Source of the DNA: Methanolinea sp.
GTDB lineage: Archaea; Halobacteriota; Methanomicrobia; Methanomicrobiales; Methanospirillaceae
Assembly (NCBI GenBank): GCA_018262855.1
Contig: JADFDO010000011.1
Coordinates: 1-64,000 of the forward strand
Direction of reading: 5' to 3'
DNA length: 64,000 nt
This document shows positions 1 through 64,000 of the stretch, piece after piece. The notes beneath the pieces are model-generated. The model saw only the letters and a program-made list of their open reading frames with translations, did not search any database and was not told the origin of the DNA. How positions within the stretch are numbered: position 1 is the first letter of the stretch; each line of letters begins with the position of its first letter. The translations under genes were made by a program, and so were the position numbers.

Positions 1-1
1 G

Positions 2-232
2 GCGCTTGGAATGGATGTTTGGGAAGGATCGGTCGAATATATCCCGTCAGGAACGGTAAGATCCTGCACGCCGGGAGCGATCGACAAGCGGCGGTTTCTC
101 AAAGCTTTGAGAGACGCCCGCGACATCCTCTCCGGGAACATGCCTCCAAGGCCTCACGGGGTGAAGTGCCAGGCGTGCGAATCCCTTGACGCATGCAGAC
201 CTTCCGGGAGAAGGCTCTCGGATCTGCTGTGA
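2..232 (+). CDS. C-terminal fragment of a Cas4/DUF83-like PD-(D/E)XK nuclease
   Basis: The reading frame is open from the window edge and ends at TGA 230-232, so only the last ~76 residues are present. The tail carries a KCQACESLDAC cluster (C-x2-C-x5-C) followed by a short basic end. This resembles the C-terminal cysteines that bind an Fe-S cluster in Cas4-like RecB-family nucleases. The nuclease core would lie upstream and cannot be seen. No CRISPR array or other cas gene is in the window, so a CRISPR role is not supported. Another cysteine-tailed protein remains possible. Confidence 0.5.
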   Translation, partial: ALGMDVWEGSVEYIPSGTVRSCTPGAIDKRRFLKALRDARDILSGNMPPRPHGVKCQACESLDACRPSGRRLSDLL

Positions 233-270
233 GGACGATCATGAGCCCCATTCAGGAAGGGGTTTCATTT

Positions 271-572
271 TTGGGTATAGTGTCATTGTTACCATCAATT
301 TCGCTCACTAATTATAACGAGGAATTATGGAAAACCAGTTACGTAAATCAGGAGAAAAGAAGTGTGGGTTGTCGGTCTCACTTTGCATATGCGATTGACC
401 CCGCCGCCCCCGAAGGGCGCCCCGGCGGCGATTCAAAAACTATTCACACTAGCCTTGAAAATGAAATTATCGTCTGATACACACACAACAACATGGAAAC
501 CCACCTCAATGTAACGCGAGTATATTCACTGTTTGACAAAAAGGTCGATGGCTAGATTATCACTATACCTCA
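271..572. repeat. ~300 bp MITE-like intergenic element, copy 1
   Basis: This AT-rich block fills most of the gene-free stretch 233-754. Its left end (GGGTATAGTGTCATT, from 273) and right end (ATTATCACTATACC, to about 569) form imperfect terminal inverted repeats of about 25 bp. A GC-rich hairpin sits near the centre (391-435: GCGATTGACC, then CCGCCG...CGGCGG with an inner CGCCC/GGGCG stem). The same layout with nearly equal spacing recurs at 43683 and 49763. ORFs across it are not conserved between copies, so I treat it as non-coding. Nothing else is recognisable in 573-754. Confidence 0.7.
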
Positions 573-754
573 CTTTTTTACGTGTTGATTAACTTCGGAT
601 TTTTCGCAGATCACAATTTAAGGCTCCTAATTGTATTCAATCCAAGTAGGGATGATGAAACCTGAAAGGAATCCAGCTAGATACCCTGACTGGGATAACT
701 GGGCGATTCGAAACATTCATGAGAGATGCCGATGAGCATGTGACAGGATGCACA

Positions 755-1159
755 ATGGGAAAAGGAACCGTAATTGTTTACGTTCTTCTCTCTCTTCTTA
801 TCTGTAGTAGTGGGGCGTCATATATCCAGAATCCCTTGGCAGAACATGGCCGGTTCCAGAGTTCGTCATTCCGGATGCCCGGGGATGCCTACGTACATCC
901 CAGTGTTTCTCACTATGTATATCCTGACGATGTAATCTCCAAGTCTGAAGCGATTTCTATCGCAAAAGCCAACGTGGAGTTTTATATTCTCTATTCAACC
1001 ACTGCGAAATTGGAGTGGATATATTGGCTTGATCACCCGGAGATTCCAGTATGGGTAATTACCATGAAAGGCCGGTTTAAAAAGTCATATCCGGCAGACT
1101 GGGTCACCAGAGTGGTCAGAATTGATGGGTATACAGGAAGAGTGATTTCCATCAGATAA
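755..1159 (+). CDS. Secreted PepSY-like protein
   Basis: This 134-residue protein begins with a signal peptide (MGKGTVIVYVLLSLLICSSGA). I chose the ATG at 755 because it puts the signal peptide at the N-terminus; an upstream in-frame start at 719 adds a hydrophilic leader that does not fit. The second half (residues ~60-134) has the pattern of a PepSY domain: a helix with EAISIAKANVEF, then strands ending in VVRIDGYTGRVISI. PepSY domains are found in secreted protease inhibitors and envelope proteins. The target is unknown and the gene stands alone. Confidence 0.55.
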   Translation: MGKGTVIVYVLLSLLICSSGASYIQNPLAEHGRFQSSSFRMPGDAYVHPSVSHYVYPDDVISKSEAISIAKANVEFYILYSTTAKLEWIYWLDHPEIPVWVITMKGRFKKSYPADWVTRVVRIDGYTGRVISIR

Positions 1160-1192
1160 GATGATACCGGAAATTGTTACCTGACCCGGCGG

Positions 1193-2125
1193 TTAATCCT
1201 GCCCGAGGAGTGTGAGGGAGCGGATAAACTCTCCCCGGGCTTCCCGGCTCGTCCCGACGATCAGCCACTGCTCGTCGCCGTGAACCTCGCAGACTCCCTT
1301 CGCCTGGATACGTTCGCCATCGAGTGCCTGCCCGCTGTAGGTGTGAGTGAAGGAGAGTACCCTTGAGATCTCTTCATGATCGATGAGATAGGTGGCAGGA
1401 TTGTCGTTGGCAAGACTCGCATCGGTCACCTTCGCCTCGATCTTCCGGGTTCCCAACACCTTTCCCTTCCCTGAAGGTTGTGGATTCAGGTTCCGGTAGG
1501 ACCGCGTGTAGAGGAGGTCGAAGTAGGTCTGGTTGATCTGCCCGCGGTTCCACTTCCTCTTTTCATGCAGGAGGAACTCATCGAAGCTGAGTTCGGGCTT
1601 CCGCTTTTCGTAGATCTTCTCCCAGGTCTCATCCCGGATTGGCGGGATCTTCCCTAAAGATACCGCTCGTTTAAGCATGGCCTGGGCTCGGAACCACTGC
1701 TTTCCGTAGACCACGAGATCAATATCTGACCCGGCATTCTCGAGACCGCAGAGGAATGAACCGGTACATCCGATGCTCCCCGGGAGAAGGGGAAAATGGG
1801 AGAGGACCGAAGAAATCCTGGCATCCCTGAGGGAGATCTTTTTTATCTCCTCCTCCGGCTTGAACACTCTCCTGACATCGGAGAGGGGGACCCGGTGGAG
1901 GAGGTCAAGGTACTCGGGTTTTTCCTTCCGGATCAGGGCATACGATTCGTCAAAATCCATTTTGCGGTAGCGTTCCCCTGTGATTCTCACCCGGTCGCCC
2001 GCACGATCAGGTACATACCTGAGGATGCATCCGACCCGGGGGTCGTTGTCGTAGGTGGAGACGGCGTAAAGCCAGCCGTCCCTGTCCTCGATGAAATCAC
2101 GCAACCGGATCTTTTTTGCGTTCAA
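1193..2125 (-). CDS. Pol-beta-type minimal nucleotidyltransferase domain protein
   Basis: This 310-residue protein has a pol-beta superfamily nucleotidyltransferase signature at about residues 120-140 (GSFLCGLENAGSDIDLVVYG), i.e. GS followed by DxD metal-binding acids. The ~100-residue N-terminal domain and the C-terminal half are not recognised. Its ATG overlaps the stop of the upstream Sua5 gene by four bases, so it is the last gene of the ACT-sua5 operon. Pairing with Sua5 suggests RNA or tRNA modification, but that is inference. Methanogen homologues are usually annotated only as a DNA polymerase beta domain protein. Its substrate is not known. Confidence 0.7.
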   Translation of the reverse strand: MNAKKIRLRDFIEDRDGWLYAVSTYDNDPRVGCILRYVPDRAGDRVRITGERYRKMDFDESYALIRKEKPEYLDLLHRVPLSDVRRVFKPEEEIKKISLRDARISSVLSHFPLLPGSIGCTGSFLCGLENAGSDIDLVVYGKQWFRAQAMLKRAVSLGKIPPIRDETWEKIYEKRKPELSFDEFLLHEKRKWNRGQINQTYFDLLYTRSYRNLNPQPSGKGKVLGTRKIEAKVTDASLANDNPATYLIDHEEISRVLSFTHTYSGQALDGERIQAKGVCEVHGDEQWLIVGTSREARGEFIRSLTLLGQD

Positions 2126-2709
2126 CGAACTGCCCCCGTGTCTGCACTGATGAACTCCGCCACCTCTTCGACAAGGGCGCCGGGGCGTACGATGCGTCCA
2201 TTGACAAGATCCACGACCGTGCTGGCGGTCCCGGGTAGACGGCCCCCGTCAAGCAGGAGATCGTGCTTCACGTGGCATTCATCAGGGGAGGCAGGATCCC
2301 TCGCACCATGGATATTGGCACTCGTGGCAGTGATGGGGGAATCAAGGGATTCGATGAGCCTGAGTGCAAGTGGGTGAGCAGGGAACCTGATTCCGATCAA
2401 TCCCGTTCCTCCGGTCAGGATCTCCGGCAGGCAGTTCCTTGCCGGGACAACCATCGTAACAGGGCCAGGAAAGAACCGCTCCATGAATGACGAAGCCCTC
2501 GTATCGATCCGTGCGATCCCATGCACCATCTCGATATCGCAGACTGCGACAGAGATGGGTTCCGATATGGGGCGCCGCTTTGCCTCGTATACTTTCAGGA
2601 TGGCTTCATCCGAGAATGCATCCGCCCCAAGGCCGTAAATCGTATCTGTCGGGTACACCACGAGACCGTCGTGTTTGAGGATCCGGACGGCCTCCTCGAT
2701 CCTGTCCAT
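2122..2709 (-). CDS. L-threonylcarbamoyladenylate synthase (Sua5/YrdC family)
   Basis: This 195-residue protein makes threonylcarbamoyl-AMP from threonine, bicarbonate and ATP, the first step of t6A37 modification of ANN-decoding tRNAs. Family motifs are clear: GLVVYPTDTIYGLGADAF near the N-terminus, KRRP, FFPGPVTMV, GIRFPAHPLALRL and SPITATSAN. The length is that of a stand-alone YrdC domain; the extra C-terminal Sua5 domain is absent. I start at ATG 2709, two bases after the upstream stop, because the longer frame overlaps the ACT gene and has no family similarity. It lies mid-operon. Confidence 0.93.
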   Translation of the reverse strand: MDRIEEAVRILKHDGLVVYPTDTIYGLGADAFSDEAILKVYEAKRRPISEPISVAVCDIEMVHGIARIDTRASSFMERFFPGPVTMVVPARNCLPEILTGGTGLIGIRFPAHPLALRLIESLDSPITATSANIHGARDPASPDECHVKHDLLLDGGRLPGTASTVVDLVNGRIVRPGALVEEVAEFISADTGAVR

Positions 2710-2710
2710 C

Positions 2711-3391
2711 CTAGAATTCCTTTCCCCTGACCCGGTTGATATCAAACACTGCCTTTTCACTAACGTGCATAACAGCGAAGACCCCTGCCTGGATCGGGTC
2801 GGTGACCACCATATCGACATGCTGTGGAACGCTGCCTGCCATCTTCAGGGCAATCACAGGGATTCCTGCATCCCTGACACGGTCGACGGCGGTCGAGATC
2901 TCCCCGCCCATTAAAGATCCGGCGAGGACGAGAATAGCCGCCCTCGGGAGCCTGGCCACTGCATCAACCGCCTGTGCAACAGTCTTCTCCCCGACAAGGG
3001 GAATCGTATCCACCGAGATCCGTTCTCCCCGGATATTATGCCTGTCCGCCTCGTTCACTGCACCCATGGCGACCTGGGCGACCTGTGCCCCGCCCCCGAT
3101 GATGATGACCCTCGTCCCATAGACATGGCTGAACGGCTCGACCTCCATGACCTCCTTGACAGACTCGATCTCACGAAGCTGGGCGAACATGGCAGCGGTA
3201 TCCGAGCAGTGGTCATATTCCATGTACAGTTCGGCCATATTGTTCCAGGGCCCTGAATCAAAGATCTCCTGGTGGATCATCAGGATATTTGCATTGTGCC
3301 CGGCGACGACCGTAGAGATGTCACGAAGAACACCCCTCCGGTTCTCCGCGATGATTCGAAGAGCACAGAGATCTGAGACCTGGTCATCCAT
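2711..3391 (-). CDS. ACT domain protein, DUF5612 type
   Basis: This 226-residue protein has an N-terminal ACT fold (residues ~8-85, starting LRIIAENRRGVLRDISTVVAGHNANI), a usual small-ligand or amino-acid sensor. The C-terminal half (~95-220) has a Rossmann-like glycine-rich segment (VIIIGGGAQVAQVAMGAV) and later a VLAGSLMGGEIS loop. The arrangement matches an archaeal family known as DUF5612, with no assigned reaction. It is first in an operon with Sua5 and the nucleotidyltransferase, directly downstream of tRNA-Gly. A regulatory role sensing an amino acid is inference. Confidence 0.75.
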   Translation of the reverse strand: MDDQVSDLCALRIIAENRRGVLRDISTVVAGHNANILMIHQEIFDSGPWNNMAELYMEYDHCSDTAAMFAQLREIESVKEVMEVEPFSHVYGTRVIIIGGGAQVAQVAMGAVNEADRHNIRGERISVDTIPLVGEKTVAQAVDAVARLPRAAILVLAGSLMGGEISTAVDRVRDAGIPVIALKMAGSVPQHVDMVVTDPIQAGVFAVMHVSEKAVFDINRVRGKEF

Positions 3392-3398
3392 GGCAGGA

Positions 3399-3469
3399 TG
3401 CGATAGCCGGGGATCGAACCCGGGTTAGAGGCTTGGGAAGCCCCTGTCCTACCGCTAGACTACTATCGC
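3399..3469 (-). tRNA. tRNA-Gly (anticodon CCC)
   Basis: Read on the minus strand, the 71 nt fold as a cloverleaf. The acceptor stem GCGATAG pairs with CTATCGC, followed by discriminator A. The anticodon stem GGGGC/GCCTC holds loop TTCCCAA, giving anticodon CCC. The T arm contains GGTTCGATCC. CCA is not encoded and there is no intron. It lies eight bases upstream of the ACT gene on the same strand, so the two could share a transcript. Confidence 0.95.
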
Positions 3470-3587
3470 GAGAGAGAAATATGGTAGTACACGTTCGTAT
3501 CTCTCCGACATAAAGGTTCTTTTTCACTGAATGACGATGCGGGAATCCAGTTCCAGGCTTTTTTCCGTCAGGAAGCAAAGAAAGAGA

Positions 3588-4520
3588 TCAGGGTTTGTTG
3601 TGTTCGTTCCTGTACGCCCTGGCTTCCTGGAGTTCGCGGATTACCTCCCGATGGAGCGAGAGCATCATGTCAGAGAGGATTCCAAACATGAATATCTGGA
3701 ACCCGACGACAATGAGAAGGACCGTTAATATCGTGAGCGGAAGGTGCTCGATATTCTGAAGCCATTCAAAGATGACGTAAATTCCAACGATGAGTCCCGC
3801 AGCCATCACGATAAGGCCGATCAGGCCGAAGTAAAAGAGGGGATTGGTCATCTTCGCGAGCCGGTAGATGGTCGCGGTGATCTTGAAACCATCATGGAAC
3901 GGATTCAACTTTGTGGGTGTCCCCGGTCTCTTTTTGTAATTTATAGGAACCACTGAGATCTTCTGCCCGCCCCGCACCGCTTCCGCCGAGATCTCTGTCT
4001 CGATCCCAAAGCCAACCTCCTTTAAGTGCATCTGGCGGATGCCCTCACTTGTAAAAGCCCGGTACCCCGAGAGGATATCGGAGAGGTATGCGGAATGTGC
4101 GAGCTTGAAGAGCCGGTTCAGGACATGATTCCCGAAAAGGTTCAGCCTCGAGAAGGCATCCCGGTTCTGTTCGGTCAGCCTGTCCCCGATCACCTGGTCA
4201 TATCCCTGGGAAAGGGGTGCGAGCATCTTTTCGGCGTCCTGGGGAGAGTAGGTGCCGTCACCGTCAATCATCAGGACATAGGGCGCTTCAATATACGAGA
4301 ACGCCTCGATGAGGGCATTACCCTTCCCCCTCTTTGACTGAACCTCGACCCTTGCTCCCTCACGGCTCGCAAGAGCCCTGGTCTCATCGGTGCTGTTCCC
4401 ATCGATCACAAGGATCTGCCGGTATCCGAGTTCCCTGAACTCCCGTACCAGGGGTCCGATCGTAGGGGCTTCATTGAGGGTGGGAATAAGGATGCAGACC
4501 TGATCCCTGTCGATTGGCAT
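3588..4520 (-). CDS. GT2 family glycosyltransferase, DPM1/AglJ-like
   Basis: This 310-residue protein has an N-terminal GT-A domain (residues ~8-225): ILIPTLNEAPTIG at the nucleotide-sugar site, IDGNSTDET, and a DGDG metal-binding motif near residue 88. Two hydrophobic segments follow (~235-265 and ~275-300), a layout typical of dolichol-phosphate sugar synthases such as haloarchaeal AglJ. It probably loads a sugar onto a polyprenyl-phosphate carrier at the inner membrane face for N-glycosylation of surface proteins. The cis-prenyltransferase genes at 20.7-22.2 kb would make such a lipid. The donor sugar cannot be told. Confidence 0.85.
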   Translation of the reverse strand: MPIDRDQVCILIPTLNEAPTIGPLVREFRELGYRQILVIDGNSTDETRALASREGARVEVQSKRGKGNALIEAFSYIEAPYVLMIDGDGTYSPQDAEKMLAPLSQGYDQVIGDRLTEQNRDAFSRLNLFGNHVLNRLFKLAHSAYLSDILSGYRAFTSEGIRQMHLKEVGFGIETEISAEAVRGGQKISVVPINYKKRPGTPTKLNPFHDGFKITATIYRLAKMTNPLFYFGLIGLIVMAAGLIVGIYVIFEWLQNIEHLPLTILTVLLIVVGFQIFMFGILSDMMLSLHREVIRELQEARAYRNEHNKP

Positions 4521-4530
4521 CGAGCTATTA

Positions 4531-4540
4531 TTTTAAAAAT
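4531..4540 (+). promoter_or_regulatory. TATA box of the DUF99 gene, leaderless start
   Basis: TTTTAAAAAT is centred about 25 bp before the ATG at 4561, and no Shine-Dalgarno sequence precedes the ATG. This is the spacing expected for an archaeal leaderless transcript that starts at or next to the start codon. Confidence 0.5.
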
Positions 4541-4560
4541 CCACGGACATAAGTGCTTCC

Positions 4561-5118
4561 ATGCACATCGCCAAGAAAGGGCTCCGTGTGATGGGTATCG
4601 CGGAGAGCTTCTCATCCCGGGACTTCTCGGTGCTTGCCGGAGTGGTGATGCGAAAGGATCTCAGGATTGACGGAATCTCTTTTTCGAGGATTACCGTTGG
4701 AGGGATGGATGCAACTGAAGGTGTGCTGGAACTCTTCCGCCAGATGGAGCGAAAGGACATCAACGTAATTCTGGTCAGCGGGTGTGTGATTGCATGGTAC
4801 AATATCCTCGACCCCTCCAGGGTCAGTCGCGAGACCGGACTGCCGGTTGTTGTCGTAACCTACGAGGATTCTGATGGGCTGAAAGACGAGATCGCTCACC
4901 ATTTCCCGGGAGATAGTGCCCGCATTACAGCATACGAATCGCTGGGGGAGAGATCTCCCCTCTCACTCCCCACGGGCCATACCATATACCTTCGCTCATT
5001 CGGACTCGATCTGCATGATGCAGGCCGGCTGTGCCGCGACCTTACCCTTGACGGGAAGATCCCGGAACCGCTCAGGATTGCAAGGCTCATGGCACGGGCT
5101 GCCATGCATTTCTCCTGA
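4561..5118 (+). CDS. DUF99 family protein
   Basis: This 185-residue protein matches the archaeal DUF99 family: an early GIAESF motif, then VAGVVMR-type and GGMDAT segments, an ILVSGCVIAWYNILD core and LPVVVVTYED. DUF99 has a fold related to endonuclease V and is widespread in archaea, but no activity has been assigned as far as I know. The gene is divergent from the glycosyltransferase. Its start is supported by the TATA box 25 bp upstream. Confidence 0.85.
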   Translation: MHIAKKGLRVMGIAESFSSRDFSVLAGVVMRKDLRIDGISFSRITVGGMDATEGVLELFRQMERKDINVILVSGCVIAWYNILDPSRVSRETGLPVVVVTYEDSDGLKDEIAHHFPGDSARITAYESLGERSPLSLPTGHTIYLRSFGLDLHDAGRLCRDLTLDGKIPEPLRIARLMARAAMHFS

Positions 5119-5234
5119 ACAGAACTGGAACCGGACAGGATTCTGGGGATCACCTATTCATAGTCATATGATTCCATGTCCACTCTTTTTGAATGAAATT
5201 GAATTGGCAAAATTGATTTCACTCTAAAAGGAGG

Positions 5235-5768
5235 TTAAATCCCCTTCGGGACCGCGGTGGGTCCATAGGGGGTCCTGTGAAAGAGAAGCGTGCTCCCGAG
5301 TTCTGATGTGATGACAAGCTGGCTGCCGGTGATCTGATAGCTCGAGGAATCCTGGATAATCTCAAGATACTGTGATTCCAGGTCGGACGTCTCTTTGCAG
5401 TACATCAACGTCGAGACGAGCGGACCCACCTGGATCCCTTTTCCGTCAGGCAGTGTCTGTCCCGTGAGCGTATACTGCCCGCTGAAGTGGTTGCACCCGG
5501 AGAATCCGGAAAGGCCTCCATCCTCCGAGAATACTGCGTCCATCTGGATACTCATCGTCTGGATCGGTGATTGCCCCCCTGGTTTGGTCATCGCCGAAAG
5601 ATACCATGTTCCCAGCAATTCAGGATCAGAGATCGCGCCAGACGTCGGAACCGGGGTGATCACAGTGGTAGGGACGGGAGTTCCCATACCTGGCACGGTG
5701 GAGGTACATCCGGCTGCCAGTATGGCGCATACGATACAGGCTGCGAGCAGATATCCTGTTGGATTCAT
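5235..5768 (-). CDS. META domain lipoprotein
   Basis: This 177-residue protein opens with a signal peptide and lipobox (ILAAGC, cysteine near residue 21), then a Thr/Pro linker. It continues as a META domain (residues ~50-165): LLGTWYLSAM, FSGCNHFSGQYTL, and IQVGPLVSTLMYC. META domains occur in HslJ-like envelope proteins and in archaeal lipoproteins. I chose the ATG at 5768 because it puts the signal peptide at the N-terminus. The protein should be lipid-anchored outside the cell. Its role is unknown. Confidence 0.8.
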   Translation of the reverse strand: MNPTGYLLAACIVCAILAAGCTSTVPGMGTPVPTTVITPVPTSGAISDPELLGTWYLSAMTKPGGQSPIQTMSIQMDAVFSEDGGLSGFSGCNHFSGQYTLTGQTLPDGKGIQVGPLVSTLMYCKETSDLESQYLEIIQDSSSYQITGSQLVITSELGSTLLFHRTPYGPTAVPKGI

Positions 5769-5855
5769 ACGAGGTATGAAACCCTGAATCATTAAACATT
5801 TTCGCACATGGTTGCGGGCACCCGCCTGGCGATTGGGGATGATTGCATGAGAAGC

Positions 5856-6458
5856 TCAGGCAGTCCTGCTGTGACGTGAGATGAGCTGGGATTTTGGCCG
5901 CATGTAGACCTCGACCGTGATCAGGTCTCCCGGGTGGAATGTCCCATCCGAAAAATCGATAGCGATCTTCTCATGAGGAGCCCAGTAGTCCCCCTGGCAT
6001 CCTGCACCGGCAATGGTCTGGACACCGAAGTGATGGGTGGGGATGAAAAGGTGGCCGTTCATCGTTTCCAGTGTGCAGGGAATCTTCTGCTGGTTCCGGT
6101 AAAAAACCGCATACAGATCATTATTGAGATAGTTGAGAGTCCCGTTGTGATAGAGCGTGACCTTCGAATCGTAGATCATCTGGCCTGAGTCACTCAGGTG
6201 CCTGACACTTTTTATCTCGAGGAATGATGGTTCGGGAGTAAATATCGACAGGTTCCACTCCGGGAGGTTTGGGGCTAGAAGGAGGACGAGCGCTGCAATC
6301 ATAAGTGTGATCGCGATGAGAAGGATGCCGCCTATCTGGGGGGAGACCGCGGAGTCGTTTCGGAGTGTTGTCAAACTATTGGTGGTAGTTCTGCACTGCG
6401 CATTAATATTCCGAAATTGATGATCCACCTCACAACCCGCCGGCACGACAGACTTCAC
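5856..6458 (-). CDS. Type IV pilin/archaellin-like N-terminal domain protein
   Basis: A charged leader is followed by NDSAVSPQIGGILLIAITLM, the pattern of archaeal type IV pilin-like proteins in which the prepilin peptidase cuts before a hydrophobic helix. The remaining ~130 residues form a globular domain with NGTLNYLNNDLYAVFY and FHPGDLITVEVYMRP. The true start is uncertain: the 40-residue leader is longer than usual and an internal alternative codon may be used. No pilus assembly genes are nearby. It is probably a minor pilin or membrane-anchored secreted protein. Confidence 0.65.
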   Translation of the reverse strand: MKSVVPAGCEVDHQFRNINAQCRTTTNSLTTLRNDSAVSPQIGGILLIAITLMIAALVLLLAPNLPEWNLSIFTPEPSFLEIKSVRHLSDSGQMIYDSKVTLYHNGTLNYLNNDLYAVFYRNQQKIPCTLETMNGHLFIPTHHFGVQTIAGAGCQGDYWAPHEKIAIDFSDGTFHPGDLITVEVYMRPKSQLISRHSRTA

Positions 6459-6553
6459 AATTCGTGGAGGAGCAATTCTCGGATCGCGTATCTACTATTG
6501 TACACCGCGAAGGGAACTGGGATTTGAAAAAGAGGGAAAAGGAGGATGGACTT

Positions 6554-8068
6554 TTACACGTCGGGCATAATCCCTTCGAACGTAGTATTTTTGGTCATGT
6601 ACAGCCAGTACCCGTTCCCCGGATACATGTGCCGCAGGTCGCTGTGGCTCCCTGCACCGTTCCTGACAATGGAGATCTCATAGGTCTGGTTCAGGGGATC
6701 GAACCCATAGAGATACTCCCAGGAATTCTCGACCGGGACGAGGGCGTCCCTTGCAGGGGTGCCGGGAATCGAGATGATTCCAAACCCGTTCCACCCGGAA
6801 AAGAGGGCTCGTTCCACGATCCCCTGGGAACCGGCGAAATGGAGCTGGAGTGGAGTCCTTTGTGCACTGTAGAGCCAGATGCCGTCTGTGGGATTGAGAC
6901 GGGTCGCCGGGTAGATGCGATCGAAGAGCTGGGCAGTTGAATTGTATCGCCACATTGAGTGACCGGCCATGTCTATCGATGAGAAGATTGCCCCGGTGTC
7001 TGCTCCCGTTGCCAGAACCCGGGGAATCGAGATGAAGTTCCATCCCGGTTCAAAGGTGAGAGTGAGCCCCTGCGTCCCTGTCGGGGAGATTGTCGGGGTA
7101 ATAGTGGTGGTCGTGGGGATAGGCGTAGTCACCGTCGTGATCGGCGTGGTTGGAGGCCATATCGTTTGTGTTGGTGTCGGGGTCTGGGTGGTTGCAGTTG
7201 TGACTGGCGTGGTTGTCGGAACGGTGGTCTGTGTCTGCGTGGGGGTAGGTGTCACGGTCCCGAACAAGAGAGTCAGGTTCTGTGCAGATCCAGACTGGTA
7301 AAGCGCCGTCTGCCCTGCCGGGATCGTTCCATTCAGCCAGAACGTGATGAAGACCGGGCCTGCACCCATCTCATCGAGAGTTGCGTAGACCTTCAGCCTC
7401 TCGTCAAACGGTCCCGGACCTCCATAGATACCCGGGGTAGCCACAATAACCTCGCCAGCGTTCCGCTCGCCTATCCGGGCAACAACGGACGAATCGACAG
7501 GGACCGGATTTGATGAATACAATGCCTGCCCGTAGAATTCCGAGGGGATCTGGACCGTGGGCTTTGGGGTGGGGGCAGTAGTGGGAGCCGTCGTTGGAGA
7601 GGTAGTGGGAGCCGTGGTGGGAATGGTAGTAGTTGGTGTGGTGGTGATGATGGTGGTGATTGGGGTTGTGACTGTGGTTTCAGGGGTTATGGTGGGGGTT
7701 GGGGTCGGCACAACAACCGTGATATAGGCATATTTTATGAGGGAATGGAATCCTTCGCTGTCGATCCTGTCCAGCTGGACATCATAGATGCCTTCAATAG
7801 TATAGGTGTGCGCGATATTCCCGATTGGGTCTATGGTTTCAGTTCCATCCCCAAATGTCCATTTCCGGTATCCCTCAATGACTGGGAGTGAGCTGATATC
7901 GGTAAAGAGCACGGTCAGAGGAGGTGCGCCTGAGGTGATGTTCGCGGTGAAATCCGTGCCCTGGACATCGTCGGAATTCACCGGAACTATAATAAGAGAG
8001 AGAAACAGGATGCCCCCTATAAGAGAGAGGATTATCCCCTGCTTTTGAATTCTTTGAGTGTTCCTCAT
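6554..8068 (-). CDS. PKD-domain surface protein with Thr/Pro linkers
   Basis: This 504-residue protein has a signal anchor (~11-32), a PKD domain (~38-120: SGAPPLTVLFTDIS, WTFGDGTE, HTYTIEGIYDVQL) and a long Thr/Pro linker. A ~100-residue domain starting SEFYGQALYSSNPVP follows, then a second Thr/Pro linker and a C-terminal ~165-residue region with two GWN motifs (GWNFISIPR and GWNGFGI). The linkers are probably glycosylated. The FYG domain recurs in the protein at 16574 and the GWN region in the giant protein at 45185. I chose ATG 8068 over GTG 8077. It is a cell-surface protein of unknown ligand. Confidence 0.75.
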   Translation of the reverse strand: MRNTQRIQKQGIILSLIGGILFLSLIIVPVNSDDVQGTDFTANITSGAPPLTVLFTDISSLPVIEGYRKWTFGDGTETIDPIGNIAHTYTIEGIYDVQLDRIDSEGFHSLIKYAYITVVVPTPTPTITPETTVTTPITTIITTTPTTTIPTTAPTTSPTTAPTTAPTPKPTVQIPSEFYGQALYSSNPVPVDSSVVARIGERNAGEVIVATPGIYGGPGPFDERLKVYATLDEMGAGPVFITFWLNGTIPAGQTALYQSGSAQNLTLLFGTVTPTPTQTQTTVPTTTPVTTATTQTPTPTQTIWPPTTPITTVTTPIPTTTTITPTISPTGTQGLTLTFEPGWNFISIPRVLATGADTGAIFSSIDMAGHSMWRYNSTAQLFDRIYPATRLNPTDGIWLYSAQRTPLQLHFAGSQGIVERALFSGWNGFGIISIPGTPARDALVPVENSWEYLYGFDPLNQTYEISIVRNGAGSHSDLRHMYPGNGYWLYMTKNTTFEGIMPDV

Positions 8069-8255
8069 GTGTCCCACGCCAGTTATTCCACGGAATGTTT
8101 CTGTTCATGGACCCATATTTAACCTTCCGGCGTTCGGGCGTGATCATCGCTGGCGAAACATTAAAAATGGCTGACCTGGGATGAACCATCCGGGTGTTTT
8201 GAAACAGTGGAATCAGATTTTCAGCAATACTTCCTGGAAAAAAGGATGATGACGG

Positions 8256-8597
<342 letters not shown>

Positions 8598-9794
8598 CTA
8601 TACCCGTTCGCCATGCTGAGAGATATCGAGGCCGACATACTCTTCCTCTTCGCTGACCCGGAGGCCAATGACCTTATCCACACCCCACGCGAGCGCAAAG
8701 GTGACCACGAAGGCGTAGACCATGGCAGCAATTGCTGCAGCGGCGTTGGCGAGGAACTGCGATACACTGCCCTCGAGAAGGCCTGGGTAGCCGTTGATTG
8801 CAGCGACTGCGAAGATACCCGTTGCAAGGGCACCCCAGAGGCCGCCCATCCCATGAATCGACCAGGCATCAAGGCTCTCGTCAAGATCCTTCCTGATACG
8901 CCAGAGCATACACCCGTAGCAGAGCAGGCCAGCCACAAGCCCAATAGCGATCGCCCCAGTCACCGTGACATATCCCGCTGCAGGGGTTATTGCAACAAGC
9001 CCTGCAATTGCGCCGCTCACCATGCCGAGCGAGCTCGGTTTGCCCCGGATCCAGCTTGCGGCAAGCCAGGCCAGTCCCCCTGCAGCAGCAGAGATGTTCG
9101 TGACAAAGAATGCACTGGCGGCGAGGCCGTTTGCAGCAAGCGCACTTCCCCCGTTGAACCCGAACCACCCGAACCAGAGGAGGGCAGCCCCAAGGAGCGT
9201 CATCGGGATGTTATGGGGTTCCATGGTGTATTTGCCAAACCCCGCCCGTTTCCCGATGACGAGAGCAACCGCAAGGGCGGCAAACCCCGAGCTGATGTGT
9301 ACGACAGTCCCTCCTGCAAAGTCGAGTGCACCGAGTGACATCGCCCATCCACCCCCCCAGGCCCAGTGTGCGAGGGGGTCATAGACAAGAGTGGTCCAGA
9401 GGAGCGCGAAGATGACGAACGCAGAGAGCTTCACCCGCTCGGCGATGCCAGAGGTCACGATTGCCATTGCGATTGCGGCAAACACCAGCTGGAATGCGAC
9501 GAAGAGGAGAGGCGGATACCCTGCGTCTCCTGCATCAAGACCAATTCCCTCAAGACCCGCATACTGGAGGTTTCCGATAAACCCGCCAATATCCGTACCG
9601 AATGAGAGCGAGTAACCAAGCACAACCCACTGGATGCTGACCAGTGCAAAGACAATGAACGAGAGGGCAACCATGGAGATGAAATTTTTTCTCCGTACAA
9701 GCCCGCCGTAGAAGAACCCCACACCCGGGGTCATGAGCATCACCAGTGCAGTAGAGATAAGCAACCAGGCTGTGGTCCCAGTGTCTAATACCAT
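8598..9794 (-). CDS. amt: Ammonium transporter (Amt family)
   Basis: This 398-residue membrane protein has about 11 hydrophobic segments and Amt/Mep/Rh motifs: [16 protein letters not shown] near the N-terminus, [17 protein letters not shown] containing one pore histidine, and later [17 protein letters not shown]. It conducts ammonium across the cell membrane and is gated by the adjacent glnK product. The amt-glnK pair shares one promoter, about 100 bp upstream, with an NrpR-like inverted repeat. The predicted leader is ~95 nt and its Shine-Dalgarno sequence is weak. Confidence 0.97.
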
Positions 9795-9892
9795 GATATC
9801 TTCAGAATCCTATCCGATTCAATTCCCGTTGTTCAGCAGGCGATTCTCCCTGTGCACATGAAGGAGAACTGTGGGTACTCAGTCATGCGACA

Positions 9893-9923
9893 GTAGAAAT
9901 TATGTTCTACCGTATTTATAATT
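9893..9923 (-). promoter_or_regulatory. amt-glnK promoter with GTAGAA-N6-TTCTAC operator
   Basis: On the minus strand a TATA box (AATTATAAATAC, + positions 9913-9923) is followed by GGTAGAACATAATTTCTAC. The exact inverted repeat GTAGAA-N6-TTCTAC spans 9893-9910, between TATA and the expected start site, which suits a repressor. The geometry (paired half-sites six bases apart) matches that described for the archaeal nitrogen repressor NrpR. A related site lies at the glnA promoter. Confidence 0.65.
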
Positions 9924-10086
9924 TGTGTAATCCCACACATGAATTTCCATACAGGGTGTCTAATTCTGGTCGTCATGTGAAGGAGCCATCATATGGAAAA
10001 ATTACAGGGTTGATTTTTCGGGATGCATGGATAGAACAGGAGCCTGGCAAAGATATTTTCAAAGAAAAATGATTGCAGCGGGGGTA

Positions 10087-10150
10087 GCCGGGTTTCATTC
10101 CCGGCATACCAGAGCACAAGTACCGGGTAGACCCGGTAAAGGATTTTTTG
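10087..10150. ncRNA. Candidate small RNA: two GC-rich hairpins and a T-run between amt and glnA
   Basis: Two perfect hairpins stand out in an AT-rich gene-free stretch: GCCGGG-N7-CCCGGC (10087-10105) and ACCGGG-TAGA-CCCGGT (10122-10137). A run of six T follows at 10145-10150, which looks like a plus-strand terminator. The 101-residue ORF across it on the minus strand has no protein-like features. It could be a nitrogen-related small RNA or just a terminator. The rest of 9911-10430 shows no other clear feature. Confidence 0.35.
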
Positions 10151-10430
10151 TTGGGAGAACCTGGATGATGATTTACATACCAGGCCTCCACATGTGTGTG
10201 CAGTGAGAGTGTGTGTATATTCCCACGCAGAAAAAAAATTCCTCTTTTGTTCTCATGTAGATGGAAGGAAATTACCATCTATAATATAAATAATTTACTA
10301 ATTGTAAATTATGAAAAAATCCCCTGGTCCCCATCGAGACTTCTATTTACAAATTGAAAACATGCATAGTGCGTCTCGCAAAAGGCCCTACGCATGTAAA
10401 TACCGGAGACATTTTTTTAGGAAAACCGCG

Positions 10431-10578
10431 GATGCAATTTTCATAAAAAACGCCGACGACCGCCAGCTAGTCGAGCATAAAGAATGAAAATGGCTGATGC
10501 GATTTTCACATTCACCACTTACGATTGATAAGTAGTCGAAATTATCAAATGACAGTCACTGATGCGATTTTCATAAAA
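10431..10578. repeat. 65 bp-period hairpin repeat array, three units, next to glnA 3' end
   Basis: The motif GATGC(G/A)ATTTTCA recurs at 10431, 10496 and 10561, exactly 65 bp apart. The intervening sequence contains AAATGA/GAATGA-type half-stems and a TAAGTAGTCGAA block. The array abuts the glnA stop codon at 10580. It is alignable with the 64 bp array at 54109 (shared TTTT..A..TCAC...TGA.AAGT.GTCGAA pattern). I interpret it as an intergenic repeat family that may end or protect transcripts. Confidence 0.75.
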
Positions 10579-10579
10579 A

Positions 10580-11908
10580 TTAGTAGGTTGACAGGTACCG
10601 TTCAATCTCCCAGGGATGAACCGCGAGCCTGAATGCATCCGTCTCCATTTGGGTGCTGGAATTCAATCCTTCCATGATATGGGAACCCATCGCTTTCCTG
10701 ATGACGCCATCCTTGTTGAGCTCTGCATTTGCTTCCATCAGGCTCCCGGGGAGCATCTCGATGCCACGGGCTTTTCGCTCCTTCTCACTGAGGTGGTAGA
10801 TATTCACGTCAGTGCTCTCCGGTGGTTCGATCTTCTTCTTGATACCGTCAAGGCCGGCTGCGAGCATTGCCGCAAAGCAGAGGTAGGGGTTGCACATCGG
10901 ATCAGGACTCCTGAACTCTGCTCTGGTGCTGCTTCCGCGGGCTGCCGGGACCCTGACCAGTGCAGACCTGTTCGATGCACTCCAGGTGATATAGACCGGG
11001 GCCTCGTAGCCCGGAACGAGGCGCTTGTACGAGTTGATGGTCGGGTTGGCAACCCTCGTGATTGCCTTGGCGTGGGCGAGGATTCCACCGATATAATAGT
11101 ACGCAGTACTTGAAAGCTGGTTTTCACCCTTCGGATCGTAAAAGGCATTCTTGCCGTTCTTCGAGAGGGAACCATGGGTGTGCATCCCGCTTCCGTTGAT
11201 CCCCGCAATCGGCTTTGCCATGAAGGTGGCGTGAAGGTTTCGTTTCAGTGCGAGGGTCTTTGTGGCGAACTTGAACGTGATCACCCTGTCGGCGGTGTCG
11301 AGGGCAGTGCTGTATTTGAAATCGATCTCGTGCTGGCTCTCGGCAACTTCGTGGTGGGATGCTTCAATCTCGAATCCCATGTCGGTGAGTGCAAGGACAA
11401 TGTCTTTCCTGACATCCTCAGCCCAGTCTGTGGGTGCAAGGTCAAAATACCCTCCGAAATCCTGATAGGTGGTGGACGGGCGGCCGTCAACCATCTTGAA
11501 GAGGAAAAATTCGAGTTCCGGACCGGTATTGAAAGTAAATCCCATTGATTTGGCTTCCTCAATCTGTCTCTTCAGTACATATCGTGGATCACCTTCGAAC
11601 GGTTTATTGCCATAGGTGTACACGTCACAGATAAACCGTGCAACTCGTGCATCAGAGGGTCGCCATGGGAGTATCGCATACGTGTTGAGATCAGGCTTGA
11701 GGAGCATATCAGATTCTTCAATCCGTGCAAATCCCTCAATGGAGGATCCGTCAAACCATATCCCTTCGGTCAGGGCCTTTTCCGCCTGCTTTGCAGGTAT
11801 TGCCACGTTCTTCGGGATCCCCTGGATATCTGTAAACTGCAGACGCAGGAATTTGATCTGATCGGCTTCGATTCGCTCCAGCATCTCAGACGCGATATCT
11901 TTGCTCAT
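10580..11908 (-). CDS. glnA: Glutamine synthetase, type I
   Basis: This 442-residue enzyme makes glutamine from glutamate, ammonia and ATP. Family landmarks are present: FTDIQGIPKNVAIP, WFDGSSIEGFARI, EPELEFFLF-type acids in NTGPELEFFLFK, the HHEVAESQHEID metal-site region, NGSGMHTHGSL at the ATP site, and PGYEAPVYITWSASNRSALVRVP with glutamate-binding arginines. I start at ATG 11908; the longer frame runs into the promoter. Its TATA box is only ~30 bp upstream, so the transcript is nearly leaderless. With the glutamate synthase operon across the divergent promoter it forms the GS-GOGAT route. Confidence 0.97.
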   Translation of the reverse strand: MSKDIASEMLERIEADQIKFLRLQFTDIQGIPKNVAIPAKQAEKALTEGIWFDGSSIEGFARIEESDMLLKPDLNTYAILPWRPSDARVARFICDVYTYGNKPFEGDPRYVLKRQIEEAKSMGFTFNTGPELEFFLFKMVDGRPSTTYQDFGGYFDLAPTDWAEDVRKDIVLALTDMGFEIEASHHEVAESQHEIDFKYSTALDTADRVITFKFATKTLALKRNLHATFMAKPIAGINGSGMHTHGSLSKNGKNAFYDPKGENQLSSTAYYYIGGILAHAKAITRVANPTINSYKRLVPGYEAPVYITWSASNRSALVRVPAARGSSTRAEFRSPDPMCNPYLCFAAMLAAGLDGIKKKIEPPESTDVNIYHLSEKERKARGIEMLPGSLMEANAELNKDGVIRKAMGSHIMEGLNSSTQMETDAFRLAVHPWEIERYLSTY

Positions 11909-11910
11909 AT

Positions 11911-11946
11911 GGAAATAAACTTCTACCTGATCAGATTTATATTTAA
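11911..11946 (-). promoter_or_regulatory. glnA promoter with NrpR-like operator at the start site
   Basis: Reading the minus strand, TATA-like AAATATAAAT (+ 11935-11944) is followed by GGTAGAAGTTTATTTCC, i.e. GGTAGAA-N6-TTCC at 11911-11927. The left half-site is the same as in the amt promoter. The site would cover the start of transcription just before the ATG at 11908, so a bound protein should repress. NrpR is the likely binder, but its gene is not in this window. Confidence 0.6.
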
Positions 11947-11990
11947 TCAATGAACCCTAACAATATCTTCAGGGATTTCACCTGCAAGGG

Positions 11991-12000
11991 TATTATATAC
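11991..12000 (+). promoter_or_regulatory. TATA box of the glutamate synthase operon
   Basis: TATTATATAC lies 40-50 bp before the ATG at 12039, giving an expected leader of about 20 nt. It faces away from the glnA TATA box about 50 bp to the left, so the two nitrogen-assimilation units form a compact divergent promoter. I see no clear second copy of the GTAGAA inverted repeat on this side. Confidence 0.5.
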
Positions 12001-12038
12001 AGTGAAATTCTATCCCGGAAACCGGGTTTGTGATTGAG

Positions 12039-13091
12039 ATGTGTGGAATAATTGGAGTAATCGACAGGTCCAGGGAATGCATGAGCGGTGCCAGTATCCG
12101 GTCGGCACTCTCGATGATGGACGAACGTGGGAGCGGGGAGGGCGCCGGGTATGTGGCGTATGGTGCGTTCCCCGAATATGCCGAGTGTTATGCCATCCAT
12201 GTCTTCTTCGACACCGTTCACGAGACAAAGCCTGCCGTTGACCAGGAACTTGCAAAATGGGGCACCATCGTCCATGACGAAGAGATCCCCACCTATGAAC
12301 AGCGGAACTTGAGAAAGATCCACACTCCCTGGAGATACTTCTTCCTCCCGGACCCGAACCTCATGCCGCGAAGCACCACGCCGGAGGATGATATCGTCTT
12401 GCACCTCGTGATGAAGATCAATTCGAGCATACCCGGTGCACTCATCTACTCATCCGGGAAAAATATCGCGATCTTCAAGGCATCCGGGTGGCCTGAAGAG
12501 GTCGCCGATTTTTACCGGATCCAGGATTACAAGGGATACCTGTGGCTCGGCCACAACCGGTATCCCACCAATACCCCAGGGTGGTGGGGCGGGGCACATC
12601 CCTTCAACCTCCTGCACTGGAGTGTTGTCCATAACGGTGAGATCACCTCGTATGGGACGAACCGCAGGTATATCGAGAGCTATGGTTACCGGTGCTCGAT
12701 GTTTACTGATACCGAAGTCGTGGCCTACCTCTTCGATCTCCTGGTCAGGCGCCATCATCTCAGCCCGGAGATCGCAGTAAAAGCCCTTGCACCACCCTTC
12801 TGGGACGATATCGACCGGATGCCGGAGGATATGGCCCGGCTGAACACGGCAATCCGTCTCACGTACGGTCCTGCCCTGATGAATGGACCGTTCGCGATCG
12901 TGGTCGCACGGCCCGATGCGATTGTCGGGTTTACTGACCGGATCAAGTTAAGACCCCTTGTGACCGGGACGTCAGGTTCGCGGCTCTACATCTCGAGCGA
13001 AGAGGCGGCGATCCGCGTGATGGAGCCCGATGTCGGGGATATCACGATGCCCCGGGCCGGTGAACCGATCCTCGGGAGGGTCGTTGCGTGA
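12039..13091 (+). CDS. Glutamate synthase, glutaminase domain subunit (class II amidotransferase)
   Basis: This 350-residue protein is the first of three split pieces of archaeal glutamate synthase. It releases ammonia from glutamine using the N-terminal cysteine. I chose ATG 12039 because the next codon gives Cys2 (MCGIIGVIDRS), which must become the first residue; the upstream GTG at 12030 would bury it. Class II motifs follow: GHNRYPTNTPGWWGGAHPF and VVHNGEITSYGTNRRY. It overlaps the next gene by four bases, so it is translationally coupled. Confidence 0.92.
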   Translation: MCGIIGVIDRSRECMSGASIRSALSMMDERGSGEGAGYVAYGAFPEYAECYAIHVFFDTVHETKPAVDQELAKWGTIVHDEEIPTYEQRNLRKIHTPWRYFFLPDPNLMPRSTTPEDDIVLHLVMKINSSIPGALIYSSGKNIAIFKASGWPEEVADFYRIQDYKGYLWLGHNRYPTNTPGWWGGAHPFNLLHWSVVHNGEITSYGTNRRYIESYGYRCSMFTDTEVVAYLFDLLVRRHHLSPEIAVKALAPPFWDDIDRMPEDMARLNTAIRLTYGPALMNGPFAIVVARPDAIVGFTDRIKLRPLVTGTSGSRLYISSEEAAIRVMEPDVGDITMPRAGEPILGRVVA

Positions 13092-14596
13092 CGATTGGAA
13101 GCGTTCCCGTAAAGTTCAGGATCACGGTCGACCCTGACCAGTGCATGCTCTGCGGGCGGTGCGTGGAGAACTGCCCCTACGACGTCTTCCGGATCGAGAA
13201 CAACCGGATGCACGTGAACTCCAGGAAATGCGTGGCGTGCCACCGGTGCATCGCGATGTGCCCCAGGGATGCGATCAACATCAGGGAGCGGCCTGTAGAT
13301 TACAGGAGTCACCCGGTATGGACCACCGAGATCAGGGAGGACATTTACAACCAGGCCCGGACCGGGAAGATCATCCTCGCAGGGATGGGAAATGCGAGGC
13401 CCTATCCTGTCATCTTCGACAGCCTCGTACTTGATGCATGCCAGGTCACCAACCCGAGTATTGATCCCCTGCGCGAACCGATGGAGTTGAGGACGTATCT
13501 CGGCAAGAAACCTTCCCGGCTTGAGATCAGGGAAGCCCGGGACGGGGTCGAAGTGCTCACGAGGATTGCACCGAACCTCCAGCTCGAGACTCCCATCATG
13601 GTCGGGCACATGAGTTACGGGGCCATCAGCCTGAATGCGCAGCAGAGTATCGCACGGGCGGTCTCGGAGACGGGGACCTACATGGGTACTGGCGAAGGAG
13701 GACTCCACCAGTCCCTGTATCCGTACCAGAGCCACATGATCGTCCAGGTGGCATCCGGCCGGTTCGGGGTCGACATCGATTACCTGGAACGGGGTGCGGC
13801 GATTGAGATCAAGATCGGCCAGGGTGCAAAACCGGGAATCGGGGGCCACCTCCCGGGAGAGAAGGTCTGCGAGGATGTCTCCTGTACGAGGATGATCCCG
13901 GTAGGAAGCGACGCGATAAGCCCTGCACCGCACCACGACATTTACAGCATAGAGGATCTGAAGCAACTTGTGAGGAGCTTAAAAGAGGCGACCGAGTGGA
14001 AAAAACCGGTTTTTGTCAAGATTGCCGCGGTCCACAACGCTGCAGCGATTGCCGCGGGAATTGCACGGTCCTCTGCAGATGCGGTGGTGATCGACGGATT
14101 CCGCGGGGGAACAGGAGCCGCCCCGAAGGTGTTCCGTGACCACGTGGGAATCCCGATCGAAGCAGCAATCGCCAGCGTCGATGCCAAGCTCCGCTCCCAG
14201 GGAATAAGGAACGAGGTCTCCCTCATCGCAAGCGGTGGAATCCGGGAGAGTGCCGACGTGGCAAAGGTGATCGCGCTTGGTGCTGATGCCGTGTATATCG
14301 GCACTGCCGCGCTCGTTGCCATGGGATGCAGGGTATGCGGGACCTGCTACCGCGGGCTGTGCCCGTGGGGTATCGCGACCCAGAGACCCGATCTCGTCGC
14401 ACGCTTGGATCCCGATGAGGCATCCAGGAATGTGGCGAATCTCATCCATGCATGGACACTCGAGCTCTCCGAGCTGATGGGTGCGGCAGGAATCAACAGC
14501 ATCGAGAGCCTGCGTGGAAACAGGGACCGGCTCCGCGGGTACCTGCTCGATGAGTCCATGATGAAAGTCCTCGATGTGAAACCGGTAGGAGCCTGA
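13088..14596 (+). CDS. Glutamate synthase FMN subunit with N-terminal ferredoxin domain
   Basis: This 502-residue catalytic piece joins 2-oxoglutarate and ammonia to make glutamate on FMN. Residues 19-58 are a two-cluster ferredoxin domain (C19, C22, C25, C29 and C48, C51, C54, C58). The TIM barrel follows, with GHMSYGAISLNAQ, GTGEGGLHQ, KIGQGAKPGIGGHLPG and IDGFRGGTGAAP, and the Fe-S site MGCRVCGTCYRGLCPWG. The GTG start overlaps the preceding stop. The ferredoxin domain probably takes electrons from the FrhB-like subunit two genes downstream instead of from an NADPH subunit. Confidence 0.93.
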   Translation: MTIGSVPVKFRITVDPDQCMLCGRCVENCPYDVFRIENNRMHVNSRKCVACHRCIAMCPRDAINIRERPVDYRSHPVWTTEIREDIYNQARTGKIILAGMGNARPYPVIFDSLVLDACQVTNPSIDPLREPMELRTYLGKKPSRLEIREARDGVEVLTRIAPNLQLETPIMVGHMSYGAISLNAQQSIARAVSETGTYMGTGEGGLHQSLYPYQSHMIVQVASGRFGVDIDYLERGAAIEIKIGQGAKPGIGGHLPGEKVCEDVSCTRMIPVGSDAISPAPHHDIYSIEDLKQLVRSLKEATEWKKPVFVKIAAVHNAAAIAAGIARSSADAVVIDGFRGGTGAAPKVFRDHVGIPIEAAIASVDAKLRSQGIRNEVSLIASGGIRESADVAKVIALGADAVYIGTAALVAMGCRVCGTCYRGLCPWGIATQRPDLVARLDPDEASRNVANLIHAWTLELSELMGAAGINSIESLRGNRDRLRGYLLDESMMKVLDVKPVGA

Positions 14597-14603
14597 TGCA
14601 ATC

Positions 14604-15344
14604 ATGAAGACGGTCCGGATCGATGCAGGCGGGATGCACTACACTCCCCTCAATATGGCAATCAGGGAGGCAGTCTCTGCCGGGGCTAGAGAGATCATCC
14701 TTGACAACGTGATGGGACAGCGGTTCATCGCGGATGGCCTCAAGGGAGATGTCCTTCTGACGATTCACGGGGTTCCCGGGGGAGACCTCGGGATGTTCAT
14801 GAGCGGCCCGACCTGTATCGTCCACGGGAACTGTGACCATGCACCCGGGAACACCATGGATAAAGGTACTATCATCATCCATGGAAGTGCAGGGGATGCG
14901 GTTGCCCACTCGATGCGGGGCGGGAAGGTCTTTGTCAGGGACAGTGTCGGGTACCGGGCAGGGATCCACATGAAACAGTACATGGACAAGCGCCCCGTCC
15001 TCGTGGTCGGCGGAGGTTTCCGTGCGTTCCTCGGGGAATACATGGCCGGGGGGCTGATCCTTGCGCTGGGCGATCCCCGCACCTGTCCTGCCACCGAGCG
15101 CGGGATTGGATCGGGGATTCATGGAGGAAAGATTGTGATCCGCGGTGACATCGACGAATATTACCTGGGTGTGGGAGCACGAAAACTCCCTCTCCAGGAG
15201 GACGGAATGGAAGAGATAATCCCCTTCGTCAGGGAATTTGCAGGATACTTCGGGCTTGACCCTGATCCCCTCATTGGAGATTCCTATGTCCAGGTCGTCC
15301 CGTCGAGCAGCAGGCCTTTTGCCAACAAGTATACGTGGGAGTGA
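14604..15344 (+). CDS. Glutamate synthase GXGXG domain subunit
   Basis: This 246-residue protein is the third glutamate synthase piece. It shows the repeating right-handed beta-helix pattern of the GXGXG domain: GGDLGMFMSGPTCIVHGNCDH, GTIIIHGSAGDAVAHSMRGG, GYRAGIHM and GGGFRAFLGEYMAGG. The domain has a structural role joining the glutaminase and FMN parts. It follows the FMN subunit by seven bases. FwdC of formylmethanofuran dehydrogenase has the same fold, but the operon context makes glutamate synthase much more likely. Confidence 0.9.
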   Translation: MKTVRIDAGGMHYTPLNMAIREAVSAGAREIILDNVMGQRFIADGLKGDVLLTIHGVPGGDLGMFMSGPTCIVHGNCDHAPGNTMDKGTIIIHGSAGDAVAHSMRGGKVFVRDSVGYRAGIHMKQYMDKRPVLVVGGGFRAFLGEYMAGGLILALGDPRTCPATERGIGSGIHGGKIVIRGDIDEYYLGVGARKLPLQEDGMEEIIPFVREFAGYFGLDPDPLIGDSYVQVVPSSSRPFANKYTWE

Positions 15345-15352
15345 GAAGTATC

Positions 15353-16378
15353 ATGGCGACCAGGAGTTATCTCGATCTCAAGGAAGCGGTCTGGGACCGG
15401 AATCTCTGTGCGGGATGCGGAGCATGCGTTGCGGTCTGTCCTGCAGACGCGCTCTGTTTCGATGAACCGGGAGGGGCTCTCCACCCCCGGAACATCGGGT
15501 ACTGCAAGCAGGTGCAGGATGAAGTCAACTGCGGGGCGTGTTATGATGCGTGTCCCCGGGTCGAAAAAATTGGGGACGACGTGCTCGGGACATACCAGAA
15601 GATCCTCTCTGCAAGGGCAACCCTCGATATTCCCAGGAAACAGACGGGGGGTGCAGTCACTGCCATTCTCCTCACCGCGATGCGCCAGGGTCTGATCGAC
15701 GCCATCGTCACCGTGACAGAGGACAGGTGGACCATGAAACCTGCGTCCGTCGTCATCACGAACTCGGAGGAACTTGTCGTCCATGCGGGAAGCCGGTACA
15801 ACTGGTGGGTCCCTCTTGTTGCGGCGCTCAAGACCGCAGTGATCGAAAAGAAATACCAGAGGATCGCGGTGATAGGAGTCCCCTGCGTGGTCCAGGCGAT
15901 CCACCGCATTCGCCGCAGCGAGAATGATCTTCTCAAGCCGTTCGGAAAGAGGATACGCCTCGTGATCGGGCTCTTCTGCACCGAGACATTCGATTACCAC
16001 CAGCTGATGGATGAGGTGCTGAAGAAGGAGCACCGGATAGAGACCTGGAATATCGATCACCTTGATATCAGCGGGAAACTGGAGATCACCATGCGAGACG
16101 GCACCACGTCCCGGCTTCGCCTGGATGCACTTGACAGTGCAATCCGCCCGGGTTGCCACTATTGTAGTGATTTCAGTGCGCTGTATTCCGATATCTCGGC
16201 CGGTTCGATCGGCAGCGGAAAGGGATACACCACGCTTATCGTGAGAAACGACACGGGCAGGGTATTCCTTGAAGAAGCACTCACCAGGAATAACCTTGTC
16301 GAGGAGGGGCAGGTCGACATCCCTGCCATCGAGAAGCTCGGGAACCTGAAGCGGTCAAAGAGCCGCAGCCCAGAATAA
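15353..16378 (+). CDS. FrhB-like F420-binding iron-sulfur subunit, probable electron donor of glutamate synthase
   Basis: This 341-residue protein has an N-terminal ferredoxin motif (C19, C22, C25, C29) plus C60, C63 and C67. A Coenzyme F420 hydrogenase/dehydrogenase beta-subunit domain follows (KQTGGAVTAILLTAMRQGLIDAI, GVPCVVQAIHRIR, IGLFCTETFDYHQL, RPGCHYCSDFSALYSDISAGSIGS). FrhB-type subunits oxidise reduced F420 on FAD. As the last gene of the glutamate synthase operon it should feed electrons from F420H2 to the FMN subunit. No NADPH-type small subunit is encoded in the operon. The ATG at 15353 gives a normal N-terminus. Confidence 0.85.
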   Translation: MATRSYLDLKEAVWDRNLCAGCGACVAVCPADALCFDEPGGALHPRNIGYCKQVQDEVNCGACYDACPRVEKIGDDVLGTYQKILSARATLDIPRKQTGGAVTAILLTAMRQGLIDAIVTVTEDRWTMKPASVVITNSEELVVHAGSRYNWWVPLVAALKTAVIEKKYQRIAVIGVPCVVQAIHRIRRSENDLLKPFGKRIRLVIGLFCTETFDYHQLMDEVLKKEHRIETWNIDHLDISGKLEITMRDGTTSRLRLDALDSAIRPGCHYCSDFSALYSDISAGSIGSGKGYTTLIVRNDTGRVFLEEALTRNNLVEEGQVDIPAIEKLGNLKRSKSRSPE

Positions 16379-16405
16379 TCCTCACACCACTCTTCTTTTA
16401 TTCTG

Positions 16406-16440
16406 AAAATCGCATCCGCGATTTTATTTTTGTATGCATT
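16406..16440 (-). repeat. Single hairpin-repeat unit after the glutamate synthase operon
   Basis: AAAATCGC-ATCC-GCGATTTT (16406-16425) is a perfect 8 bp stem with a four-base loop. On the minus strand it reads ATGCATACAAAAATAAAATCGC and so on, closely matching the unit at 28974. It lies 27 bp after the FrhB-like gene stop and may act as its terminator or 3' stabiliser. No other feature is seen in 16441-16573. Confidence 0.6.
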
Positions 16441-16573
16441 TGTGTTGATGGGAATCATGTGATTTTATATCACCCTGATTGTGCGGAAGAACCCCGCAAA
16501 GAGCAAGAGAGGGCCAGGGAAATGTTCAATTGCTATCAATGGGAAATATCTGCCTGGATAAGGAAATTGAACC

Positions 16574-17245
16574 ATGAAATTGAGTGTTCTTCTTGTACTG
16601 ATCCTGGTGTCTGCAGTTGCCGGGACAGGAATAGTCTCTGCAGCACCTGACTCCGATGCACCTCCCGCTCTGCCCGGTCAGCCGCAGCTTCCCCACTCTT
16701 TCTATGGAACCATTGAAGCAGCCGGAAATCCTGTACCTGCAGGTGTCCCGGTCGAAGCCCGCGCAGAGGGTGTGGTGACGGGTCTGCCTGGAAATCCCCT
16801 TTATTCAAGGGAAGGGAAGTATGGATCGGCGGATCCGCTGACCCCACGCCTTGAAGTCCAGGGAACCCTTGCCCGCGGCACTGCGATCACCTTTTACGTG
16901 GGCGGTATTGAGGCAGAGGTCCAGGCAGGAGGTTCGGGAGGGGCCTGGACCAGCAGTTTCCCGTTTTCACCGGGAGATGTGACTGCACTCAACCTCCGTG
17001 TTGCAACCGCCGTGACACCAGTTCCAGGATACGTGGAGCCGACCGAGATCACGCTCGCCGCAACGCCGGTTCCTGTAATCACTTCCCAGGTTGTGAATCC
17101 CTCGACTGATATGATGATCGGGCTCATTATCATCCTCGTAATCCTCGGCGTTGTTGCGTATTACCTTGGAAAAAGGGCAGAGAAGAAAAAGACCTCTCCC
17201 GACCAGCCTGCTGAACAAAAAGACGAAGAGAAACCCGGCGAATAA
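16574..17245 (+). CDS. Secreted FYG-domain protein with C-terminal membrane anchor
   Basis: This 223-residue protein has a signal peptide (MKLSVLLVLILVSAVAG...SA), an extracellular ~110-residue domain (~38-145) and a C-terminal membrane helix (~180-202) followed by a Lys/Glu-rich cytoplasmic tail. The domain starts HSFYGTIEAAGNPVPAGVPV and contains YGSADPLTPRLEVQGTL and ITFYVGG. The same spacing of motifs occurs in the PKD protein at 6554 (SEFYGQALYSSNPVP... FDERLKVYATL... ITFWLNG). The ligand is unknown. It stands alone. Confidence 0.7.
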   Translation: MKLSVLLVLILVSAVAGTGIVSAAPDSDAPPALPGQPQLPHSFYGTIEAAGNPVPAGVPVEARAEGVVTGLPGNPLYSREGKYGSADPLTPRLEVQGTLARGTAITFYVGGIEAEVQAGGSGGAWTSSFPFSPGDVTALNLRVATAVTPVPGYVEPTEITLAATPVPVITSQVVNPSTDMMIGLIIILVILGVVAYYLGKRAEKKKTSPDQPAEQKDEEKPGE

Positions 17246-17390
17246 CCCGTTTCGGATGAGCTTATCCCATCCGACTATTTTATGTAGAAGACCGGGGAAT
17301 GACTTAACCTGACAGGCATAAGACGAGAACGCGCTGGTACAGATTCCACAATTTCCACTCATACCACTGCATGAAACGGACAGACCCCCC

Positions 17391-19667
17391 ATGATGCGAA
17401 AACTGGTTGTGATTTTTTTCCTGGCCGGGCTACTGCTCATCCCGGTATCAGCAGTCGATATCTCGAACATGGTGAGGACAAAAAGCCTCTCGCACGATGA
17501 GAGGCTCAACCCCTTCAACCCGGACTTCATTGAATATATCAGGTATCACTCGATCATCGATAGGTACCGCAGCAATTCGGAAGGCCACAGCCTGGGATTG
17601 ATCCCGCTCCCGTTTGTGTTAAGGGAAACCTCCTCGGATAATGTTACTTCCGGAACAAAGGGGGAGAGCGCTTCAACCGTATCCCCGGCAGAGGAAGCGA
17701 AGACCGGCCTTGCGGATGCAGCGTCCTACAGGCTCGCGCCTCTCAATCCTGAATTTGAAAAATATATCAGGGGCAGGATGACAGAATCAGCAAGGGACGT
17801 TGACCAGGACGGCAACTCCCTCGGCCTCATCCCTTCCCTTCTCGATATTTCGGCCCTCGCATCTTCAAACCCTGGTGGGAATGACCCTCTGAACAGCACG
17901 GCAACAGGCGGTTCTCTCTCCACCGATTCTCTCGCCGGGAAAACCGGGATCTCGCCAACAAAGTTCGATCTCCGCACTACCGGGAAACTGTCCCCGGTTC
18001 GGGACCAGGCGGAATGCGGAGCATGCTGGGCCTTCTCAACCTACGGGTCCCTTGAATCGACCAACCTCCCGGACACCAGCTGGGACTTCTCTGAGAACCA
18101 CCTCAAGAATACCCACGGGTTTGACCTCTCCCCCTGCCAGGGCGGGAATTACCAGATGTCGACCGCCTATCTGGCACGGTGGGGAGGAGCAGTCAGTGAA
18201 TCCGCGGATCCGTACAGCACGTCCGACAGCGTCTCGTCAATGAATGAGGATGTCGTCGTGCACGTCCAGGATATCACCTATCTCCCCAAAAGGACAGGGC
18301 CGCTCGACAACGATCTCATCAAGCAGATGCTCCAGCAGTATGGTGCCCTTTATTCACAGGTAAGGTGGGAGAGCAGTTATTACTCGAAAAATCCTGCGAC
18401 GTATTATTACCCCGGGTCAACTTCCCCGAACCATGCGATTGTGATCGTCGGTTGGGATGATAGTTACAGCAGGAACAATTTTGCAACCCGTCCTCCCGGC
18501 GACGGGGCATTCCTCGTCCGCAACAACTGGGGTGACGACTGGGGTGACCTTGGCTACTGTTACGTGTCGTACTATGATTCGTGGATAGGGAAGCCATCCG
18601 TCCAGTATTTTTCCGAGAGCACCAGCAATTACGATTCTATCTACCAGTACGACCCCCTGGGCTGGGTGATCAGTTTCGGGACAGGGAGTGATACCGGGTA
18701 TTTCGCCAATGTCTTCACATCGTCCCAGGATGAAGAACTCGCAGCGGTAGGGTTCTTCACCGCGGTCCCCGACTCAACCTACCAGATTGAGGTGTACAGG
18801 GGAATCTCGTCGAGTCCACGCGGGAGGACTGCAAGCATTGTACAGACAGGATCGTTCCCCTTCGCAGGGTACCACACCGTGGATCTTGCATCGGCAGTCC
18901 CGCTTGAGAGAGGGGAAAAGTTCTCGGTCGTTGTCACTCTCAGAACTCCAGGCTACGTCTACCCTGTGGCGATCGAGTATCCCTACAACGGATATTCCAC
19001 GAAGGCAAGGGCAAGGGCGGGGGAGAGCTGGGTAAGCAAGGACGGAGCGACGTGGACAGATATCACGACCTCCTATGCGAATACCAACGTCTGCCTCAAG
19101 GCATTCACCCGCTCCTCCGGAACTTCAGTCATCCCTGTCCCGACAAGGACACCTGTCGTGATACCCACGAACCCTTCCGCGGGCGTTGATAAGAAAGCAC
19201 CGGTGGTCAGCATCACGCAACCCTCCACCATGGCCCGGTACACTCCCGGGTCGGCTGTAGGAATCACGTGGTCTTCGACAGACAATGTCGGGGTCGTCTC
19301 CGTATCCCTCGTGTATTCTGTTGACCGGGGAAAGAACTGGATCGATATCTCGCAGTCCGTTCCTGCCTCGGGCACCTACACCTGGACGATTCCCGAAGGT
19401 TTGACAGGGAGCGTCATGATCAGGGTGAACGCACGGGATGCCGCGGGGAATGTCGGATCTGCCAGCAGGACAATCACCATAAAGGCCTCATCGTCAGGAA
19501 GGCCGGTGACCACAGCACCGCTGACGACCGTGGGAAGCACGATCGGCGAAGGTCAACCCGAAACTATCATTCCTGAATCGGTGAAGACCGCAGTCGAGGG
19601 GTTCACGAGATTCAGTGCCGCAGGAAGAACCATTGATACAATCAATGTACGGCAGAGGATTTCCTGA
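17391..19667 (+). CDS. Secreted papain-like (C1A) cysteine protease
   Basis: This 758-residue protein has a signal peptide (~1-20) and a propeptide with two copies of an LNPxFxxYIR...GxSLGLIP motif (~40-75 and ~118-150). The C1 peptidase domain (~185-405) has QAECGACWAF with Cys212, SPNHAIVIVGWDD with His348 and RNNWGDDWG with Asn378. A lectin-like beta domain (~420-575), a Thr/Pro linker and an Ig-like domain (~600-705, SITQPSTMARYTPGS, ITWSSTDNVGVVSV) follow. All catalytic residues are present, so it should be an active extracellular protease. Targets are unknown. Confidence 0.9.
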   Translation: MMRKLVVIFFLAGLLLIPVSAVDISNMVRTKSLSHDERLNPFNPDFIEYIRYHSIIDRYRSNSEGHSLGLIPLPFVLRETSSDNVTSGTKGESASTVSPAEEAKTGLADAASYRLAPLNPEFEKYIRGRMTESARDVDQDGNSLGLIPSLLDISALASSNPGGNDPLNSTATGGSLSTDSLAGKTGISPTKFDLRTTGKLSPVRDQAECGACWAFSTYGSLESTNLPDTSWDFSENHLKNTHGFDLSPCQGGNYQMSTAYLARWGGAVSESADPYSTSDSVSSMNEDVVVHVQDITYLPKRTGPLDNDLIKQMLQQYGALYSQVRWESSYYSKNPATYYYPGSTSPNHAIVIVGWDDSYSRNNFATRPPGDGAFLVRNNWGDDWGDLGYCYVSYYDSWIGKPSVQYFSESTSNYDSIYQYDPLGWVISFGTGSDTGYFANVFTSSQDEELAAVGFFTAVPDSTYQIEVYRGISSSPRGRTASIVQTGSFPFAGYHTVDLASAVPLERGEKFSVVVTLRTPGYVYPVAIEYPYNGYSTKARARAGESWVSKDGATWTDITTSYANTNVCLKAFTRSSGTSVIPVPTRTPVVIPTNPSAGVDKKAPVVSITQPSTMARYTPGSAVGITWSSTDNVGVVSVSLVYSVDRGKNWIDISQSVPASGTYTWTIPEGLTGSVMIRVNARDAAGNVGSASRTITIKASSSGRPVTTAPLTTVGSTIGEGQPETIIPESVKTAVEGFTRFSAAGRTIDTINVRQRIS

Positions 19668-19745
19668 AGGGCCGTTCCTCAGCCGTGCACGAACAATAGA
19701 TTCAATTTTTCACACACCCGAATATTGTGGAGATAAGGGGTTGCA

Positions 19746-20738
19746 ATGGTGAGAAAGAGGGAACTCTCCCGCGGGTGCGTGTTCTGTCACCGGGGAGGAA
19801 AGATGGTGCTGTTCGTAACTGGGCTCTGTCCTCGTACCTGCTGGTATTGTCCTCTCTCGAAAGAAAGAAAGGGGAGAGATGTCATCTACGCCAATGAGCG
19901 GCTCATCGTCACCCCTGAAGATGCAGAGGAGGTGGCACGCCTGATGAGTGCGCTTGGGACTGGGATTACGGGCGGCGAGCCGCTTCATGTCCCTGATAGG
20001 GTCGCTGACTTTTGCCGGCATTTCAAAAGGGTATTCGGTGAAGGGCACCACATTCACCTTTATACAGGGCTTGCACCTGGCGAAGAGACACTTCGTGATC
20101 TGCGGGGCCTTGTCGACGAGATCCGCATGCACCCGCCTCATGAGATGTGGAGCAGGATCGAGGAGTCCCCATATAGGGATTCTGCCATCCTTGCAGGGGA
20201 GATGGGATTTTCTGTAGGGATCGAGGTTCCATCGCTCCCGGGTATTGGCGACCTCTCACCGATCCTCACTTCTCTTGATTTCCTCAATATCAATGAGCTG
20301 GAATGGGGTGAGACGAACGCCGCAGCCATGAGACAGCGGAACATGGTGCTCGAGGACGGTGTTCACAATGCAGTCAGGGGGGGACGGGCGTGGGCAGCAG
20401 ACCTTGTGAACCACCCGAAGGTGCACTGGTGCTCATCGAGGTTCAAAGACTCGGTCCAGCTCAGGAAACGGCTGCTCAGGGTAGCCCGGAATACTGCCCG
20501 GCCATTCGACCAGGTCACCAGGGACGGTACGATCCTCTACGGCGTTCTTAAAAGCGGGGAACCACTACCCCCCATCTTTCATCAGCTTGACCCGGGAATG
20601 TATGAAATAAGGGAGGGAGATGTGGAGACCGCATGGTGGGTGATCACCGAGTTCTCTGACCGGCTTCCGGGCGAGAAGATGATCATCGAACGGTATCCCG
20701 ACAGGGGGCTTGTGGTGGAGGTGACTCCGGTCGCATGA
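19746..20738 (+). CDS. Radical SAM protein of unknown substrate
   Basis: This 330-residue protein has a radical SAM cluster motif C28-x3-C32-x2-C35 (LCPRTCWYCPLS) preceded by GCVFCHRGGKMVLFVTG, so two extra cysteines (C11, C14) lie near the N-terminus. The GTGITGGEPL segment is the usual GGE SAM-binding loop, and INELEWGETNAA and EDGVHNAVRGG follow in the C-terminal part. It overlaps the cis-prenyltransferase gene by four bases, hence one operon. A lipid- or cofactor-related reaction is possible, but the product is not known. Confidence 0.85.
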   Translation: MVRKRELSRGCVFCHRGGKMVLFVTGLCPRTCWYCPLSKERKGRDVIYANERLIVTPEDAEEVARLMSALGTGITGGEPLHVPDRVADFCRHFKRVFGEGHHIHLYTGLAPGEETLRDLRGLVDEIRMHPPHEMWSRIEESPYRDSAILAGEMGFSVGIEVPSLPGIGDLSPILTSLDFLNINELEWGETNAAAMRQRNMVLEDGVHNAVRGGRAWAADLVNHPKVHWCSSRFKDSVQLRKRLLRVARNTARPFDQVTRDGTILYGVLKSGEPLPPIFHQLDPGMYEIREGDVETAWWVITEFSDRLPGEKMIIERYPDRGLVVEVTPVA

Positions 20739-21517
20739 TCAGGGAGATCGCATCCCCGCTCTACGAGCGGTTTGTCAGGCTCCAGTGCCACCACATCCCG
20801 GCGCACATCGCGATCATCCAGGATGGGAACCGCCGGTTTGCCAGGCTCCAGAATCTCCCCCGCTCCATGGGGCATCGTGCAGGAGCTGCCCGGACCGAGG
20901 AGATGCTGGACTGGGCGCGGGAACTCGGGATACGCTATATCACGCTCTACTCCTTCTCGACCGAGAACTTCCAGAGGGATCCCGATGAGGTAGGCGATCT
21001 CTTTGAACTCTTCAAGGAAAAATTCAAGAAAGTGACTGATGATCCGAGGGTCCACAAGGACGGCATCAGGGTCCGGATCGTCGGCGACCGGAAACTTCTC
21101 CCTGACGATCTGAGGAGGGTTATTGAGAAGGCCGAAGAATCGACAGAGAAGTACTCCGGCTATCATCTCAATATCGCGCTCGCTTATGGGGGCCGGAATG
21201 AGATTGTCCAGGCTGCAGCCCGCATCCTTGAAGGGGTGAGGTCCGGAACTATCAAGCCGGACGATATCACACCGGAGATCGTCGAAGAGCACCTTCATTC
21301 CGGCATGCATCTTCCCCCCGTAGATCTCATCATAAGGACGGGAAACGAGTGGAGGACTTCCAACTTTTTACCGTGGCTTGCAAGCGGCCACGAGAGCGCC
21401 GTGTACTTCTGTGCCCCCTACTGGCCGCTCTTCCGGAAGATCGATCTCTTAAGGGCGATCAGGGTATACTCGCAGAGGATCGATTCCCGGATATCCCGGG
21501 ATGCCGCGGGCACGTGA
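20735..21517 (+). CDS. uppS: Cis-prenyltransferase, catalytic subunit (UppS family)
   Basis: This 260-residue enzyme extends an allylic diphosphate with isopentenyl units to make the polyprenyl carrier for glycosylation. Catalytic motifs are intact: D30-GNRR, GHRAG (46-50), TLYSFSTENF (70-79) and the C-terminal RTGNEWRTSNFL (201-212). It has two unusual neighbours: a radical SAM gene coupled upstream and, convergent downstream, a paralogue lacking these residues. The product chain length cannot be read from the sequence. Confidence 0.93.
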   Translation: MIREIASPLYERFVRLQCHHIPAHIAIIQDGNRRFARLQNLPRSMGHRAGAARTEEMLDWARELGIRYITLYSFSTENFQRDPDEVGDLFELFKEKFKKVTDDPRVHKDGIRVRIVGDRKLLPDDLRRVIEKAEESTEKYSGYHLNIALAYGGRNEIVQAAARILEGVRSGTIKPDDITPEIVEEHLHSGMHLPPVDLIIRTGNEWRTSNFLPWLASGHESAVYFCAPYWPLFRKIDLLRAIRVYSQRIDSRISRDAAGT

Positions 21518-21520
21518 TGC

Positions 21521-22156
21521 TCACCTTCCGAACCTGCGGATTCGCGACTGGTAGTCCCGTAACGCCCGGAGAAAGTCGATCTTCCTGAAAAGAGCCCAGT
21601 TCACATCGGAGAAGAAGAGTTCGGAGTATACGGACTGCCAGATGAGGAAATCAGTGAGGTGGCTGTCCCCCGTCTTGATCACGAGTTCCGGGGTATACCG
21701 GAATTTGAGCCTCTCTTCAATGGCATGTTCGGTCACATCATCCGGGGAGAGACCATCCCTTGCCATCTGCCGGATGCATTCCGTGATCTCCTCTCTCCCG
21801 CTCTTTCCCACCGCGACGTGAACGTTCATACCCTGGCCGATCGTCTCCTCAGATTCTCCAAGATGCAGGGTGAGCCGTGCGAATTCCCCGATCTTCCGCA
21901 CATTCCCGATATACGGGGGATTCTCCCCGGCATCCAGTGTGCTGATATGGAAGGTAACCCCTTCGATACCCCGATCAGGTTCCCCCTGACCGGTGGATGC
22001 CCGGACAACGTCAGTGATCTCGACACACCAGCGGCTGACTGACACGATCTTATCCGGGTCATCCTCCATGTCATGGGATGTGATCATGAAGCAGATATGT
22101 GACGGCAGTGTGGAGAGCCCTGCAAGAAGCCTCTTCTCATACAGCCAGCGGATCAT
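21521..22156 (-). CDS. Non-catalytic cis-prenyltransferase-like subunit
   Basis: This 211-residue protein aligns with the C-terminal half of UppS: ELVIKTGDSHLTDFLIWQSV...SDVNWALFRKIDFLRALRDYQSR. It lacks the catalytic DGNRR (SHICFMITSHDM lies there), the GHRAG motif and the substrate arginine after KTG. This is the pattern of the non-catalytic partner in heteromeric cis-prenyltransferases (NgBR/Nus1 in eukaryotes, with a reported Methanosarcina case as I recall). ATG 22156 overlaps the PolX stop by four bases. It is convergent with uppS, three bases apart. Its partner role is inference. Confidence 0.75.
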   Translation of the reverse strand: MIRWLYEKRLLAGLSTLPSHICFMITSHDMEDDPDKIVSVSRWCVEITDVVRASTGQGEPDRGIEGVTFHISTLDAGENPPYIGNVRKIGEFARLTLHLGESEETIGQGMNVHVAVGKSGREEITECIRQMARDGLSPDDVTEHAIEERLKFRYTPELVIKTGDSHLTDFLIWQSVYSELFFSDVNWALFRKIDFLRALRDYQSRIRRFGR

Positions 22157-23880
22157 GATACATACTCCAGTACTTCTTGACAGGTAAGGGTATTGAGCAG
22201 ATCGGAAGGAGTCGCCCATCCCCTCCGGCAGAGACCGAGACCATATGGGAGGTAATGGAGTTCCCGGGGACCGTGGGCATCGGTACCGATTGAGATCTTT
22301 ACCCCGGATTGTATGGCTTCCCTGATATGGAGATCGTCAAGGTCCATACGGAACGAAGACGCGTTGCATTCAAGTGCCGTTCCCGTAGCGGCTGCTGCCG
22401 CAATGACCCTCTGCATGTCGACCGCATACGCTTCTCTCTGCCCGAGCAGTCGACCTGTCGGGTGACCGATGATATCAATATCTTCATGGGAAACGGCTGA
22501 AATGATCCTCCGTGTCATCACGTCGCTCTCTTGAGAGAACGCGGAGTGGATCGAACCGATGACGATGTCAAGGTCGCGAAGTGCGCTCGCGGGCAGTCCG
22601 GGGGATCCGTCTGCAAGGATGTCGACCTCAATGCCGTGGAGGATATGGCACGATGTGTCCCGGTTCACCATCTCGATCTCGTGTGCCTGGCATTTCAGGG
22701 CAGCTTCATCCAGCCCCCTGGCGACACCAAGAGAGGACGAATGGTCTGTGCATGCAAGGTAGGAATACCCGAGCTCCTCTCCGGCACGTGCAATGCTCCT
22801 GATATCCATGCTCCCGTCGCTCCATGAACTGTGGACATGGAGATCCCCCCTGATCTGCCCCTGCTCCACAAGGGTTGGAAGGGTATGGGAGTGTGCGGCT
22901 TCCACCTCACCCCAGTCTTCCCGGAGTTCCGGGACGATGAAGTCCAGTCCCAGGTAGAAGAACACCTCCTCTTCACGGGAAAATTCCTTCGAGATACCCT
23001 GTGAGGTGTATACGATGCCGTACTCGTTGAGGGATGCACCTTTTGAAATGGCAAGTTCCCGCATCCTGATGTTGAAGGCAGCGGAGCCTGTGAGGTGAAG
23101 GAGCATGGAGCCGAACATTGAGGGGCTGGTGAACCTCACATCAACACGGGAACCCCTGCAGCGGAACGAGGTCTTTTTATCCCCGACATCGATCATCTCG
23201 TCAGAGATCCCGTGTAACAGGGAATTTACGCGTCTCGGATCGTCCGTTGTCACGATGTCGATATCTCCGACAGTGCTCTTACCTCTCCGGTAGCTTCCCG
23301 CAACAGTCCATGTACCCTCCTTCATGACAGTCCGGATCACCGCAATAATTTCATCCGCCTGCTCCCGGTTCATCCTGGTCGCGGGCGTTTTCTGGCGGGC
23401 AATAGATCTCAGGAAGAGCGCTTCTTTCTTCTCGCCGAATCCTTTCAATGCCCGGATACGGCGGGCCCGTGCAGCCCGTTCCAGGTCTGCAACGCTCGTG
23501 ATATTCATCTTCTGCCAGAGCGTTTTGGCAGTCTTCGGCCCGACTCCCTCGATGTTCAGGAGATCGATAAGGCCCGGGGGTATCCTTGAGAGCGCTTCTT
23601 CGAGTTCCCTGAACGTTCCGGAGGAAGCGATCTCCTGGACTTTTAAGGCAACCCCTTCTCCTATACCCTCCATCGCGTCGAGATCGGTAATAGAAAGACC
23701 TGCAACAGGTGTCGCAAGCCTCCCGATTATCTCAGAAGCCCGCCGGTACGCACGGACCTTAAAGGGATTCTCATCCAGAATCTCGAGCACCTGGGCCATG
23801 AGGAGCAGACGCTCCGAGATCGTCCGGTTTGATGCCTCCATCCCTTTCCAGATCACCTCGCGGATACCTGAAAGTACCAT
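22153..23880 (-). CDS. polX: Family X DNA polymerase with PHP domain (PolX)
   Basis: This 575-residue repair polymerase has an N-terminal helix-hairpin-helix region (~15-150: LDAMEGIGEGVALKVQEIA, LLNIEGVGPKTAKTLW). The nucleotidyltransferase domain (~165-310) has AGSYRRGKSTVGDIDIV with the metal-binding Asp pair. The C-terminal PHP phosphoesterase (~345-570) has DLHVHSSWSDGS, CTDHSSSLGVARGLD, HGIEVDIL, IGSIHSAF and SIGTDAHGPREL, so 3'-5' exonuclease/phosphoesterase function is likely. ATG 23841 is a possible alternative start. The cis-prenyltransferase-like gene is coupled downstream. Confidence 0.95.
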   Translation of the reverse strand: MVLSGIREVIWKGMEASNRTISERLLLMAQVLEILDENPFKVRAYRRASEIIGRLATPVAGLSITDLDAMEGIGEGVALKVQEIASSGTFRELEEALSRIPPGLIDLLNIEGVGPKTAKTLWQKMNITSVADLERAARARRIRALKGFGEKKEALFLRSIARQKTPATRMNREQADEIIAVIRTVMKEGTWTVAGSYRRGKSTVGDIDIVTTDDPRRVNSLLHGISDEMIDVGDKKTSFRCRGSRVDVRFTSPSMFGSMLLHLTGSAAFNIRMRELAISKGASLNEYGIVYTSQGISKEFSREEEVFFYLGLDFIVPELREDWGEVEAAHSHTLPTLVEQGQIRGDLHVHSSWSDGSMDIRSIARAGEELGYSYLACTDHSSSLGVARGLDEAALKCQAHEIEMVNRDTSCHILHGIEVDILADGSPGLPASALRDLDIVIGSIHSAFSQESDVMTRRIISAVSHEDIDIIGHPTGRLLGQREAYAVDMQRVIAAAAATGTALECNASSFRMDLDDLHIREAIQSGVKISIGTDAHGPRELHYLPYGLGLCRRGWATPSDLLNTLTCQEVLEYVS

Positions 23881-24093
23881 CTAGACCTCGTCCCACAAAT
23901 GTATTCGCTTTTTGGTGGAGAAGATGAACATGCTTGAACCAGGGATCGACGAAAGAAGAGCGTAACAAATACCTGGAGTGCCCTGATCACAATGCTTCAG
24001 CCTAGGCACTTTGAGAATAATGTTGAGAGAATCGAACCTCTGAAATGGTGTCTGGGAAAAAACAGGATCTCCAAGGGGACAGATGTATACAGA

Positions 24094-24119
24094 ATGAAAA
24101 TGCCTTACGGCAATTTCAT
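24094..24119. repeat. Single hairpin-repeat unit after cheW
   Basis: ATGAAAATGCC-TTAC-GGCAATTTCAT is a near-perfect 11 bp stem, followed by AGAAAAAAAATG. It lies 27 bp beyond the cheW stop on that gene's 3' side. It belongs to the same family as the units at 16406, 28908 and 54109. The remaining intergenic DNA (23881-24093) shows nothing clear. Confidence 0.6.
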
Positions 24120-24145
24120 AGAAAAAAAATGAGAGGATGATCTGA

Positions 24146-24709
24146 TCACAGGTGCTGCTCGATATCCTTTAAGAGCTGCTTGATATCAACCCAGATTATC
24201 AATTCGTTTGTTGTTTTCTCGCTCTCCTTGTCCTTCACGCTCTTCTTGATGATCCCAAGGATGAAGACCTCATCCCCAATCTCTGAAGCAGACTTGGTAT
24301 CGACATCCTTCATATCGAACGTGGAGACAGAGAGGACATCGTCCACCATAATCCCGATCTTGGACTTGGTGTTCTTCTCATCAAGCACAATAATCCGGCA
24401 GTTCTCCTCAGGTTGTCCGGACGCCTCGTTGATATTCATTCTCTGCTTGAGATCGACAATGGTGGTGATCTCTCCTCTGAGATCGATGATCCCCTTGATG
24501 AATGGGGGGGTGTTTGGAAGTTTGGTGATAGTCGTATACTCCACCACTTCCTTGACATCGAAGAGATCGATGGCAAAGTTCTCCTTGCCGAGGAGGAACT
24601 CCACCACCTGGAGCAGTCCACCACTCTCCCTTCCGGTACTGCCAGCCGTTCGGCGGGAGATCGCCTCGGCCACCTCGCTCCCTTTCGCCCCTGATACGTG
24701 TTCAGTCAT
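24146..24709 (-). CDS. cheW: Chemotaxis coupling protein CheW
   Basis: This 187-residue protein couples chemoreceptors to the CheA kinase. The CheW domain (~35-180) has VVEFLLGKENFAIDLFDVKEVVE, LPNTPPFIKGIIDLRGEITTIVDL and GIMVDDVLSVSTF. I start at ATG 24709 because GGAGGTC lies seven bases upstream; ATG 24715 is too close to it. The gene follows the large membrane chemoreceptor by 18 bp and is probably co-transcribed with it. No cheA is in the window. Confidence 0.92.
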   Translation of the reverse strand: MTEHVSGAKGSEVAEAISRRTAGSTGRESGGLLQVVEFLLGKENFAIDLFDVKEVVEYTTITKLPNTPPFIKGIIDLRGEITTIVDLKQRMNINEASGQPEENCRIIVLDEKNTKSKIGIMVDDVLSVSTFDMKDVDTKSASEIGDEVFILGIIKKSVKDKESEKTTNELIIWVDIKQLLKDIEQHL

Positions 24710-24727
24710 GATCATGACCTCCAGGGA

Positions 24728-27385
24728 TCAGGTCTTGAATTTCGAGACTTCAGTCGAGACCTTGACCACGATATTGTTGACGTTTGCGATAACCTTGGTT
24801 ATCTGGTCGATGGCGGCCGCAGTCTCCTCGCTGACCGCAGCTGCGTCAGTAGCCTCCTTGGAGGTGTTCCTGACGAGATCGGAGACCTCGTTGATGCTCG
24901 CGGTGACTTCCTCGACGGAAGCCGCCTGCTCTTCGGAAGCTGCTGCAACTTCGGTGACGTTCCTGCTGATCTGGTCGATCGACTCCACGATCTTGTTGAA
25001 GTTCTCGAGGGTCTCCTTCAGCGCAATGCTGCCCTCCTTGACCTCGGTATTGGACTTGCCTACGGTCTCAGCCGCAGTCTGGGTCTGCTTCTGGAGGTTC
25101 CCGATCATCTCCGCGATACTCTCAGCCGATGTCCTTGACTCCTCAGCAAGTGACTTGACCTCGGTTGCAACCACTGCAAAGCCTCTTCCGGCCTCCCCTG
25201 CCCTGGCGGCCTCGATTGCGGCATTCAGGGCAAGGAGGTTCGTCTGGTTCGCAAGATCCGTGATCAGGTTCACGATCTCCCCGATCTTGTCCATCTGGGC
25301 CTTGATCTCGAGGATGATGGTGTTCACTTCGTTCGAGGACTTGGTGATACCATTCATCCCGTTCTCGGTCTTCCGGGCAAGATCGATCCCTTTCCTGGAA
25401 TAGTCGTTGGACTCCTGGACGAGTACTGAAACCTGCTCGGCTTTCGTGGCGACCTGCTGGATGGTCTTTGAGAGGTCCTCCATGGCCTTCAAGACTTCAT
25501 TGATGCCCTGGCTGCTCTGCTCGGCGTTCCCGCTCACCGCGGCAGAGTTCTTGGCGACCTGCCCGGACCCTGCAGAGACCTCTTCAATGCTGGCATTTGC
25601 TTCTTCAGCACTCGCGGCAAGATCGTTGACCTGCTCGCTGACGACCGTGAGTGCCTTGGAGACCTGGATGCCGATATTATCAAGAGCTTCCTTGAACTTC
25701 TGGAAGTCTCCTGGTGTGGTTAATTTGGAACTCCACCTGGATGTGAAATCACCGCCCGCATACCTATTGCAAATCCTCATTGCTTCGTTCAGCGGGGCAA
25801 TCACGTAATCCAGAGTAAGGTTGACACCCTCGATGATCTTTCGGTAATCACCCAGGTGCCTGGAGGCATCAGCTCTTGTAGCCAGTTTCCCTTCGGTTGC
25901 TGCCTTCGAGAGCATTGCTGAATCAGCGATCAGTGCATTGATGTTGTCAATACAGAGATTCAGGTTGCTCTTGATCACATTGAAATCGCCACGGTAGGCA
26001 TCAGTAATCTTTGCAGGCATGTCTCCCTTGCTGATGCGTTCAACATATGCAGCTGCCATGTTGAGCGGGTTGATGACTGCATCCAGGGTCTCGTTGAATC
26101 CTTTAATCAGGTTCGCATAATCCCCTTTGAACTTGGTGGGATCTCCACGCTCGGCAAGGCGACCTTCGGACGCGGCAACACTCACTCCAGCCATCTCGTC
26201 CGTGAAATGCTGGATGGTATTGACCACCCCGCCGAATGCTTTGGTCACCTCGCTGATCTCGTCTCCGCCTCCTCCGGCCTCCGATCCGGTCTCAAGTGCC
26301 CGGGCGGCACTATTGATCTCCCCGTCCATGACCTGGTTACCCAGATTGACGAGGTTACCCATCCTCCTTGCGATGGACCTGCCGAACAGGATTGCGACGA
26401 GGGCTCCAACCGCGATACTCGCGATAATAATGATGATGATGATATTCCTGAGTGCTTCAACAGGGCCCTGGAATTCGGCAGGATTCACCCTGGAGGCTAC
26501 AATCCAATCTAAAGTAGGGATATAACGGTAGTAAGCAACGGCATCCGCTCCTTCCCAGATATAGGGCATCTTGATTGGTGATTCGGTTGCTTTGTTTTTA
26601 TTTGCAATCATCGCCTGGGCAAAGTCATAGCTCGCAAGGCTCTGTCCTTCGAGTGAGGGATGCAGAATCACATTCCCCGTACTATCCATGATATACATAT
26701 ACCCTGTCGAGCCGATCTTGATGCCCTTGATCTCCTCCCTCATCGTCCCATATGTAGTCGCTTCGGGGACTCCGACAAAGAGGATGCCGATGATCTCACC
26801 GGATGAACTCTTGATTGGCTCATAGGCGGTAATGTACGGTTTCCCTACAACAGTGGCGGTCCCATAAAAGGATTCACCTCTCAAGATAACTGCATTATAG
26901 ACTTCGTCGGAAACTGCAGTTCCTACTGCCCTCGAACCATCGGTGTTGACGACATTGGTCGACACGCGAATCGCCTGGTTCCCAATCTTCTGGAAAATGG
27001 TTGCCTTGGAACCAGTTGTTTTCTCTATGCTGTCAACAATTTCATTATTATCATTAATAACATAGGTCCCCGCCTTCCCCCCCGTGAGTACAAGACGCCC
27101 ATCGGATATCGAGGGAGTGCCATACTCATAGAATTTTTGCCGGAGGACACTCAAATCACCGGTCAGTTTGTTTTGAGCAGCGTCGTGGGTGATGCCAATC
27201 ATCGTTGCAACATCGTCGACCTGCGTCATAAGGAGTGTATCGACTTGTTCATTAATCGCGCTACTGGCATTGGTATAGGCAAATATACCGATGATGAGTG
27301 CCGGTACGATGACCAGCAACAGGCAGATGATCAGGATCTTGGTCCCGATCTTCATCCTGGAGAATCCACCGGAAAATGTTGGCAT
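24728..27385 (-). CDS. Membrane methyl-accepting chemotaxis protein with Cache and HAMP domains
   Basis: This 885-residue receptor has a membrane helix (~16-40), an extracellular single-Cache-type sensor (~45-295, with [17 protein letters not shown] and [18 protein letters not shown]), a second helix (~305-332) and several HAMP-like segments (~335-570). The cytoplasmic signalling coil ends with the hairpin [31 protein letters not shown] 27385 is preceded by GGAGGT nine bases away. The Cache domain suggests sensing of a small extracellular molecule. The ligand is unknown. Confidence 0.93.
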
Positions 27386-27448
27386 GATTTTGATACCTCC
27401 ACCTGGTATTCTTCAAGTCTTTTAAATCTGTGATGCATCACTCTCAAT

Positions 27449-27471
27449 TTGACACTTTTCAACAGTGTCAA
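27449..27471. promoter_or_regulatory. Inverted repeat TTGACACT-N7-AGTGTCAA in the MCP leader
   Basis: An exact 8 bp inverted repeat lies about 65 bp upstream of the MCP start. The likely MCP TATA box (minus strand CATATATATAATTA, + 27527-27540) is farther upstream, so the repeat falls in the predicted 5' leader. A 10 bp palindrome, TGATGCATCA, is next to it (27431-27440). It could bind a regulator or form an RNA hairpin. Confidence 0.45.
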
Positions 27472-27610
27472 TCCCCATAGTAGAGACTCAATGAGGATCC
27501 TGGAGAGATAATCGAAGTTTTCTTTTTAATTATATATATGTTGGCCTCTTTCATCATCAAAACCAATAATTAAAATAGTTGCGCATTAATGTGTGTAACT
27601 AATAACTTTG

Positions 27611-27632
27611 AGTATTGAGGCACTTCAATACT
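27611..27632. promoter_or_regulatory. Inverted repeat AGTATTGA-N6-TCAATACT before the HTH-PAS regulator
   Basis: This exact 8+8 bp inverted repeat with a six-base spacer ends 14 bp before the chosen ATG (27647). It lies downstream of an AT-rich TATA candidate (AATAATTAAAATAG, 27565-27578). The position suits autorepression by the helix-turn-helix protein encoded next. No second copy was noticed. Confidence 0.55.
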
Positions 27633-27646
27633 TAACGGTAATCACC

Positions 27647-28879
27647 ATGGCTGAAAGGGGGGATATCGACCGGATACGGGAGCTCTTGCGACAGCATCAG
27701 AAAGGGCTCACCATCGAGGAGGTGGCCTCAAACCTCTCGATCAACCGGAGCACTGCCTCGAAATACTTAAACTCCCTGGTCATGTCAGGGTCGGCAACCA
27801 TCAGGAAACTCGGCCCCGCAAAACTCTTCTACCTGCGGGAATGCGTTCCCCTCCAGCAACTCCTTGACTGTACTTTTGACGGGGTCATTGTGCTCGATGC
27901 TGACCTTGTCGTCCAGGAGGTCAACGTAAATACCCTGGAATTTTTCGATGTTGATTCTGAACAGGTGAAGGGACAACCTGTCATGGAGACCCCCCTCCGG
28001 CCAGTGTTCGATAATGATACCATGCAGGTGCTCAACGACCTTGCCGATACCGGGGAGACCATCATGGAAGGGGATCTCACAAGAGATCATGAGACCTGGC
28101 ATATACAGAGGAAGATCATCCCAATCATTTTCCAGTCGGGAAGCCCCGGGTCGTGCATCATCTTCAGGCTGTCATCCCAGGGTGTTAAAACCGCCCCGGT
28201 TCTCTCTCCTGATCCCTCATATGTAAAAACCTGCAACCAGGTGTTCCAGATTAATACACTGTTCCGGAGGTTCTCCCAGAACCAGCTCTCCCGTGCTGCT
28301 GAGACGTTGAGAAAGGCAAGGGATTTCCCTGGTGAGCATGAAACCCGGGAATTCCTGCAGGAGGAGATGCTTATAATCGAGAACCTGCGGTTCCACTTGA
28401 ACCTTCTTGAAGAATACCTCGGCGAGGAAGTGAAAGCCCCCGACTGGTATCTGCTTGATGGTCTCCTCAGCCGGGCGACCAAGAACCGGAGCCTGGCCCA
28501 TATCAGGTTCTTTTCAGATATCAGGGGGATCGAGATCTTCACTGACAGGGATTGCGGCCGGATCTTTCCCACGCTTCTCGAGAACTCCATCGTGCATGGT
28601 AAAAAAGTCACCTCTATCAGGGTCACCGCAAGGGAGACCGGGGGAGATCTCCTGATAGTCTATACCGACGATGGGATAGGGATACCCGAACAGGCGAAAC
28701 CCACACTCTTCGAATGGGGCCATGGCATCCACAGGGCCCACTCCCTCTTCCTCTCGCGCCAGATGCTCGCGATCACCGATATCTCGATCAAGGAGAACGG
28801 CACTTACGGGAGAGGGGTAAGGTTTGAGATCCTCGTCCCCCAGGGCAGGTGGAGAGCCACAGAAAATAAACCAGCATGA
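27647..28879 (+). CDS. HTH-PAS-HATPase regulator with replaced phospho-acceptor histidine
   Basis: This 410-residue protein has an N-terminal winged-helix domain (~8-62: LTIEEVASNLSINRSTASKYL), a PAS domain (~66-178) and a histidine-kinase-like half. In the H-box position (206-214) it reads FRRFSQNQL, where the kinase at 39055 has TRHDINNQL, so the histidine is Arg208. The ATPase part keeps LLENSIVHG (N box, ~311) and DDGIGIP (341-347). It may be a one-component DNA-binding regulator with an ATP-binding pseudokinase module. ATG 27647 leaves the upstream inverted repeat outside the gene. Confidence 0.8.
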   Translation: MAERGDIDRIRELLRQHQKGLTIEEVASNLSINRSTASKYLNSLVMSGSATIRKLGPAKLFYLRECVPLQQLLDCTFDGVIVLDADLVVQEVNVNTLEFFDVDSEQVKGQPVMETPLRPVFDNDTMQVLNDLADTGETIMEGDLTRDHETWHIQRKIIPIIFQSGSPGSCIIFRLSSQGVKTAPVLSPDPSYVKTCNQVFQINTLFRRFSQNQLSRAAETLRKARDFPGEHETREFLQEEMLIIENLRFHLNLLEEYLGEEVKAPDWYLLDGLLSRATKNRSLAHIRFFSDIRGIEIFTDRDCGRIFPTLLENSIVHGKKVTSIRVTARETGGDLLIVYTDDGIGIPEQAKPTLFEWGHGIHRAHSLFLSRQMLAITDISIKENGTYGRGVRFEILVPQGRWRATENKPA

Positions 28880-28907
28880 TTCCTCAGTCTCGCTCGATAT
28901 ATGCACA

Positions 28908-28999
28908 ATGAACATGGCGAGGCCATTTTCATGAAAAAACTACATAATTCACTTCGAAGTTCATGCATACAAAATGAACATCGCGGATGCGATTTTCAT
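28908..28999. repeat. Hairpin-repeat pair with 66 bp period
   Basis: ATGAACATGGC-GAG-GCCATTTTCAT (28908-28932) is an 11 bp stem with one mismatch. A second unit, ATGAACATCGC...GCGATTTTCAT, starts at 28974, 66 bp later, each followed by an A-rich stretch. The pair occupies the gap between the HTH-PAS gene and convergent cheR. It is the same family as the arrays at 10431 and 54109. Confidence 0.7.
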
Positions 29000-29016
29000 A
29001 GCAAAAAATTGAGTGA

Positions 29017-29823
29017 TTACTGTTCCTTTTCATCCTTCCGGATGAAGATCTTCTGGAGCGGTTTGAACGAAGCAAAATAACCCTCGAGTTCACGGCCAAG
29101 GAACTCTGACATTCCCATGACGTAATATCCTCCCGGACTCAGGCCCTGGTAGAACATCTTTGCAAGGTCATTCTTCTGCTTGTCAGAGAAGTAGATAGTC
29201 ACGTTCCGGCACGAGATGATGTCAAGGTACCGGGCGATCGGGACTCCGGACATGAGATCGTGGTGCTGGAACTTGACCTTCTCCTTGATATGAGGTTTCA
29301 CTTCATATCGACCGTCGTCCAGTAATTTGAAATGGCGTCGCAACTGGCTCTCGGTCACAAACTCGAGGGCAGATTTCTCGTAAATCCCTTCCTTTGCCCT
29401 TTTGAGGATCACCTCATCGATGTCCGTTGCAATGATACTCCAGTCCACATCCTTCATGATGGTCGTCATGTCATGGAGTATGATGGCATAGGAATAGGGC
29501 TCCTCGCCCGAGGAACACCCGGCACTCCAGAGACGGAGTCTCTTCTTCTGCCGGAGAATCGGCTGGAATATCTCGGCCCGGACCGTTTCAAACACCGGGA
29601 GATCCCTGAAGAACTTGGTCACGTTGATGGTGAGTGCATTCTTCAGCAATTCATGCTCGTCCTTGTTCTGGAGAAGAAAATCCTGGTATTCCTTGTAAGT
29701 CTTGATATGCCGGGCATTCATCCTCGATGCAAGGCGGCGCTTGATATAATCTTCCTTGTAACTGGTGCACTGGACATTCAACAGTCGCTGGATGGTCTGG
29801 AGGAGGGCCTGAAATTCGTCCAT
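29017..29823 (-). CDS. cheR: Chemoreceptor methyltransferase CheR
   Basis: This 268-residue enzyme methylates glutamates of chemoreceptors with SAM. The N-terminal helical domain (~1-75) has YIKRRLASRMNARHIKTYKEY. The SAM-binding domain (~95-265) has LRLWSAGCSSGEEPYSYAIIL, IIATDIDEVILKRAKEGIY, FQHHDLM and DIISCRNVTIYFSD. It is 14 bp downstream of the second CheW gene, so receptor 30343, CheW and CheR appear to form one transcription unit. Confidence 0.95.
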   Translation of the reverse strand: MDEFQALLQTIQRLLNVQCTSYKEDYIKRRLASRMNARHIKTYKEYQDFLLQNKDEHELLKNALTINVTKFFRDLPVFETVRAEIFQPILRQKKRLRLWSAGCSSGEEPYSYAIILHDMTTIMKDVDWSIIATDIDEVILKRAKEGIYEKSALEFVTESQLRRHFKLLDDGRYEVKPHIKEKVKFQHHDLMSGVPIARYLDIISCRNVTIYFSDKQKNDLAKMFYQGLSPGGYYVMGMSEFLGRELEGYFASFKPLQKIFIRKDEKEQ

Positions 29824-29837
29824 AAATCCCCATGATC

Positions 29838-30323
29838 TCAGCGAGAGGCTTTTTCGAAGAGATCTGCTATGAGCTTGTCAATATCAAGATATAAAACGAG
29901 CCTTTGGGATACTGTGGTGCCATCCTTTCCCTCATGGCTGTCCTGGATCCGGATGACGCCCTTGATGAACGTTTTCTTCGCAGTGTTGCCGTCATTGAGA
30001 GAATATTCGATATCCTCTTCATCGACATCGAGCACGCTGTAGACCTCGTCCACCATCATGCCTATATTATCTCCCCGTGCAGCCTGAGGTACAAAAATAA
30101 TGAAATTTTCGGATGCAGACTTCTCACCCAGTCCGGTGATTCCAATCAGTTCGTCGATCGCGATGATGGTGGTGATCTCGCCCCTGATATTCGTCATCCC
30201 AGCAATATATCCCGGGGTTCTTGGAATCGGCGTGATGGGGAGTGATTCTACGATCTCCCGGGTGAAATGGATATCCATGGCATAATAATTTCCACCCAGC
30301 TTGAACTCCAGGACTTTTGTCAT
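29838..30323 (-). CDS. cheW: Chemotaxis coupling protein CheW (second copy)
   Basis: This 161-residue protein consists only of a CheW domain: VLEFKLGGNYYAMDIHFTREIVE, PRTPGYIAGMTNIRGEITTIIAI and IGMMVDEVYSVLDV. It sits between the soluble chemoreceptor and CheR. Having a separate CheW for each receptor suggests two signalling arrays or dedicated coupling. I prefer ATG 30323 to 30332 because the CheW fold begins at TKVLEF. Confidence 0.92.
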   Translation of the reverse strand: MTKVLEFKLGGNYYAMDIHFTREIVESLPITPIPRTPGYIAGMTNIRGEITTIIAIDELIGITGLGEKSASENFIIFVPQAARGDNIGMMVDEVYSVLDVDEEDIEYSLNDGNTAKKTFIKGVIRIQDSHEGKDGTTVSQRLVLYLDIDKLIADLFEKASR

Positions 30324-30342
30324 GCTCTGCAACCCCGAAATC

Positions 30343-31923
30343 TCATGATTTCAGTTTGAAAGCGCCCATGATCTCACGGCAATGCCCCATCTTCTGCCGT
30401 ATCTCGTTCGTGGCACTCGCGATCTGTTGGATTGAAGCACTGCTCTCTTCCGCGAGTGCAGCGAGGTGCTCGGTGTTTCGCTCATTCTTGACGATGGTGT
30501 CGTGGATGAATTCAACGTTATTCATCACGTTGCCGGTCGCAGCCGCCTGGTTCTCGGTCTCCTTCGAGATAGAGGAGACACTCTCGGCGGTTGTCCGGAT
30601 GCCGGCAGCCATCTGGTTCAGTGCTTCAATGGTGATCTCCACGCTCTTGATACCGGTGACGATCTCATCGTAGGCCTTTTTCATCGAATTGACGGTGTTC
30701 CCGCTGGAGTTGGAGATATCACGGATCACATTATCGATATTCTTGGTGGCATTCTTGGATCCCCCTGCAAGGTTCCGAACCTCTCCGGCGACCACTGCAA
30801 AGCCTCTCCCGGCCTCCCCCGCCCTGGCAGCCTCGATTGCAGCGTTGAGTGCAAGGAGGTTTGTCTGGTTGGCGAGATCGGTGATGACCTTGACGATATT
30901 GCTGATCTCCTGGCTCTTCTTATCGAGCGTGACCATCTCGTCCATGGCTCTCCGTGAAAGGTCCTGCACCACATTCATCTTTTCTGTGGCATCTTTCCCG
31001 AGCTTCCGGGCTTCCTCTTCGGCAGTAAGGACTTTCTTTGAGGTCTGGGCCATGTCCTGGGATGCATGTGCGATCTTCTCGACAGCCCTGGCCAGTTCCG
31101 AAACTTCCCTGCTTACCTGGTCCAGCTGCTGGAGCTGGTTCTTGGCATCATCTGACGTCTTCTGGGCTGTGGTGGCAACCGTCTGGGAGGCTCTCGCGAC
31201 TTCATCGGTGCCTGTCAGGATATCCCCCATCGCCATATCGAGGTCTGCCACTACCTTAAGCGTCTCGGAGATCAGTTCAGTGAGCTTGTCAATGCTCTGG
31301 TTCAGGTCCTGTTTTACTTTCCCGAGGGGATCCTGCTCGAACACCGTGGCTTTTCTTGTCAGATCCCCACGTGAGATATTCGCAAGTATCTCGCCGATCT
31401 CCGAGACACTTCGCTGGAGACGGTCCTCGAGGGTCCTCCGCTCGGTGATGTTGTTGTAGATCACAAAGAGGGTCTTGACATCGCCCTGCTCATCGAAGAT
31501 GGGTATTCCATACTGCTCGAGGATCTTGACACCTGACGGCATATCGACCTTGACCTCGCCATAGCTGCGCTTCTTTTCGGTGAATGCAACTTTGAGCCCC
31601 TGGCCTTTTTGCTCGAGGATCTTGAAGCTCTTGGCGTTCATCTTCCGGAGCGATGCCCTGTCTATCCCCGAGAGATCGGCATACGCCTGGTTTGCGGTGA
31701 GAATATTCCAGTTCTTGTCAAAGATAAGGATCGGGAGAGGATTTTCCGTGAATACGATCTGGTTCCGGATGCGGAGGCTTTCTGTTGTCTTTAACAGCGA
31801 GTTGAGAGCCTCTGCATACTCACGGCATCCGGAGTCCACCTTCTCGAGATCAAGAGCTACCTGAAAGGACGTTCCCTTCTTGATTGCTTCCTGAACGTCC
31901 GCGAGAGTACCTTTTTTCACCAT
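30343..31923 (-). CDS. Soluble PAS-containing methyl-accepting chemotaxis protein
   Basis: This 526-residue protein has no membrane helix. A PAS domain lies at ~50-165 (NPLPILIFDKNWNILTANQAYADLSGI), then a HAMP-like helical pair, then the signalling coil with [28 protein letters not shown]. The C-terminus ends in a short coil without a CheR-tether pentapeptide. The first ~45 residues look like another small helical sensor segment. It probably senses an intracellular cue such as redox state. It leads the MCP-cheW-cheR set. Confidence 0.92.
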   Translation of the reverse strand: MVKKGTLADVQEAIKKGTSFQVALDLEKVDSGCREYAEALNSLLKTTESLRIRNQIVFTENPLPILIFDKNWNILTANQAYADLSGIDRASLRKMNAKSFKILEQKGQGLKVAFTEKKRSYGEVKVDMPSGVKILEQYGIPIFDEQGDVKTLFVIYNNITERRTLEDRLQRSVSEIGEILANISRGDLTRKATVFEQDPLGKVKQDLNQSIDKLTELISETLKVVADLDMAMGDILTGTDEVARASQTVATTAQKTSDDAKNQLQQLDQVSREVSELARAVEKIAHASQDMAQTSKKVLTAEEEARKLGKDATEKMNVVQDLSRRAMDEMVTLDKKSQEISNIVKVITDLANQTNLLALNAAIEAARAGEAGRGFAVVAGEVRNLAGGSKNATKNIDNVIRDISNSSGNTVNSMKKAYDEIVTGIKSVEITIEALNQMAAGIRTTAESVSSISKETENQAAATGNVMNNVEFIHDTIVKNERNTEHLAALAEESSASIQQIASATNEIRQKMGHCREIMGAFKLKS

Positions 31924-32138
31924 GCCACCTCTGGTAAAGATACTGTCTCCCAGGTTCTATATTAAATGATTGCTACTAATAACCAGATTTGAGTAACATA
32001 ACTAATCAGTAAGGTGCCCGAGACCATCCAAGGGAAAGAATCGATCCATATCCCGGTCGGCCGGAACCATATGGGAATCATTTCCTGACCGGTATCTCAT
32101 ACAAATTCTCAAATAATGCCCGGAGTAACAGTATACTG

Positions 32139-32768
32139 ATGAAAACCTCGGCCCGGGAAGACCTGCTTGAAGCGCTCTGCATACTGTCCCGTACAAAACC
32201 AGAGCCCCCCACCATCTCGGACCTCTCGGACCATCTCTCCAGGACTCCTGAAGAGATCCGGGGGCACTTGAGCACCATGCAGGACCAGGGTGATCTTCGC
32301 CTCCTGTCTGGCGACCGGGTCGAGCTTACTCCGGAGGGATCACGTATCGGCAACCAGGTCGCAAAGAAGCACCAGGTGCTCGAATGCTTTCTCTCGGATA
32401 TCCTCGGGATGGACCGGGGGACTGCATCTGAGGAGGCATGCATCCTCGAGCATGATATCTCGGATGAAGCGCTTGACCGGCTCGACAGGTACATGTCCCG
32501 GCCCGGGAAGAGATGGCGCCGGGGGAAGCATGAAAAGTCATCTCTCCCCACACTCCTGGACTACCCCGCTGGCAGCGACCTTAAAGTGAGTTCCGTGAAA
32601 TGCCCTGGGGGGTGCCAGCGGCTTTTCGACATGGGAATCGTTCCAGGGGAGCAGGTACGCCTTGTCACTACCCTTGATAACAAGGCCATGGTCATCCACG
32701 TCAAGGGATTTGATATTGCCATCTCGCCCGAGATCGCATCGTGCATCTTCGTGGAGAGGGCGGAATGA
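32139..32768 (+). CDS. DtxR-family metal-dependent regulator with FeoA domain
   Basis: This 209-residue protein has a winged-helix domain (~5-65: PTISDLSDHLSRTPEEIRGHLSTMQDQGDLRLL), a DtxR dimerisation segment (~70-120: GNQVAKKHQVLECFLSDILG, ACILEHDISDEALDRLDRYM) and a C-terminal FeoA/SH3-like domain (~145-207). Such proteins repress iron uptake genes when Fe(II) is bound. Its stop overlaps the feoB start (ATGA), so it probably controls its own operon. No clear operator was identified in 31924-32138. Confidence 0.88.
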   Translation: MKTSAREDLLEALCILSRTKPEPPTISDLSDHLSRTPEEIRGHLSTMQDQGDLRLLSGDRVELTPEGSRIGNQVAKKHQVLECFLSDILGMDRGTASEEACILEHDISDEALDRLDRYMSRPGKRWRRGKHEKSSLPTLLDYPAGSDLKVSSVKCPGGCQRLFDMGIVPGEQVRLVTTLDNKAMVIHVKGFDIAISPEIASCIFVERAE

Positions 32769-34615
32769 GGCTTGGCCTTGTGGGAAATCCCAACGTGGGA
32801 AAGTCACTTATTTTCCACCAGCTGACCGGCATCGGGGTTGAGGTAAGCAACTACCCGGGGACCACCGTTGACCTGATGAAGGGAAACCTCTGCTTCAAGC
32901 ACGAAAAGCTTGAACTCGTGGATCTCCCCGGCATCTATTCCCTGGAAGGCAACTCTCCTGAGGAGGTGATGGTCCGGACCTTTATCCAGGAGAAGGAGGC
33001 TGAAGTCCTGATTGCCGTCCTGGATGCCACGCACCTGGAACGGAACCTCTACCTCTTCCTGCAACTCGCTGAATTTGGAAAACCGTTGATCGCAGTCCTG
33101 AATATCATGGACGAGGCGGCGAAACAGGGTATCGAGATCGATACCGCGAAGCTCTCATCGATCCTTGGTGTTGAGGTGATCCCTGTCGCAGCTGTCACTG
33201 GCATGAATGTGGCGGAGATCATCCCTGCAGCACTCTTCCGGGCCAGGATTCCCGCGGTCCAGGTCCCGTACGACCATCACATCGAGGCGGCGATCAGAAG
33301 CATCCAGTCAGTCCATCCCGCAACACGGCTCCAGGCACTCCAGGCGCTCCAGGGTATCGGGACAGATCCAGAGACAAATTCGCTCGTGGAAGCCCTCGGA
33401 CCGGAGATCGAGGAGATGCACCGGATGACAATAGTCCAGATCATCGCAGGAAACCGGCATCACCGGGCAGAGGCAATCGCCGATTTAGTCAGTTCCGACC
33501 GGGGGGATGCACACCCCGACTCGCTCGACTCGCTCCTCACATCCCGCAGGTCAGGGCCTATCATTCTCGTGGCCATCCTCCTCTCCATCCTTGTCTCCGT
33601 CTTCCTGATCGGATCATTCATCGAGGAGTTCCTGGTGGGAGTCTTTGAGATGCTGGTCATCTCCCCGTTTTCTGCGCTCCCCCTTGATCCGCTCTTCCGG
33701 CAACTCGGGCTCTCTCTCCTTCTGGCTCTCCAGGCAGGGCTTGGGATCGCACTCCCGTTCATATTCACGTTTTACTTTTTCATCTCGATCCTCGAGGATT
33801 CAGGGTACCTCACCCGGGCAGCGTTTCTCGCGGACCGGGCGATGCACCGCCTCGGGATGCACGGGCAGGGGCTGGTACCTCTTATCCTCGGATTCGGGTG
33901 CAATGTGCCGGCCATCATGGGAATTCGCCTGCTCCGGACCCGGAGGGAACGGGTTATTGCATCGTTCCTGGTGAGCATGGTCCCCTGCTCGGCGAGGACG
34001 GTGATTGTTGCAGGGATCGTCGCCGTATTCATCGGGTTGCCGGCCGCACTCAGTATCTACGCAATCACCCTCGGGCTCGTCATCCTGACGGGGCTTGTGC
34101 TCTCCCGGATCACGCCTGGCGAACAGTACGGCATGATCCTTGAACTCGCCCCACTCAGGGTCCCCCGGATCGGGAATATCCTCTCGAAATCGTGGTACCG
34201 GATACGGGAGTTCCTCTTCATTGCAATGCCACTCCTGATCCTTGCAAGTCTCGTCCTCGGACTTCTCCAGTATGCCGGGTTCTTCTCCCTCTTTCAGCAG
34301 TGGATAACCCCGTGGTCCGAGGCTGTCCTCGGGCTTCCGGGATATGCCACCACGGCACTTCTGTTCGGGATACTCAGAAAGGAGATGGCGCTCGAAACCC
34401 TCGTGATCCTGGCCGGGACTGCCGATCTCCCTTCGGTCATGTCGCTCGCCCAGATCTATATCTTTGCCGTGGTGAGCGTGCTCTTTATCCCCTGCATCTC
34501 CACAATCGGGGTACTTGCGAAGGTTGTAGGGGCGCGAATCACGCTCCTCGTCTCCCTGTATACCCTGATTCTCGGTCTTCTCATCGGAGCGATTATAAAC
34601 CTAGTTATTGTATGA
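32765..34615 (+). CDS. feoB: Ferrous iron transporter FeoB
   Basis: This 616-residue Fe(II) permease has an N-terminal G domain with GNPNVGKS (7-14), NYPGTTVD, DLPGIYSLEG and NIMD. A helical insert follows, then about eight membrane segments with GFGCNVPAIMGIRLLRTRRERVIASFLVSMVPCSART and GILRKEMALE. No separate feoA gene lies beside it; a FeoA-like domain is in the upstream regulator. ATG 32765 was chosen because the G1 motif then sits at the N-terminus. Confidence 0.95.
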   Translation: MRLGLVGNPNVGKSLIFHQLTGIGVEVSNYPGTTVDLMKGNLCFKHEKLELVDLPGIYSLEGNSPEEVMVRTFIQEKEAEVLIAVLDATHLERNLYLFLQLAEFGKPLIAVLNIMDEAAKQGIEIDTAKLSSILGVEVIPVAAVTGMNVAEIIPAALFRARIPAVQVPYDHHIEAAIRSIQSVHPATRLQALQALQGIGTDPETNSLVEALGPEIEEMHRMTIVQIIAGNRHHRAEAIADLVSSDRGDAHPDSLDSLLTSRRSGPIILVAILLSILVSVFLIGSFIEEFLVGVFEMLVISPFSALPLDPLFRQLGLSLLLALQAGLGIALPFIFTFYFFISILEDSGYLTRAAFLADRAMHRLGMHGQGLVPLILGFGCNVPAIMGIRLLRTRRERVIASFLVSMVPCSARTVIVAGIVAVFIGLPAALSIYAITLGLVILTGLVLSRITPGEQYGMILELAPLRVPRIGNILSKSWYRIREFLFIAMPLLILASLVLGLLQYAGFFSLFQQWITPWSEAVLGLPGYATTALLFGILRKEMALETLVILAGTADLPSVMSLAQIYIFAVVSVLFIPCISTIGVLAKVVGARITLLVSLYTLILGLLIGAIINLVIV

Positions 34616-34625
34616 TAATCAACAG

Positions 34626-35333
34626 ATGTACTCGTATGTGACGGGGATCAGCCTCATCGACGAGGTGAAGGAAGGGATTCCCCCGGGGAGCAATGTACTC
34701 ATTCTTGCCCCGTCCATGAGCAGCGGTGAACAACTCGGGTATGCACTCAGCCGACCGCGTCCCGGTGAATATGCCTTAATTCTCACAACCGTCAAGCGTT
34801 CCGTCGAACTGCTGGACTATTTTTCCCACGAAGAGTTTGATAGGAATCGGATCGGCATTATTGACTCGGTGACCAAGCTCTCGACCCCGGATATCGCAGA
34901 CAATACCCAGATAAAATTCGTATCAAGCCCGAGCGATCTGACGGGGATAGGGATAAAATTTTCATCGGTCGTCGAGAGTGTCTTCAACGGGGAATTCTCA
35001 GATGCCGAGGACGCACTCTTCCCTCCGCCGATCCGTTTTTACATCGATTCCCTTACCACCCTTCTCATGTACAGGAAACTGGAGGTCCTGTACCAGTTCC
35101 TCCATGTAATCACGGCCAAATTGAAAAAGATGGAGGCTGTGGGTATTTATATCTTGAACAACGAGTCCTTTGACGAGAGAACGCTGGCGCTGATGAAACA
35201 GCTGATGAACGTGGTGATCGAGGTGAAAGCGGAACAACATGGCGAGTTCCTCAGGGTCAGGGGAGTGATCGGGGTATCTCAGGAATGGATGCCTTTCCGT
35301 ATTCACCAGGGCCAGCTGGAGTTGATCTCATGA
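34626..35333 (+). CDS. RecA/KaiC-like protein with lost Walker A lysine
   Basis: This 235-residue protein has the RecA/RAD55 layout: VTGISLIDEVKEGIPPGSNVLILAPS followed by SSGEQLG (32-38), where an active P-loop would have GK(S/T). A Walker B-like strand, FYIDSLTTLLMYRK, is kept. Loss of the P-loop lysine suggests it does not hydrolyse ATP. It follows feoB by 10 bp and overlaps the next gene by four bases. ATG 34626 was chosen over a TTG that overlaps feoB. The function is unknown; a partner of the downstream GTPase fusion is inferred. Confidence 0.75.
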   Translation: MYSYVTGISLIDEVKEGIPPGSNVLILAPSMSSGEQLGYALSRPRPGEYALILTTVKRSVELLDYFSHEEFDRNRIGIIDSVTKLSTPDIADNTQIKFVSSPSDLTGIGIKFSSVVESVFNGEFSDAEDALFPPPIRFYIDSLTTLLMYRKLEVLYQFLHVITAKLKKMEAVGIYILNNESFDERTLALMKQLMNVVIEVKAEQHGEFLRVRGVIGVSQEWMPFRIHQGQLELIS

Positions 35334-36493
35334 TCCGGACAGGGATTACTGGCCTTGACGAGATGCTGGGTTCCGGAATACCCCGGGGTTCCCGCGTGGT
35401 CTTCTCGCTGGACCCTGGTGTCGAAGGCAGGCTCTTCATGTTCAGGACCATCGAGACAGCCCTCACTGAGCAGAAGAAGGTCCTCATCATCTCACCACAT
35501 TCCACGGGGATGGCATTCTGTTCGGAATGCTCGAGCCATGACAAGCTTGTCAACCACGTCAATGACGGGAGCGTGGTCATCCTCGACAGCAGGACCCGTG
35601 AAACCATTAATCTCAGCGAGAAAAAGCTCCAGTCACGAAAAAGGGCCTGGAAAACCCTTATTCAGGAGACCATCAACTCGAACTCGATCGACGTGGTGTT
35701 TGTGTACTTCGATCTCCTCTACGAAGACCTCGGCCTCGATGGGGCGCTGAATGTCCTGCCGGCCGCTGGCGAAAAAGGGAAGATCACCACTATTATTGAA
35801 CACCTGAACCTTGAGGGAGACAGCCTCATTGCACGGTTTGTATCCGAGAGGCGGTTTGACCTTATCATCTCGGTGCATTCCGCGTTTACCCTTGTCCCGT
35901 TCTTCAATTTCTTTACCCTCGAGTACATATCATGGTCACAGATACCCAGGAGATCTGTTCCCTATTCAACCGGGACGAAGAGTATCAGCCTCTATATCCC
36001 GAAGATCATCATCATGGGCCCTGCATCGTCAGGGAAATCGACCTTTGTCTCCAATGCCTCGGAACGCGGGCTCTCTGTTGACCGTGGGGATTCTGACGGC
36101 TTCCGCACCACGGTCGCAATGGACCTCGGGTGGCTCCATTTCCGCGGGTTTGACATTACCATCTTCGGCACTCCCGGCCAGCCGAGGTTTGACCCGATCC
36201 TCCCCCAGCTGGTCAGGAACGCCATGGGGATCATCCTCGTAATCGACGCAACAAAACCCGATACCCTCGCGAGGGCGCGGGAGCTCCTGATGCTTCCATC
36301 TGCATCCAAGCTTCCCCTCGTAGTCGCAGTCAATAAAACGGATCTCCCCCACCTGATGGACGAGGTGATGGTACGGGAGTCGCTCAGGCTCCGGGACGAT
36401 GTTCCTGTCTTCTTTATCAGCTCGCTCAAGCGGTCCGATGTCCATTTCGTGATCGAGACGATGGTGGACAGGATAACACGCCACCCCTACTGA
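35330..36493 (+). CDS. Fusion of a degenerate RecA/KaiC-like domain and a Ras-like GTPase
   Basis: This 387-residue protein has an N-terminal RecA-like domain (~1-215: TGITGLDEMLGSGIPRGSRVV, then PGVEGRL with no P-loop lysine at 29-35). A small GTPase domain (~225-385) keeps G1 GPASSGKST (230-238), G3 GTPGQ (280-284) and G4 NKTD (335-338). G3 with Gln resembles active Ras/Arf-type switches. It is translationally coupled to the preceding RecA-like gene. The pair could form a GTP-controlled switch, but its output is unknown. Confidence 0.8.
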   Translation: MIRTGITGLDEMLGSGIPRGSRVVFSLDPGVEGRLFMFRTIETALTEQKKVLIISPHSTGMAFCSECSSHDKLVNHVNDGSVVILDSRTRETINLSEKKLQSRKRAWKTLIQETINSNSIDVVFVYFDLLYEDLGLDGALNVLPAAGEKGKITTIIEHLNLEGDSLIARFVSERRFDLIISVHSAFTLVPFFNFFTLEYISWSQIPRRSVPYSTGTKSISLYIPKIIIMGPASSGKSTFVSNASERGLSVDRGDSDGFRTTVAMDLGWLHFRGFDITIFGTPGQPRFDPILPQLVRNAMGIILVIDATKPDTLARARELLMLPSASKLPLVVAVNKTDLPHLMDEVMVRESLRLRDDVPVFFISSLKRSDVHFVIETMVDRITRHPY

Positions 36494-36546
36494 TCAGGCA
36501 ATGAATCATTGAGGATATGAGGATCCCGGAACAAGAAGGAGTCTGA

Positions 36547-37296
36547 ATGCTCACGTTTATCGGCCTTGGTCTCTACGACCACAGGGATGTCTCGGTGAAA
36601 GGCCTTGAATACATCAGGCAGGCATCCCGGGTATTCCTTGAAGGATATACCTCTCACATGAAGGGAACTACCCTTGAAGAGATGCAGACCTTCTTTGGAA
36701 ATGCCATCACGCTCCTTACAAGGGAGGATGTGGAACAGAACCCCGGCGAGATTCTCGATGCTGCATCACGGGGCAACGTGGCATTTCTCACCGGGGGAGA
36801 CCCGATGGTCTCGACTACCCATGCAGACCTCCGGATCAGGGCAAAGGAACGGGGGATCGAGACCGCAATCATCCACGGGGCCTCGATATCCAGTGCCGTC
36901 TGCGGCCTGACCGGCCTCCAGAACTACCGATTTGGAAAATCCTGTTCGCTGCCGTTCCCTGCAAAGAACTGGTTTCCCATCACTCCCATAGAGGTGATTC
37001 AAAAGAACCTTGAAGCGGGACTCCATACCCTGGTATACCTTGACATCCAGGAAGACCGGTGCATGACGGTCCCCATCGCCGTGGACCTGCTCGAACGGAT
37101 GGCACAAACTGCCGGGATCTCCATACCCTGTTATATTGGTGTGGCACGAGCAGGATCCATGAATCCCGTGGTGTCTGCCGGAACTGCAGAGAAGGTCCGC
37201 GCCACCGAGTTCGGACCCCCTCTGCATATCCTCGTCGTGCCGGGTCCACTGCATGTCATGGAACGGGAATATCTTACGATCTTCGGGGGATTGTGA
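36547..37296 (+). CDS. dphB: Diphthine synthase
   Basis: This 249-residue SAM-dependent methyltransferase (Dph5/DphB) trimethylates the modified histidine of elongation factor 2 during diphthamide synthesis. Tetrapyrrole-methylase-like motifs are seen: [20 protein letters not shown] at the N-terminus, [40 protein letters not shown] and [13 protein letters not shown]. It occurs only in archaea and eukaryotes. Its stop overlaps the GTG of the DUF357 gene. Confidence 0.95.
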
Positions 37297-37865
37297 CCGT
37301 GCAGCACTGGAAGTGCGAGCTGGAGTCCCGGCTCCAGGATCTTGTCATTTCAGTCCCGCCCTCATCGATCCTCGATCATCTCGCAGATGACCTTGGCGGA
37401 ATGGCACGCTCATACCTCTCTGACGGGGACCATTTCCTCTCGTCAGGAGATCCCGTGAACGCCCTCGCCTCCTGGGCCTACGCACTTGGCTGGATCGATG
37501 CCGGGGCCTCTCTTGGCGTGTTCACGACCAGGGTGCGTGATCCGGGATGGATCTTTTCGCACATTCACCCGTTTCCAGGGTTCGAGTCTTTTCTCCGGGA
37601 GAAAACTGCGAGATACCATGCCCTCCTCCACTCGGCTATCCAGTCCGTGGTCCCGTCACCCGAACCTGATACCGTGATGCATGACGCAGCAGCACGATTT
37701 CTCGCGGCATCCGTGGTCTCAAGGGAGTACGGGAGATATTTCTGCACGCTGGGAAGACTGGACAACGCCCTTGGATCCTTCAGCTACGGACATGCATGGC
37801 TTGACAGCGGAGTCCGGGCCGGCCTCTTCCGGGTGGCAGGGAAAAGAGAGATCTTCACCCTCTGA
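37293..37865 (+). CDS. DUF357 domain protein
   Basis: This 190-residue protein has two similar helical segments: [28 protein letters not shown] in the first half and [24 protein letters not shown] in the second. The first matches archaeal DUF357, a helical domain often encoded next to RNA-processing or translation genes. The GTG at 37293 overlaps the dphB stop by four bases, so coupling is likely; the longer upstream frame only shadows dphB. The two halves look like an internal duplication. No function is known. Confidence 0.75.
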
Positions 37866-37960
37866 AAAAACCCGGTTGATACCTTTCATCTCCTCACAAC
37901 GTATATTTGTAAAGGCACAGATAGTACTCAGTTAGTACCATTTTTCGATAGGCAGGTATC

Positions 37961-38998
37961 ATGAAGAAGAGTGAGAAGCGATGGTTGTGGATATCACTCG
38001 GCTTCTCTCTCATCGTCCTGGTTGCAATCCTCTTCTTCACGATCGATGCATCCACGTTCACGCTGCTCAAAAACACCGATCCCACCTTCTTCATCCTGGC
38101 CCTCCTTCTCCATATCCTTGCTCTCGCATTCTGGGGACTCCGGATCAAGTTCATGAGCTGGGGACTCGGATACCGCGTCCCTTTCCTGCATTGTTTCAAC
38201 CTTGTCCTGGCAAACCTCCTCGTTGCTGCGATTACGCCTTCCCAGGCAGGAGGAGAGCCCGTCAGGATCCATGAGCTCTACAAGGCAGGAGTCAAGGTCG
38301 GCGACGCTACTGCGATCGTGATCACCGAGCGAATTCTTGATGGATTTGTGCTCGGCCTCGGGGGGGCATTCTTCATGCTGGTGCTCGGAAGTATCTGGCA
38401 GCAGTTGGGATCCATTTACAGCTACTTCATGTACGCATCCTGGATCATGATCACCGGGATTGTCGTAATCTTCCTGTATTCGGTCAAAAATCCCGATATC
38501 CTGAAGAAATTCCTTCTGCGGATTGTGAGGTATGTGGCAAAATTCATGGGAAAGACGAGGATGGAGAAGTACGAACAGGCGGTTGACAGGGAGGTCGATA
38601 ATTTCCACAATACGCTTGCCATGTTTATCATCCAGGGGAAGAAAGGCCTTTTTCTGGGTCTTGTCTGCACCGCTGCATTCTGGTTCCTGGAGAGCGTGAT
38701 CGTATCCCTCATTCTCATAGGACTTGGACAGCCCCCGATCTATGTTGAATCCCTGGTCATCCAGCTGATCATCGCGGTCATCATGATGATCCCCCTAACC
38801 CCGGGGGGCTCAGGGATTGCCGAGATCCTGTTCACCTCAATGTACAGCATTTTCATCCCGACCTCCCTGATTGGGATCGTGGTCGTGCTGTGGAGAAGCA
38901 TCCTCTTTTACTCAAATATCTTCCTGGGACTCCTGGGAAGCCTCGTTATCGTCCGCAGGGAAGCAAAGGGCGAAGTACAGGAGATACCGGAGTCTTAA
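37961..38998 (+). CDS. Flippase-like membrane protein (UPF0104/AglD family)
   Basis: This 345-residue protein has about eight membrane helices and the lysylphosphatidylglycerol synthase-type transmembrane fold. Landmarks are AFWGLRIKFMSWGLGY, NLLVAAITPSQAGGEPVRIHELYKAG, ITERILDGFVLGLGG and LTPGGSGIAEILFTSMYS. In archaea this family includes AglD-like proteins tied to lipid-linked sugar translocation or transfer. Together with the GT2 enzyme and cis-prenyltransferase it may serve surface glycosylation. The substrate is unknown. Confidence 0.85.
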   Translation: MKKSEKRWLWISLGFSLIVLVAILFFTIDASTFTLLKNTDPTFFILALLLHILALAFWGLRIKFMSWGLGYRVPFLHCFNLVLANLLVAAITPSQAGGEPVRIHELYKAGVKVGDATAIVITERILDGFVLGLGGAFFMLVLGSIWQQLGSIYSYFMYASWIMITGIVVIFLYSVKNPDILKKFLLRIVRYVAKFMGKTRMEKYEQAVDREVDNFHNTLAMFIIQGKKGLFLGLVCTAAFWFLESVIVSLILIGLGQPPIYVESLVIQLIIAVIMMIPLTPGGSGIAEILFTSMYSIFIPTSLIGIVVVLWRSILFYSNIFLGLLGSLVIVRREAKGEVQEIPES

Positions 38999-39054
38999 GA
39001 AAGTCCCGGGACGGTTGCCGCAACCCCCCGGGATCGTCAACCGGAAAGAAGCAT

Positions 39055-40977
39055 TCAGGTATTCTGCTCGAACCGGCATTTCCCCCTTGGGACCACTATC
39101 TCGAACCGTGCTCCCTTTCCGGGCTCACCTGTCTCGCGGAGCGTGATGCCGGTGATGTCGAGGATCTGGCGGGAGATGGCGAGCCCAAGTCCCGTATTCT
39201 TCCCGAACCCTCGTTGGAAGATCTTCTCTTTTTCATCCGCGGGGATCCCTACTCCATCGTCTTCGCAGACGAGGATATGATCCCTGTCGCGTTCTTCAAC
39301 AGAAAAACGGATGGTCGTGATGGTCTTCCCATACCGTACTGCGTTATCGATCAGGTTAAAAATGACTTTGTAGATGAGCGGGTCGGCATACACTTCCCCA
39401 CTGGAGGGGAGCTCATTCTTCACGACAATGTTCCCGAGCTCGGCCTCTTTTTTCGCAGTCTCGACAAGGTTCCGGCAGTTCTGCCATGATGGTGCCGAGA
39501 CCCCGATATTTTCGTATTCCTTCGTAAACTCGATCATGGTGGAGATTCTCTGGGCAGACTCCACGACGTTCTGGTAATACTCCTGGTATTTGGGGCCTTT
39601 CGCCAGATCGTCAAGGAAGGAGAGATATCCCTTCATGACCTGGAGCTGGTTATTAATATCATGCCGGGTGATGCCGGAGAGAAGGTTGAGCTTCTCGTTT
39701 GCATGGCGAAGCGCTTCTTCGAGCCTCTTCTGCTCGGTGATGTCCTGGTTGGCTCCATGGAGCTTGACGGTCTTCCCCTCATTATCAACGACGACACCTA
39801 CACGAACAATCAGGTTCCGGATCTCTCCATCCCGCCGGATAATCCGGTGTTCCATCTGGAACTCATAATCCGGGTTATTCGATGCTGGTTTTGTAGAGAA
39901 TACCCTGGTAACCGCATCACGGTCATCAGGGTGAACAAATTCCTGGTTGTACCGATCAGGTGCCATCAGGTAGCCCCCTTCCCGGCCGGCAGAAGTGCGA
40001 TATAATTCGTAGAAACGGTCATTGAACCGGAAAAGACCGGTGCTCGTATCAAACTCCCAGTTCACCAGATTCGCAAGACCCATCGCCTTGGCAAGCATGT
40101 ACCGGTTCTGCTGGAGTTCGCGTTCTATCTGGGAACGCTCGATCTCTGCGCCAGCTTTCACCGCGATGATCGCCATGATCTCTTCGACTGACGGCGATGA
40201 GGCGAATGGGTTTCTGAAAAGCGCACAGAGGATCCCGATAACCTTCCCTTCGGAATTTTTTAAAGGCGTCCCTATGTAGCCTCTGATATTCAGTTCGACA
40301 AGATCCTTGCTCTCCGGGAAGAGGTTGACCGCATCATCAGGGTAGTTGCAGTATCCCTTCTCCGTGACATTCTCACACGGTGTGCCTATGAGGGAGTAGG
40401 TAAACCCGGTGACCTCTTTTCCGTCAAGCTGCATGGAGAGGACATTGACCGTCTCGCAATCATCCTGGATCTCCCCTACCATGACACAATCTGCCGAGAG
40501 CCATTGACTGATGCTCTCTGCAATTTTCCGGAGAGAAGAGAGGCCGGTGATTCCCACCATGCTCCTGACAATCGCCTGATGTGCCGATTTTGAGGTCGTC
40601 TGCTCGGTGATGTCATGGATGATACCCTGGGTCCCCACGATTGTTCCCAGGGAATTGCGGATCGGTGACATACTCTGGGTATTCCACCGCCAGGAACCGT
40701 CCTTATGCCGTATCCGGAACTGGATCCCCCGTGTATTTTTTCCCGTCGAGAGGGTCTGGAAAAAAGACTCGCGGTTTTTTTGGAAATCATCGGGATGGAT
40801 GAACTCACCCGCTGATACACCTATGACTTCTCCGGGATCGTACCCGAGCATTCTCGTGCAGTTCGGGGAGATGTAGGAGAAGAGCCCTTCAGGGTTGAGT
40901 ACAAAGATGATCTCATCCGCATTCTCGACAAATTGCGCGAAGTCCGGAAGATCGCGGTACTGGTCATTCATAGACAT
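39055..40977 (-). CDS. PAS-GAF-PAS sensor histidine kinase
   Basis: This 640-residue soluble kinase has PAS 1 (~10-125: EIIFVLNPEGLFSYISPNCTRMLG), a GAF domain (~140-285), PAS 2 (~300-425), an H box GITRHDINNQLQVM with His439 and an ATPase domain (~520-635: NLIDNAVRYG, CEDDGVGIPADEKEKIFQRGFGKNTGLGLAI). All catalytic motifs are intact, unlike the related regulator at 27647. No response regulator lies next to it. It could sense redox or a small ligand. Confidence 0.92.
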   Translation of the reverse strand: MSMNDQYRDLPDFAQFVENADEIIFVLNPEGLFSYISPNCTRMLGYDPGEVIGVSAGEFIHPDDFQKNRESFFQTLSTGKNTRGIQFRIRHKDGSWRWNTQSMSPIRNSLGTIVGTQGIIHDITEQTTSKSAHQAIVRSMVGITGLSSLRKIAESISQWLSADCVMVGEIQDDCETVNVLSMQLDGKEVTGFTYSLIGTPCENVTEKGYCNYPDDAVNLFPESKDLVELNIRGYIGTPLKNSEGKVIGILCALFRNPFASSPSVEEIMAIIAVKAGAEIERSQIERELQQNRYMLAKAMGLANLVNWEFDTSTGLFRFNDRFYELYRTSAGREGGYLMAPDRYNQEFVHPDDRDAVTRVFSTKPASNNPDYEFQMEHRIIRRDGEIRNLIVRVGVVVDNEGKTVKLHGANQDITEQKRLEEALRHANEKLNLLSGITRHDINNQLQVMKGYLSFLDDLAKGPKYQEYYQNVVESAQRISTMIEFTKEYENIGVSAPSWQNCRNLVETAKKEAELGNIVVKNELPSSGEVYADPLIYKVIFNLIDNAVRYGKTITTIRFSVEERDRDHILVCEDDGVGIPADEKEKIFQRGFGKNTGLGLAISRQILDITGITLRETGEPGKGARFEIVVPRGKCRFEQNT

Positions 40978-41251
40978 TCCAACCCTTCACCAACCACGCA
41001 GGTGTCGCCTCACGTCATTGATTCGTATAACGGTTTCAGTTACTTTATCTCAGCTCGTCATATGAAAAAACATAGTTTTGCGGCAAAAAAATGCAAAATG
41101 AATAGGAACGCATGCAAGGTCAGGACAAGCCCCCCATGGTGATTCCAAAGGTTATATGGAATTATTCCGATGCCACACGATGACTGCCATATCGTTCGCA
41201 GTCAAGGGAATGTTAAAACATATTGCCGCAAAACCAGTCACCTGAAAGATC

Positions 41252-41974
41252 ATGAACCAGAGATACCGTCTCATAACTGCTGTCCTGCTCCTGATTGCCC
41301 TTTTGGTATTAGGAACTGTATCGGCAGCTGAAACAGATACTGACAACACGATCGTGGCATCCGGGACCGGATCGGTCATTGGGACACCCGATCGTGCGCA
41401 GATCTCGCTCGCAGTCGAGACCGAGAACCAGAACGTGAAGGCAGCGCAGGCCGAGAATGCGGCCCGGATGACGAAGGTGATGGATGCCCTGATCGCCGCA
41501 GGTATTCCGAAGGAGGCGCTCAAGACAACCGGGTACAACATCTATCCTGTCTACGAGGATACCAAGATCTACGGCCTGCAGAAAGTGAAGACCTATCGTG
41601 TGACGAACACCCTTACAGTCACGCTCCACGATGTCTCCCGCACTGGCGAGGTGATCGATATCGGTGTCGCCGAGGGAATCAACCAGGCGAGTTCCATCCA
41701 GTTCTTCCTCTCTGACGAACAGTCACAGGTGCTCCGGACGGAAGCGCTGAAGGAAGCGAGTGAACGGGCTTCCGCGGATGCCCGGACCGTTGCGGGGGCA
41801 CTCGGTGTCAGTTTAAAGTCGGTGAAGTCGGCCCAGATCAGCGGGGGCTACTCCCCGGTCCGGTACCAGAACTACGCCATGGCAGAATCGGTGGGGGGCG
41901 GGGTCTCGACACCGATCGAGGCTGGCGATATCACGGTGACCGCAACGGTGACGGTGACGTACCTGATCGGGTGA
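41252..41974 (+). CDS. Secreted SIMPL domain protein (DUF541), copy 1
   Basis: This 240-residue protein has a signal peptide (~1-27) and a SIMPL domain: VASGTGSVIGTPDRAQISLAVETEN, TGYNIYPVYED, VKTYRVTNTLTVTL, GEVIDIGVAEGINQASSI and ERASADARTVAGALGVSL. A close paralogue is at 44093 on the other strand. SIMPL proteins are periplasmic or surface proteins of unclear function in oxidative stress or membranes. There is no operon partner. Confidence 0.88.
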   Translation: MNQRYRLITAVLLLIALLVLGTVSAAETDTDNTIVASGTGSVIGTPDRAQISLAVETENQNVKAAQAENAARMTKVMDALIAAGIPKEALKTTGYNIYPVYEDTKIYGLQKVKTYRVTNTLTVTLHDVSRTGEVIDIGVAEGINQASSIQFFLSDEQSQVLRTEALKEASERASADARTVAGALGVSLKSVKSAQISGGYSPVRYQNYAMAESVGGGVSTPIEAGDITVTATVTVTYLIG

Positions 41975-42339
41975 ACCATTCCGGATCGTGTGAAGGCTCA
42001 GGTGAACTGTTCGTTCCCTGGTCAGGCCCGATATGATGGATAGTGTTTCAGCTATCCCCCGAATTTTTCATTTTCCGGACTTGCCAGGATTGAAAAGATC
42101 ATTGGCAATGATACACCCCGAAATGTTCTCTCTCCTTCGTGTGAGAACCGGCAGTATATCCCGGAGCGGGACCTTGTCTCTCCGGTGCCAGACTGACATG
42201 GATGAATCGCTCCTGCATGATACCAAGCATTGAGTATCTCGCCATTTTTTCCATAATACCAGGAATTCCCGGGATATCCTGCTTGACCTGAAAGGAACAA
42301 ACACTTAAGTCCACCCCGGGCAATCCATTCTTGCGACCC
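41975..42339. other. 365 bp gene-free stretch
   Basis: I find no convincing gene here. A 66-codon ORF at 42033-42233 lacks family similarity or a good ribosome binding site. The last 60 bp before the DUF151 gene are AT-rich in part (CAAACACTTAAGTCC) and may hold its promoter. Confidence 0.4.
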
Positions 42340-42795
42340 ATGGATCCTCTGCAGTGCTCGGTCAAGGGTGTGTTTATGGCGGTCGGACCTCTCGGTGCAT
42401 CCCCGGCTGTTATCCTCTCTCTCGATAATACGGAGAACTGCCTTCCTATCTATATCGGGCTCTGGGAGGCTATCTCGATCCGGAACGCCCTCAAGCAGGA
42501 GATCCCGCCCCGCCCGCTGACCCACGATCTCTTCGTTGATCTGATGAGGTCATTTGACATCGAGCTCAAGGGGCTGGTCATCGATTCCCTTGACGACGGG
42601 GTATATTACGCCCGCCTTATCCTCGAAAAGGACCAGCGCCAGGTGAGCATGGACTGCCGGCCGAGCGACGGCATCGCACTCTCCCTCCGGTACGGAGCGG
42701 ATCTTCTGATCGATCCCGACGTGGCTGCCAGTTCTGCCGTCGAGTTCAAGGACATCGAGGGATTGCAGGATCTCGATGCCTACCTGACAGGATGA
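42340..42795 (+). CDS. Bifunctional nuclease-type DUF151 protein
   Basis: This 151-residue protein matches DUF151, whose plant and bacterial members are reported nucleases acting on RNA and DNA. Landmarks are LGASPAVILSLDNTENCLPIYIGLWEAISI, RPLTHDLFVDLMRSFDIELKGLVIDSL and VSMDCRPSDGIALSLRYGADLLI. ATG 42340 was chosen; an ATG-like start nine bases upstream adds MRP. It is convergent with hisE, ending one base from its stop. The precise role in archaea is unknown. Confidence 0.85.
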   Translation: MDPLQCSVKGVFMAVGPLGASPAVILSLDNTENCLPIYIGLWEAISIRNALKQEIPPRPLTHDLFVDLMRSFDIELKGLVIDSLDDGVYYARLILEKDQRQVSMDCRPSDGIALSLRYGADLLIDPDVAASSAVEFKDIEGLQDLDAYLTG

Positions 42796-43089
42796 TTATC
42801 TCCTTCTTGACTCGAGTTCCCCGAGGACCTCGGAGAATTCTATTCCTGCTGCTTTCAGGCTCACAAGCAGGTGGAACTGGAGATCGGCCGCTTCCATGAC
42901 GATATCCTCCTTCCTCCCGTTCTTGACGGCGATGATATACTCGGTCGATTCTTCGCCAACCTTCTCGAGCACCCTGTCAATTCCCTTGCGGTCGCGGAGG
43001 AGCGAGGAGATATACGATCCCTCCCTTGGATTCGCCACGCGATCGCCGATGACCTCCCAGAGTTCCGAAAGCACATCACGTGCCGGCAT
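42796..43089 (-). CDS. hisE: Phosphoribosyl-ATP pyrophosphohydrolase
   Basis: This 97-residue enzyme hydrolyses phosphoribosyl-ATP to phosphoribosyl-AMP, the second step of histidine synthesis. The MazG-like helical fold has EKVGEESTEYIIAVKNGRKEDIVMEAADLQFHLLV with metal-binding Glu and Asp residues. ATG 43089 was chosen because it gives the normal family length; the longer frame runs through the end of the NusA-like gene. The start lies 14 bases inside that gene, so the two are coupled although functionally unrelated. Confidence 0.92.
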   Translation of the reverse strand: MPARDVLSELWEVIGDRVANPREGSYISSLLRDRKGIDRVLEKVGEESTEYIIAVKNGRKEDIVMEAADLQFHLLVSLKAAGIEFSEVLGELESRRR

Positions 43090-43528
43090 TCTGGCCTCCC
43101 CCGACAATGACATCGCCGATCTCAAGATTGTGATACCGTCGCAGCAGGAGCCGTGCCTTCTCGATGGTGGTCCCTCCCTTCCCGATCGCAATACCAAGAT
43201 CGTTCTTCTGCCTGACCACGATCTTCACCGATCTTTCAGGATCCGGGCCCTCGATCCCTGTCACCTCGGCAGGCTTGAACATGTTAGAGATGAACTGCAC
43301 AAGATCCTCCGAGAATTCAACCATCTCCACTTTTTTACCGAGCACTGACTGGAGTCTCCTGATATTGTCTCCCTTCTTCCCGATAGCGAGCCCCATGTCG
43401 CCCTGCTTGATGACATAAATAACCCGCTCGAACCGCTCGTCAATCATGCAGTCAAGCGCGGTAGCTCTCGTCAGGATGCGTAATTCTTCGATATATCGAC
43501 GTTCTTTAAAACCTATAGTACGATCCAT
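43076..43528 (-). CDS. NusA-like KH-domain transcription factor
   Basis: This 150-residue protein contains two KH RNA-binding domains: YVIKQGDMGLAIGKKGDNIRRLQ and VVRQKNDLGIAIGKGGTTIEKARLLL, each with the GxxG loop. It is the archaeal short form of NusA, lacking the N-terminal polymerase-binding and S1 domains of bacterial NusA. It probably binds nascent RNA. In many archaea the gene lies near RNA polymerase or ribosomal genes, but here it precedes hisE. Confidence 0.9.
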   Translation of the reverse strand: MDRTIGFKERRYIEELRILTRATALDCMIDERFERVIYVIKQGDMGLAIGKKGDNIRRLQSVLGKKVEMVEFSEDLVQFISNMFKPAEVTGIEGPDPERSVKIVVRQKNDLGIAIGKGGTTIEKARLLLRRYHNLEIGDVIVGGGQNAGT

Positions 43529-43682
43529 TCCCCGATCCTTCGTATATGAGTGATTGGTCAGGAATTAAAAACGTTCGGAATGGTTCCTATCCCTCATCCA
43601 TATTTGCAATCCTCAACATGAAGGGAATGAAAATGCATTTCGTTCTCACATATGCCCGTATCTGGTACGATTGGTTTTAAAA

Positions 43683-43982
43683 ATGAGTATAATATCATTA
43701 TTACCCCCAATCTCGCAGGAGAGTCAGGACGAGAATCTGAAGAAAAATGCTTCATGAAAATCAAGGTAAAAAAAAGTACAGGTTCCGGATTTCACATTTG
43801 ATGTGCGATTGACCCCGCCGCCCCCGACGGACGCCCCGGCGACGGTTCAAATTCTTTTTAATTTTTCCAATTAGAGCGAGAAAATCATCTTAAATTCTAA
43901 AAAAAATTAACAAACCTAAATCACTGGCATTACTTGCACGATTTACAAAAATTTTAGGGGCCAGATTGCTACTATACCCTAA
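43683..43982. repeat. ~300 bp MITE-like intergenic element, copy 2
   Basis: Same architecture as copy 1: left end GAGTATAATATCATTATTACC (43685), central GC hairpin in 43805-43850 and right end GCTACTATACCCTA (to about 43981). Left end to hairpin is 120 bp and hairpin to right end motif ~113 bp, against 118 and 117 bp in copy 1. The inner hairpin stem has one changed pair (GGACG for GGGCG). It fills most of the gene-free stretch 43529-44092; nothing else is clear there. Confidence 0.7.
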
Positions 43983-44092
43983 AAAATTCAGATAATTACC
44001 CTTTAGGGAGGTTGATCTCGCATGCGGGATTCGCACCACCCCTTTGACAACAGAACGTAAAGTAAAATTTAAAAAAAAGTGGAATAGTTGGA

Positions 44093-44827
44093 TTAACTGA
44101 TAAGATAGGTGGCAGAGATCTGGGCGCTGATGGTCACCTGGCCTGGTTCAACGGGAGTCGGGGCCGAGGCGACTTTCGCATCCATACCAGCCGAACGTGC
44201 ATTCTCGTAATACACCGGGGGATAGTAGCTCCCGACATTGATCTCCTTGACCCCGGTGATCGTTACCCCTGCTGCGGCAGCAACGATATCTGCATCTGCA
44301 CGAGCTTTCCTGACAGCCTTTCCGAGCACCTCGTTGCGGAGGCTCTGCTCGAGTTCTTCGCTCACCATGAACATGATGCTGTCGACCTGGTTGGCACCTG
44401 CAGCGACCGCGGCATCGATGACCTCACCGGTCTTCGTCACATCGCGGATCGTCACCTGGACGCTGTTTGTGACGCGGTAGGTCTTCACTTTCCTGCCGAA
44501 GATTGAGGAGGTGTCATCGTACACCGGGTAGATTGAATACCCGGATGTCCTGATATCCGCATCGGCGATCCCGACAGCTTTGATTGCCTTTATGACGGCA
44601 TCCATCCTGTCCGCATTCTCGGACTGGGCAACCTTGACATCGGCGTTCTCTGTCTGCACAGAGACCGTGACCTGGGCACGGTCAGGAGTGACTTTCACTT
44701 CTGAGGATCCCGATGTGATGATGACCCGGTCGCTGTTCTCTGCGGCATGGACTCCTGTCACCAGGAGCACCATAGCGATCAGCATGAGGATAACAAGGAA
44801 AGGCTTTTTTGTGTACGACATATCCAT
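44093..44827 (-). CDS. Secreted SIMPL domain protein (DUF541), copy 2
   Basis: This 244-residue paralogue of 41252 has a signal peptide (~5-30) and the same domain motifs: IITSGSSEVKVTPDRAQVTVSV, TSGYSIYPVYDD, KVKTYRVTNSVQVTI, GEVIDAAVAAGANQVDSI and KARADADIVAAAAGVTI. I chose ATG 44827, five bases after GAGG; two GTG codons and an ATG at 44821 are alternatives. The two copies face each other about 2 kb apart, suggesting a duplication. The function is unknown. Confidence 0.88.
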   Translation of the reverse strand: MDMSYTKKPFLVILMLIAMVLLVTGVHAAENSDRVIITSGSSEVKVTPDRAQVTVSVQTENADVKVAQSENADRMDAVIKAIKAVGIADADIRTSGYSIYPVYDDTSSIFGRKVKTYRVTNSVQVTIRDVTKTGEVIDAAVAAGANQVDSIMFMVSEELEQSLRNEVLGKAVRKARADADIVAAAAGVTITGVKEINVGSYYPPVYYENARSAGMDAKVASAPTPVEPGQVTISAQISATYLIS

Positions 44828-45184
44828 CACCACCTCTTTCCGCCCGAAAATTCAAATACCTTTTCTTGATTACGAAAAAAGTCGCAGTGACGGGATTTTT
44901 TATTCGAATAAGGAAGAAAGGACGTCAGTTTCAACCCAAATGACCGGATTCCTGTTATTGAAAAGCATCCAATCCGGGAAAAATCCTGCAATTCGTGTCA
45001 AGAATCCTTTCCGACATATATCACAATGAATATATCATTTCTTCGTTATAACCCAAGTCAGATATAGATCATGAACATCAATCAGGGCATCATACGACAT
45101 TCATCCGAATTGCAGATGTATGCCGGTTGTGTTCTGTGTTTTCCTTCCATTCTTATACAATGAGGGGGGGGGAATTTGAGAGAA
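44828..45184. other. Divergent promoter region between SIMPL copy 2 and the giant surface protein
   Basis: No gene is evident. Several AT-rich TATA-like stretches occur (for example ATTTTTTATTCGAATAAG near 44897 and CATATATCACAATGAATA near 45015), and GGGGGGGG lies about 10 bp before the ATG at 45185. I cannot assign a single promoter. Confidence 0.35.
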
Positions 45185-48100
45185 ATGAAATCATTGCAAA
45201 TATTGAACGGGATTCTTCTTCTTGCCTGTGCACTGCTTGCTACCAGCGCAAGTGCGATCCCCTTTGCATATATCACGAATTCTGGAGACAACACGGTCTC
45301 TGTGATTGATCCCTCTGCAGATATGGCCATCGCAACGGTGGGTGTAGGACAGAAACCGTATGGGGTTGCCGGCAGTCCGGATGGAAAAACGGTGTATGTG
45401 ACAAACTATCCATTGGTAATTACCAATCCCGGCACGGTCTCTGTCATTGATACCGCAATCAACACTGTAATTGCGACAGTGACTGTAGGATGCTGGCCTC
45501 ATGGAATTGCGGTAAGCCCCGATGGAACACGGGTGTACGTGGCAAACCAGTGGGACAACACCGTTTCTGTGATCGATACTGCGACACACGGCGTGACCAG
45601 AACAGTAGGTGTAGGGGAAGATCCTTATGGAGTTGCAGTCAGCCCGGATGGAACAAGGGTGTATGTGACACGATCAGGGGTTGACAAAGTCTCTGTGATT
45701 GATACCGCTGCCCTCACTGTTCTCTATGACATAAGCGTAGGAGACAATCCGAAAGGAATTGCAGTCAGCCCGGATGGAACAAGGCTATACGTGGGAAACG
45801 AGGGCACTGAGTGGAACGGCAACGACACAGTCTCTGTGATTGATACCGCCACACATACCGTGATTGCAACAGCGTATATTGGTGAAGGGCCCCGGGGAGT
45901 TGCAGTCAGCCCGGATGGAACAAGAGTCTACGTGGCTAATTATTTTTCCGACGCCGTCTACGTGATTGATACCGCCACATATTCCGTGATCGATGCGATA
46001 AGTGTGGGTGATGCACCGTATGGAGTTTCGGTTACCCGGGATGGGACGATGGTGTATGTGGCAAACTCCGGGAGCAATAATGTCTACGTGATCGATACCG
46101 CCACACACACCGTGATCTACAGGATGAACACAGGAACCACCCCAATCGCATTTGGGAATTGTATCGGGAGCCTCCCTCCCAAGATAACATGCATCTTCCC
46201 GGCATCCGGCGCATTACATGGCGGCACGTCAGTGTTCATCACCGGGGCCAACTTTTACGGAGTCACCTCAGTGACCTTTGGTGGCCAGCCAGCTACGTCG
46301 TTCACGGTTGACAATGCGACACATATTACCGCGATTGCACCTGTACACGAAGCCGGCCCTGTAGATGTGGTGGTCACGACACCGGAAGGATCAGTGACCA
46401 GGACCCAGGGATATTCCTATGCACCACTCGCAAAAATTGTTACTCTCTCTCCTTCATCCGGCACATTCTATGGCGGCACATCAGTGACAATTACCGGAAC
46501 CAACTTTGACGGAACCAGCTCAGTGACCTTTGGTGGTCAGCCAGCTACCTCGTTTGTGGTTGACAATGCGTCGAAGATCACCGCGACGACTCCCGTGCAT
46601 GTTCCCGGTCCTGTAGATGTGGTGGTCACCACGCCAGGTGGTTCGGCAACCAGGGCCAACGGGTATACCTATGTCAACTCCGGATTACCGGTCATCAAAA
46701 GCATCTCCCCAACATCCGGCACCATAGATGGCGGCACGTCAGTGTTCATCACCGGAAGTAACCTGAACTGGGCGAGTTCGGTCACCTTTGGTGGTCAGCC
46801 AGCCACCTCGTTTGTGGTTGACAGTGCATCGCAGATCACTGCTGTCATACCGGCGCATGCACCCGGTCCTGTAGATGTGGTGGTCACGACACCGGCCGGC
46901 TCGGGAACCCGCACATACGCGTTCACGTATATTACACCGATGGGGCCGTCATATGCCTACATCTCGAATTCGTGGGACGATTACGTGTCAGTCATTGATG
47001 TCGACTCAAACGCACCGGTCGCCTCGGTCGGGGTGGGAGACTATCCGGATGGTGTTGCTGTGAACCCAGATGGAACGTGGGTGTATGTGGCAAACAGCCT
47101 GAGCAACACGGTCTCCGTCATTGACACCGCCACAAATGCTGTGGCTGCCACGATACCGGTGGGATTGGATCCTTCCGGAGTTGCTGCAAGCCCTGATGGG
47201 ACAAGGGTGTACGTAGCGAACTATGGTGGCAACGATATCTCCGTTATTGATACCAGTACAAATTCTGTTATCGCTACGGTGGAAGTTGGAGGAAATCCCC
47301 GTGGAGTCGCAGTCACTCCAGATGGTAAAAAGGTCTATGTGGCAAACCAGGCCAGCAGCTATGTCACGGTGATTGATGCGGTTACACACAGTGTGATCAC
47401 TACCGTGTATTCAGGAGGTGCTCCTTATGGAGTTACAATCAGCCCGGATGGTACAAGGGTCTATGTGGCAACCATGTGGGCCAACACTGTGTCTGTGATT
47501 GACACTGGTACAGATACTGTGGTAGCCACGGTGCCTGTGGGCAACTATCCCTATGGTGTTGCAGTCAGCCCCGATGGATCGAGGGTGTTCGTGGCAAACG
47601 GAAACGCAGTAAATTCAAATCCCACCCCCTCGGTTTCTGTAATTGATACCGCCACGAATGCTGTGATAGCGACGATACCTGTGGGATCATGGCCTTTTGG
47701 CGTCGCAGTTACTCCGGATGGAACAAAGGTGTTTGTGGCAAACGCAGGAAGCAACAGCGTCTCTGTGATTGATATTGTGACAAATTCTGTTATTGACTCG
47801 ATTGGTGTTGGGAACTTTCCCTCAGTATACGGGAATTTCATTGGGAACCTGCCGCTCCCCAAGATCAAATTCATCACCCCGATGTACGGCACAACCCTTG
47901 GCGGAACTACCGTTGTTATCACCGGGACAGGATTCTCAAGGGCAAGTTCAGTCACTTTCGGGGGTATTCCGGCCACCTCAATCACCGTTGACAGTGACAC
48001 GCAGATCACCGCGGTTGCACCAGCACATGAAGCCTCCCAGGTAGATGTAGTGGTTACGACCCCGTATGGCTCGGTGACAAGGAAACAATCGTATACCTAC

Positions 48101-49762
48101 CGGGAACAGCCCCACCCCACGCCGACAATCGGTTCTCCGCCGGTAGGATCGACGGTTGAGCCAACTCCAACGTCTGCAGGTGGCTCTCTCCAGGCTGATT
48201 TCACCGCTTCAAGCACATCAGGTGTTGCCCCCTTCACTGTGTTATTCCAGGATACCTCGCAGGGGAATCCGACCGGTTGGAACTGGGATATTAACGGTGA
48301 CGGGTTCAAGGATTACGATGGGAGCACCTGTGAACATACGTTCACTGAACCCGGCACTTACACGGTTTCACTCTCAGTGACAAGGGATGGAGAGCTCGAC
48401 AGCGTTATCCGAGCTGACTATATCCAGGCATTAGGGGAAATTCCTTTTCCACAGATTATCCTTATACCTATGCATCCGGGCTGGAACTTTATCTCTTTCC
48501 CACAAAAACTTGTAGAAGGACACCGGACCGCTGGTGAAGTGTTCAGTGGTGTGGACACAGGGGGACACGCGATTTACTGGTATGATGCATCATATCAGAC
48601 CTGGAATCAGGTGAATCCCCTCGATTCTCTTGACCCCTTCAAGGGATACTGGATTTATTCTGTTTCATCAGCACAGATCCCGCTCACCTTTTACGTAAAT
48701 CCACCGATGGAACAGACAGTCGTGCTGCAGCCGGGATGGAACGCAATCGGATTTGCCTTCGAATACTCTGCACGGGAAGGGTTGTATTCCGTGAAGGACG
48801 CCTGGACCCAGTTGATCGGGTATGACAGCGAATCCCAGATGTACGAGACCTCGATTGTCAACGGTGGTTCGGGAGCCCACAGCATTTTGAATTTCGTGAT
48901 TCCAGGAAAGGGATACTGGGTGTTCATGAGTGAGGGAGGGGCGTTGTCCTTCTCCATCTATCCCCTGGAAACAGATTTTCCGATCGTAGATGAGTCCTAT
49001 CCTGTCTACAGGACTATCATTCCCAACCTCACCAATCAGGAGATACAACAACTCGGTGCTCTTTTCGGGGTGTCCGGAGAAGTCGAAGATTTCATTCCTT
49101 CATCGGGAATCTCCAGGATTACTGATTATTCGAGAGATCCTTATGCAATTTTTGAATTTAATCGCAATTCAGGGGCATACAGGTACCTGATTCCTGACAT
49201 GGTATTTCCAGCCTCAACCGGTATCCAACCGGACCTTCCATCCGATGAAGAGGCACGGATCATTGCGACAGAGTACCTCCAGGAAAGGGATCTTTTCCCT
49301 GCCGATCTGCACTTCAGTGGTGTCAGCATCGGATCATCGTCCGGGGAATATTCCGCGGAATCTCAGATTGTCTTTGTTCTCACCAAGCATATTGGTTTCA
49401 CGAGGGAGATCGCTGGCATTCCGGTATACAATACTGGCATCACAGTCACCATCGGGGAGGGTGGGGAGGTGGTGGGAGTCACGAATACTGTACGTCACTA
49501 TGACCCTGTTCCTGTCCGGTATATGAAAATTCGTACACCAGCGCAGGCGTACGAGCAGCTCCGTGCAGACGACCTCATCATGCGGCCATTATGCTGCACC
49601 AGTTATTTTGCAGTCAGGAACATCTCGCTCGGTTACTGTATTGAGGATACGGTCAGCACAGAGGAATACATGCTGCCAGTCTATGCATTTGCATGCCATG
49701 AACCATCCGGTACTGAGGATATTACCCTGTTTGTGTGGGCGGTGGACCCGTCTGATGTGTAA
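45185..49762 (+). CDS. Giant surface protein: two YVTN beta-propellers, IPT/TIG, PKD and GWN domains
   Basis: This 1525-residue protein has a signal peptide (~1-25) and a first YVTN propeller (~25-325) of ~42-residue repeats with VYVAN, VSVIDTAT and VAVSPDGTRV. Three IPT/TIG domains (~328-583; SGTFYGGTSVTITGTNF), a second propeller (~589-893), a fourth IPT (~892-975) and a PKD domain (~1003-1082) follow. A GWN region (~1098-1258) matches the protein at 6554. The C-terminal ~265 residues are unassigned. There is no C-terminal membrane anchor. It is probably a surface or matrix protein. ATG 45185 gives the best signal peptide. Confidence 0.88.
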   Translation: MKSLQILNGILLLACALLATSASAIPFAYITNSGDNTVSVIDPSADMAIATVGVGQKPYGVAGSPDGKTVYVTNYPLVITNPGTVSVIDTAINTVIATVTVGCWPHGIAVSPDGTRVYVANQWDNTVSVIDTATHGVTRTVGVGEDPYGVAVSPDGTRVYVTRSGVDKVSVIDTAALTVLYDISVGDNPKGIAVSPDGTRLYVGNEGTEWNGNDTVSVIDTATHTVIATAYIGEGPRGVAVSPDGTRVYVANYFSDAVYVIDTATYSVIDAISVGDAPYGVSVTRDGTMVYVANSGSNNVYVIDTATHTVIYRMNTGTTPIAFGNCIGSLPPKITCIFPASGALHGGTSVFITGANFYGVTSVTFGGQPATSFTVDNATHITAIAPVHEAGPVDVVVTTPEGSVTRTQGYSYAPLAKIVTLSPSSGTFYGGTSVTITGTNFDGTSSVTFGGQPATSFVVDNASKITATTPVHVPGPVDVVVTTPGGSATRANGYTYVNSGLPVIKSISPTSGTIDGGTSVFITGSNLNWASSVTFGGQPATSFVVDSASQITAVIPAHAPGPVDVVVTTPAGSGTRTYAFTYITPMGPSYAYISNSWDDYVSVIDVDSNAPVASVGVGDYPDGVAVNPDGTWVYVANSLSNTVSVIDTATNAVAATIPVGLDPSGVAASPDGTRVYVANYGGNDISVIDTSTNSVIATVEVGGNPRGVAVTPDGKKVYVANQASSYVTVIDAVTHSVITTVYSGGAPYGVTISPDGTRVYVATMWANTVSVIDTGTDTVVATVPVGNYPYGVAVSPDGSRVFVANGNAVNSNPTPSVSVIDTATNAVIATIPVGSWPFGVAVTPDGTKVFVANAGSNSVSVIDIVTNSVIDSIGVGNFPSVYGNFIGNLPLPKIKFITPMYGTTLGGTTVVITGTGFSRASSVTFGGIPATSITVDSDTQITAVAPAHEASQVDVVVTTPYGSVTRKQSYTYREQPHPTPTIGSPPVGSTVEPTPTSAGGSLQADFTASSTSGVAPFTVLFQDTSQGNPTGWNWDINGDGFKDYDGSTCEHTFTEPGTYTVSLSVTRDGELDSVIRADYIQALGEIPFPQIILIPMHPGWNFISFPQKLVEGHRTAGEVFSGVDTGGHAIYWYDASYQTWNQVNPLDSLDPFKGYWIYSVSSAQIPLTFYVNPPMEQTVVLQPGWNAIGFAFEYSAREGLYSVKDAWTQLIGYDSESQMYETSIVNGGSGAHSILNFVIPGKGYWVFMSEGGALSFSIYPLETDFPIVDESYPVYRTIIPNLTNQEIQQLGALFGVSGEVEDFIPSSGISRITDYSRDPYAIFEFNRNSGAYRYLIPDMVFPASTGIQPDLPSDEEARIIATEYLQERDLFPADLHFSGVSIGSSSGEYSAESQIVFVLTKHIGFTREIAGIPVYNTGITVTIGEGGEVVGVTNTVRHYDPVPVRYMKIRTPAQAYEQLRADDLIMRPLCCTSYFAVRNISLGYCIEDTVSTEEYMLPVYAFACHEPSGTEDITLFVWAVDPSDV

Positions 49763-50008
49763 AAGGGTATAGAGTCATTTTTTCCATCGATTCTGCTAAC
49801 AAATAATTAAGGAGAATTTGGACTTATCCATTGACGAAAATCATGGAAAAAAGCGAGGAGAGTCGATCTATTATTTAAGTGCGATTAACCCCGCCGCCCC
49901 CGATGGGCGCCCCGGCGGCGGTTCAGTGACTGAATCGGCATGCAGATAACAACGTCGATTCAGTCTCCCTATGTAATTCCCCGAGGAGGCTAAATTTTAC
50001 CTTTGCCC
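49763..50008. repeat. MITE-like intergenic element, copy 3 (shorter)
   Basis: Starts directly after the giant gene: GGGTATAGAGTCATT at 49765, then the central hairpin in 49881-49926 (GCGATTAACC, CCGCCGCCCCCGATGGGCGC). The left spacing is 116 bp, as in the other copies, but the right arm is ~45 bp shorter and its terminal repeat (GGCTAAATTTTACC) is degenerate. 50009-50261 contains only a T-run, a weak promoter and upstream extensions of the dehydratase frame. Confidence 0.6.
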
Positions 50009-50261
50009 ATGTTTTTTTTTATAAGAATCGCAAGCAGTTCAACCTCGGTTTTGATTCCCTGATTTTCCTCTTAAAATATTCTCTTATCCGCATGTGGGGA
50101 AATCCCGGACCATCGCGAAAGACCTGACCGTAAAGAGATTGGGGAAGATCTCGGAGATCTTCCCGGTCCGCGCAGAATGCACAATGAAATTTTCCCGAAA
50201 CGCTGCTATTTCTCCCCAAAATACAAGAACAGGGAAGACGCATACATTGGTGAAACCTATC

Positions 50262-51515
50262 ATGGCAGCAACGCTTGTCGAGAAGATATTCTCCAGGAGA
50301 TGCGGACACCCTGTCAGGGCTGGCGAAGTCATCATGGCTCCCGTGGATGCGGCGATGATCCATGATATCACCGGACCGCTGGCAGTCCAGAAGTTCCGCG
50401 AGATGGGTGGTAAGAAAGTATTCGATCCGGGCAAAATAGTGCTCCTCTTCGATCACCAGATCCCTGCAGATTCTCTTCCGGCAGCAGAGAACCATGTGTT
50501 CTTAAGGAAATTCGCCATCGAGCAGCAGATCGAGAACCTCGATATCAAGGAGGGGATCTGCCACCAGGTGGTGATGGAGAGGGGACGGACTGCACCAGGC
50601 GAGATCATCGTCGGTGCCGACTCCCACACCTGCATGTACGGAGCAGCAGGAGCGTTCTCGACCGGGATCGGGTCGACAGACATGGGATTCGTACTCAAGT
50701 TCGGGGCTCTCTACTTCCGGGTCCCGGAGACCATCAGGCTCGACATCACCGGCAATTTCCCGACAAGGGTCGGTGCAAAAGACCTGATCCTTGCCATTGC
50801 AGGGAAGATCGGGGCAGATGGGGCCACCTACCAGGCACTCGAGTTTGCCGGCGAGACCATGCAGAAGATGGACATGCCTGGCCGCATGACCTGCTGCAAC
50901 ATGGCCGTCGAGATGGGTGCAAAGGTCGGGATCGTTCCGCCCGATACCGTGACCTGGGAGTACCTGAAGGCAAGGAGAAAGGGAGTTACGCCATTCCCGC
51001 TGGAGAGCGACAGAGACGCAACCTTCTCCGCACGCCACCAGATCGATGTGAGCACACTTTCGCCGAAAGTGGCAACCCCGCACAATGTCGACCAGGTGGT
51101 GGATGTCGGGAAAGTTGCCGGAACCCATATCGACCAGGTCTTCATCGGGTCCTGCACGAACGGCCGGTACGAGGACCTGGCCGAGGCAGCCGAGGTGCTC
51201 GGGAACCGCAAGTTCCATGATGATGTGAGAGTGCTCGTCATCCCCGCATCCCGTGCGGAGTACTTAAAAGCACTCCGGGCCGGGATCATCGAGCAGTTCG
51301 TCGCAGCCGGGGCACTTGTCGAGTCTCCCTGTTGTGGCCCCTGCATGGGAGGAGCATTTGGACTGCTGGCGCCGGGCGAGGTCTCGCTCTCGACCTCGAA
51401 CAGGAACTTCAAGGGCCGACAGGGGAGCTCCGAATCGTTCGTATACCTCTGCTCACCGGCAACCGCGGCGGCAAGCGCACTCCGTGGCGAGATCACCGAC
51501 CCGAGGGAGGTGTGA
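50262..51515 (+). CDS. Aconitase-family dehydratase large subunit (3-isopropylmalate dehydratase or homoaconitase)
   Basis: This 417-residue protein has the aconitase Fe-S core: DHQIPADSLPAAENH, VGADSHTCMYGAAGAFSTGIGSTDMG, GSCTNGRYEDL and ESPCCGPCMGG with the three cluster cysteines. The length fits the archaeal split form. ATG 50262 follows GGTGA; the longer frame upstream is not family-like. It pairs with the small subunit two bases downstream. Archaeal homologues serve leucine, isoleucine (citramalate) or the 2-oxosuberate route to coenzyme B. I cannot tell which. Confidence 0.85.
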   Translation: MAATLVEKIFSRRCGHPVRAGEVIMAPVDAAMIHDITGPLAVQKFREMGGKKVFDPGKIVLLFDHQIPADSLPAAENHVFLRKFAIEQQIENLDIKEGICHQVVMERGRTAPGEIIVGADSHTCMYGAAGAFSTGIGSTDMGFVLKFGALYFRVPETIRLDITGNFPTRVGAKDLILAIAGKIGADGATYQALEFAGETMQKMDMPGRMTCCNMAVEMGAKVGIVPPDTVTWEYLKARRKGVTPFPLESDRDATFSARHQIDVSTLSPKVATPHNVDQVVDVGKVAGTHIDQVFIGSCTNGRYEDLAEAAEVLGNRKFHDDVRVLVIPASRAEYLKALRAGIIEQFVAAGALVESPCCGPCMGGAFGLLAPGEVSLSTSNRNFKGRQGSSESFVYLCSPATAAASALRGEITDPREV

Positions 51516-51517
51516 CG

Positions 51518-52015
51518 ATGAGGACATGGAAATTCGGTGACAATATCGATACCGATGCAATCGTCCCCGGGAGATACCTGACCATCTACGATCCGGCAAC
51601 CCTCGCTTCCCATGCGTTCGAAGGCACGAGGGACGAGTATGCAAAACAGGTAAAGGAGGGCGATATCATCGTCGCCGGCCGGAACTTCGGGTGCGGTTCA
51701 TCGAGGGAGCACGCACCCCTCGCCCTCTCGGGTGCGGGAGTCCGGTTCATCATCGCGAGGTCATTTGCCCGGATCTTCTACCGGAACGCGATCAGCGTCG
51801 GGCTCCTTCCCCTGGTCTGTCCCGATGCCGACAAGATTCCTGACGGCTCCGAGCTGGTCGTGCAGATGAACGAGGGATACGTGGTATCCGGAGGAAAGAG
51901 ATACGCAATCGAGCCGGTGCCAGGATTCTTACAGGAGATCGTGAATGCCGGCGGGCTCGTGGAGTATGCACGAAGGCTCGAGGAGGTAAAGACATGCACA
52001 GGGTCGCGATCATAG
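51518..52015 (+). CDS. Aconitase-family dehydratase small subunit
   Basis: This 165-residue swivel subunit has [17 protein letters not shown], the [13 protein letters not shown] motif and [15 protein letters not shown]. Residues at the substrate loop read RYLTIYDP. As I recall, YLRT marks homoaconitase and YLVx isopropylmalate dehydratase, so this is neither exactly. GGAGGTGTGACG gives a strong ribosome binding site before ATG 51518. Its last 22 bases overlap the dehydrogenase gene. Confidence 0.88.
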
Positions 52016-53109
52016 GCGGCGACGGGATCGGTCCCGAGATTATCCGGGAAGGAAGAAAAGTCCTCGAGGTTTCAGGCGACAGGTACGGGTTCTCGCTCGG
52101 GTTTGACGAATTCGATCTTGGCGCAGACAGGTATCTTGCAACCGGAGAACTCCTCCCCGAGGACACCCTGAAGGAACTAGGAAAATACAGGGCAATCTAC
52201 TTCGGGGCGATCGGGGACGAGCGGGTCAAACCCGGCATCCTGGAGAAGGGAATCCTCCTCGCACTCCGGTTCCATTTCGACCAGTATGTCAACCTCCGCC
52301 CGATCAGGCTCCTTCCCGGGGTATCCACTCCTCTGGCCGGGAAGAAGCCCTCCGATATAGACTTCGTCGTCGTTCGGGAGAACACTGAGGACTTCTACGT
52401 CGGGATTGGCGGGCGGTTCAAAGGTTCCCAGAAGGCGACGCTTGAGATCAAACGCGAGCTCTACAATGTAAAGTTCGGGCTCGACATCGACAGCGATGCA
52501 GAGGAGATCGGGTACCAGATCGGGGTTATCACCCGTGAAGGCTCCCGGAGGGTCATCTCATTCGCCTGCGACCTCGCAAAGCGGAGGAGAGGAAAGCTCA
52601 CTTCGGTCGACAAGGCAAACGTCCTCTCCGATATCTACGGGCTCTGGAGGGAAGTCTTCACTGAGGTGACCGCAGGATACCCGGGTCTTACCACGGAGTT
52701 CAACTTCGTTGATGCAGTCACGATGTGGTTTGTCAAGAACCCCGAGTGGTTCGATGTCGTCGTTACCCCTAACATGTTCGGCGATATCATCACCGATCTC
52801 GGTGCCATGATCCAGGGAGGCATGGGGCTTGCTCCGGGAGGAAACATCAATCCCTCGGGAACCTCCATGTTTGAGCCCATCCACGGGTCGGCACCCAAGT
52901 ACAAGGGTCAGGGAATTGCGAACCCCATGGCGACCATCTGGGCAGGATCCATGCTCCTCGACCACCTTGGCGAACATGAGGCTGCCGAAGGCGTGCTCAA
53001 AGCACTCGGGCAATCGATCCTCGATGGTGTTGTCACGAAAGACATGGGAGGATCTTCCCGGACCTCAGATGTAGGCGACTACGTCGCTGCTCTGGTCAGG
53101 AAGCAGTAA
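51994..53109 (+). CDS. Isopropylmalate/homoisocitrate dehydrogenase family enzyme
   Basis: This 371-residue beta-decarboxylating dehydrogenase has the family start [12 protein letters not shown], the substrate-binding segment [43 protein letters not shown], the metal-site region [23 protein letters not shown] and the NAD-site HGSAPKY. It oxidises and decarboxylates the product of the preceding dehydratase. AGGAGGT precedes ATG 51994. Coupling to both dehydratase genes makes one pathway unit, for leucine or for coenzyme B chain extension. Confidence 0.88.
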
Positions 53110-53290
53110 TCCCTGGTTGACACTCTTTTTTCCGATACGAGTCGGGATTTTCATCTGTGGATTTTGCTTTTTCAGGGGAATAGAATAAAAAGAAGACTCT
53201 TTTACTCATTCTTTCAATTTTCCATGTGCCATAGGGAAAAGTAACTCAATAAACGCCAAACAAGTATTTGAACCGCAGCCGTTCTCACTC

Positions 53291-53397
53291 GAACAACTTA
53301 TATCAGGTTGTTCAATAATGACTGTGAATCTTGAGGTGACCGCAGGTCGCCCCGGGTCGAGGGCGGTAGCCCCGCGGTATTTTCGGGGGCGGCGGCA
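53291..53397 (+). ncRNA. Candidate GC-rich structured RNA with its own promoter
   Basis: GAACAAC-N9-GTTGTTC (53291-53313) is an exact inverted repeat with a TATA-like centre (TTATATCAG). About 25 bp later begins a GC-rich island (53334-53397) in otherwise AT-rich DNA. It can fold as GGTGACC-GCA-GGTCGCC, CGCCC/GGGCG and CCCCG/CGGGG hairpins. A T-rich stretch near 53455-53470 could end it. There is no ORF. The remaining DNA in 53110-53552 shows nothing further. Confidence 0.4.
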
Positions 53398-53552
53398 TCT
53401 ATCGTGTATGAGATATAATAGTAATAATTTGGATATTCATTTTGATACCAATATTTCATTTTTTCTTTAAATTTTGGCCCGATTTATTCAAAAAAATAAG
53501 GGCAACGATAATCCTGACTCACTTAAAAAAAAAGGAACCCCTCAACCGACTA

Positions 53553-54008
53553 TTACGCCGTCATCCGGTCCGCAGCCTCAGAGGAACAATACGATGAGAG
53601 CGGCATCGAGAAGTCCGTGATCGTGTGATCCCTGGCAGCCTCTTGGTATGGTGCTGCGGGAAGCTCCATGATGCGGGCGAACCGCTCCCGGTAGTTGAGC
53701 ACTTCGACAAGGGAGTCAAGGGAGAGCGTGAACCGGTCGCCATTCACGAGATCGATATTGAGCGCCTTTCCCGAGCGCGAGACCTGGGCATTCCCCGCCT
53801 TTCCACCGAGATACTCCATCCAGTTCTGTTTGATCCGGACGACAGCCGCCGGAGTTCCACGCTGGATGGCTCCCTTCACCTCGTCGATGAGTATGCAGAG
53901 CCTCGCCCCGAATATTGTGAGCTCGAGGACTTCGCGTGGGGTCCCGTCACTGTCGAGGACTTTCTTTCCATCCCTGGTAAGGTATCCTGCTCTTTGCATC
54001 TCACTCAC
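53553..54008 (-). CDS. Uncharacterised 151-residue protein
   Basis: I do not recognise a family. The protein is soluble, with no signal or membrane segment. It has LTRDGKKVLDSDGTPREVLELTIFGARLCILIDEVKGAIQ in the first half and strands such as SGKALNIDLVNGDRFTLSLDSLVEVL in the middle, so an alpha/beta or beta-barrel fold is likely. The C-terminal ~35 residues are low in structure. Codon use is like its neighbours. ATG 53999 is an alternative start. Confidence 0.6.
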   Translation of the reverse strand: MSEMQRAGYLTRDGKKVLDSDGTPREVLELTIFGARLCILIDEVKGAIQRGTPAAVVRIKQNWMEYLGGKAGNAQVSRSGKALNIDLVNGDRFTLSLDSLVEVLNYRERFARIMELPAAPYQEAARDHTITDFSMPLSSYCSSEAADRMTA

Positions 54009-54108
54009 CTCACTCTTATCCTCTCACGATCCGGGTATATAAGGGCTCGATATGCGCGGGGTGAAAGTAAAAAACGAGAGACTTCACTCCTTCATGCACA
54101 CATACAAA

Positions 54109-54265
54109 ATGAACATGGCAAAGCCATTTTGATATTCACTGCCTGTGACAGACAAGTGGTCGAACTTTTCGAATGAACATGGCAAAGCCATTTTGATACT
54201 CACTGCCTGTGACTGACAAGTGGTCGAACTTTTCGAATGAACATGGCAAAGCCATTTTCATAGTG
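54109..54265. repeat. 64 bp tandem hairpin-repeat array, three units
   Basis: ATGAACATGGCAAAGCCATTTT begins at 54109, 54173 and 54237, exactly 64 bp apart. The stem ATGGC/GCCAT surrounds an AAA loop. Units 1 and 2 differ at only two positions over 64 bp; unit 3 stops after TTTTCATAGTGAAAAA. The array lies 25 bp beyond the stop of the nitrogenase-like K gene. The spacer block GACAAGTGGTCGAACTT is alignable with TAAGTAGTCGAAATT in the array at 10431. Confidence 0.8.
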
Positions 54266-54289
54266 AAAAAGGGGGACGCGGCCTCGCGT

Positions 54290-55435
54290 TCAGGATACTT
54301 TCTGATGATCGATGCATGCGTTTAAGACCGATTCCATGAGGGCGAGGGCTCCCTCGATCCCGGCGAGCGGCCTTGCATGCAGCCTCACCTGGCCCCGTAA
54401 CGGCGGAGTGACCCCGACGAACGCTGCGGATGGGAATGCAGTCTGCTCAAACGAAGATCCGAGCACGAGGTCTGGTGCCTGCTGTTCGAGCATCTCCCTG
54501 ATCCCTTCATAATCCCTGACCCATCTTGAAGGATACTTCCCTTCGACCGGGACGTTTCTCGACGCGATATCCAGGATCTCGGCATCAAGGTATTCTATAA
54601 GCATGCCGGCAACCGCCTGCATTGAAGCATCCTGCCCGGAAAGGACAACCGTTGGTGGTTCAAACCTTCGTAAGTATTTGTCGCAGGCAGCATTGATCCG
54701 CTCCTCCGCAAGAGGGAGATGCCGTCCGGAGAGAACGCCTCCGCTGTCCGGGAACCTGTCTTCGAGTGCCCTGACAGTCTCCCGCATCGCTTCCATCCCG
54801 AGCATCGATCCGAATGACGATCCCCGCCCAGAGATGAGATCGGGATTCGTATGGACCGTCCATGGTGCAATATCAGTGTCGTTCCCCGCATCACCTGAGC
54901 AAAGCGGAACCCCGCAGCATGCTCCTGCCAGCCGGAGCATCCGTGCTATCTCCTGCAGGTTTCCTCTCCAGAAAGGGTCCAAGAGTGAGAGCCCGTCAAT
55001 GTTGACATGGTCCTGCATCGCTTCTGACTCAGGGAGGGTGAGGGCCGAGAGGGCTGATAGGTATCCCTTCTCGTACTCGCCGGAAAATCCCGGCGAATCG
55101 ATTACTTGGACCATCAGATCATCCCCGTAGCGTGCCTCGAGCGATGCCCGGACATCCTCGCCTATGATTGATGGGACGCATGAGAGGATCACGAAGATAT
55201 CCCGGTAATTCTTCGAGATGTCGTCGATCGTCCGGAACAATGCCTCGTCAGTCCCGAGTATGATATCCTCATCCGAAAGAGAGGTACAGAAGAGGGGGGC
55301 GTGGAGGGTGGTCACCGGGTAGAAATAGCACCCTTCGGATCCGTGGATCACCACACCTATCTCCTGAAATCCCGAGAGACAGGCTGCTGCCCCGGTAAGC
55401 CCGCATGGCCAGAGCGGCCCGGCACACTCAGGCAT
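54290..55435 (-). CDS. Nitrogenase-like component 1 protein, K-type
   Basis: This 381-residue protein has a NifD/K/E/N-type layout with cluster cysteines C11 (PCGLTGAAA), C36 (GSEGCYFYP) and C86 (LSCVPSIIGEDV). It has later sections VVIHGSEG, DPFWRGNLQEIARML and PPTVVLSGQDASMQAVAGMLIEYL, typical of the second Rossmann-like domain. ATG 55435 overlaps the D-like stop by eight bases. It completes an overlapping H-D-K operon and would form a heterotetramer with the D-like subunit. It does not show the conserved nitrogenase FeMo-cofactor ligand motifs. Its substrate is unknown. Confidence 0.75.
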   Translation of the reverse strand: MPECAGPLWPCGLTGAAACLSGFQEIGVVIHGSEGCYFYPVTTLHAPLFCTSLSDEDIILGTDEALFRTIDDISKNYRDIFVILSCVPSIIGEDVRASLEARYGDDLMVQVIDSPGFSGEYEKGYLSALSALTLPESEAMQDHVNIDGLSLLDPFWRGNLQEIARMLRLAGACCGVPLCSGDAGNDTDIAPWTVHTNPDLISGRGSSFGSMLGMEAMRETVRALEDRFPDSGGVLSGRHLPLAEERINAACDKYLRRFEPPTVVLSGQDASMQAVAGMLIEYLDAEILDIASRNVPVEGKYPSRWVRDYEGIREMLEQQAPDLVLGSSFEQTAFPSAAFVGVTPPLRGQVRLHARPLAGIEGALALMESVLNACIDHQKVS

Positions 55436-56447
55436 GGCAGCCTCTCTTCCACCGGTGAAGCAGCCTCCGGATCCCGTTCGTGCCGACCGGGAACGGGTCC
55501 GGTACCGGGACAGGATTCCCCTCTTCGTGCACTTCGAGGTCGAAGAGATCGGCAAGCTCGTACCCGAGGCGCGATGACCCGTCGGCCGGGTACTGGGTGC
55601 TGAACCTGACCCGCTTTCCTTTCAGCGACGAGAAGGTCCGAACCATCTCGTGCTGGAGGGCTTCTTCGTTTGCGATGGCATGAGAAGTCTCAATGGAGAG
55701 TGCCTCCCCCACCTCTTCCATGAACCGAAGCGTCCCTTCGATCCCGAGCGGGAACGATTCGATGAAGGGAATTCCAAGGTCATCCTCAAGCGATCTCCCC
55801 AGCGGAACCATAGAGGGGTCCCGGAGGATATTCAGGGAAGCATTCCCGAGGCGCCGTATCTCCGGGACAGAGGTTGCACACACGAACCGGGCATTGACAG
55901 GAACTCCCATGGACTGCAGGATCCGTGATACTTCGCGGAAATGCTCGGAAACCTCGTATTCCAGGGTCTTCTCTCCGATGAGGTTGACGGACAGGGCCTT
56001 CTCCCCGTTCGCTGCGAGGCGGGAGAGTGCCCGGAGAGCTTCCATGTGGCCCGAAAGAAACCCGCCGCCAAGGAATCCACCCGTGGGAATATGGAGGACC
56101 GGAGTCGTCCGGGGCACATGGCAGATCGCCTCCACATCGTCACCGATCGTTGCGGCAACACACGTCGAGAGGACGCAGACGATCTCGGGATGGTGCGAGA
56201 GCGCCTGGAGAAGGGTCTCCTCGAGCAGCGGTTCGCCGCCGAAGATGACCTCCTTCTCGGACATGTCTGTCGAGATGAGGGCGGGGGGAGCCACACGGTC
56301 CCTGGCAGCGTGGAGTGCATGGAGAAGTGAGAAGTTATGGTGGGCGCACCCTGCAGGTCCGTGGATGATCGTTGCGCAGTCCCTGATCTCGGTCGTGACA
56401 GAGAGCGCCCCTGTCAGCGTGCACCCATCATCACGTGGAGTAGGCAT
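55428..56447 (-). CDS. Nitrogenase-like component 1 protein, D-type
   Basis: This 339-residue protein has C9 ([10 protein letters not shown]), C34 ([11 protein letters not shown]) and C96 ([13 protein letters not shown]), the three cysteines expected for an Fe-S cluster ligand set in NifD/E-like and CfbD-like proteins. A later segment, [15 protein letters not shown], then [23 protein letters not shown], follows the family pattern. It is shorter than nitrogenase NifD. ATG 56447 overlaps the NifH-like gene stop by 17 bases. I would expect it to bind a substrate other than N2. CfbD is one candidate identity. Confidence 0.78.
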
Positions 56448-57246
56448 ATGCAAGGTCTTCCAGGTCTTCCATCTCAAGCGGCGTGGGAATATCCAGCCTT
56501 CGGTTCTCCATGATCTTTTCTGCGAGTTCGCGGTAGACCCCGGCCTGGCGGGAATCAGGAGTAAACTGGATCACGGTCTTCCTGTTCAGCTCCGACTGCT
56601 GGACCACCTGGTCTCTCGGGATGAACTGGATCATGGAACTCCCTATCTTTTCAGAGAACTCCGCAACAAGCTCTTCTTCCCGGGGGAGGTTCTTCGCATT
56701 GCAGATCACGCCACCGAGGCGGCACCGGCTTCGTGCCCGTGACGAGAGCCTTGATATCGCTTTGCAGATGTTGTTTGCGGCATAGAGCGACATCAGCTCC
56801 CCCGAGGTGACGAGGTAGACCTCTTCCGCGTACCCCTCGCGCATGGGCATTGCAAAACCCCCGCAGACCACATCGCCGAGGACATCGTAGACCACGACGT
56901 CCGCGGAAAGCGCCCCGAGCCGCTCCAGGATCTGGAATGTCGCGATAATCCCCCGGCCGGCACACCCTACCCCCGGCTCAGGACCTCCTGCTTCCACGCA
57001 CCGGACGCCATTAAATCCCCGGAATACCACCTCGTCAAGGCTCAGAGCCCGATCGCCCCTCTCCCGGACAAGGTCCATGACCGTCGGGATGAGGGTCCCC
57101 TGCATCAGCATCCTGGTGCTGTCCCTCTTCGGGTCGCACCCGATCTGAAGGACATCAAGGCCTTGCTGGGAGAGTGCGGCAGAGAGGTTTGCGGACGTGG
57201 TTGACTTCCCGATCCCGCCTTTCCCGTACAGGGCGATCTGTTTCAT
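56431..57246 (-). CDS. NifH/CfbC-like iron protein (nitrogenase-like reductase)
   Basis: This 271-residue ATP-dependent reductase has the P-loop GKGGIGKST (8-16), cluster cysteines C95 and C128 (GVGCAGRGI and [10 protein letters not shown]), and Arg98 (the site modified by ADP-ribosylation in some NifH). The C-terminal part [14 protein letters not shown] is typical. It delivers electrons to the two component-1 proteins encoded right after it. No nifB, nifE/N or NifI genes are in the window, so nitrogen fixation is unlikely. CfbC, which reduces Ni-sirohydrochlorin diamide for F430, is a known relative. Confidence 0.85.
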
Positions 57247-57323
57247 CACACAGTATTGGACGGCTTCTGTAATTAGATAGTATGGAGTTAACAAAAGTAA
57301 AGTTGATTTCAACAGGCCTGCGG

Positions 57324-58781
57324 CTACTCCTGACCCCGGATGAGCCCGGCGATAAGGACAAAGACCGGGATCACTTCGAGCCTTCCGACCCACATCACGA
57401 CAATGAACACCCACTTGGAGAGGAGAGGCATGGTGGAGTTCACGTACCCGCTCGAGATCCCGCAGGAACTTATCGCTGAGACGATGTCAAAGAGGAGGTC
57501 TGTCAGTCCCATCGACATGATGTGCTCCTGGAGTACGATGACGGTTGCGAGAAAGACGGTCACGACCGAGAGGATGATCACGAGCATGCTCTTCGAGAGT
57601 TCCGGCTCCGCGATCTCAATGGGGATCGTCTTCTTCTGGTACTTGAAAGGCACAAGCACCCTGCTGCTTACAAAAGTCCTCTTGAACCACCAGATGATTC
57701 CCCGGTACCCGAGCGCAATCCGCGACAGCCTTATACCCCCGGCGGTGCTCCCGCTCGCACCCCCGATGAAGACAAGCATTGTTAAAAAGACGACCGTCAC
57801 GCTTGGGTAGAGATGGGGATTTCCGTTCTGGAACCCCGTGGTGCTGATCGCTGCAGTGGTCATGAAGACTCCCTGCCGGAGCGATTCAGTGAGGGAGAAA
57901 TGGGCGAGGAACATGAGGTCAGCGATCACGATGAGAGAACCGAAGACAAGGAAGATGATGAGCAGCCTCACCTCTTCGTTCGACAGAAATGAGACCTTCT
58001 TCCTCCGGTAGGTCATGTAGTAGAGGGTAAAGGGCGTTGACCCGAGGATCATGACAGGGATCAGGAAGATCTCGAGGAGAGGGTTATGGTACGCGAGCAC
58101 CCCTCCCTCCTTTGGGATGAATCCCCCGGTCGAGATCGCGGAGATGGCGAGGTTTAAGGCATCCCAGAGGGGGACCCGGGCCATCATGATCAGGCCTGCA
58201 GCGATCACGGTGAGCAGGATGTACACGGCCCAGATCTCCTTCCCGTTCGCGATCACGCTCGGCAGGATTCGTTCGGCCTTTCTCTCGGCGCGGAAGAGGG
58301 GGGAAGTGTCAAGATCTGAGCGAAATGCTGTCGTGAGCGCAAGCGAGATCACCGCAAGGCCCCCGACCCACTGCATGTAGGTCCGCCAGAAGAGGAGGCT
58401 CTCAGGAATGGCGTGTATGTTCTGGAGGAGCGAGAACCCCGTCCCGGTCCATCCAGCCATGGACTCGAACATGGCATCGGTGAACGACAGATCCAGGATG
58501 AGCATGAACGGAATGCACGATATCACGGCAAACGCAAGCCAGACCAGCGCGACGGAACAGAGTGCCGCGGAGAACCTGACATCCGTCTTCTTCCTCGGGA
58601 GGTAGTTGAGCAGAAACCCGCTTGCAAAGAAGATTGCTGGGACGAGCGCGAGCGGCAGGATCATGTTCCACTCTCTGAAGATTGCCGCGATGGGCACGGG
58701 GAGAAGCGTGAGCGGGCTTATAAAGATGAGCATCTCCCCGAGCTCCCCGAGGACCATGGAAAAGTACCGGATCCGGCCCAT
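57324..58781 (-). CDS. trkH: TrkH family potassium transporter
   Basis: This 485-residue membrane protein has repeated helix-pore-helix units of the Trk/Ktr family. Selectivity-loop-like stretches are [30 protein letters not shown] and [27 protein letters not shown] follows the third unit. No trkA is adjacent. ATG 58781 ([16 protein letters not shown]) was chosen because upstream codons have no family similarity. The downstream NifH-like gene starts 77 bp after its stop; whether they share a transcript is unclear. Confidence 0.92.
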
Positions 58782-58852
58782 TTTGATAAAAAGGTGTGGA
58801 ATCTCCAGCCTGATGTATGTTTGCCCCGTCGGGTGAGTGCGGGGACGCGGGG

Positions 58853-59809
58853 TCAATCGAGCATGAGCCGGTGGGAGATGATCCGCCAGCAGACGATCAT
58901 CTGCATGATATCGGTCGGGGTGAGGAGCGGGCACGTGGGGATGAGCGATGAAGGATCGATCCCCGTCTGCTCGCGGAGGCGCGAGAAGAGTTCCTTCGCG
59001 GCATCGCACGGGAATCCCCCGTCGAGCTCAATCCTTCCCATGTGGTGCCCCGCATTCCCGACAGGCATGTACTCAACAGAATAAGGCCTCCTGTGCCCGG
59101 ATATGACCGATCCGATGTCAAAGTTCATCCACACCTTCTCGTGCATCTCCGGGAGAGGCGCAATGGTGAGGGAGACCCGGTAGATATTCTCGTTCCACCC
59201 GAGCTTCCTCCCAAATCGTGAGAAGGAGATCCCGATGATTGCCTGGGCGTGCTCCCTCTGCGGGGCGACAAAGGCGAGGTAATCCGGCTCGCGGATCGCC
59301 ATCTCCCTCCTGACCTCCTGCTCGGTATACCCGCGGCTTCCCATGTCCCGCTTCAACTTCCATTCACGCTTTACATCCGGGGATGGGTCGACGAAGAACG
59401 AGAAATCCAAAAGATCCCGGAGTCCCGGCGTGCTGAGTGGGTGCAGACCCTCGAGGATGATGACTTTTGCCGGTGAAAAAGAGACCGGTCCCTCGATGGT
59501 TCCGGTCCCATGGTTGTACCGCATCTTCTCGATGCTCCCACCCTGTTTCAGCATCCGGACATCCCGCTCGAGCCGGGCAATATCGTTTGCAGCGGGATTG
59601 AGCGGGGTGATCTGAAGCGAGTTCCGCTGCTCCCGATCATAGCGGTGGTAATCATCAAGCGAGATCGTCGAGACGAGGTCCTCGCCCAGCATGTTCCGAA
59701 GGCCTGCGGTAAACGTGCTCTTCCCGGATCCGGAATCCCCTGCAACACCGATGATATAGACACGCTTCGATTCTGAGAGGAACTTCCGAAAATCCCTATC
59801 GTTGCTCAT
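58853..59809 (-). CDS. prk: Phosphoribulokinase, archaeal type
   Basis: This 318-residue kinase has the P-loop GDSGSGKST (24-32), SLDDYHRYDREQRNSLQ, and YNHGTGTIEGP, all typical of phosphoribulokinase rather than uridine kinase. Archaeal PRK makes ribulose 1,5-bisphosphate in the reductive hexulose-phosphate pathway described for Methanospirillum-type methanogens. RuBisCO is not in the window. ATG 59809 gives the expected N-terminus. It follows the FprA gene but has a separate gap of about 80 bp. Confidence 0.88.
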   Translation of the reverse strand: MSNDRDFRKFLSESKRVYIIGVAGDSGSGKSTFTAGLRNMLGEDLVSTISLDDYHRYDREQRNSLQITPLNPAANDIARLERDVRMLKQGGSIEKMRYNHGTGTIEGPVSFSPAKVIILEGLHPLSTPGLRDLLDFSFFVDPSPDVKREWKLKRDMGSRGYTEQEVRREMAIREPDYLAFVAPQREHAQAIIGISFSRFGRKLGWNENIYRVSLTIAPLPEMHEKVWMNFDIGSVISGHRRPYSVEYMPVGNAGHHMGRIELDGGFPCDAAKELFSRLREQTGIDPSSLIPTCPLLTPTDIMQMIVCWRIISHRLMLD

Positions 59810-59891
59810 ACAGAACCTCCTGATATCCTGCAATCAAGCCCGGAATCCAGCAGGATTGGTATACCGGAAAGAGGAGGAGGGTGTCCCTTCA

Positions 59892-61085
59892 TCAACCCTT
59901 ACCGAGGATCCCGATCTCCCTGTGCTTTGCGGCAATTCGGTCCGCGAGGACCTCGATGCTTCTCATATCCTGGGCTCCAGGGGCACCCTTGATGTAGACC
60001 GGCTCGAGCAGTTCGGCCTGCATCCTTGGGAGCATCCCTTTCAGCGTCTCGACCGTCTTTCCGCCCCACCCGTAGGAGCCGATGACAGTGATGAACCTGG
60101 TCTTCGGGCGCAGCAGGTTTGCGAGGTACGCGGCGTAGACAGCCTGGGGATGGGGCCCGAAGATGACCGTCGGGGTCCCGACCACGATGGTGGCGGCATC
60201 GACAAGCGCCATCGCAAGGTCGCCAATATCGGTCACAACCAGGTTGAAGGGAAGGACCCTGATGCCACGTTCCCGGAGCGCGTCTGTGAGGTGGTTCACC
60301 ATCTTCTCGGTGCTCCCGTGCATGCTGACGTACGGGATTACGACTTCGTTCTTGACCGTATCTGAGGTCCAGTCCCGGTATGCATCCATGATCAGGCGGG
60401 GTTCTGTGTGGATCGGGCCGTGGCTTGGGGCGATCATGCGGATATCAAGGGTGCCCACCTTCTCGAGGTTCTCCCGGACCGATGATCGGAACGGCATCAT
60501 GATCTCGGCATAGTAGCGTTTCGAGGCGCGGTAGATCTCGCCCCATTCGACGACACGAAGCGTGCTCTCCGAGTAGTGGGACCCGAAGAAATCGCAGGAG
60601 AAGAGGACCCGGTCTTCCCGGGCGAAGGTGACCATCGTTTCAGGCCAGTGGACCCAGGGCGTGAGGATGAACTCGAGCGTCTTTCCACCAAGGTCGATCG
60701 TGTCGCGGTCCTTGATCACCATGCACCGTTCCTCCTCGATATCCAGGAGATGCTTCACCTGGTCAAGGCACTTGTCGTTGACCACGATCTTTGCTCCGGG
60801 GAAGATCTCCGCAATCATGGGAAGGGTTCCGGAATGGTCCTGTTCTGCGTGGTTGATGATGATGTAGTCGACCGTATCGACCTTCGCCTTTACAAGGTTG
60901 GTCACGAGCTCGAGTTCCTTGGCCGGGTCCACCGTATCGATGAGCGCGGTCTTTGTCTTCCCCCGGACAAGGTAGGCATTGTAGCTGGTACCCTGTGGGA
61001 GCGGGATCAGTGAATCAAAGAGGCGCCTGTCGTGGTCAAGCGCTCCTACCGAGAATATTCCGGGTGCTATCTCCTGGACAACCAT
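59892..61085 (-). CDS. fprA: A-type flavoprotein (FprA/F420H2 oxidase family)
   Basis: This 397-residue flavodiiron protein reduces O2 to water, with electrons from F420H2 in methanogens. The beta-lactamase-like domain (~1-250) has H79-x-E81-x-D83-H84 (NHAEQDHSG), WVHWPETM and CDFFGSH. The flavodoxin domain (~255-395) has YVSMHGSTEKMV and VGTPTVIFGP, GSYGWGGKT. It is nine bases downstream of the rubredoxin gene, a likely electron carrier. It serves oxygen defence. Confidence 0.93.
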   Translation of the reverse strand: MVVQEIAPGIFSVGALDHDRRLFDSLIPLPQGTSYNAYLVRGKTKTALIDTVDPAKELELVTNLVKAKVDTVDYIIINHAEQDHSGTLPMIAEIFPGAKIVVNDKCLDQVKHLLDIEEERCMVIKDRDTIDLGGKTLEFILTPWVHWPETMVTFAREDRVLFSCDFFGSHYSESTLRVVEWGEIYRASKRYYAEIMMPFRSSVRENLEKVGTLDIRMIAPSHGPIHTEPRLIMDAYRDWTSDTVKNEVVIPYVSMHGSTEKMVNHLTDALRERGIRVLPFNLVVTDIGDLAMALVDAATIVVGTPTVIFGPHPQAVYAAYLANLLRPKTRFITVIGSYGWGGKTVETLKGMLPRMQAELLEPVYIKGAPGAQDMRSIEVLADRIAAKHREIGILGKG

Positions 61086-61094
61086 GCGTATCGC

Positions 61095-61253
61095 TCACAC
61101 TTTCACAAACTTATCAGGGCTTGCCATGCATATCGGGCAATGCCAGTCCCCGGGCAGTTTGGAAAAATCGATGCCGGATTGGATATTCATGGAAGGCTCA
61201 CCTTTGGCGGGGTCATAGATATGCCCGCATATCGTGCATTGATATGAATCCAT
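61095..61253 (-). CDS. Rubredoxin
   Basis: This short 52-residue protein, begun at ATG 61253, has Cys6-x2-Cys9 (YQCTICGHIYD) and Cys39-x2-Cys42 (WHCPICMASPDKF), the iron site of rubredoxin, and LPGDW in between. It lies nine bases before fprA on the same strand, consistent with supplying electrons to the flavodiiron protein. It is below the usual length cut for gene callers and easily missed. Confidence 0.92.
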   Translation of the reverse strand: MDSYQCTICGHIYDPAKGEPSMNIQSGIDFSKLPGDWHCPICMASPDKFVKV

Positions 61254-61479
61254 GTAGTACTTCTCTCCTTGTGGAAAGGATCAGGTGATCCTTTTGTCCA
61301 GTGTATCCTAGCGAAGATATTCCCATAATGATTTCCATGTCGGAAGCCATCCTTTGAACTCCACTGCAATCTTTTGGGTGCTTCTCCATTCACCCACGAA
61401 ATTTCAGGGAAATGTATCCCCTTTCATCCCCTGGAAAGAAGCGCGTTCCTCATATCATGGAACATCGATATGCATACCT

Positions 61480-62031
61480 ATGCCAGATCAGGATATCTCT
61501 GAAGGGGTCATGATGGTGGCCAAGCTGATGGCGCTCTCCGCACGGACCGCCCCGAAAGGAAAGGGAATGGATTCAATCGTGTGCACCATCGCGGGACCGG
61601 AAGACCTCCCCGCCCTCTCGAACGAGATGAAACGGCTCTCTGAGAAGCTCGGTCTCGCGTTCTTCCTGCGCGATGCGGGGAATGTTGCAGCCTCTGATGC
61701 CTGCGTGGCCATCGGTGTGAAAGGCCAGGAACCGATCGGAATCAACTGCCAGGGATGCGGATACGAGGGATGCGACGAAATGGTTGGTGCAGTGGATCCC
61801 GGAACGCCTGCCGGCCCCTTCCGGGGACCGAACTGCATCGTCAAGATCACCGATCTCGGGATCGCGGTCGGGTCGGCAGTGAAGACCGCATCGATCCACA
61901 ACGTTGACAACCGGGTGATGTATTCTGCAGGCGCCGCGGCGCTCTCTCTCGGGTGGCTCGAAGGGTGTACGGTAGCGTATGGGATCCCGCTCAGGGCATC
62001 AGGGAAGAATATCTACTTCGATAGGAAGTAG
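61480..62031 (+). CDS. DUF2148 ferredoxin-domain protein
   Basis: This 183-residue protein has a central Cys cluster GINCQGCGYEGCDEM, matching the DUF2148 family of uncharacterised Fe-S proteins, with LMALSARTAPKGKGMD at the N-terminus and GIAVGSAVKTASIHNVDNRVMYSAG near the end. It starts at ATG 61480; upstream codons are not family-like. It is divergent from rubredoxin, 226 bp away. Its redox partner is unknown. Confidence 0.82.
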   Translation: MPDQDISEGVMMVAKLMALSARTAPKGKGMDSIVCTIAGPEDLPALSNEMKRLSEKLGLAFFLRDAGNVAASDACVAIGVKGQEPIGINCQGCGYEGCDEMVGAVDPGTPAGPFRGPNCIVKITDLGIAVGSAVKTASIHNVDNRVMYSAGAAALSLGWLEGCTVAYGIPLRASGKNIYFDRK

Positions 62032-62233
62032 GGAGTGAACTCTCTCTCAGCTATCCGCGACACTCGCCATTCTCCCCCTTTCCTTTCCTGATACCCCGGG
62101 TAGGAGGGCCCCGGAGGACAATATGAAAGATCCTCTTTTTCTGACTCATTTGTGAGTTCCCTGCTTCCTTCTTTTTCCAACAGGAACACCTATCAGATCT
62201 TCAGACGTACCACTTGGTTTACCGGATACTCAT

Positions 62234-64000
62234 ATGCCCCCCCTTGATCTCTCCCGGTTTACCGGGCTCTCGACAGAGGAAGCCCAGCGGCGTCTCACGA
62301 GAGACGGCTTCAATGAACTTCCTTCACCGGATACCCGGGGGATACTCGGTATCATCCTGGAAGTTATCCGGGAGCCCATGTTTCTCCTTCTCGTCGGTGC
62401 CGGGGCCATCTACTTTGTCCTCGGCGATGTCGAAGAAGGGGCACTCCTCCTGTCCTTTGTCCTGGTGATCATCGGGATCACGGTCTACCAGGAACGAAAA
62501 ACCGAGCGGGCGCTCGAGGCACTCAGGAACCTTTCGAGTCCCCGGGCGCTCGTGATCAGGGACGGCCAGCTGGTGCGGATCGCAGGAAGGGATGTGGTGA
62601 AAGGTGACATCCTTGTCGTGAGCGAGGGTGACCGTATCGCGGCAGACGCCCTCCTTGCCGCATCCACCAATCTCTCCGTTGATGAATCGCTCCTCACCGG
62701 AGAATCGGTTCCGGTCAGGAAACTCCCGCCTGTGGGGAATCCCGGCGAACGGCACCCTGGCGGTGACGACCAGCCATGGCTCTATTCGGGGACCCTTGTT
62801 GTCCAGGGGCAGGGTGTCGCAGAAGTGGTCTCGACCGGCATCAATACCAGGATGGGGGAGATTGGAAAAGCGCTGCAGGCCGTCGAAACGGAAGAGACCC
62901 GCCTGCATGTCGAGACTGCGCATATCGTCAGGAGCATAGCACTCATCGGGTTCTTCCTGGTGGTCATCGTCGTAGTTGCGTATGGCCTGACACGGGGAGA
63001 CTGGCTCCATGGCCTCCTCGCCGGCATCACGCTCGCAATGGCCATCCTCCCTGAGGAATTCCCGGTTGTACTCACGGTGTTCCTGGCGCTCGGCGCCTGG
63101 CGCCTTTCGAAGATCAGCGTCCTTGCGCGTCATGTCCCTGCGATCGAGACCCTTGGCGCGACCACCGTGCTCTGCACGGACAAGACCGGCACCCTCACCT
63201 TCAACCGTATGACTGTCGCGAAGTGCGTGGTTGCAGGATCCTCGTTCGATTTCCTGGGCGGAGACGAACGATCGCTCCCCGAACCATTCCACGAACTCAT
63301 CGAATACGCAGTCCTCTCCTGCAAGAAAGATCCCTTTGATCCCATGGAGCAGGCGCTTCTGATGACGGGGAATACCGATCTCTCCGGGACCGAGCACCTG
63401 CACGGGGACTGGGAGCTCCTCGTCGAGTACCCGCTCTCCCGTGAACTTCTGGCGATGTCCAATGTCTGGCGGTCGAGGAAGGCTGACGAGTATATCATCG
63501 CCGCAAAGGGAGCGCCGGAGGCAATCTTCGATCTCTGCCATATGGAACCGCAGGAGATCGCGAGACTCACCGTTGATGTGGAAAGCCTTGCTTCTGATGG
63601 CCTTCGGGTGCTTGGCGTGGCAAAATCCCGCTTCAGGTCCGGCCAGCTCCCGGATGGCCAGCATGCGTTTCCCTTCACCTATCTCGGGCTTATCGGGTTT
63701 GCCGACCCAGTGCGGCCTGATGCCGCGGCAGCGGTCAGCGAGTGCAGGATGGCCGGCATACGGGTTGCCATGATCACCGGTGATTACCCTGCGACCGCAC
63801 GGAATATCGCAAGACAGATAGGGCTTCCTGACACCACCTCGGTTCTAACCGGCCCCGATCTTGCCGGGATTCAGCCAGAACAGAGAGACCGGGAGATCCG
63901 CGCAAGTTCCGTCTTCGCCCGCGTAGTCCCCGAACAGAAACTCCAAATCGTTGAGTCCCTGAAATCAGGAGGCGACATCGTGGCCATGACCGGTGACGGT
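62234..64000 (+). CDS. Cation-transporting P-type ATPase, cut by the window end
   Basis: 589 residues are visible, running off the window within the MTGDG hinge motif. Motifs are a cation ATPase N-terminus (LSTEEAQRRLTRDGFNELP), TGES (actuator), AILPEEFPVVLTVF (membrane ion site), DKTGTLT (phosphorylation site) and KGAPEAIFDLC (nucleotide domain). It is of the P2/Ca-type group, but the transported ion cannot be decided. ATG 62234 follows a gene-free 200 bp stretch. The C-terminal membrane region is missing. Confidence 0.92.
   Translation, partial: MPPLDLSRFTGLSTEEAQRRLTRDGFNELPSPDTRGILGIILEVIREPMFLLLVGAGAIYFVLGDVEEGALLLSFVLVIIGITVYQERKTERALEALRNLSSPRALVIRDGQLVRIAGRDVVKGDILVVSEGDRIAADALLAASTNLSVDESLLTGESVPVRKLPPVGNPGERHPGGDDQPWLYSGTLVVQGQGVAEVVSTGINTRMGEIGKALQAVETEETRLHVETAHIVRSIALIGFFLVVIVVVAYGLTRGDWLHGLLAGITLAMAILPEEFPVVLTVFLALGAWRLSKISVLARHVPAIETLGATTVLCTDKTGTLTFNRMTVAKCVVAGSSFDFLGGDERSLPEPFHELIEYAVLSCKKDPFDPMEQALLMTGNTDLSGTEHLHGDWELLVEYPLSRELLAMSNVWRSRKADEYIIAAKGAPEAIFDLCHMEPQEIARLTVDVESLASDGLRVLGVAKSRFRSGQLPDGQHAFPFTYLGLIGFADPVRPDAAAAVSECRMAGIRVAMITGDYPATARNIARQIGLPDTTSVLTGPDLAGIQPEQRDREIRASSVFARVVPEQKLQIVESLKSGGDIVAMTGDG

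Follow-up and report, generated by a model that had tools for sequence, protein, structure and literature searches.

We report an overlapping three-gene operon, kept nearly throughout the methanogen order Methanomicrobiales, whose NifH-like iron protein (H) is almost certainly the electron-delivering partner of CfbD in F430 synthesis, judged by elimination from gene content, and whose two component-1-like proteins (D and K) form, by sequence criteria, a separate enzyme that is neither CfbD, NifDK, NifEN nor DPOR. Almost all methane of biological origin is formed with F430 as the cofactor. On balance, we lean slightly towards one H serving both CfbD and a P-cluster-type, FeMoco-free D-K heterotetramer that would reduce an anionic tetrapyrrole. 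More tentatively, the operon could encode a nearly order-wide third nitrogenase-like tetrapyrrole reductase beside DPOR/COR and CfbCD, in which a P-cluster-bearing, FeMoco-free D-K would draw on the iron protein of F430 synthesis to modify or repair a ring of the F430 or cobamide type. The gene structure and its conservation, the sole-reductase status of H, the natural loss of D-K, the ligand pattern and the sister group of D were all computed.

Structure and distribution of the H-D-K operon

The operon lies on the reverse strand of the window, that is, the whole 64,000-nt stretch of DNA analysed here, and comprises the following features.

56431..57246 (-): H, 271 aa, a NifH/CfbC-type ATP-dependent iron protein and the proposed shared reductase
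55428..56447 (-): D, 339 aa, component-1 alpha-like, with three P-cluster-type cysteines and a reduced C-terminal domain
54290..55435 (-): K, 381 aa, component-1 beta-like, with three P-cluster-type cysteines
55821..55823 (-): codon of D Arg209, which replaces the FeMoco/L-cluster ligand Cys275
53553..54008 (-): conserved neighbour without a Pfam match, family not assigned

An earlier note on this DNA had described H, D and K as overlapping in order and carrying named cysteines, and its positions, lengths and cysteines were all correct. The open reading frames and their translations place the overlaps at 17 nt (H-D) and 8 nt (D-K). Of the loci sampled, 31 of 34 preserve the former and 27 of 33 the latter; the architecture is not down to chance. 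H retains an intact P-loop and the cluster cysteines C95 and C128, invariant across sampled orthologues, while C9, C34 and C96 of D and C11, C36 and C86 of K were invariant in 34/34 and 33/33 sequences. H matched Pfam Fer4_NifH with 365 bits, and D and K matched Oxidored_nitro (PF00148) with 214 and 113 bits. Measured against the nearest relative of the window, a metagenome-assembled genome named Methanolinea sp. (G071, locus L124), dN/dS was 0.06 for H, 0.15 for D and 0.12 for K, and the operon is under purifying selection. Identity to sampled orthologues was 68-93% for H and mostly 35-76% for D and K.

A clear D orthologue (E below 1e-50) was present in about 177 of 199 genomes of Methanomicrobiales, spanning 37 genera, where the 199 genomes are those of the same class, all from this one order, and 177 is a hand count from the D search listing. 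In a phylum-wide search, orthologues scored 398-503 bits and all other matches fell below 194 bits, with no D orthologue found outside the order. All 80 named loci that were retrieved came from Methanomicrobiales, including Methanolinea, Methanoregula, Methanoculleus, Methanofollis and other genera, or from uncultured relatives labelled only Euryarchaeota. In the Methanoculleus family, K is separated from D yet retained.

The constant neighbours of the operon are a TrkH transporter, a phosphoribulokinase, an FprA-like protein and a 150-aa family without assignment. Within the window, a phosphoribulokinase-family gene (58853-59833) and an FprA-like flavodiiron protein gene (59892-61085), both identified by Pfam, are frequent neighbours of H in many genera and persist where D-K has been lost, with no evident functional link. 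No clear pathway came out when function was sought from the neighbours (TrkH, phosphoribulokinase, FprA-like and a homoaconitase-type leuCDB), and no corrinoid, chelatase or other tetrapyrrole gene was seen within about 7 kb of the operon. The gene at 53553..54008 directly follows H in genomes without D-K and thus shows where the D-K unit ends on the side away from H. Just downstream of K, a direct repeat of ~66 bp (aacatggcaaagccattttgat...cgaacttttcgaatg) was seen by eye at 54115-54260, with two or more copies and a further partial copy. A predicted surface protein of 1528 aa with repeated beta-propeller-like (YVTN) and IPT/TIG-like segments, likewise recognised by eye, occupies 45176-49762. 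As the earlier note had stated, the 64,000-nt window contained no nifEN-like or nifB gene; the NifB of this genome lies on a different contig from the operon.

Identity and active site of D and K

The earlier note had separated D from CfbD, and both score and phylogeny bear this out. Against the CfbD model TIGR03282, D reached only 41.4 bits with a cut-off of 268.4, and in a component-1 tree of 94 sequences, from which COR (BchXYZ) and MarDK were left out, it formed its own clade (100/100) far from CfbD. A second CfbD is thereby ruled out, the true CfbD of this genome scoring 493 bits on another contig. The note had also reasoned that a D nested inside CfbD, in a genome without a second copy, would reduce the operon to F430 synthesis; D is not so nested by tree or score, and the F430 connection comes through H, by elimination the reductase component of that pathway. 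The best sequence-profile match of both D and K was NifE, far below all curated cut-offs, and all six component-1 places that the genome contains fell well short of the NifD, NifK, NifE and NifN cut-offs. Nitrogen fixation is ruled out by the absence of FeMoco ligands and nifEN.

The closest relative of D proved to be the D half of H-D fusion proteins, to which it is sister (99/98), and K grouped weakly (83/30) with their K-like partner. Such loci (L120:6491-9945 and L232-L246, for example L235:1864-10886) encode an H-D fusion of about 730-800 aa and a K-like protein in genomes named, by inference, as Methanosarcina-like and Methanospirillum-like. In varying sets they carry CbiZ (PF01955), CbiK (PF06180), CobN/Mg-chelatase (PF02514) and ChlI- or ChlD-like proteins, along with a periplasmic-binding-protein ABC transporter of corrinoid or iron type. 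This setting is one of corrinoid or tetrapyrrole salvage, making the fusion and its K-like partner a candidate nitrogenase-like enzyme of corrinoid salvage. The fusions share Arg187 with D and lack FeMoco ligands, but they join H and D in one chain, their K has Asp/Cys/Pro in place of the three cysteines, and they are encoded among corrinoid and chelatase genes, which the H-D-K operon is not. The fusion is no simple replacement of D-K, as two genomes (G057, G153) have both and two (G024, G115) have neither. A nifH-nifE fusion is mentioned as data not shown in Dos Santos 2012 (PMC3464626).

D differs from nitrogenase in the column of the FeMoco/L-cluster cysteine. This residue is Cys in NifD, in NifE (4/4) and in two other nitrogenase-like groups of the same genome, but Arg209 in D (11/11, and invariant in all aligned D), a match to Cys275 given by two independent alignments, including a HMMER alignment to solved NifE. 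At His442, D has a gap in 11/11, the region being absent because domain III is reduced. CfbD has Lys at the Cys275 column in every sampled sequence, and at the position of D Arg187 every fusion has Arg and every CfbD has Lys; as the CfbD part of the alignment is uncertain, the Lys matches are suggestive only. Consistent with the claim of the earlier note that the component-1 proteins are shorter than true Nif proteins, D is roughly 120-150 residues shorter than its nitrogenase counterpart.

Predicted models were confident (pLDDT 90 for D and 93.5 for K). By TM-score, the K model was closest to BchB of DPOR (0.83), and the D model gave 0.76 to BchB with bound substrate and 0.74 to NifEN; by E-value, the closest fold to K was NifN. 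Like DPOR (BchLNB), the predicted assembly would pair an iron protein with a FeMoco-free heterotetramer, but the DPOR cluster is held by three Cys of BchN and an Asp of BchB where K has three Cys, and D and K fall far below the BchN and BchB cut-offs. To our knowledge, chlorophyll synthesis is not expected in these archaea. D-K shares its 3+3 P-cluster cysteines with NifDK and its best profile match with NifEN, from which it differs by the missing Cys275 and His442 and the shorter D. MarHDK likewise has a P-cluster-type cysteine set and an H-D-K gene set; MarD, however, keeps the cluster-binding cysteine that is Arg209 in D, and MarDK holds an [Fe8S9C] cluster by this active-site cysteine (PMC12552129). 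Nitrogenase-like clades with three Cys per subunit and no FeMoco ligands, Archaea included, are described in Dos Santos 2012 (PMC3464626), and D-K fits the ligand pattern given there; it is therefore not a new category of protein, proteins of this pattern having been recorded in 2012. The passages of that survey on these clades draw no link to a shared reductase, to genus-level loss or to CfbD (PMC3464626).

H as the probable iron protein of CfbD

H scored 425.2 bits against NCBIfam F430_CfbC (NF033200; cut-off 402) and also 395.8 bits against NCBIfam nifH (cut-off 394.35). The true CfbD of the genome is encoded on contig C22 between cfbE and cfbB (493 bits, cut-off 268), with no cfbC beside it, and none of the Methanomicrobiales cfb operons examined has CfbC adjoining CfbD, in contrast to other families of the phylum. 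A protein above the CfbC cut-off was found in 34 of 43 genomes of the order, with an H orthologue in 34/34; in the remaining nine, the H orthologue fell slightly below the cut-off or the assembly was fragmentary. Ten high-quality genomes of other genera, several of them closed (G001, G003, G006, G010, G013, G015, G031, G043, G065 and G075), have H as their only NifH-family protein, alongside three or more component-1 proteins: CfbD, D and K. The genome of the window has a second NifH-like protein, on contig C7. Thus, to the question raised by the earlier note of which related genes lie elsewhere in the genome, the answer is cfbD, this NifH-like gene and NifB; no second cfbC was found.

Natural losses of D-K narrow the partner of H further. 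D-K is absent from three genera (g5, g12 and g13). Two genomes without it, G024 (99% complete) and G115 (96%), encode a single NifH-family protein, H, together with a single component-1 protein, CfbD, and so does G129 (85% complete); mcrA is present in G024 and G115. In these two and in two further g12 genomes there is a clean D-K gap between H and the 150-aa family, which flanks H on one side with FprA-like, phosphoribulokinase or TrkH on the other. Given that only H and CfbD remain of the nitrogenase family in such genomes, H must, by elimination, serve CfbD, and H as a private reductase of D-K is ruled out by the genomes that have H but no D-K. Literature searches found no paper treating cfbC in Methanomicrobiales. 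In the genome of the window, mcrA was seen only as two end fragments (contigs C24:2769-3011 and C8:26741-27052), probably an assembly break rather than an absence.

It is very unlikely that some unrelated donor reduces CfbD while H works only with D-K, a view that could draw on H being sister to NifH (94/94) rather than to the CfbD-adjacent CfbC of other orders, because G024, G115 and G129 keep H with CfbD as its sole component-1 partner and the examined cfb operons of the order lack CfbC beside CfbD. The affinity to NifH nevertheless counts against the reading of H as the CfbD partner and bears on the ancestry of H. In an iron-protein tree of 71 sequences, the H orthologues formed one clade (95/93) joined to NifH, and CfbC adjoining CfbD in other families formed a separate clade (100/99), although a single clade of H and CfbC was not rejected (AU p = 0.164), so that the closeness to NifH is non-significant. 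H could be either a cfbC that moved and evolved or a NifH-type protein that took the place of CfbC; the tree leans towards the latter without deciding between them.

Compared with CfbCD, the operon shares an iron protein over the CfbC cut-off that is the only candidate reductase for CfbD, and CfbD has Lys where D has Arg209; in the tree, however, the homodimeric CfbD stands well apart from both D and K. In seven genomes, representing six genera of one family, cfbD and the operon are 10-16 kb apart, a linkage that may be a single inherited event. Since H would be common to CfbD and D-K, the operon is not a stand-alone reductase but is tied to F430 synthesis; the "different reductase" of the earlier note survives as the D-K pair and not as an independent operon. 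It also follows that the cfbC-annotated gene of these methanogens heads an operon with a second enzyme, and that data from its deletion or expression are not readable in terms of F430 alone.

Proposed function of D-K

We propose that H, standing in for CfbC, donates electrons to the homodimeric CfbD, encoded elsewhere, for F430, and that it also serves D-K, for which we infer the cluster type, subunit stoichiometry, substrate class and reaction direction. H would hydrolyse ATP, and electrons would leave its [4Fe-4S] cluster for one of P-cluster-like type, which D and K would each ligate with three cysteines where the two subunits meet. From there they would pass straight to an organic substrate bound in the cavity that holds FeMoco in nitrogenase and that in D-K is predicted to be empty of a metal cluster, with the cysteine ligand replaced by the invariant Arg and domain III cut down. 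The pocket appears to be lined by conserved arginines and would fit an acidic ring-shaped substrate, the likeliest being a metal-containing, acidic tetrapyrrole of the same type as F430 or the cobamides. Like DPOR, COR and CfbCD, D-K would reduce a C=C or C=N bond in this substrate. The assignment to tetrapyrroles draws on the setting of the sister clade, the reductase shared with CfbD, the basic residues, the DPOR-like fold and the proximity of cfbD. Against it, no tetrapyrrole gene adjoins the operon, the grouping of K with the fusion partners is weak, the 3+3 cysteines of D and K follow the nitrogenase and MarDK pattern whereas DPOR and CfbD use [4Fe-4S] clusters, and the best profile match, NifE, is a scaffold.

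Three other functions for D-K were weighed, each of them unlikely. Were D-K a reductase of a non-tetrapyrrole such as a sulfur compound, an alkyl thioether or another small molecule, in the manner of MarHDK or NflHDK, the 3+3 cysteine pattern of MarDK and the detectable similarity to its solved chains would be explained; yet the active-site cluster cysteine of MarDK is Arg in D, no sulfur-metabolism neighbours were seen at the operon loci and the sister clade of D sits in corrinoid gene clusters. The sulfur substrate considered in the earlier note thus finds no support here. Equally improbable is a non-catalytic helper of CfbD or H that would buffer electrons, store the substrate or product of CfbD, or regulate the common iron protein. 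Such a role would accord with the common reductase, the reduced third domain of D and the three genera that keep CfbD (and mcrA where tested) without D-K, but genomes in which K no longer adjoins D still retain both subunits, and every cluster ligand is invariant in D and K across the order, which argues for redox work.

A small probability also attaches to D-K as a NifEN-like scaffold that matures or delivers the NifB-made [8Fe-9S-C] L-cluster, for instance to the MCR activation complex, with H assisting as NifH does NifEN. Three L-clusters are found in that complex (PMC12176620), the tested genomes encode NifB, NifE is the top profile match of D and K, and the K fold is nearest to NifN by E-value. 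However, the L-cluster cysteine of NifE is an invariant Arg in D, every MCR user needs activated MCR and yet genomes without D-K exist, and the phylum-wide search returned no D orthologue outside the order.

Returning to the tetrapyrrole reductase that we favour, the absence of D-K from three genera suggests that its product is useful but not essential for methanogenesis, and the genomes that lost D-K are ready-made comparison strains. F430 biosynthetic enzymes are regarded as the likely origin of nitrogenase. Combining the F430 iron protein and P-cluster ligands with no FeMoco, D-K would give concrete form to an intermediate between the CfbD and NifDK kinds of machinery.

Further nitrogenase-like loci were observed in this and related genomes. 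On contig C7 of the same genome, a second cluster in D-K-H order (L009:7141-10752, minus strand), whose D keeps the Cys275 ligand, adjoins two AMP-binding acyl-CoA-synthetase-like genes and has relatives in G008, G020 and G199. A D-like protein that stands alone as a single subunit, and has Cys275 as well as three P-cluster cysteines, occurs in the same genome (L007:4139-5317), near ThiF- and ThiS-like genes, and also in G001 (L254:2927-4117), L255 and L256; in G001 it ends a run of cfbE, cfbD, cfbB, an aminotransferase-like gene and the lone D. This protein may act in F430 modification or cluster carriage. Additional distinct H/D/K sets, placed in neither the Nif nor the CfbD groups, were found at L247 (G007) and L248 (G034), and in G007 two D-K pairs surround one H.
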